A stretch of 10,910 bases of DNA, from the NCBI GenBank assembly GCA_021820165.1, contig JAKADW010000037.1, positions 1-10,910 on the forward strand. Reading direction: 5' to 3'. This document shows positions 1-10,910 of the stretch, piece after piece (position 1 is the stretch's first letter; every line of letters begins with the position of its first letter). The position numbers and the translations under genes were made by a program. The DNA comes from Bacillota bacterium. Lineage in GTDB: Bacteria; Bacillota_E; Sulfobacillia; Sulfobacillales; Sulfobacillaceae. The notes beneath the pieces were generated by a model, which was not told the DNA's origin, did no database searches, and saw nothing but the letters and a program-made list of their open reading frames with translations.

Positions 1-177
1 GCGCGGGGCGTCCACATGGGTGCCGGCATGCTCTCCCATAATCAGTTGCCCGTGCGCCGAGTGGTCCCCCTCCTCCAACTGGTTCCACGGCATGCGGAAG
101 TATTGCGCATGGGTGGGAAAGTAGGGCTGGCCTTGCAAAAGCCGATGGCTCAGGTCGATTAGTGTTCCGCTCATCAT
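1..177 (-). CDS. Cyclase / kynurenine-formamidase-like hydrolase, N-terminal part (runs off the window)
   Basis: Only the first 59 residues are inside the window; the gene continues past base 1. The fragment contains the family signature H-A-G-T-H-V-D-A-P at residues 50-58, which matches the metal-binding HxGTHxDxP motif of the cyclase/KynB family (PF04199). Those enzymes use a divalent metal to hydrolyse amide, formamide or cyclic ester bonds. The early LIDLSHRL block is also typical. The start overlaps the pxpA stop (ATGA at 177-174). A second ATG follows immediately at 174-172 and sits a more usual 7 bases from a GGTGG sequence, so it may be the true start. Being last in the pxp operon, it probably acts on a substrate or product of the same pathway. 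The substrate cannot be read from this fragment. Confidence 0.85.
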   Translation of the reverse strand, partial: MMSGTLIDLSHRLLQGQPYFPTHAQYFRMPWNQLEEGDHSAHGQLIMGEHAGTHVDAPR

Positions 178-944
178 GATACCACCTGGGCCATGGGGAC
201 CACGTCGATTCCCGCCTCGGCCAGCACTTCTCGAAGACGGGCAACCAATCCAGCGGCACCGGGCGTGTCGCCATGAACGCAGAGGGTGTGAATGGGAAAG
301 TCCAGGCGCGTTCCGTCGACCGCCGTCACCGCTCCATCTTGCACCATGCGAACCGCACGCTCGACCACCCGCTCCGGGTCCGTAATGACGGCGCCCGGAT
401 TCCGTCGGGATACCAGCGTGGCGTCAGGATTATATTCACGGTCGGCAAACGCTTCATAGCACACCGTCATGCCCCGGGATTCCGCCGACCGCGCCAATTC
501 TCCGCCGTAGGCGACCACGATCAGCCCCGGATCGAAATCGAAGATTCCAGCAATGATCGCATCGGCCAACTCCCGATCATGCATGGCCAGATTGTTCAAC
601 TGGCCATGCGGCTTCACATGCTGCAAAGGGACGCCAAATCTTCGGCAAAACCCAGCTAAGGCACCGATTTGGTAAAGGACGTCGGTGCGTGCTTCCTCGA
701 CTGTGACGTCAAGGTTTCGCCGCCCAAAGCCTACCAAGTCCGGAAACCCCGGGTGGGCACCCACCGCTACCCCTAGCTCCTGGGCAAGAGCCACCGTGCG
801 CGCCATGGTTCTGGGGTCCCCACCATGAAAACCGCAAGCCACATTGGCGGAGGATATATAGCGGAGGACATTTTCGTCGTCACCCATGCGCCAAGCCCCA
901 AAACTCTCCCCCATGTCGCAGTTCAGATCAATTTTCCGTGTCAT
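174..944 (-). CDS. pxpA: 5-oxoprolinase subunit A-like protein (LamB/YcsF family)
   Basis: A full-length 256-residue LamB/YcsF protein. With PxpB and PxpC, PxpA forms the ATP-dependent 5-oxoprolinase that opens pyroglutamate to glutamate in the cytoplasm. Family blocks are intact: DLNCDMGESFG (residues 6-16), SANVACGFHGGDP (32-44), GAHPGFPDLVGFGRR (62-76), VKPHG (110-114) and the late FADREYNPD...SRRNPGAVI region (166-187). Where many PxpA proteins have HGALYN, this one has HGQLNN (113-118); as far as I recall, LNN variants mark a separate subgroup, so the exact substrate may not be 5-oxoproline. The start overlaps the end of pxpC by 17 bases and is preceded by GGAAAGGGG. The stop overlaps the next gene, so translation is probably coupled. 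The name LamB here has nothing to do with maltoporin. Confidence 0.93.
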   Translation of the reverse strand: MTRKIDLNCDMGESFGAWRMGDDENVLRYISSANVACGFHGGDPRTMARTVALAQELGVAVGAHPGFPDLVGFGRRNLDVTVEEARTDVLYQIGALAGFCRRFGVPLQHVKPHGQLNNLAMHDRELADAIIAGIFDFDPGLIVVAYGGELARSAESRGMTVCYEAFADREYNPDATLVSRRNPGAVITDPERVVERAVRMVQDGAVTAVDGTRLDFPIHTLCVHGDTPGAAGLVARLREVLAEAGIDVVPMAQVVS

Positions 945-2169
945 CTTTATTCCCCTTTCCTGGCTGGTCTAAGGCGATTACAACCAGCGCCGCCCCTTCT
1001 TGCACCTCTTGCCCGTCGGTGAACCGAATCTCCAGCACCGTACCGGATCCCGGGCTGAGGAGATCCGAAAACGTCTTCATCACTTCCAACACGGCCAACG
1101 ATTGCCCCTCCGTCACCCTGTCACCAACGTGCACCAATGGGTGATCCCCCGGGTGGGTCCCGCGATAGGCGAGTGCCCATGATGGCGACTGCACCCAAAC
1201 CGTTCCCGGGATGGCAGACGAGCCCGAGGGCGGACGACGGTCCGCCGGATAGAGTGGCAGGGATAGCATCGAGCGTTCGGCGGCCATAGCCCGTTCGGCT
1301 TCGGCCAGATCCACGAGCTGGAATTGAACCCGCTCGCCCGGCTTTAGTTGCGCCAGCCGCGGCCAGTCAGCCCGGATGACATGGGCGAGCGTCGGATAGC
1401 CGCCGATGCTGCCACGCGATTTCATGAGAACCAAGAGTTCGCCGCTGGGCGGCACCTCAATGGCGCCAATCGCCATCCCTTCCGATAGGCTGGCGCTAGC
1501 CATGGGCGCATCAGTCACCGCGTCGCCTTCAAGCCGGAGACCCACGCGATCGGAGTGGGTGCTGACCCGAAACTGGCCAGAAACCAGACGCTCTAACGCG
1601 TCGTGGGGAAAGCGCTCCACCCGAACCCCGGGTAATACGCGAATGACAGGGCCTAGTTGCAGCGTATCCAGGGGTGCGGCCCAGGCCGCGTTTGCGGCTC
1701 CCCCGGAAAAGGTGAGTCGGTCGCCGACTTTAAGGGCGCGCCCACCGATGCCACCGAATTTCGCCACCAAGTCGGTCGATTGACTTCCGAAGATCCTGTC
1801 AGCTCCAAGCTCACCGGCCAGTGCCAAGTAGGCACGGGCCCCACGCTTGGCTCCGCTAAAGCGGATCTCATCGCCGGCGCCGAGCCAGCGGCTCTCACCC
1901 GGCAGCCACTCTTCCCCGTTTACCAGCGCTCCCAAGTCAGCGCCAGCAAGTGCCGCCCATCCTTCTTCTTCAACGGTTAGGACGGGTCCCAACAACGTGA
2001 TTTCCAACAAGGCTCTATCCAGAGGGTTTCCTACCAACCGATTAGCCCAAGCCGCCGCCCAGTCGTCGAGCCACCCCCCAACCATCACTCCGAGATGCTC
2101 GTATCCCTTTCGCCCGGCATCCTGCACGGTCGTTAACAGCCCCGGGCGGGCGACGCTAATAACTCCCAT
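928..2169 (-). CDS. pxpC: PxpC/KipA-type carboxyltransferase-family subunit fused to a C-terminal biotinyl-carrier domain
   Basis: Residues 1 to about 300 are a complete CT_A_B (KipA/PxpC) domain: RPGLLTTVQDAGRKGYEHLG near the start, AALAGADLGALVNG (72-85), SDRVGLRLEG (206-215), VPPSGELLVLMKSRGSIGGYP (239-259) and a closing HVIRADWPRLAQLKPGERVQF block. PxpC proteins usually end there, at roughly 310-340 residues. This one continues through a Pro/Ser-rich linker (about 305-325) into an 80-residue domain, about 326-400, that looks like a biotin carboxyl carrier. It has VHVGDRVTEGQSLAVLEVMKTF, a SPGSGTV turn and DGQEVQEGAALVVI. K365 in E-V-M-K would be the biotinylated lysine. Yeast-type urea carboxylase also joins CT_A_B, CT_C_D and biotinyl domains, but no biotin carboxylase is visible here. 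ATG at 2169 follows GGGAGGTGA at good spacing, and the gene overlaps pxpB by 14 bases. Confidence 0.92.
   Translation of the reverse strand: MGVISVARPGLLTTVQDAGRKGYEHLGVMVGGWLDDWAAAWANRLVGNPLDRALLEITLLGPVLTVEEEGWAALAGADLGALVNGEEWLPGESRWLGAGDEIRFSGAKRGARAYLALAGELGADRIFGSQSTDLVAKFGGIGGRALKVGDRLTFSGGAANAAWAAPLDTLQLGPVIRVLPGVRVERFPHDALERLVSGQFRVSTHSDRVGLRLEGDAVTDAPMASASLSEGMAIGAIEVPPSGELLVLMKSRGSIGGYPTLAHVIRADWPRLAQLKPGERVQFQLVDLAEAERAMAAERSMLSLPLYPADRRPPSGSSAIPGTVWVQSPSWALAYRGTHPGDHPLVHVGDRVTEGQSLAVLEVMKTFSDLLSPGSGTVLEIRFTDGQEVQEGAALVVIALDQPGKGNKDDTEN
1001..1192 (-). other. Biotinyl/lipoyl-attachment domain within the PxpC fusion
   Basis: This is the coding segment for residues about 326-389 and adjoining sequence of the PxpC-like protein. 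It shows the hammerhead-type arrangement of biotin carriers: a glycine-aspartate turn (VGDRV, 348-352), the attachment loop E362-V-M-K365-T-F, then a mirror-image half beginning SPGSGTV and ending DGQEV. The lysine sits centrally, as needed for biotin protein ligase. EVMK in place of the commoner EAMK is, from memory, also seen in carrier proteins encoded beside pxp genes. There is no frameshift or spare start codon with a ribosome site at the junction, so it looks like a true fusion and not two genes. Confidence 0.8.
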
Positions 2170-2887
2170 CGGTCACCTCCCGGATTACCCATTCTCCCTG
2201 GACCGATATTTCTGCCAAGTGGCGATACTCCTCTGCATCAATGGGGCGAAAGCAGAGGAAGTCTCCGGGCGCGTACAGCACGGGCGGTTCACGATCCCGA
2301 TAGAAGAGGCGTGCGGGAGTCCGTCCAATCAGATGCCAACCCCCGGGACTTTCGCTCGGGTATACGCCCGTCTGAAAGCCGGCAATAGCCACCGTTCCAG
2401 GAGGCACCTGGGTTCTCGGCGAAGCGCGCCGGGGTAATCTCAGCGACTCCGGCAAGAGTCCCGCCAGAGGAAACCCCGGCGAGAACCCGAGGCAGTAGAT
2501 TTGGTAGCGGTGACGCACATGCTCGGCGATCAAATCTTCAGGCGCTAACGCTAACTTGGCGGCCACTTCGTCGAAGTCCAGGCCAAATTCTCCCCCGTAG
2601 GCCGTGGGGATTTCGAAGCATCGCGGCTTCTCCGCCAGGTCATCAATCTCAAGCGTTAGAAGACGTTCTTTAAGCGCCATGGCTCCAATCGTTCCGGGAT
2701 CAAACTCCACCAAGAGCGTCGTGTAAGCGGGCACGACGCCCCACACGCCAGGAATTGCCGCCTGGGTGACCGCCCGAGCCGTTTGGTGTACCGCGCGATT
2801 AGTCTTTGGATCAGGCATATCGCCAAATTCCATCAATAACGCCGCATCGCCCGCGAACCGCACCTCTGGGGAACGAGTCAAGTGCAT
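2156..2887 (-). CDS. pxpB: 5-oxoprolinase subunit B-like protein (KipI/CT_C_D family)
   Basis: A full-length 243-residue KipI-family protein, the usual partner of PxpC in the 5-oxoprolinase complex and the counterpart of the CT_C_D half of urea carboxylase. Visible motifs in order: RFAGDAALLMEFG (10-22), IPTAYGGEFGLDFDEVA (93-109), YCLGFSPGFP (131-140), SPRTQVPPGTVAIAG (156-170) and QTGVYPSESPGGWHLIGRTP (172-191). All are well conserved, so the domain looks functional. In Bacillus subtilis, KipI was first described as an inhibitor of KinA, but context here favours the metabolic role. The gene begins 8 bases after the MFS stop. The ATG at 2887 lies only one base from its GGAGG, whereas TTG at 2881 is seven bases away, so TTG is the likelier start (241 residues). 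Confidence 0.93.
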   Translation of the reverse strand: MHLTRSPEVRFAGDAALLMEFGDMPDPKTNRAVHQTARAVTQAAIPGVWGVVPAYTTLLVEFDPGTIGAMALKERLLTLEIDDLAEKPRCFEIPTAYGGEFGLDFDEVAAKLALAPEDLIAEHVRHRYQIYCLGFSPGFPLAGLLPESLRLPRRASPRTQVPPGTVAIAGFQTGVYPSESPGGWHLIGRTPARLFYRDREPPVLYAPGDFLCFRPIDAEEYRHLAEISVQGEWVIREVTDGSY

Positions 2888-2888
2888 G

Positions 2889-2896
2889 CCTCCTTT
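2889..2896 (-). promoter_or_regulatory. Ribosome binding site that favours a TTG start for pxpB
   Basis: The minus strand reads AAAGGAGG-C-ATG-CAC-TTG. The Shine-Dalgarno core ends one base before the ATG, which is too close for normal initiation, and seven bases before the TTG at 2881-2879, which is ideal. This overlaps the last bases of the MFS gene, so pxpB translation is probably coupled to it. Confidence 0.6.
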
Positions 2897-4137
2897 TATT
2901 GAGCCTTTTCCAACGATATCCCGCGGGTCTCGGGGAGGAAAATCAGCGCGATCAGGCAGAGAAGATAGGCGGCTGGTCCAAAAATCGAGATGCCTCCCGA
3001 AAGTCCATAGTGAATCGCCAACACTCCCACGAGGGCGGGGGCAAAACCGGCCACTCCCCGACCAAAGTTATAGGTAAAACCCTGACCCGCCCCGCGCGAT
3101 TCCGTCGGATACAATTCCGCCAGAAACGGCCCAAACCCGCTGAAAATGCCCGATGCAAAAAATCCTAAGGGAAAGCTCAACATCAGCATCAGAGAGTTCG
3201 AAATGGCGAAATGCGTATATACCAGTATGATAAGCCCGCTAAAGACGGCGTAAAAGACAAAAGTGAGTTTTCGACCAATCCAATCATTAATGATCCCGGA
3301 TAGCACATAGCCTACGAAGGAACCCACGATGACCACAAATAGGTACCCGCCTGACCCCACCACCGATAAGTGCCGGTCCGTTTTGAGGTAGGTAGGAAGC
3401 CAGGTGAAGATGGCATAGTATCCCGACTGGGCGCCAACGGCCAACAGGGCCGCAAAGCTCGTCTTCTTAAGAAGCCCTCGGGAAAACAGGTGAAAAAACG
3501 AGACCGATGACATTTTATCCCGACGCGTCTCTTGCTGGGCCCACAGGGGTGGCTCCTTCACACGCCGAAGCACGTAAATGCTTAATAGAGCTGGCAGAAG
3601 GCCAATCCAGAACATTAGCCGCCATCCCATTGCGCCAGCACGAGGAAGGATAATCAACGACGCAATCACCGCTAAGGCCCAGCCAAACGCCCAGGCTCCC
3701 TGCACGAGCCCGAGCACCCGGCCTCGCACCTCCCCGCGCACCGTCTCCGCAATCAGCACTGCACCGACCGCCCACTCCCCGCCGAATCCCAGCCCCTCGA
3801 GTCCACGAAACACCAGCAATGCGGGATAGGACGTGGCAAGACCACTGAGTGCCGTAAATACCGAGTAAATGAGAACGGCCAGCGCCAAAGTGCGGGCTCG
3901 GCCCATCCGATCCGCCATGGTGCCGGCAAGGATCCCTCCCAAGGCGGAGAGGATCAAGGTGGTCGTGCCGAGGAGGCCACCAGCCGCATCGCTCAGGTGA
4001 AAGGCGCGGATGATGGCGCTCAGCACCAGGGCGTACATCATATAATCAAATCCGTCCAGACCCCACCCGAAAAATGTCGCCCAAAAGGTCGGCCGCTCGT
4101 CGGGAGTGAGGGGAAGGATACCCGCATTTTCTGCCAT
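2896..4137 (-). CDS. MFS permease, metabolite/organic-acid:proton symporter type
   Basis: A 413-residue major facilitator transporter of about 12 membrane helices, first gene of the pxp operon. TM1 carries WGLDGFDYMMY (residues 25-35), the D-G-F-D pattern typical of aromatic-acid and sialic-acid-type proton symporters. The loop 2-3 signature is GTMADRMGRAR (72-82), and its counterpart in the second half is GIINDWIGRK (281-290). RGLEGLGFGGEW (111-122) lies in TM4, ELYPTESRGAG (341-351) precedes TM11, and LPETRG (401-406) closes the last helix. Strong SD GGGAGGT precedes ATG 4137. The cargo cannot be deduced from sequence alone. Operon position suggests it imports the substrate of the PxpABC-like enzyme, such as pyroglutamate, another lactam or a carboxylated amide. 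Confidence 0.9.
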   Translation of the reverse strand: MAENAGILPLTPDERPTFWATFFGWGLDGFDYMMYALVLSAIIRAFHLSDAAGGLLGTTTLILSALGGILAGTMADRMGRARTLALAVLIYSVFTALSGLATSYPALLVFRGLEGLGFGGEWAVGAVLIAETVRGEVRGRVLGLVQGAWAFGWALAVIASLIILPRAGAMGWRLMFWIGLLPALLSIYVLRRVKEPPLWAQQETRRDKMSSVSFFHLFSRGLLKKTSFAALLAVGAQSGYYAIFTWLPTYLKTDRHLSVVGSGGYLFVVIVGSFVGYVLSGIINDWIGRKLTFVFYAVFSGLIILVYTHFAISNSLMLMLSFPLGFFASGIFSGFGPFLAELYPTESRGAGQGFTYNFGRGVAGFAPALVGVLAIHYGLSGGISIFGPAAYLLCLIALIFLPETRGISLEKAQ

Positions 4138-4181
4138 TGCTACCTCCCTTGCTAAATATCATCGCCAGATTCGTTCGCTAG

Positions 4182-4212
4182 ACTCTATGCCCTGAACGGA
4201 CGGCTATGTCAA
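4182..4212 (-). promoter_or_regulatory. Candidate sigma-A promoter for the MFS-pxp operon
   Basis: The minus strand has a perfect TTGACA at 4212-4207 and TAGAGT at 4187-4182, separated by 19 bases, about 45 bases upstream of the MFS start. The -35 is ideal, but the spacer is 1-2 bases long and the -10 matches 4 of 6. It is the best candidate in the short divergent region. Confidence 0.4.
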
Positions 4213-4246
4213 CCAATCTAGTCCCGTAGCGCCCCGCGGCAAACCT

Positions 4247-4256
4247 CAAGCGCTTG
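4247..4256. promoter_or_regulatory. Palindrome CAAGCGCTTG in the divergent promoter region
   Basis: A perfect 10-base palindrome lies between the two divergent genes, upstream of the candidate promoter for the pxp operon and about 63 bases before the oxidoreductase start. It could be a regulator half-site or operator. No regulator gene is encoded in the window, so this is only a candidate. Confidence 0.2.
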
Positions 4257-4305
4257 GCGCACATCTCTGTCTAAATTCCATATCCTGGAGAAAGGCATTC
4301 CCCAC

Positions 4306-4313
4306 AAGGAGGA
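4306..4313 (+). promoter_or_regulatory. Ribosome binding site of the FAD oxidoreductase
   Basis: AAGGAGGA lies six bases before the ATG at 4320 and fixes that start. It is near-complementary to the 16S rRNA tail, which predicts efficient translation. Confidence 0.75.
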
Positions 4314-4319
4314 CAACGC

Positions 4320-5696
4320 ATGTTTTCGAAAGATACGCTCACGGGACAGGTGGTGGCGCCCTGGGACCCGGGGTACGACCAAGATCGCCTCGATTACAAC
4401 GCGCGCTTCGATCATTTCTATCCCGACTATATTGTCTATTGCCAAGCCCCCGAGGATGTCGGTCGAGCCATACGGTGGGCCCGATGCCACGCCCTGCCCT
4501 TTCGCATTCGTAGTGGAGGCCATAGCTACGAAGCCTACTCGCTCGTCAATCGGGGGCTCATCATCGACGTGAGCGCGTTAAACCGCGTCGCTTGGGACCC
4601 TGATAGCGGTATCGCCACCATTGGTGCCGGGGCCAAGTTGTTAGAGGTATACGAAGCGCTCTGGAATGCTGGCCAAGTGACCATCCCAGGCGGATCATGC
4701 CCCACCGTCGGCATTGCTGGCCGCACATTAGGCGGAGGCTTTGGTCTCATCTCGCGTCAGTTTGGCCTGACAGTGGACGCTTTAGAATCCCTCATGATGT
4801 ACGACGCCCGTGGCTGCCCCGTATCTGTGTCCGACCAGTGCCACCCTGACCTCTTTTGGGCGCTTCGGGGAGCGGGAGCCAATAACTTTGGAGCCGTGAC
4901 GGAATTTCAATTCCGTACTGTCTCGGTTGCCGATCCGGTCACCATTTTCGCGCTCCGCTGGGACTGGTCACGGTTACGAGCGGTGACACGCGGGTTTCAA
5001 CTGTGGTCCGATCCGACGACCCTCGACCCTCGTCTCACCGGGGTATTGACCTTGCCTTCTGACCAACAGCATCGGGTCAGCATCATTGGCGAATTTCTCG
5101 GATACGAGGCGGAACTCACCGAGATTATTGCTCCGTTGACGGCCATTTTGGGACTGGAAACGGCCACCATTACCGCGATGAGTTACATCGACGCGGTGAA
5201 GCACTTCGCCGGGGTAGAGGGACCTCCCGGCATTTGGTTGGCACAAGGGGTCCCCGAGCACGATACCTTTAAGAACACCTCCGCCTATGCGTACGAAATT
5301 TTTCCAGACGGTGCCTTGGACGTCATGCAGGATGCGCTGAGCCATACACCCGGTGCCGCCTGTCTGGTGCAACTGGGGACGTTTGGCGGCGCGATTCGTG
5401 AGGTGCGGCCTGACGCCACCGCCTTTTACCACCGCCGGGCCCGTTCCGAAATGCAATACCAAGCCTATTGGAGCGACCCCTCTGTCGCCGACGCGCACAT
5501 CCGCTGGGTGGAACGGCTCCGGCGGGCGATGAAGCCCTACACGGTGGGGGCTTACGTCAACTATTGCGACAGCAAAATCCGCCGATGGCCCGAAGAATAC
5601 TGGGGCGGTAATCTTGAACGGTTGCTCTCCGTCAAGCGCCGTTGGGACCCCCATCGGGTGTTCCGATATCCTCAAGGGCTAAGCGAGCTTATCTGA
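4320..5696 (+). CDS. FAD-linked oxidase, berberine-bridge-enzyme-like
   Basis: A 458-residue flavoprotein with an N-terminal FAD_binding_4 (PCMH-type) domain, about residues 35-200, and a C-terminal BBE motif. SGGHSYE places H68 and GGSCPTVGIAG places C127 at the two covalent flavin sites, so bicovalent FAD (8-alpha-histidyl, 6-S-cysteinyl) is predicted. TLGGGFG (137-142) and DLFWALRGAGANNFG (177-191) are further hallmarks. The C-terminus has VNYCD (413-417) followed by YWGGNLERLLSVKRRWDPHRVF, the conserved BBE closure. Relatives oxidise sugars, alcohols or secondary metabolites using oxygen. No signal peptide is seen, so it is probably cytoplasmic. It is the only gene on its strand here and is divergent from the pxp operon. 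It resembles Bacillus YgaK/YvdP-type proteins, and its substrate is unknown. Confidence 0.92.
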   Translation: MFSKDTLTGQVVAPWDPGYDQDRLDYNARFDHFYPDYIVYCQAPEDVGRAIRWARCHALPFRIRSGGHSYEAYSLVNRGLIIDVSALNRVAWDPDSGIATIGAGAKLLEVYEALWNAGQVTIPGGSCPTVGIAGRTLGGGFGLISRQFGLTVDALESLMMYDARGCPVSVSDQCHPDLFWALRGAGANNFGAVTEFQFRTVSVADPVTIFALRWDWSRLRAVTRGFQLWSDPTTLDPRLTGVLTLPSDQQHRVSIIGEFLGYEAELTEIIAPLTAILGLETATITAMSYIDAVKHFAGVEGPPGIWLAQGVPEHDTFKNTSAYAYEIFPDGALDVMQDALSHTPGAACLVQLGTFGGAIREVRPDATAFYHRRARSEMQYQAYWSDPSVADAHIRWVERLRRAMKPYTVGAYVNYCDSKIRRWPEEYWGGNLERLLSVKRRWDPHRVFRYPQGLSELI

Positions 5697-5748
5697 TGGG
5701 GCCAAGGGACACGTGTCGGACTGTCTATGCAAACACGGGCACCTTTCC

Positions 5749-5787
5749 ATCACCTCCGGAAAAGGGGCCTTTCCCCTGCCTGGTGAT
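5749..5787 (+). terminator. Stem-loop after the FAD oxidoreductase, possible transcript end
   Basis: ATCACC (5749-5754) pairs with GGTGAT (5782-5787). Inside it, AGGGG (5763-5767) pairs with CCCCT (5773-5777) around a 5-base loop, with small bulges between. It lies about 50 bases after the stop codon. No T-tract follows, so it is not a classic intrinsic terminator; it may instead stabilise or process the 3' end. Confidence 0.3.
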
Positions 5788-5820
5788 CCTTAGCGGGGAG
5801 CCGATTGTTGGACAACCCTT

Positions 5821-5862
5821 GGCCTGAGACTCGTGGCGCGGAATTCGGCGGATCCTCAGGCC
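5821..5862. repeat. 8-base inverted repeat GGCCTGAG...CTCAGGCC
   Basis: Perfect arms at 5821-5828 and 5855-5862 flank a 26-base loop with a central GAATTC. It lies between the oxidoreductase and the decayed PIN gene. It could be a remnant of a small mobile element or a weak terminator, and a chance occurrence is not excluded. Confidence 0.35.
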
Positions 5863-5892
5863 GCCCGTCATCGAGCGCTGGCCAACATCGGC

Positions 5893-6246
5893 TCACATAC
5901 AAAACCACACGCTAAACCGAGCCTCCCCGCGTGGCAGAGTCGATTCGTCGGCCACCATGGCGGCCATCCGCCCCTTTGTCGCAAAGGTTTCAAGGCTCTC
6001 CCGATCGTGTCGTTTGTAAGACGTCGGGCTCCTAAGCCCCGGAAGTACCATGGACAGGCGTGCGGGCAACTCGTTAAGATCAGTAGCAGGGTGAGAACGA
6101 GGTCACTGGCAAGCGTTCCCAGGGCGTCGCAAAACTTGGGATTTGAGATCTCTGAACGCCTTTCTTATTGCTAGTCACGATAAGATCCACGCGATGCTCG
6201 ACGGCCGCCAACATGACATGCCGTCTTTCGTTTGATGTGTCCAAAT
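5893..6246 (-). pseudogene. Decayed PIN-domain (VapC-like) toxin gene
   Basis: Two adjoining reading frames on the minus strand together resemble the C-terminal two thirds of a PIN-domain protein. The first (6246-6083) contains ERRHVMLAAVEHRVDLIVTSNKK, which matches the RHVLAAA...VIVT-N-LKDFP core of PIN ribonucleases, and a later PW...LPVTSF resembling the usual W-I-E-A-x-HPDEF stretch. It ends at TGA 6082-6080. Shifting one base there continues (6081-5893) with DLNELPARL...GLRSPTS...ESLETFATKGRMAAMVAD, which fits the family tail (DLNP...LKNPP...ELL-T---GL---VAAL). The N-terminal half with the first catalytic aspartate is missing, replaced by the promoter of the next gene. A one-base frameshift plus truncation means it is not functional. 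No antitoxin gene is seen. The assignment is by eye only. Confidence 0.55.
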
Positions 6247-6249
6247 GCC

Positions 6250-6278
6250 TTCGGTAAAGCTCCGTTTTGAAGTATAAT
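6250..6278 (+). promoter_or_regulatory. Promoter of the membrane-anchored protein gene
   Basis: A perfect TATAAT stands at 6273-6278, 35 bases before the ATG at 6313. The -35 at 17-base spacing, TTCGGT (6250-6255), is poor, with only the first two bases and little else matching. Expected transcription start is near 6285, giving a short leader with AGGAGGG at 6296-6302. A weak -35 suggests the gene may need an activator or be expressed modestly. Confidence 0.5.
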
Positions 6279-6312
6279 GGCGCCTGATAGCGCTCAGGAG
6301 GGATGATATCGT

Positions 6313-6939
6313 ATGGGACGGGGACGATCGGTGAGAAACGCCATCCTATTGGGACTAGGGCTAGGTGCAACGGTCATTGTCATGATCGGTCTTGAGCGGT
6401 TGTTGCCGCCGGTCGTGCCGTCTCCCGTGGCCGTGGCGGCATTGCACAAGCAACCAATAAGAAAGTCCGTTCGTCCGCAGAGCACCCCGAAGGTGTCCCC
6501 TTCGGAGCCCAAGCCTAATGCAGCGGGCCTGATTCCCATATCCTATGGAGGGTATCTAGCTCAGATCCGGCAGATGGGCAAGCAAATGGGGCTTCGGGTC
6601 TGGCTGGCCCGGTACGGTGTACCTCCGGTAGTCTTCCAGGAAAGTTACCGCGAGGGCTCCCAATTAGACCTTCTGTACAGCAATATGATCGTCATCGAGT
6701 CGCAAAAAGTGTTGCGGAACACGTATCGGCCTGCCTCCATTGTTGGGGCGACGCTCTCTAATGGAACTCCAGCTCAGTGGCAGTGGATTCCCGGAGTTGG
6801 GGGTCCAAGCCATCGCCTGATGTTTAAGCTCGGCAGGACATACATTCGTCTTGAGATGGAACCAACGCCGTCCAAGAATGCCTTGCAAACCGCCGTATCA
6901 ATCGCCAGTGCCTTTTCATCAACGACCGCACTCGGGTGA
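6313..6939 (+). CDS. Membrane-anchored protein of unknown function
   Basis: I do not recognise this 208-residue protein with confidence. It starts with a basic stretch (MGRGRSVRN), then one hydrophobic segment at about 10-31, with no lipobox cysteine, so an uncleaved anchor with the rest outside the membrane is likely. A Pro/Ser/Lys-rich linker (about 32-70) leads to a compact domain (about 76-205) with alternating strands: LDLLYSNMIVIES (118-130), VGATLSNGTPAQWQWIPG (144-161) and LMFKLGRTYIRLEME (169-183), then a helix (SKNALQTAVSIASAF). The pattern of a substrate-like strand pair, a TYIRL strand and a final helix resembles DUF4367-type extracytoplasmic domains found on anti-sigma-like or sporulation-linked anchors, but that is tentative. 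SD AGGAGGG is 10 bases upstream. It is monocistronic, with no sigma factor gene nearby. Confidence 0.72.
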   Translation: MGRGRSVRNAILLGLGLGATVIVMIGLERLLPPVVPSPVAVAALHKQPIRKSVRPQSTPKVSPSEPKPNAAGLIPISYGGYLAQIRQMGKQMGLRVWLARYGVPPVVFQESYREGSQLDLLYSNMIVIESQKVLRNTYRPASIVGATLSNGTPAQWQWIPGVGGPSHRLMFKLGRTYIRLEMEPTPSKNALQTAVSIASAFSSTTALG

Positions 6940-7103
6940 TTAGCGCGAGTTCCATGCCTAATGATGGCACGCCGCTGCCTGCCCTTTGAGCGATACCAGC
7001 AATCGGCCAATCGTCGGGCACGATGACTATCGGATCCCAGGGCTAGGCCGACTTTCCGACTCGCATACCGTCTACCTGGGGCTCAAACTTAAGAAAGTGC
7101 AAC

Positions 7104-7128
7104 AGCCCCCCGCGAATCACGGAGGGCT
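7104..7128 (-). terminator. Hairpin terminator between convergent genes
   Basis: On the minus strand AGCCCTCCG (7128-7120) pairs with CGGGGGGCT (7112-7104), nine pairs with one G-T wobble around a 7-base loop. It begins 17 bases after the glutaryl-CoA dehydrogenase stop. The tail GTTGCACTTTCTT is only moderately T-rich. On the plus strand the hairpin is followed by a stretch containing CTCTTTT, so it may also stop transcripts of the 6313 gene. Confidence 0.6.
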
Positions 7129-7145
7129 TCCCTTGGCTCTTTTAG

Positions 7146-8321
7146 CTAAAACGCGTTTTCCCCTAAAATATCGCGTCCGATAATGAGGGTGTGAACCTCA
7201 TAGGTGCCCTCGTAGGTGTCGACCGTCTCCAGATTGGCCGCGTGGCGCATAGGAACGTAATCCACACTGATGCCGTTTCCACCCAAAAGCTCGCGCGCCA
7301 TGCGCGCGACCTCTAAGGCGCTTCGCGCATTGTTACGCTTAGCCAACGACACTTGTGGATAGCGCAGTGCCCCCGATTCATAGAGCCGGCCTAGTTGGAG
7401 CGCCTTCAACTGCATGTCCACGACTCGCGACAACATATCAACAATTCGCTCCTGTACCATTTGGGTGGCCGCGATTGGGCGACCGAAGGCCATCCGAGTT
7501 TTCGTGTAGTCCGCCGACTCGTGCAGACAGTCCAGCGCTGCTCCCACCGCTCCGAAGGCAATGCCAAATCGTGCCTGGGTCAGACAGCTTAAGGGCGATC
7601 CAAGCCCTTTCGATGTAGGTAATAGCGCCTCTTCACTCAATTCAACCTGATCGAAATAGAGCTCGGAGGTCACCGACATGCGCATCGAGGCTTTGGTATG
7701 AATTTCTCGGGCCGTGAACCCTTCAGCATCGGTGGGCACGATGAACCCACGAATGATGCCCGATTCATCCTTCGCCCAGACCACTGCAATCTCTGCCAAA
7801 TTGCCGTTGGTGATCCAGCGTTTCGCCCCATCCAGCACGTACCCGGACGGGGTTTTCTTTACGTGAGTCCGCATGGCAGCCGGATCCGATCCCGCGTCGG
7901 GTTCGGTCAAACCAAAGCACCCGATGATTTCGCCCCGGGCCATTTTGGGAAGATAGCGTTTCTTTTGTTCTTCGCTGCCGTAGCGGTAAATGGCGTACAT
8001 CGCGAGCCCACTTTGGACGGAGGCAAACGATCGAAGGCCTGAGTCACCCCGTTCCAACTCCTGCATCATGAGTCCATATCCTATCCCGCTAAGTCCCGAA
8101 CCGCCATACTCCTCCGGCAATGTCGGGCCAAACACCCCCAGCTCGCCCAACTTGGGAATGAGATGGGTCGGGAACACCCCCTCTTGCCACCACTTTCCTG
8201 CATTCGGACGAACTTCCTGGTCGACAAAGCGTCGTACGGCGTCTCGAACCTGCATTTCCTCGCGTGACAGTAGCTGGTCAAGCCCGTAGAAATCATCAAT
8301 TAAAGCCCACATATCAGTCAC
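7146..8321 (-). CDS. gcdH: Glutaryl-CoA dehydrogenase (acyl-CoA dehydrogenase family)
   Basis: A full-length 391-residue acyl-CoA dehydrogenase closely resembling GcdH, which oxidises and decarboxylates glutaryl-CoA to crotonyl-CoA and CO2, passing electrons to ETF. Diagnostic residues are present. E89 and R97 (ELERGDSGLRS) correspond to human Glu87 and Arg94, the latter binding the gamma-carboxylate. Y370 and catalytic base E371 lie in TYEGT, corresponding to Tyr369 and Glu370. This set fits the decarboxylating type. FGLTEPDAGSDP (136-147), WITNGN and ELLGGNGIS are flavin/substrate-binding blocks shared with GcdH, as is the RNN in LAKRNNARSALEVAR. The start is GTG at 8321 behind AGGGAG, overlapping the CoA-transferase by 8 bases; ATG at codon 4 is an alternative. 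Last gene of its operon, followed by a hairpin. Confidence 0.93.
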   Translation of the reverse strand: MTDMWALIDDFYGLDQLLSREEMQVRDAVRRFVDQEVRPNAGKWWQEGVFPTHLIPKLGELGVFGPTLPEEYGGSGLSGIGYGLMMQELERGDSGLRSFASVQSGLAMYAIYRYGSEEQKKRYLPKMARGEIIGCFGLTEPDAGSDPAAMRTHVKKTPSGYVLDGAKRWITNGNLAEIAVVWAKDESGIIRGFIVPTDAEGFTAREIHTKASMRMSVTSELYFDQVELSEEALLPTSKGLGSPLSCLTQARFGIAFGAVGAALDCLHESADYTKTRMAFGRPIAATQMVQERIVDMLSRVVDMQLKALQLGRLYESGALRYPQVSLAKRNNARSALEVARMARELLGGNGISVDYVPMRHAANLETVDTYEGTYEVHTLIIGRDILGENAF

Positions 8322-9495
8322 GGTCTACTCCCTCTCCTCGACGTCGGCGAATGCTGGCCACTAAGGCCAAAATCTCGTCGCGATGCTGATCAACTTGGGG
8401 CGGCGCGGATCGCGCCTCGGCCTCACTCTGGTGAAACGTCCAGGGCAAACGCACGGCCGGATACCGGCCCACGGCCGGATGCTCCACCTCGACTAAAACC
8501 TGGTGACCTTGGGCCTTGGCATACTCGACGGCTTGAGGAATGGTGCGCACTGGGCCCGCGGGCACGCCGGCCTCCTCCAACCGTGACACCCACCAGGGAG
8601 TCCTTCGGGTGGTAAGCACGTCTTCTAATTGGGCAATCAGGATGGTGCGATGAGCCACTCGATCCGGGTTGGTGCGAAAGCGCGGATCCTCCGCCCATTC
8701 AGGATGTCCCAGTACCTGGCACAATGCCTGAAATTGATGGTCATTACCCACGCCCAGCGCCATCCACCCGTCAGCCGTGCGCACCGTCTGATACGGGGCC
8801 AGGGATGCATGAGCATTTCCGTAGCGTCCGGGCGCCTTACCCGTGGACAGGTAGCTTTGCATCACGTTCGCCAACCCGGCCAACTGCGCTCCCCAAAGTG
8901 AAACCTCCAAGTGATCGCCTTGGCCCGTACGCTCCCGCCGATATAACGCGGCGACAATGCCGCTTAAGAGAAACAGGCCCGCCGTGACATCACTGACCGC
9001 CACCCCGACCTTATACGGCTCCCCATCAGGCGGTCCGGTGATCGACATAAGCCCTGAACCGGCCTGAATGACGAAATCGTAACCAGGATTGTCATCAGGA
9101 ACCGGGTAGCCGCGAAGACTGGCGGTAATGAGCCGCGGCTTAGCCTTACGCAGATCATCCAGGCCTAATTGAAAGCGCCCCAGGGTCCCCGGCTTGAAAT
9201 TCTCCACGACTACGTCTGCCCAGCCGAGCGCCAAGTCTCGCACCCGCGATTGGTCCTCAGGCTTTCGCAGATCTAAGGCGATGGAGCGTTTGTTGCGATT
9301 CGTGGACAAAAAATAGGTCGATTCGCCCTGAACAAACGGCGGACCCCATTGTCGGGTTTCATCGCCGTCGGGACGTCGTTCCACCTTAATCACGTCCGCA
9401 CCTAGCTCACCCAGAGCCATCGTGGCATAAGGAGCCGCCAACACCCGGGAGAGATCCAGCACTTGAACACCCGTCAGGGGTCCGTCAGTAGTCAC
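8314..9495 (-). CDS. Class III (CaiB/FRC family) CoA-transferase, probably glutarate CoA-transferase
   Basis: A 393-residue CaiB/BaiF family protein. LTGVQVLDLSRVLAAPYATM (7-26), ELGADVIKVERRPDGDETR (30-48), NRNKRSIALDL (67-77), VENFKPGTLGR (97-107) and PGYDFVIQA (137-145) are standard. D169 in VAVSDVTAG matches the catalytic aspartate of formyl-CoA transferase (Asp169), which forms a covalent acyl anhydride. The segment before PGYDF (ASLRGYPVPDDN) lacks the common S-G-F-G-Q-T-G-P, an oddity that may bear on substrate fit. Placed between an omega-aminotransferase and glutaryl-CoA dehydrogenase, it most likely moves CoA from succinyl-CoA or a similar donor to glutarate, like mammalian SUGCT. 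Start is GTG at 9495; AAGGTGG lies only one base before it, and an in-frame TAA (the aminotransferase stop) lies 15 bases upstream, suggesting coupled re-initiation. Confidence 0.88.
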   Translation of the reverse strand: MTTDGPLTGVQVLDLSRVLAAPYATMALGELGADVIKVERRPDGDETRQWGPPFVQGESTYFLSTNRNKRSIALDLRKPEDQSRVRDLALGWADVVVENFKPGTLGRFQLGLDDLRKAKPRLITASLRGYPVPDDNPGYDFVIQAGSGLMSITGPPDGEPYKVGVAVSDVTAGLFLLSGIVAALYRRERTGQGDHLEVSLWGAQLAGLANVMQSYLSTGKAPGRYGNAHASLAPYQTVRTADGWMALGVGNDHQFQALCQVLGHPEWAEDPRFRTNPDRVAHRTILIAQLEDVLTTRRTPWWVSRLEEAGVPAGPVRTIPQAVEYAKAQGHQVLVEVEHPAVGRYPAVRLPWTFHQSEAEARSAPPQVDQHRDEILALVASIRRRRGEGVDRD

Positions 9496-9501
9496 GCCAC
9501 C

Positions 9502-9524
9502 TTGGAGGGCTTAACGCCCTCCAA
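9502..9524 (-). promoter_or_regulatory. Perfect intercistronic hairpin enclosing the aminotransferase stop codon
   Basis: TTGGAGGGC and GCCCTCCAA form a perfect 9-base stem with the 5-base loop GTTAA (minus strand), so the TAA stop lies in the loop. The 3' arm ends in AA, which is the start of the AAGGTGG ribosome site of the CoA-transferase. No T-tract follows, so it is not a terminator. It probably tunes translation coupling or mRNA stability. Confidence 0.5.
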
Positions 9525-10866
9525 CCTCCGCCAACGTGCGCTCAAAAATGTCGAGTGCCTCGTCCAACATGTCCAAGGGCGTGTTGAGAGGGGCCAAAAA
9601 GCGAATCACGTTGCCGTAAATCCCCGACTTCAACATTAAGACACCACGATCAATCATGGTATGCAACACCCGGTTGGTTTCGTCAGCCGCTGGCTCCTTG
9701 GTCTTTGGATCCCGCACCAATTCAATCGCTACCATGGCGCCCAGCCCCCGCACGTCGCCAATCAAGGGGTTCTTTTGCTGCATTGCCTTCAACCGCGTCA
9801 TCAAATGCTCCCCTTGTCGCTTGGCCTGCTCGAGGAGGTTTTCCTGCTCGAATACGTCGAGCACGGCGTTGCCAGCCGACGTTCCGAGCGGGTTTCCGAC
9901 ATAGGTTCCCCCAATCTGCGAATCCTCCGGACCGTCCATGACTTCTGGACGCCCCATCACCCCGGAGAGGGGAATGCCATCGGCGATTGACTTGGCCATC
10001 GCCAGCAGATCCGGCCGAATGCCTGCCTGTTCGGTCGCAAAGAAGGTACCGGTGCGTCCAAACCCCGTCTGTACCTCGTCAACAATCAAGAGGATATTGT
10101 GCTTCTCGGTGAATCGACGAAGCCATGGCAAGAAGCTCGCCGGGGGCACCACGAATCCGCCTTCACCCTGCACGGGCTCGACGATGACGGCCGCCAAGTC
10201 CTCCGGCGCCACCTGCAGCATCAAGGCTTTTTCAATGTTCGCATAGCACTTCTCATCGCACACATGGTTCGGCTCGCCGCCTGAGAACTCGCACCGATAG
10301 GGGTAGGGATAGGGGGCGCGATAGACTTCTGGCGCGTAAGGTCCCATACCCGCCTTGTACGGGTGAACTTTGGAGGTCAGCGTCATGGCCATCAACGTAC
10401 GGCCGTGAAACGCGCGTTCAAAGGTGAGGATCCCCTTCCGCTTGGTGTAGGCCCGGGCAATCTTCACGGCATTTTCTACCGCCTCGGCTCCGGAGTTGAA
10501 GAAGACGGTGGTCGCGGGGCCGCCGCCCGGAAAATGCGCATTTAGCCGCTCAGCCAGCCGTACGTAGCTCTCGTAGGGCAGGTTGGTGAAATCCGTGTGC
10601 AAAAAGCGATCCACCTGCTCGTGCAAAGCCTTTTTCACGAAATCGTGGGTGTGACCGACGTTCAACACCCCCACCCCACCCGTGAGGTCAATAAAGGTGT
10701 TGCCATCCACATCCGTCAGTAAGCTGCCGTGCGCATGATCGACAATCAACGGGGCATAAATCCCCACCGCACGCGGGGTGGCTTTTTTTAGCCGCTCCAG
10801 AATCGGTTTCGATTTCGGACCGGGAATTTGGGTTTTTAGATCGATGTACTTCGTCTTGGTTGCCAT
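9511..10866 (-). CDS. gabT: Class III PLP aminotransferase, 4-aminobutyrate/5-aminovalerate type
   Basis: A 451-residue class III aminotransferase of the GabT/DavT group. These move the terminal amino group of GABA or 5-aminovalerate to 2-oxoglutarate, giving succinate or glutarate semialdehyde. Numbered from the upstream ATG at 10884, visible motifs are SGAEAVENAVKIAR (131-144), AFHGRT (158-163), the cofactor aspartate block IVDEVQTGFGRTG (267-279) with D269 and Q272, and AMAKSIADG with PLP lysine K298. IGGTYVGNPL (around 323-332) is also typical. ATG at 10866 (residue 7) is the better start because AAGGAGGA lies just 4 bases before it, inside the longer frame. A VCDEKC segment (208-213) resembles an insertion found in many bacterial GabT proteins. 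The neighbours favour 5-aminovalerate as a substrate, but GABA is equally possible by sequence. Confidence 0.92.
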   Translation of the reverse strand: MATKTKYIDLKTQIPGPKSKPILERLKKATPRAVGIYAPLIVDHAHGSLLTDVDGNTFIDLTGGVGVLNVGHTHDFVKKALHEQVDRFLHTDFTNLPYESYVRLAERLNAHFPGGGPATTVFFNSGAEAVENAVKIARAYTKRKGILTFERAFHGRTLMAMTLTSKVHPYKAGMGPYAPEVYRAPYPYPYRCEFSGGEPNHVCDEKCYANIEKALMLQVAPEDLAAVIVEPVQGEGGFVVPPASFLPWLRRFTEKHNILLIVDEVQTGFGRTGTFFATEQAGIRPDLLAMAKSIADGIPLSGVMGRPEVMDGPEDSQIGGTYVGNPLGTSAGNAVLDVFEQENLLEQAKRQGEHLMTRLKAMQQKNPLIGDVRGLGAMVAIELVRDPKTKEPAADETNRVLHTMIDRGVLMLKSGIYGNVIRFLAPLNTPLDMLDEALDIFERTLAEVGGR

Positions 10867-10870
10867 GTGA

Positions 10871-10878
10871 TCCTCCTT
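10871..10878 (-). promoter_or_regulatory. Ribosome binding site deciding the gabT start
   Basis: AAGGAGGA followed by TCAC and ATG (10866) is a near-ideal initiation site. It sits inside the frame opened by an ATG at 10884, which has no such site, so the shorter protein is preferred. Confidence 0.75.
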
Positions 10879-10910
10879 ATTCATCTAATCGCCAAACCTA
10901 CGCGTCAATT

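Follow-up and report, generated by a model that had tools for sequence, protein, structure and literature searches.

The locus described here raises the question of what a biotin carrier domain is doing on a PxpC subunit, and whether its presence means that the enzyme activates its lactam by carboxylation. Niehaus 2017 is reportedly the founding paper on PxpABC. Accounts of how PxpBC activates a lactam differ: ATP hydrolysis by co-purified PxpB/PxpC is cited in a passage of one article (PMC8453981), and phosphorylation by PxpBC stands as an assumption in a passage of another (PMC13274462). No description of a biotin-dependent Pxp enzyme was found in the literature searched, which lay mostly outside subscription journals.

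Within the window (the whole stretch of DNA analysed, 10,910 nucleotides), the open reading frame at 928..2169 on the minus strand encodes a PxpC-type CT_A_B subunit (residues ~1-300), a variable linker (~300-323) and a biotinyl carrier domain (~324-400), as recognized from the reading frame itself, family profiles and a structure match. The original prediction of a CT_A_B chain carrying a full biotinyl domain with a candidate lysine, K365, is borne out: the CT_A_B/PxpC part scores 250 bits in the family profile search, the domain search of the translation finds the Biotin_lipoyl match (PF00364, 50.9 bits, above the cut-off) whose absence would have spoken against the prediction, and K365 is placed at the tip of the hairpin, where a biotin carrier has its MK site. 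The biotinylation-type motif EVMKTF (residues 362-367) occupies 1069..1086 on the minus strand, with the K365 codon at 1075-1077, coordinates that were derived by hand from the reading frame and the residue numbering. The lysine is found at this position in 16 of the 22 rows of alignment A1 (window included), and M364 and F367 are likewise invariant across the 16 lysine-bearing rows. Among NCBIfam-type models the carrier scores higher with biotin-carrier families than with lipoyl families, and its top structural matches are biotin carriers. That ORF 928-2169 is a real fusion of PxpC with a biotinyl carrier is thereby confirmed.

Compared with the PxpABC 5-oxoprolinase (YbgIJK / KipI-KipA-YcsF), the window PxpC differs by the added biotinyl domain and reaches 209.8 bits against the cut-off of 500 bits of the PxpC equivalog NF045499; with the looser TIGR00724 domain model it scores 238.2 bits, above the cut-off of 230.2. 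It is equally distinct from urea carboxylase (TIGR02712, 166 bits against a cut-off of 1303.85; K. lactis structures 3va7 and 5i8i), in that no biotin carboxylase domain was found by family profiles in its chain or in any of the nine window proteins scanned, the carboxyltransferase is divided over two genes, and the partner is PxpA instead of allophanate hydrolase.

The three pxp genes overlap on the minus strand (174-944, 928-2169, 2156-2887), placing PxpA and PxpB in the same operon as PxpC. The PxpB-type CT_C_D subunit at 2156..2887 (PF02682, 218 bits; TIGR00370, 169.8 bits, exceeding the cut-off of 145.55) shares 14 nt with pxpC, which in turn shares 17 nt with the gene for the PxpA/LamB-YcsF hydrolase subunit at 174..944 (PF03746, 330 bits; subfamily model NF003814, 359 bits, exceeding the cut-off of 226). 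An MFS transporter gene (2896..4137, minus strand) lies 8 nt upstream of pxpB. Further upstream, and also on the minus strand, are genes for an acyl-CoA dehydrogenase (7146..8321), a CaiB-type family III CoA-transferase (8314..9495; top NCBIfam match succinate--glutarate CoA-transferase at 348 bits, below the cut-off of 750) and a class III transaminase of the 4-aminobutyrate--2-oxoglutarate type (9511..10884; TIGR00700, 522 bits, exceeding the cut-off of 506.65), giving the order of transcription transaminase, CoA-transferase, acyl-CoA dehydrogenase, MFS transporter, PxpB, PxpC-carrier, PxpA. Two plus-strand reading frames separate the dehydrogenase from the transporter: the product of 4320-5696 combines FAD-binding and berberine-bridge domains, and 6313-6939 encodes 208 residues without a family match. 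In S. harzensis (locus L001) a single strand carries ALDH-GabT-CaiB-GCDH-MFS-PxpB-PxpC-PxpA, and the MFS gene is 88% identical to that of the window and in the same location.

The relatives of the fusion protein used here are the best 120 of 1571 matches that a protein search gave among 7998 scored candidates; the source names of close relatives are '5-oxoprolinase/urea amidolyase family protein' or 'biotin/lipoyl-containing protein'. A search for other PxpC-carrier fusions with the window-type domain profile brought out three kinds among these best 120 of 1571: the window type of ~400 residues, a second type of ~480 residues with the motif EVMKTY (10/120), and a third of 431 residues with EAMKM (2/120). 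When the ~480-residue PxpC-AccB-like fusions (P0064 and others) were sought in the phylum of genome G012, one of 149 genomes gave a match at E <= 1e-60, which covered residues 7-307, the carboxyltransferase part only.

The lysine is present in P0001-P0004, which comprise the window protein, its two near copies and the protein of S. harzensis; these four group with one domain-less, long-branch row (P0040). Identity between the window and S. harzensis is 69% in the carboxyltransferase part, 14% in the linker and 54% in the carrier, and the corresponding values against P0003 are 87%, 58% and 78%. Since the carrier is kept while the linker drifts, the carrier domain, judged from these alignments, is under selection in the window's branch.

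A different picture emerges from the clade as a whole. In a tree of 67 PxpC cores the window's clade forms one supported group (100/98) of 62 rows, window included; a faster tree, built from 80 rows and a larger set of outgroups, gave a similar picture, and P0054 and P0063 (277 and 271 residues, taken as truncated) were excluded from the trees. The lysine is kept in 16 of these 62 rows and replaced in 11, the domain is degenerate in 11 (P0046, P0055 and P0100 being so called by length alone, with nothing convincing found in them by the domain profile), and it is absent from 24, some of them from short metagenome contigs and possibly truncated. On the best tree the lysine label changes 11 times, six of these changes being forced by branches with good support, and its clustering is weak (as low a count arose in 7 of 500 shuffles); the replaced label changes three times (three forced), the degenerate label three times (one forced) and the absent label ten times (eight forced). 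A lysine unusable in relatives, which the original prediction named as evidence that would count against it, is thus found in some sister lineages and not in the window's branch. Its inference from a carrier on PxpC to carboxylation does not hold as it stands, the fusion alone being no proof: the clade repeatedly loses the lysine or the whole domain, and the order PxpB-PxpC-PxpA is retained (loci L001-L008 and L011-L014). Behind the domain-less PxpC genes of L006-L009 and L011 no carrier remnant above chance was found; pxpB directly precedes pxpC at these loci, with pxpA following in L006-L008 and L011; L009 gave no match to PxpA. Because the domain is absent without remnant while the pxpB-pxpC(-pxpA) arrangement persists, either biotin is not universally needed in the window's PxpC clade or another carrier substitutes. 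A detached carrier was sought in genomes without the fused domain, and the lone candidate, on contig C46 of genome G008, was rejected as not lying with pxp; its neighbours are a biotin carboxylase and two genes that resemble those of an acyl-CoA synthetase and a pyruvate carboxylase (named by eye, except for the carboxylase and carrier matches).

We tentatively favour a reading in which K365 is biotinylated and, with a shared biotin carboxylase charging it in trans, supplies a split urea-carboxylase-like lactam carboxylase, the product of which would be hydrolysed by PxpA. The fused carrier suggests in this way that some bacteria may open lactam rings by first attaching CO2, comparable to the treatment of urea by urea carboxylase, although the key lysine is missing from many close relatives. 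ORF 928-2169 would then encode the CT_A_B partner in a carboxyltransferase of the PxpBC type, with a biotin carrier of its own. A biotin protein ligase would biotinylate K365, and a biotin carboxylase common to the acyl-CoA carboxylases of the cell would load the carrier with CO2 at the expense of ATP; the carrier may then swing to the PxpB/PxpC site, where, by homology with urea carboxylase, the carboxyl group would pass to the amide nitrogen or oxygen of the lactam, and PxpA, as its place in the operon suggests, would hydrolyse the activated ring to CO2 and an omega-amino acid.

The strongest competitor is an ordinary ATP-dependent PxpABC 5-oxoprolinase that phosphorylates the lactam directly, the carrier being a fading leftover or a biotin-free structural or docking module; we consider this possible, though doubtful. 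The repeated loss of the lysine with the domain retained, and the repeated absence of the whole domain, in the same operon context speak for such an enzyme. The lysine-less rows moreover hold the domain fairly well, with a mean identity of 52% in the domain and 67% in the carboxyltransferase part (53% and 61% in the lysine-bearing rows), and the fold therefore appears to survive loss of the lysine, with somewhat faster drift. A degenerate, lysine-less group of seven sequences (A2) has conserved residues of its own and a similar predicted order of strands, in a model of lower confidence (pLDDT 67). No carboxyltransferase residue tracked the lysine significantly in a test of low power with six independent pairs (best P 2.4e-4 against a Bonferroni limit of 2.6e-5); R21 went in the same direction as the lysine in 3.7 of the six pairs on average (median P 0.125) and never in the opposite direction in most of the pairings listed. 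It is as if the carboxyltransferase half were indifferent to loss of the lysine, as far as a low-power test can suggest. Against a carrier without biotin, M364 and F367 are invariant in the 16 lysine-bearing rows, unlike a decaying site, and the dedicated biotin carboxylases of other PxpABC operons are hard to explain without biotin chemistry.

Such operons were encountered by two routes. A plasmid search with the 80-residue carrier of the Shinella pxp operon as query returned 186 records, and of nine regions picked by hand from 50 listed, seven hold PxpA, PxpB, PxpC, carrier and biotin carboxylase together (Azospirillum, Ruegeria, Agrobacterium rubi, Natronorubrum, Rubrobacter, Lactiplantibacillus and R. 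etli), the other two, from Sphingobium and Sulfitobacter, being without pxp genes. Eight further regions were reached through PxpC matches, five of them chosen for a long match or for the presence of a carrier or carboxylase. All five genes are present in the regions from Shinella, Rhizobium, Burkholderia and Limosilactobacillus; the Natrialba region has the carrier and PxpA/B/C, without a biotin carboxylase within the stretch, and no carrier gene was found within the stretch in a second Azospirillum locus, Deinococcus or Pseudomonas. These regions show that linkage of carrier, carboxylase and pxp genes exists in several groups, the counts giving no frequency. The dedicated-carrier operons resemble the window in that a biotin carrier is clustered with PxpA, PxpB and PxpC, and carriers of 77-84 residues share with it the motif EVMK(T/S/N)F, whereas longer carriers with EAMK occur in L. 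plantarum, L. fermentum, R. etli and Burkholderia. They differ in giving the carrier a gene of its own and in including a biotin carboxylase in the cluster; in the window it is fused to PxpC, with no carboxylase near. The R. etli and Burkholderia operons each encode a second, lysine-less carrier-like protein, a point in favour of a biotin-free role for such domains. For Pxp operons with carrier and carboxylase, no function was found in the literature searched. Adjacent split urea-carboxyltransferase genes are described as being of unknown function in a passage of PMC3199775, and for L. pentosus an extra BCCP and BC as well as pxpB/pxpC are mentioned, which the authors do not link in the sections concerned (PMC12427679).

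Because no dedicated biotin carboxylase adjoins the window operon, its reaction would need one from elsewhere. None was found near pxp by tblastn in L001-L016 or L050-L067, nor, across 154 genomes of the class, on the same contig as PxpC and within about 160 kb of it, in genomes with many short contigs (a comparison of coordinates by eye, with PxpC in 81 genomes at E <= 1e-60 and biotin carboxylase in 108 at E <= 1e-100). S. harzensis (G001) has one strong biotin-carboxylase match (E <= 1e-100) in an assembly that may be incomplete, and a carrier-type domain close to each of two acyl-CoA carboxyltransferase genes (C133, C311). Given one carboxylase match for two such carriers, S. harzensis presumably shares one biotin carboxylase in trans already. 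Sharing of this kind is also what the PxpC carrier would need.

A physical precedent may be provided by PDB entry 9yx5, the chains of which are named AccA3 (BC-BCCP), a PxpC homologue (V), a PxpB homologue (W) and two carboxyltransferases. The PxpB and PxpC homologues carry the names allophanate hydrolase subunits 1 and 2, and the two carboxyltransferase chains, called D4 and D5 in sister entries, are read as AccD4 and AccD5. The titles of the sister entries 9yx1, 9yx2 and 9yx4 name the long-chain acyl-CoA carboxylase complex of M. smegmatis, and from these and from 3mml we infer the same organism for 9yx5; no paper describing the entry was found in the literature searched. Going by the chain names alone, 9yx5 supports an association of PxpBC with biotin carboxylase and resembles the window model in placing PxpC and PxpB homologues alongside a biotin carrier, which sits in trans on AccA3 there and on PxpC itself in the window. 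MSMEG_0435 is listed among the proteins lowered in a PII mutant in a passage of PMC11001197. The split urea-carboxylase-like enzyme of the original prediction survives as a fair model in view of the real carrier, the lysine intact in the window's branch, the operons with separate carrier, biotin carboxylase and PxpA/B/C genes, and the presence of PxpB/PxpC homologues with a BC-BCCP chain in 9yx5; no dedicated biotin carboxylase was found close to the operon. The window holds a real and conserved fusion that is a credible candidate for such a lactam carboxylase, using a shared biotin carboxylase.

As to the substrate, the neighbouring genes offer a clue. Among the ten best PDB sequences for the acyl-CoA dehydrogenase, nine are (putative) glutaryl-CoA dehydrogenases and one (4w9u) an acyl-CoA dehydrogenase, all scoring 377-484 bits, with the remainder at <=255. 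Alignment with human glutaryl-CoA dehydrogenase reveals common stretches at two key residues, which we take to be the substrate arginine and the catalytic glutamate. The best PDB match of the CoA-transferase is 10uh (formyl-coenzyme A transferase), followed by 9br6 (succinate--hydroxymethylglutarate CoA-transferase). Three of four members of a 5-aminovalerate/glutarate cluster are represented in the window (transaminase, CoA-transferase below its specific cut-off, and glutaryl-CoA dehydrogenase), the aldehyde dehydrogenase being seen only in S. harzensis L001. The acyl-CoA dehydrogenase has the same position in the clusters of L001 and L015. The gene set lies on one strand in the window and in L001; the L015 contig, which begins within the transaminase, agrees to the extent that it covers the set. 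We read the three clusters as a probable pathway that turns an omega-amino acid of five carbons into crotonyl-CoA. Delta-valerolactam appears the likeliest substrate of the window enzyme, because the transaminase, the glutarate-type CoA-transferase and the glutaryl-CoA dehydrogenase share its strand and are joined in a relative by an aldehyde dehydrogenase; the pathway would run from delta-valerolactam through 5-aminovalerate, glutarate semialdehyde, glutarate and glutaryl-CoA to crotonyl-CoA.

This guess rests on few cases, since glutaryl-CoA dehydrogenase adjoins pxp in just two of the 154 class genomes. It is accordingly conceivable, if quite unlikely, that the enzyme is biotin-dependent with 5-oxoproline or another amide as acceptor, the glutarate genes being an unrelated module placed there by chance: the lysine-bearing loci L002 and L004 have no glutaryl-CoA dehydrogenase beside pxp, and PxpA scores above the 5-oxoprolinase subfamily cut-off. 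The recurrence of the gene set on one strand at three loci, and the fit of the chain of transaminase, aldehyde dehydrogenase, CoA-transferase and glutaryl-CoA dehydrogenase to a five-carbon omega-amino acid, argue for delta-valerolactam instead. A lipoyl or some other non-biotin identity of the carrier is highly improbable: PF00364 does span biotinyl and lipoyl domains alike, but the MK motif, the family scores and the structural matches point to biotin, and a lipoyl domain was rejected on the scores and the structure.

The favoured reading of the window can be extended, at some risk, to the family. It is unlikely, though worth stating, that PxpBC proteins are generally biotin-dependent lactam carboxyltransferases that open the ring by carboxylation and PxpA hydrolysis, loss of the lysine marking a switch from an own to a borrowed carrier and the lysine-less domain serving as a docking piece. 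The carrier would on this reading be fused (window), encoded alongside, together with a dedicated carboxylase (rhizobia, haloarchaea, lactobacilli), or supplied in trans from acetyl-/acyl-CoA carboxylase (9yx5, perhaps carrier-less PxpBC). Should carboxylation of the lactam prove true, the range of biotin enzymes would extend from acyl-CoA, pyruvate and urea to lactams, and the reading of the widely annotated PxpBC family would change. A PxpC with its own biotin site, operons with a dedicated carboxylase and 9yx5 make a carboxylation mechanism directly testable, with lysine-bearing, lysine-less and domain-less siblings as a natural comparison series.

ATP-driven lactam opening is also carried out by the caprolactamase CapAB, which is described in passages of PMC8453981 as differing in that it is not similar to PxpABC and has no biotin; the options that its authors consider there include carboxyphosphate-mediated and carboxy-lactim mechanisms. 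The lactam genes lamA and lamB of A. nidulans are placed under the regulator of GABA genes in a passage of PMC8016842, and the Ruegeria region has genes for GABA transaminase and succinate-semialdehyde dehydrogenase nearby.

Variant forms of the PxpC-carrier gene are found among the relatives. In genome G015 the gene matches as two pieces separated by a gap of about 2 kb (L015:5483-8700). An insertion appears to have split it, and the carrier, with its lysine, is part of the second piece. In genome G140, where the gene order is PxpA-PxpB-PxpC, the carrier domain of the PxpC protein (L050:8612-9916) scores 83.7-87 bits, near the 87-bit cut-off of PRK07051, and a glutamine replaces the biotin-site lysine (EVMQTF).

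A separate type of PxpC fusion, about 480 aa in length and with a biotinyl domain bearing EVMKTY, is represented by the proteins P0064, P0065, P0066, P0069, P0073, P0076, P0082, P0088, P0093 and P0109. Judged by eye in P0064, P0066, P0069 and P0088, the insert ahead of this biotinyl domain resembles the N-terminal part of AccB; the gene context of these fusions was not found among 149 genomes from the phylum of genome G012. The chain list of a solved PDB entry, 9yx5, names a PxpC homologue (chain V) and a PxpB homologue (chain W) as well as AccA3 and two acyl-CoA carboxyltransferase chains; our literature search found no paper on this entry.

In R. etli and Burkholderia pyrrocinia, the pxp operon includes genes for a biotin carboxylase and for a carrier that has the lysine; each operon additionally encodes another carrier-like protein, which lacks this lysine (L074:6128-6553 and L082:6000-6473, respectively). 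A comparable carrier pair, as judged by eye, is seen in a Sulfitobacter region (L076) that has no pxp genes.

Two plus-strand ORFs of the window, one for a berberine-bridge-type FAD protein (4320-5696) and one of 208 aa with no family match (6313-6939), lie between the dehydrogenase and transporter genes, which directly adjoin in S. harzensis. In the latter species, a cyclase/kynurenine-formamidase-like gene (PF04199; L001:11993-12679) comes immediately after pxpA and may be part of the pathway; the window stops short of the matching position.
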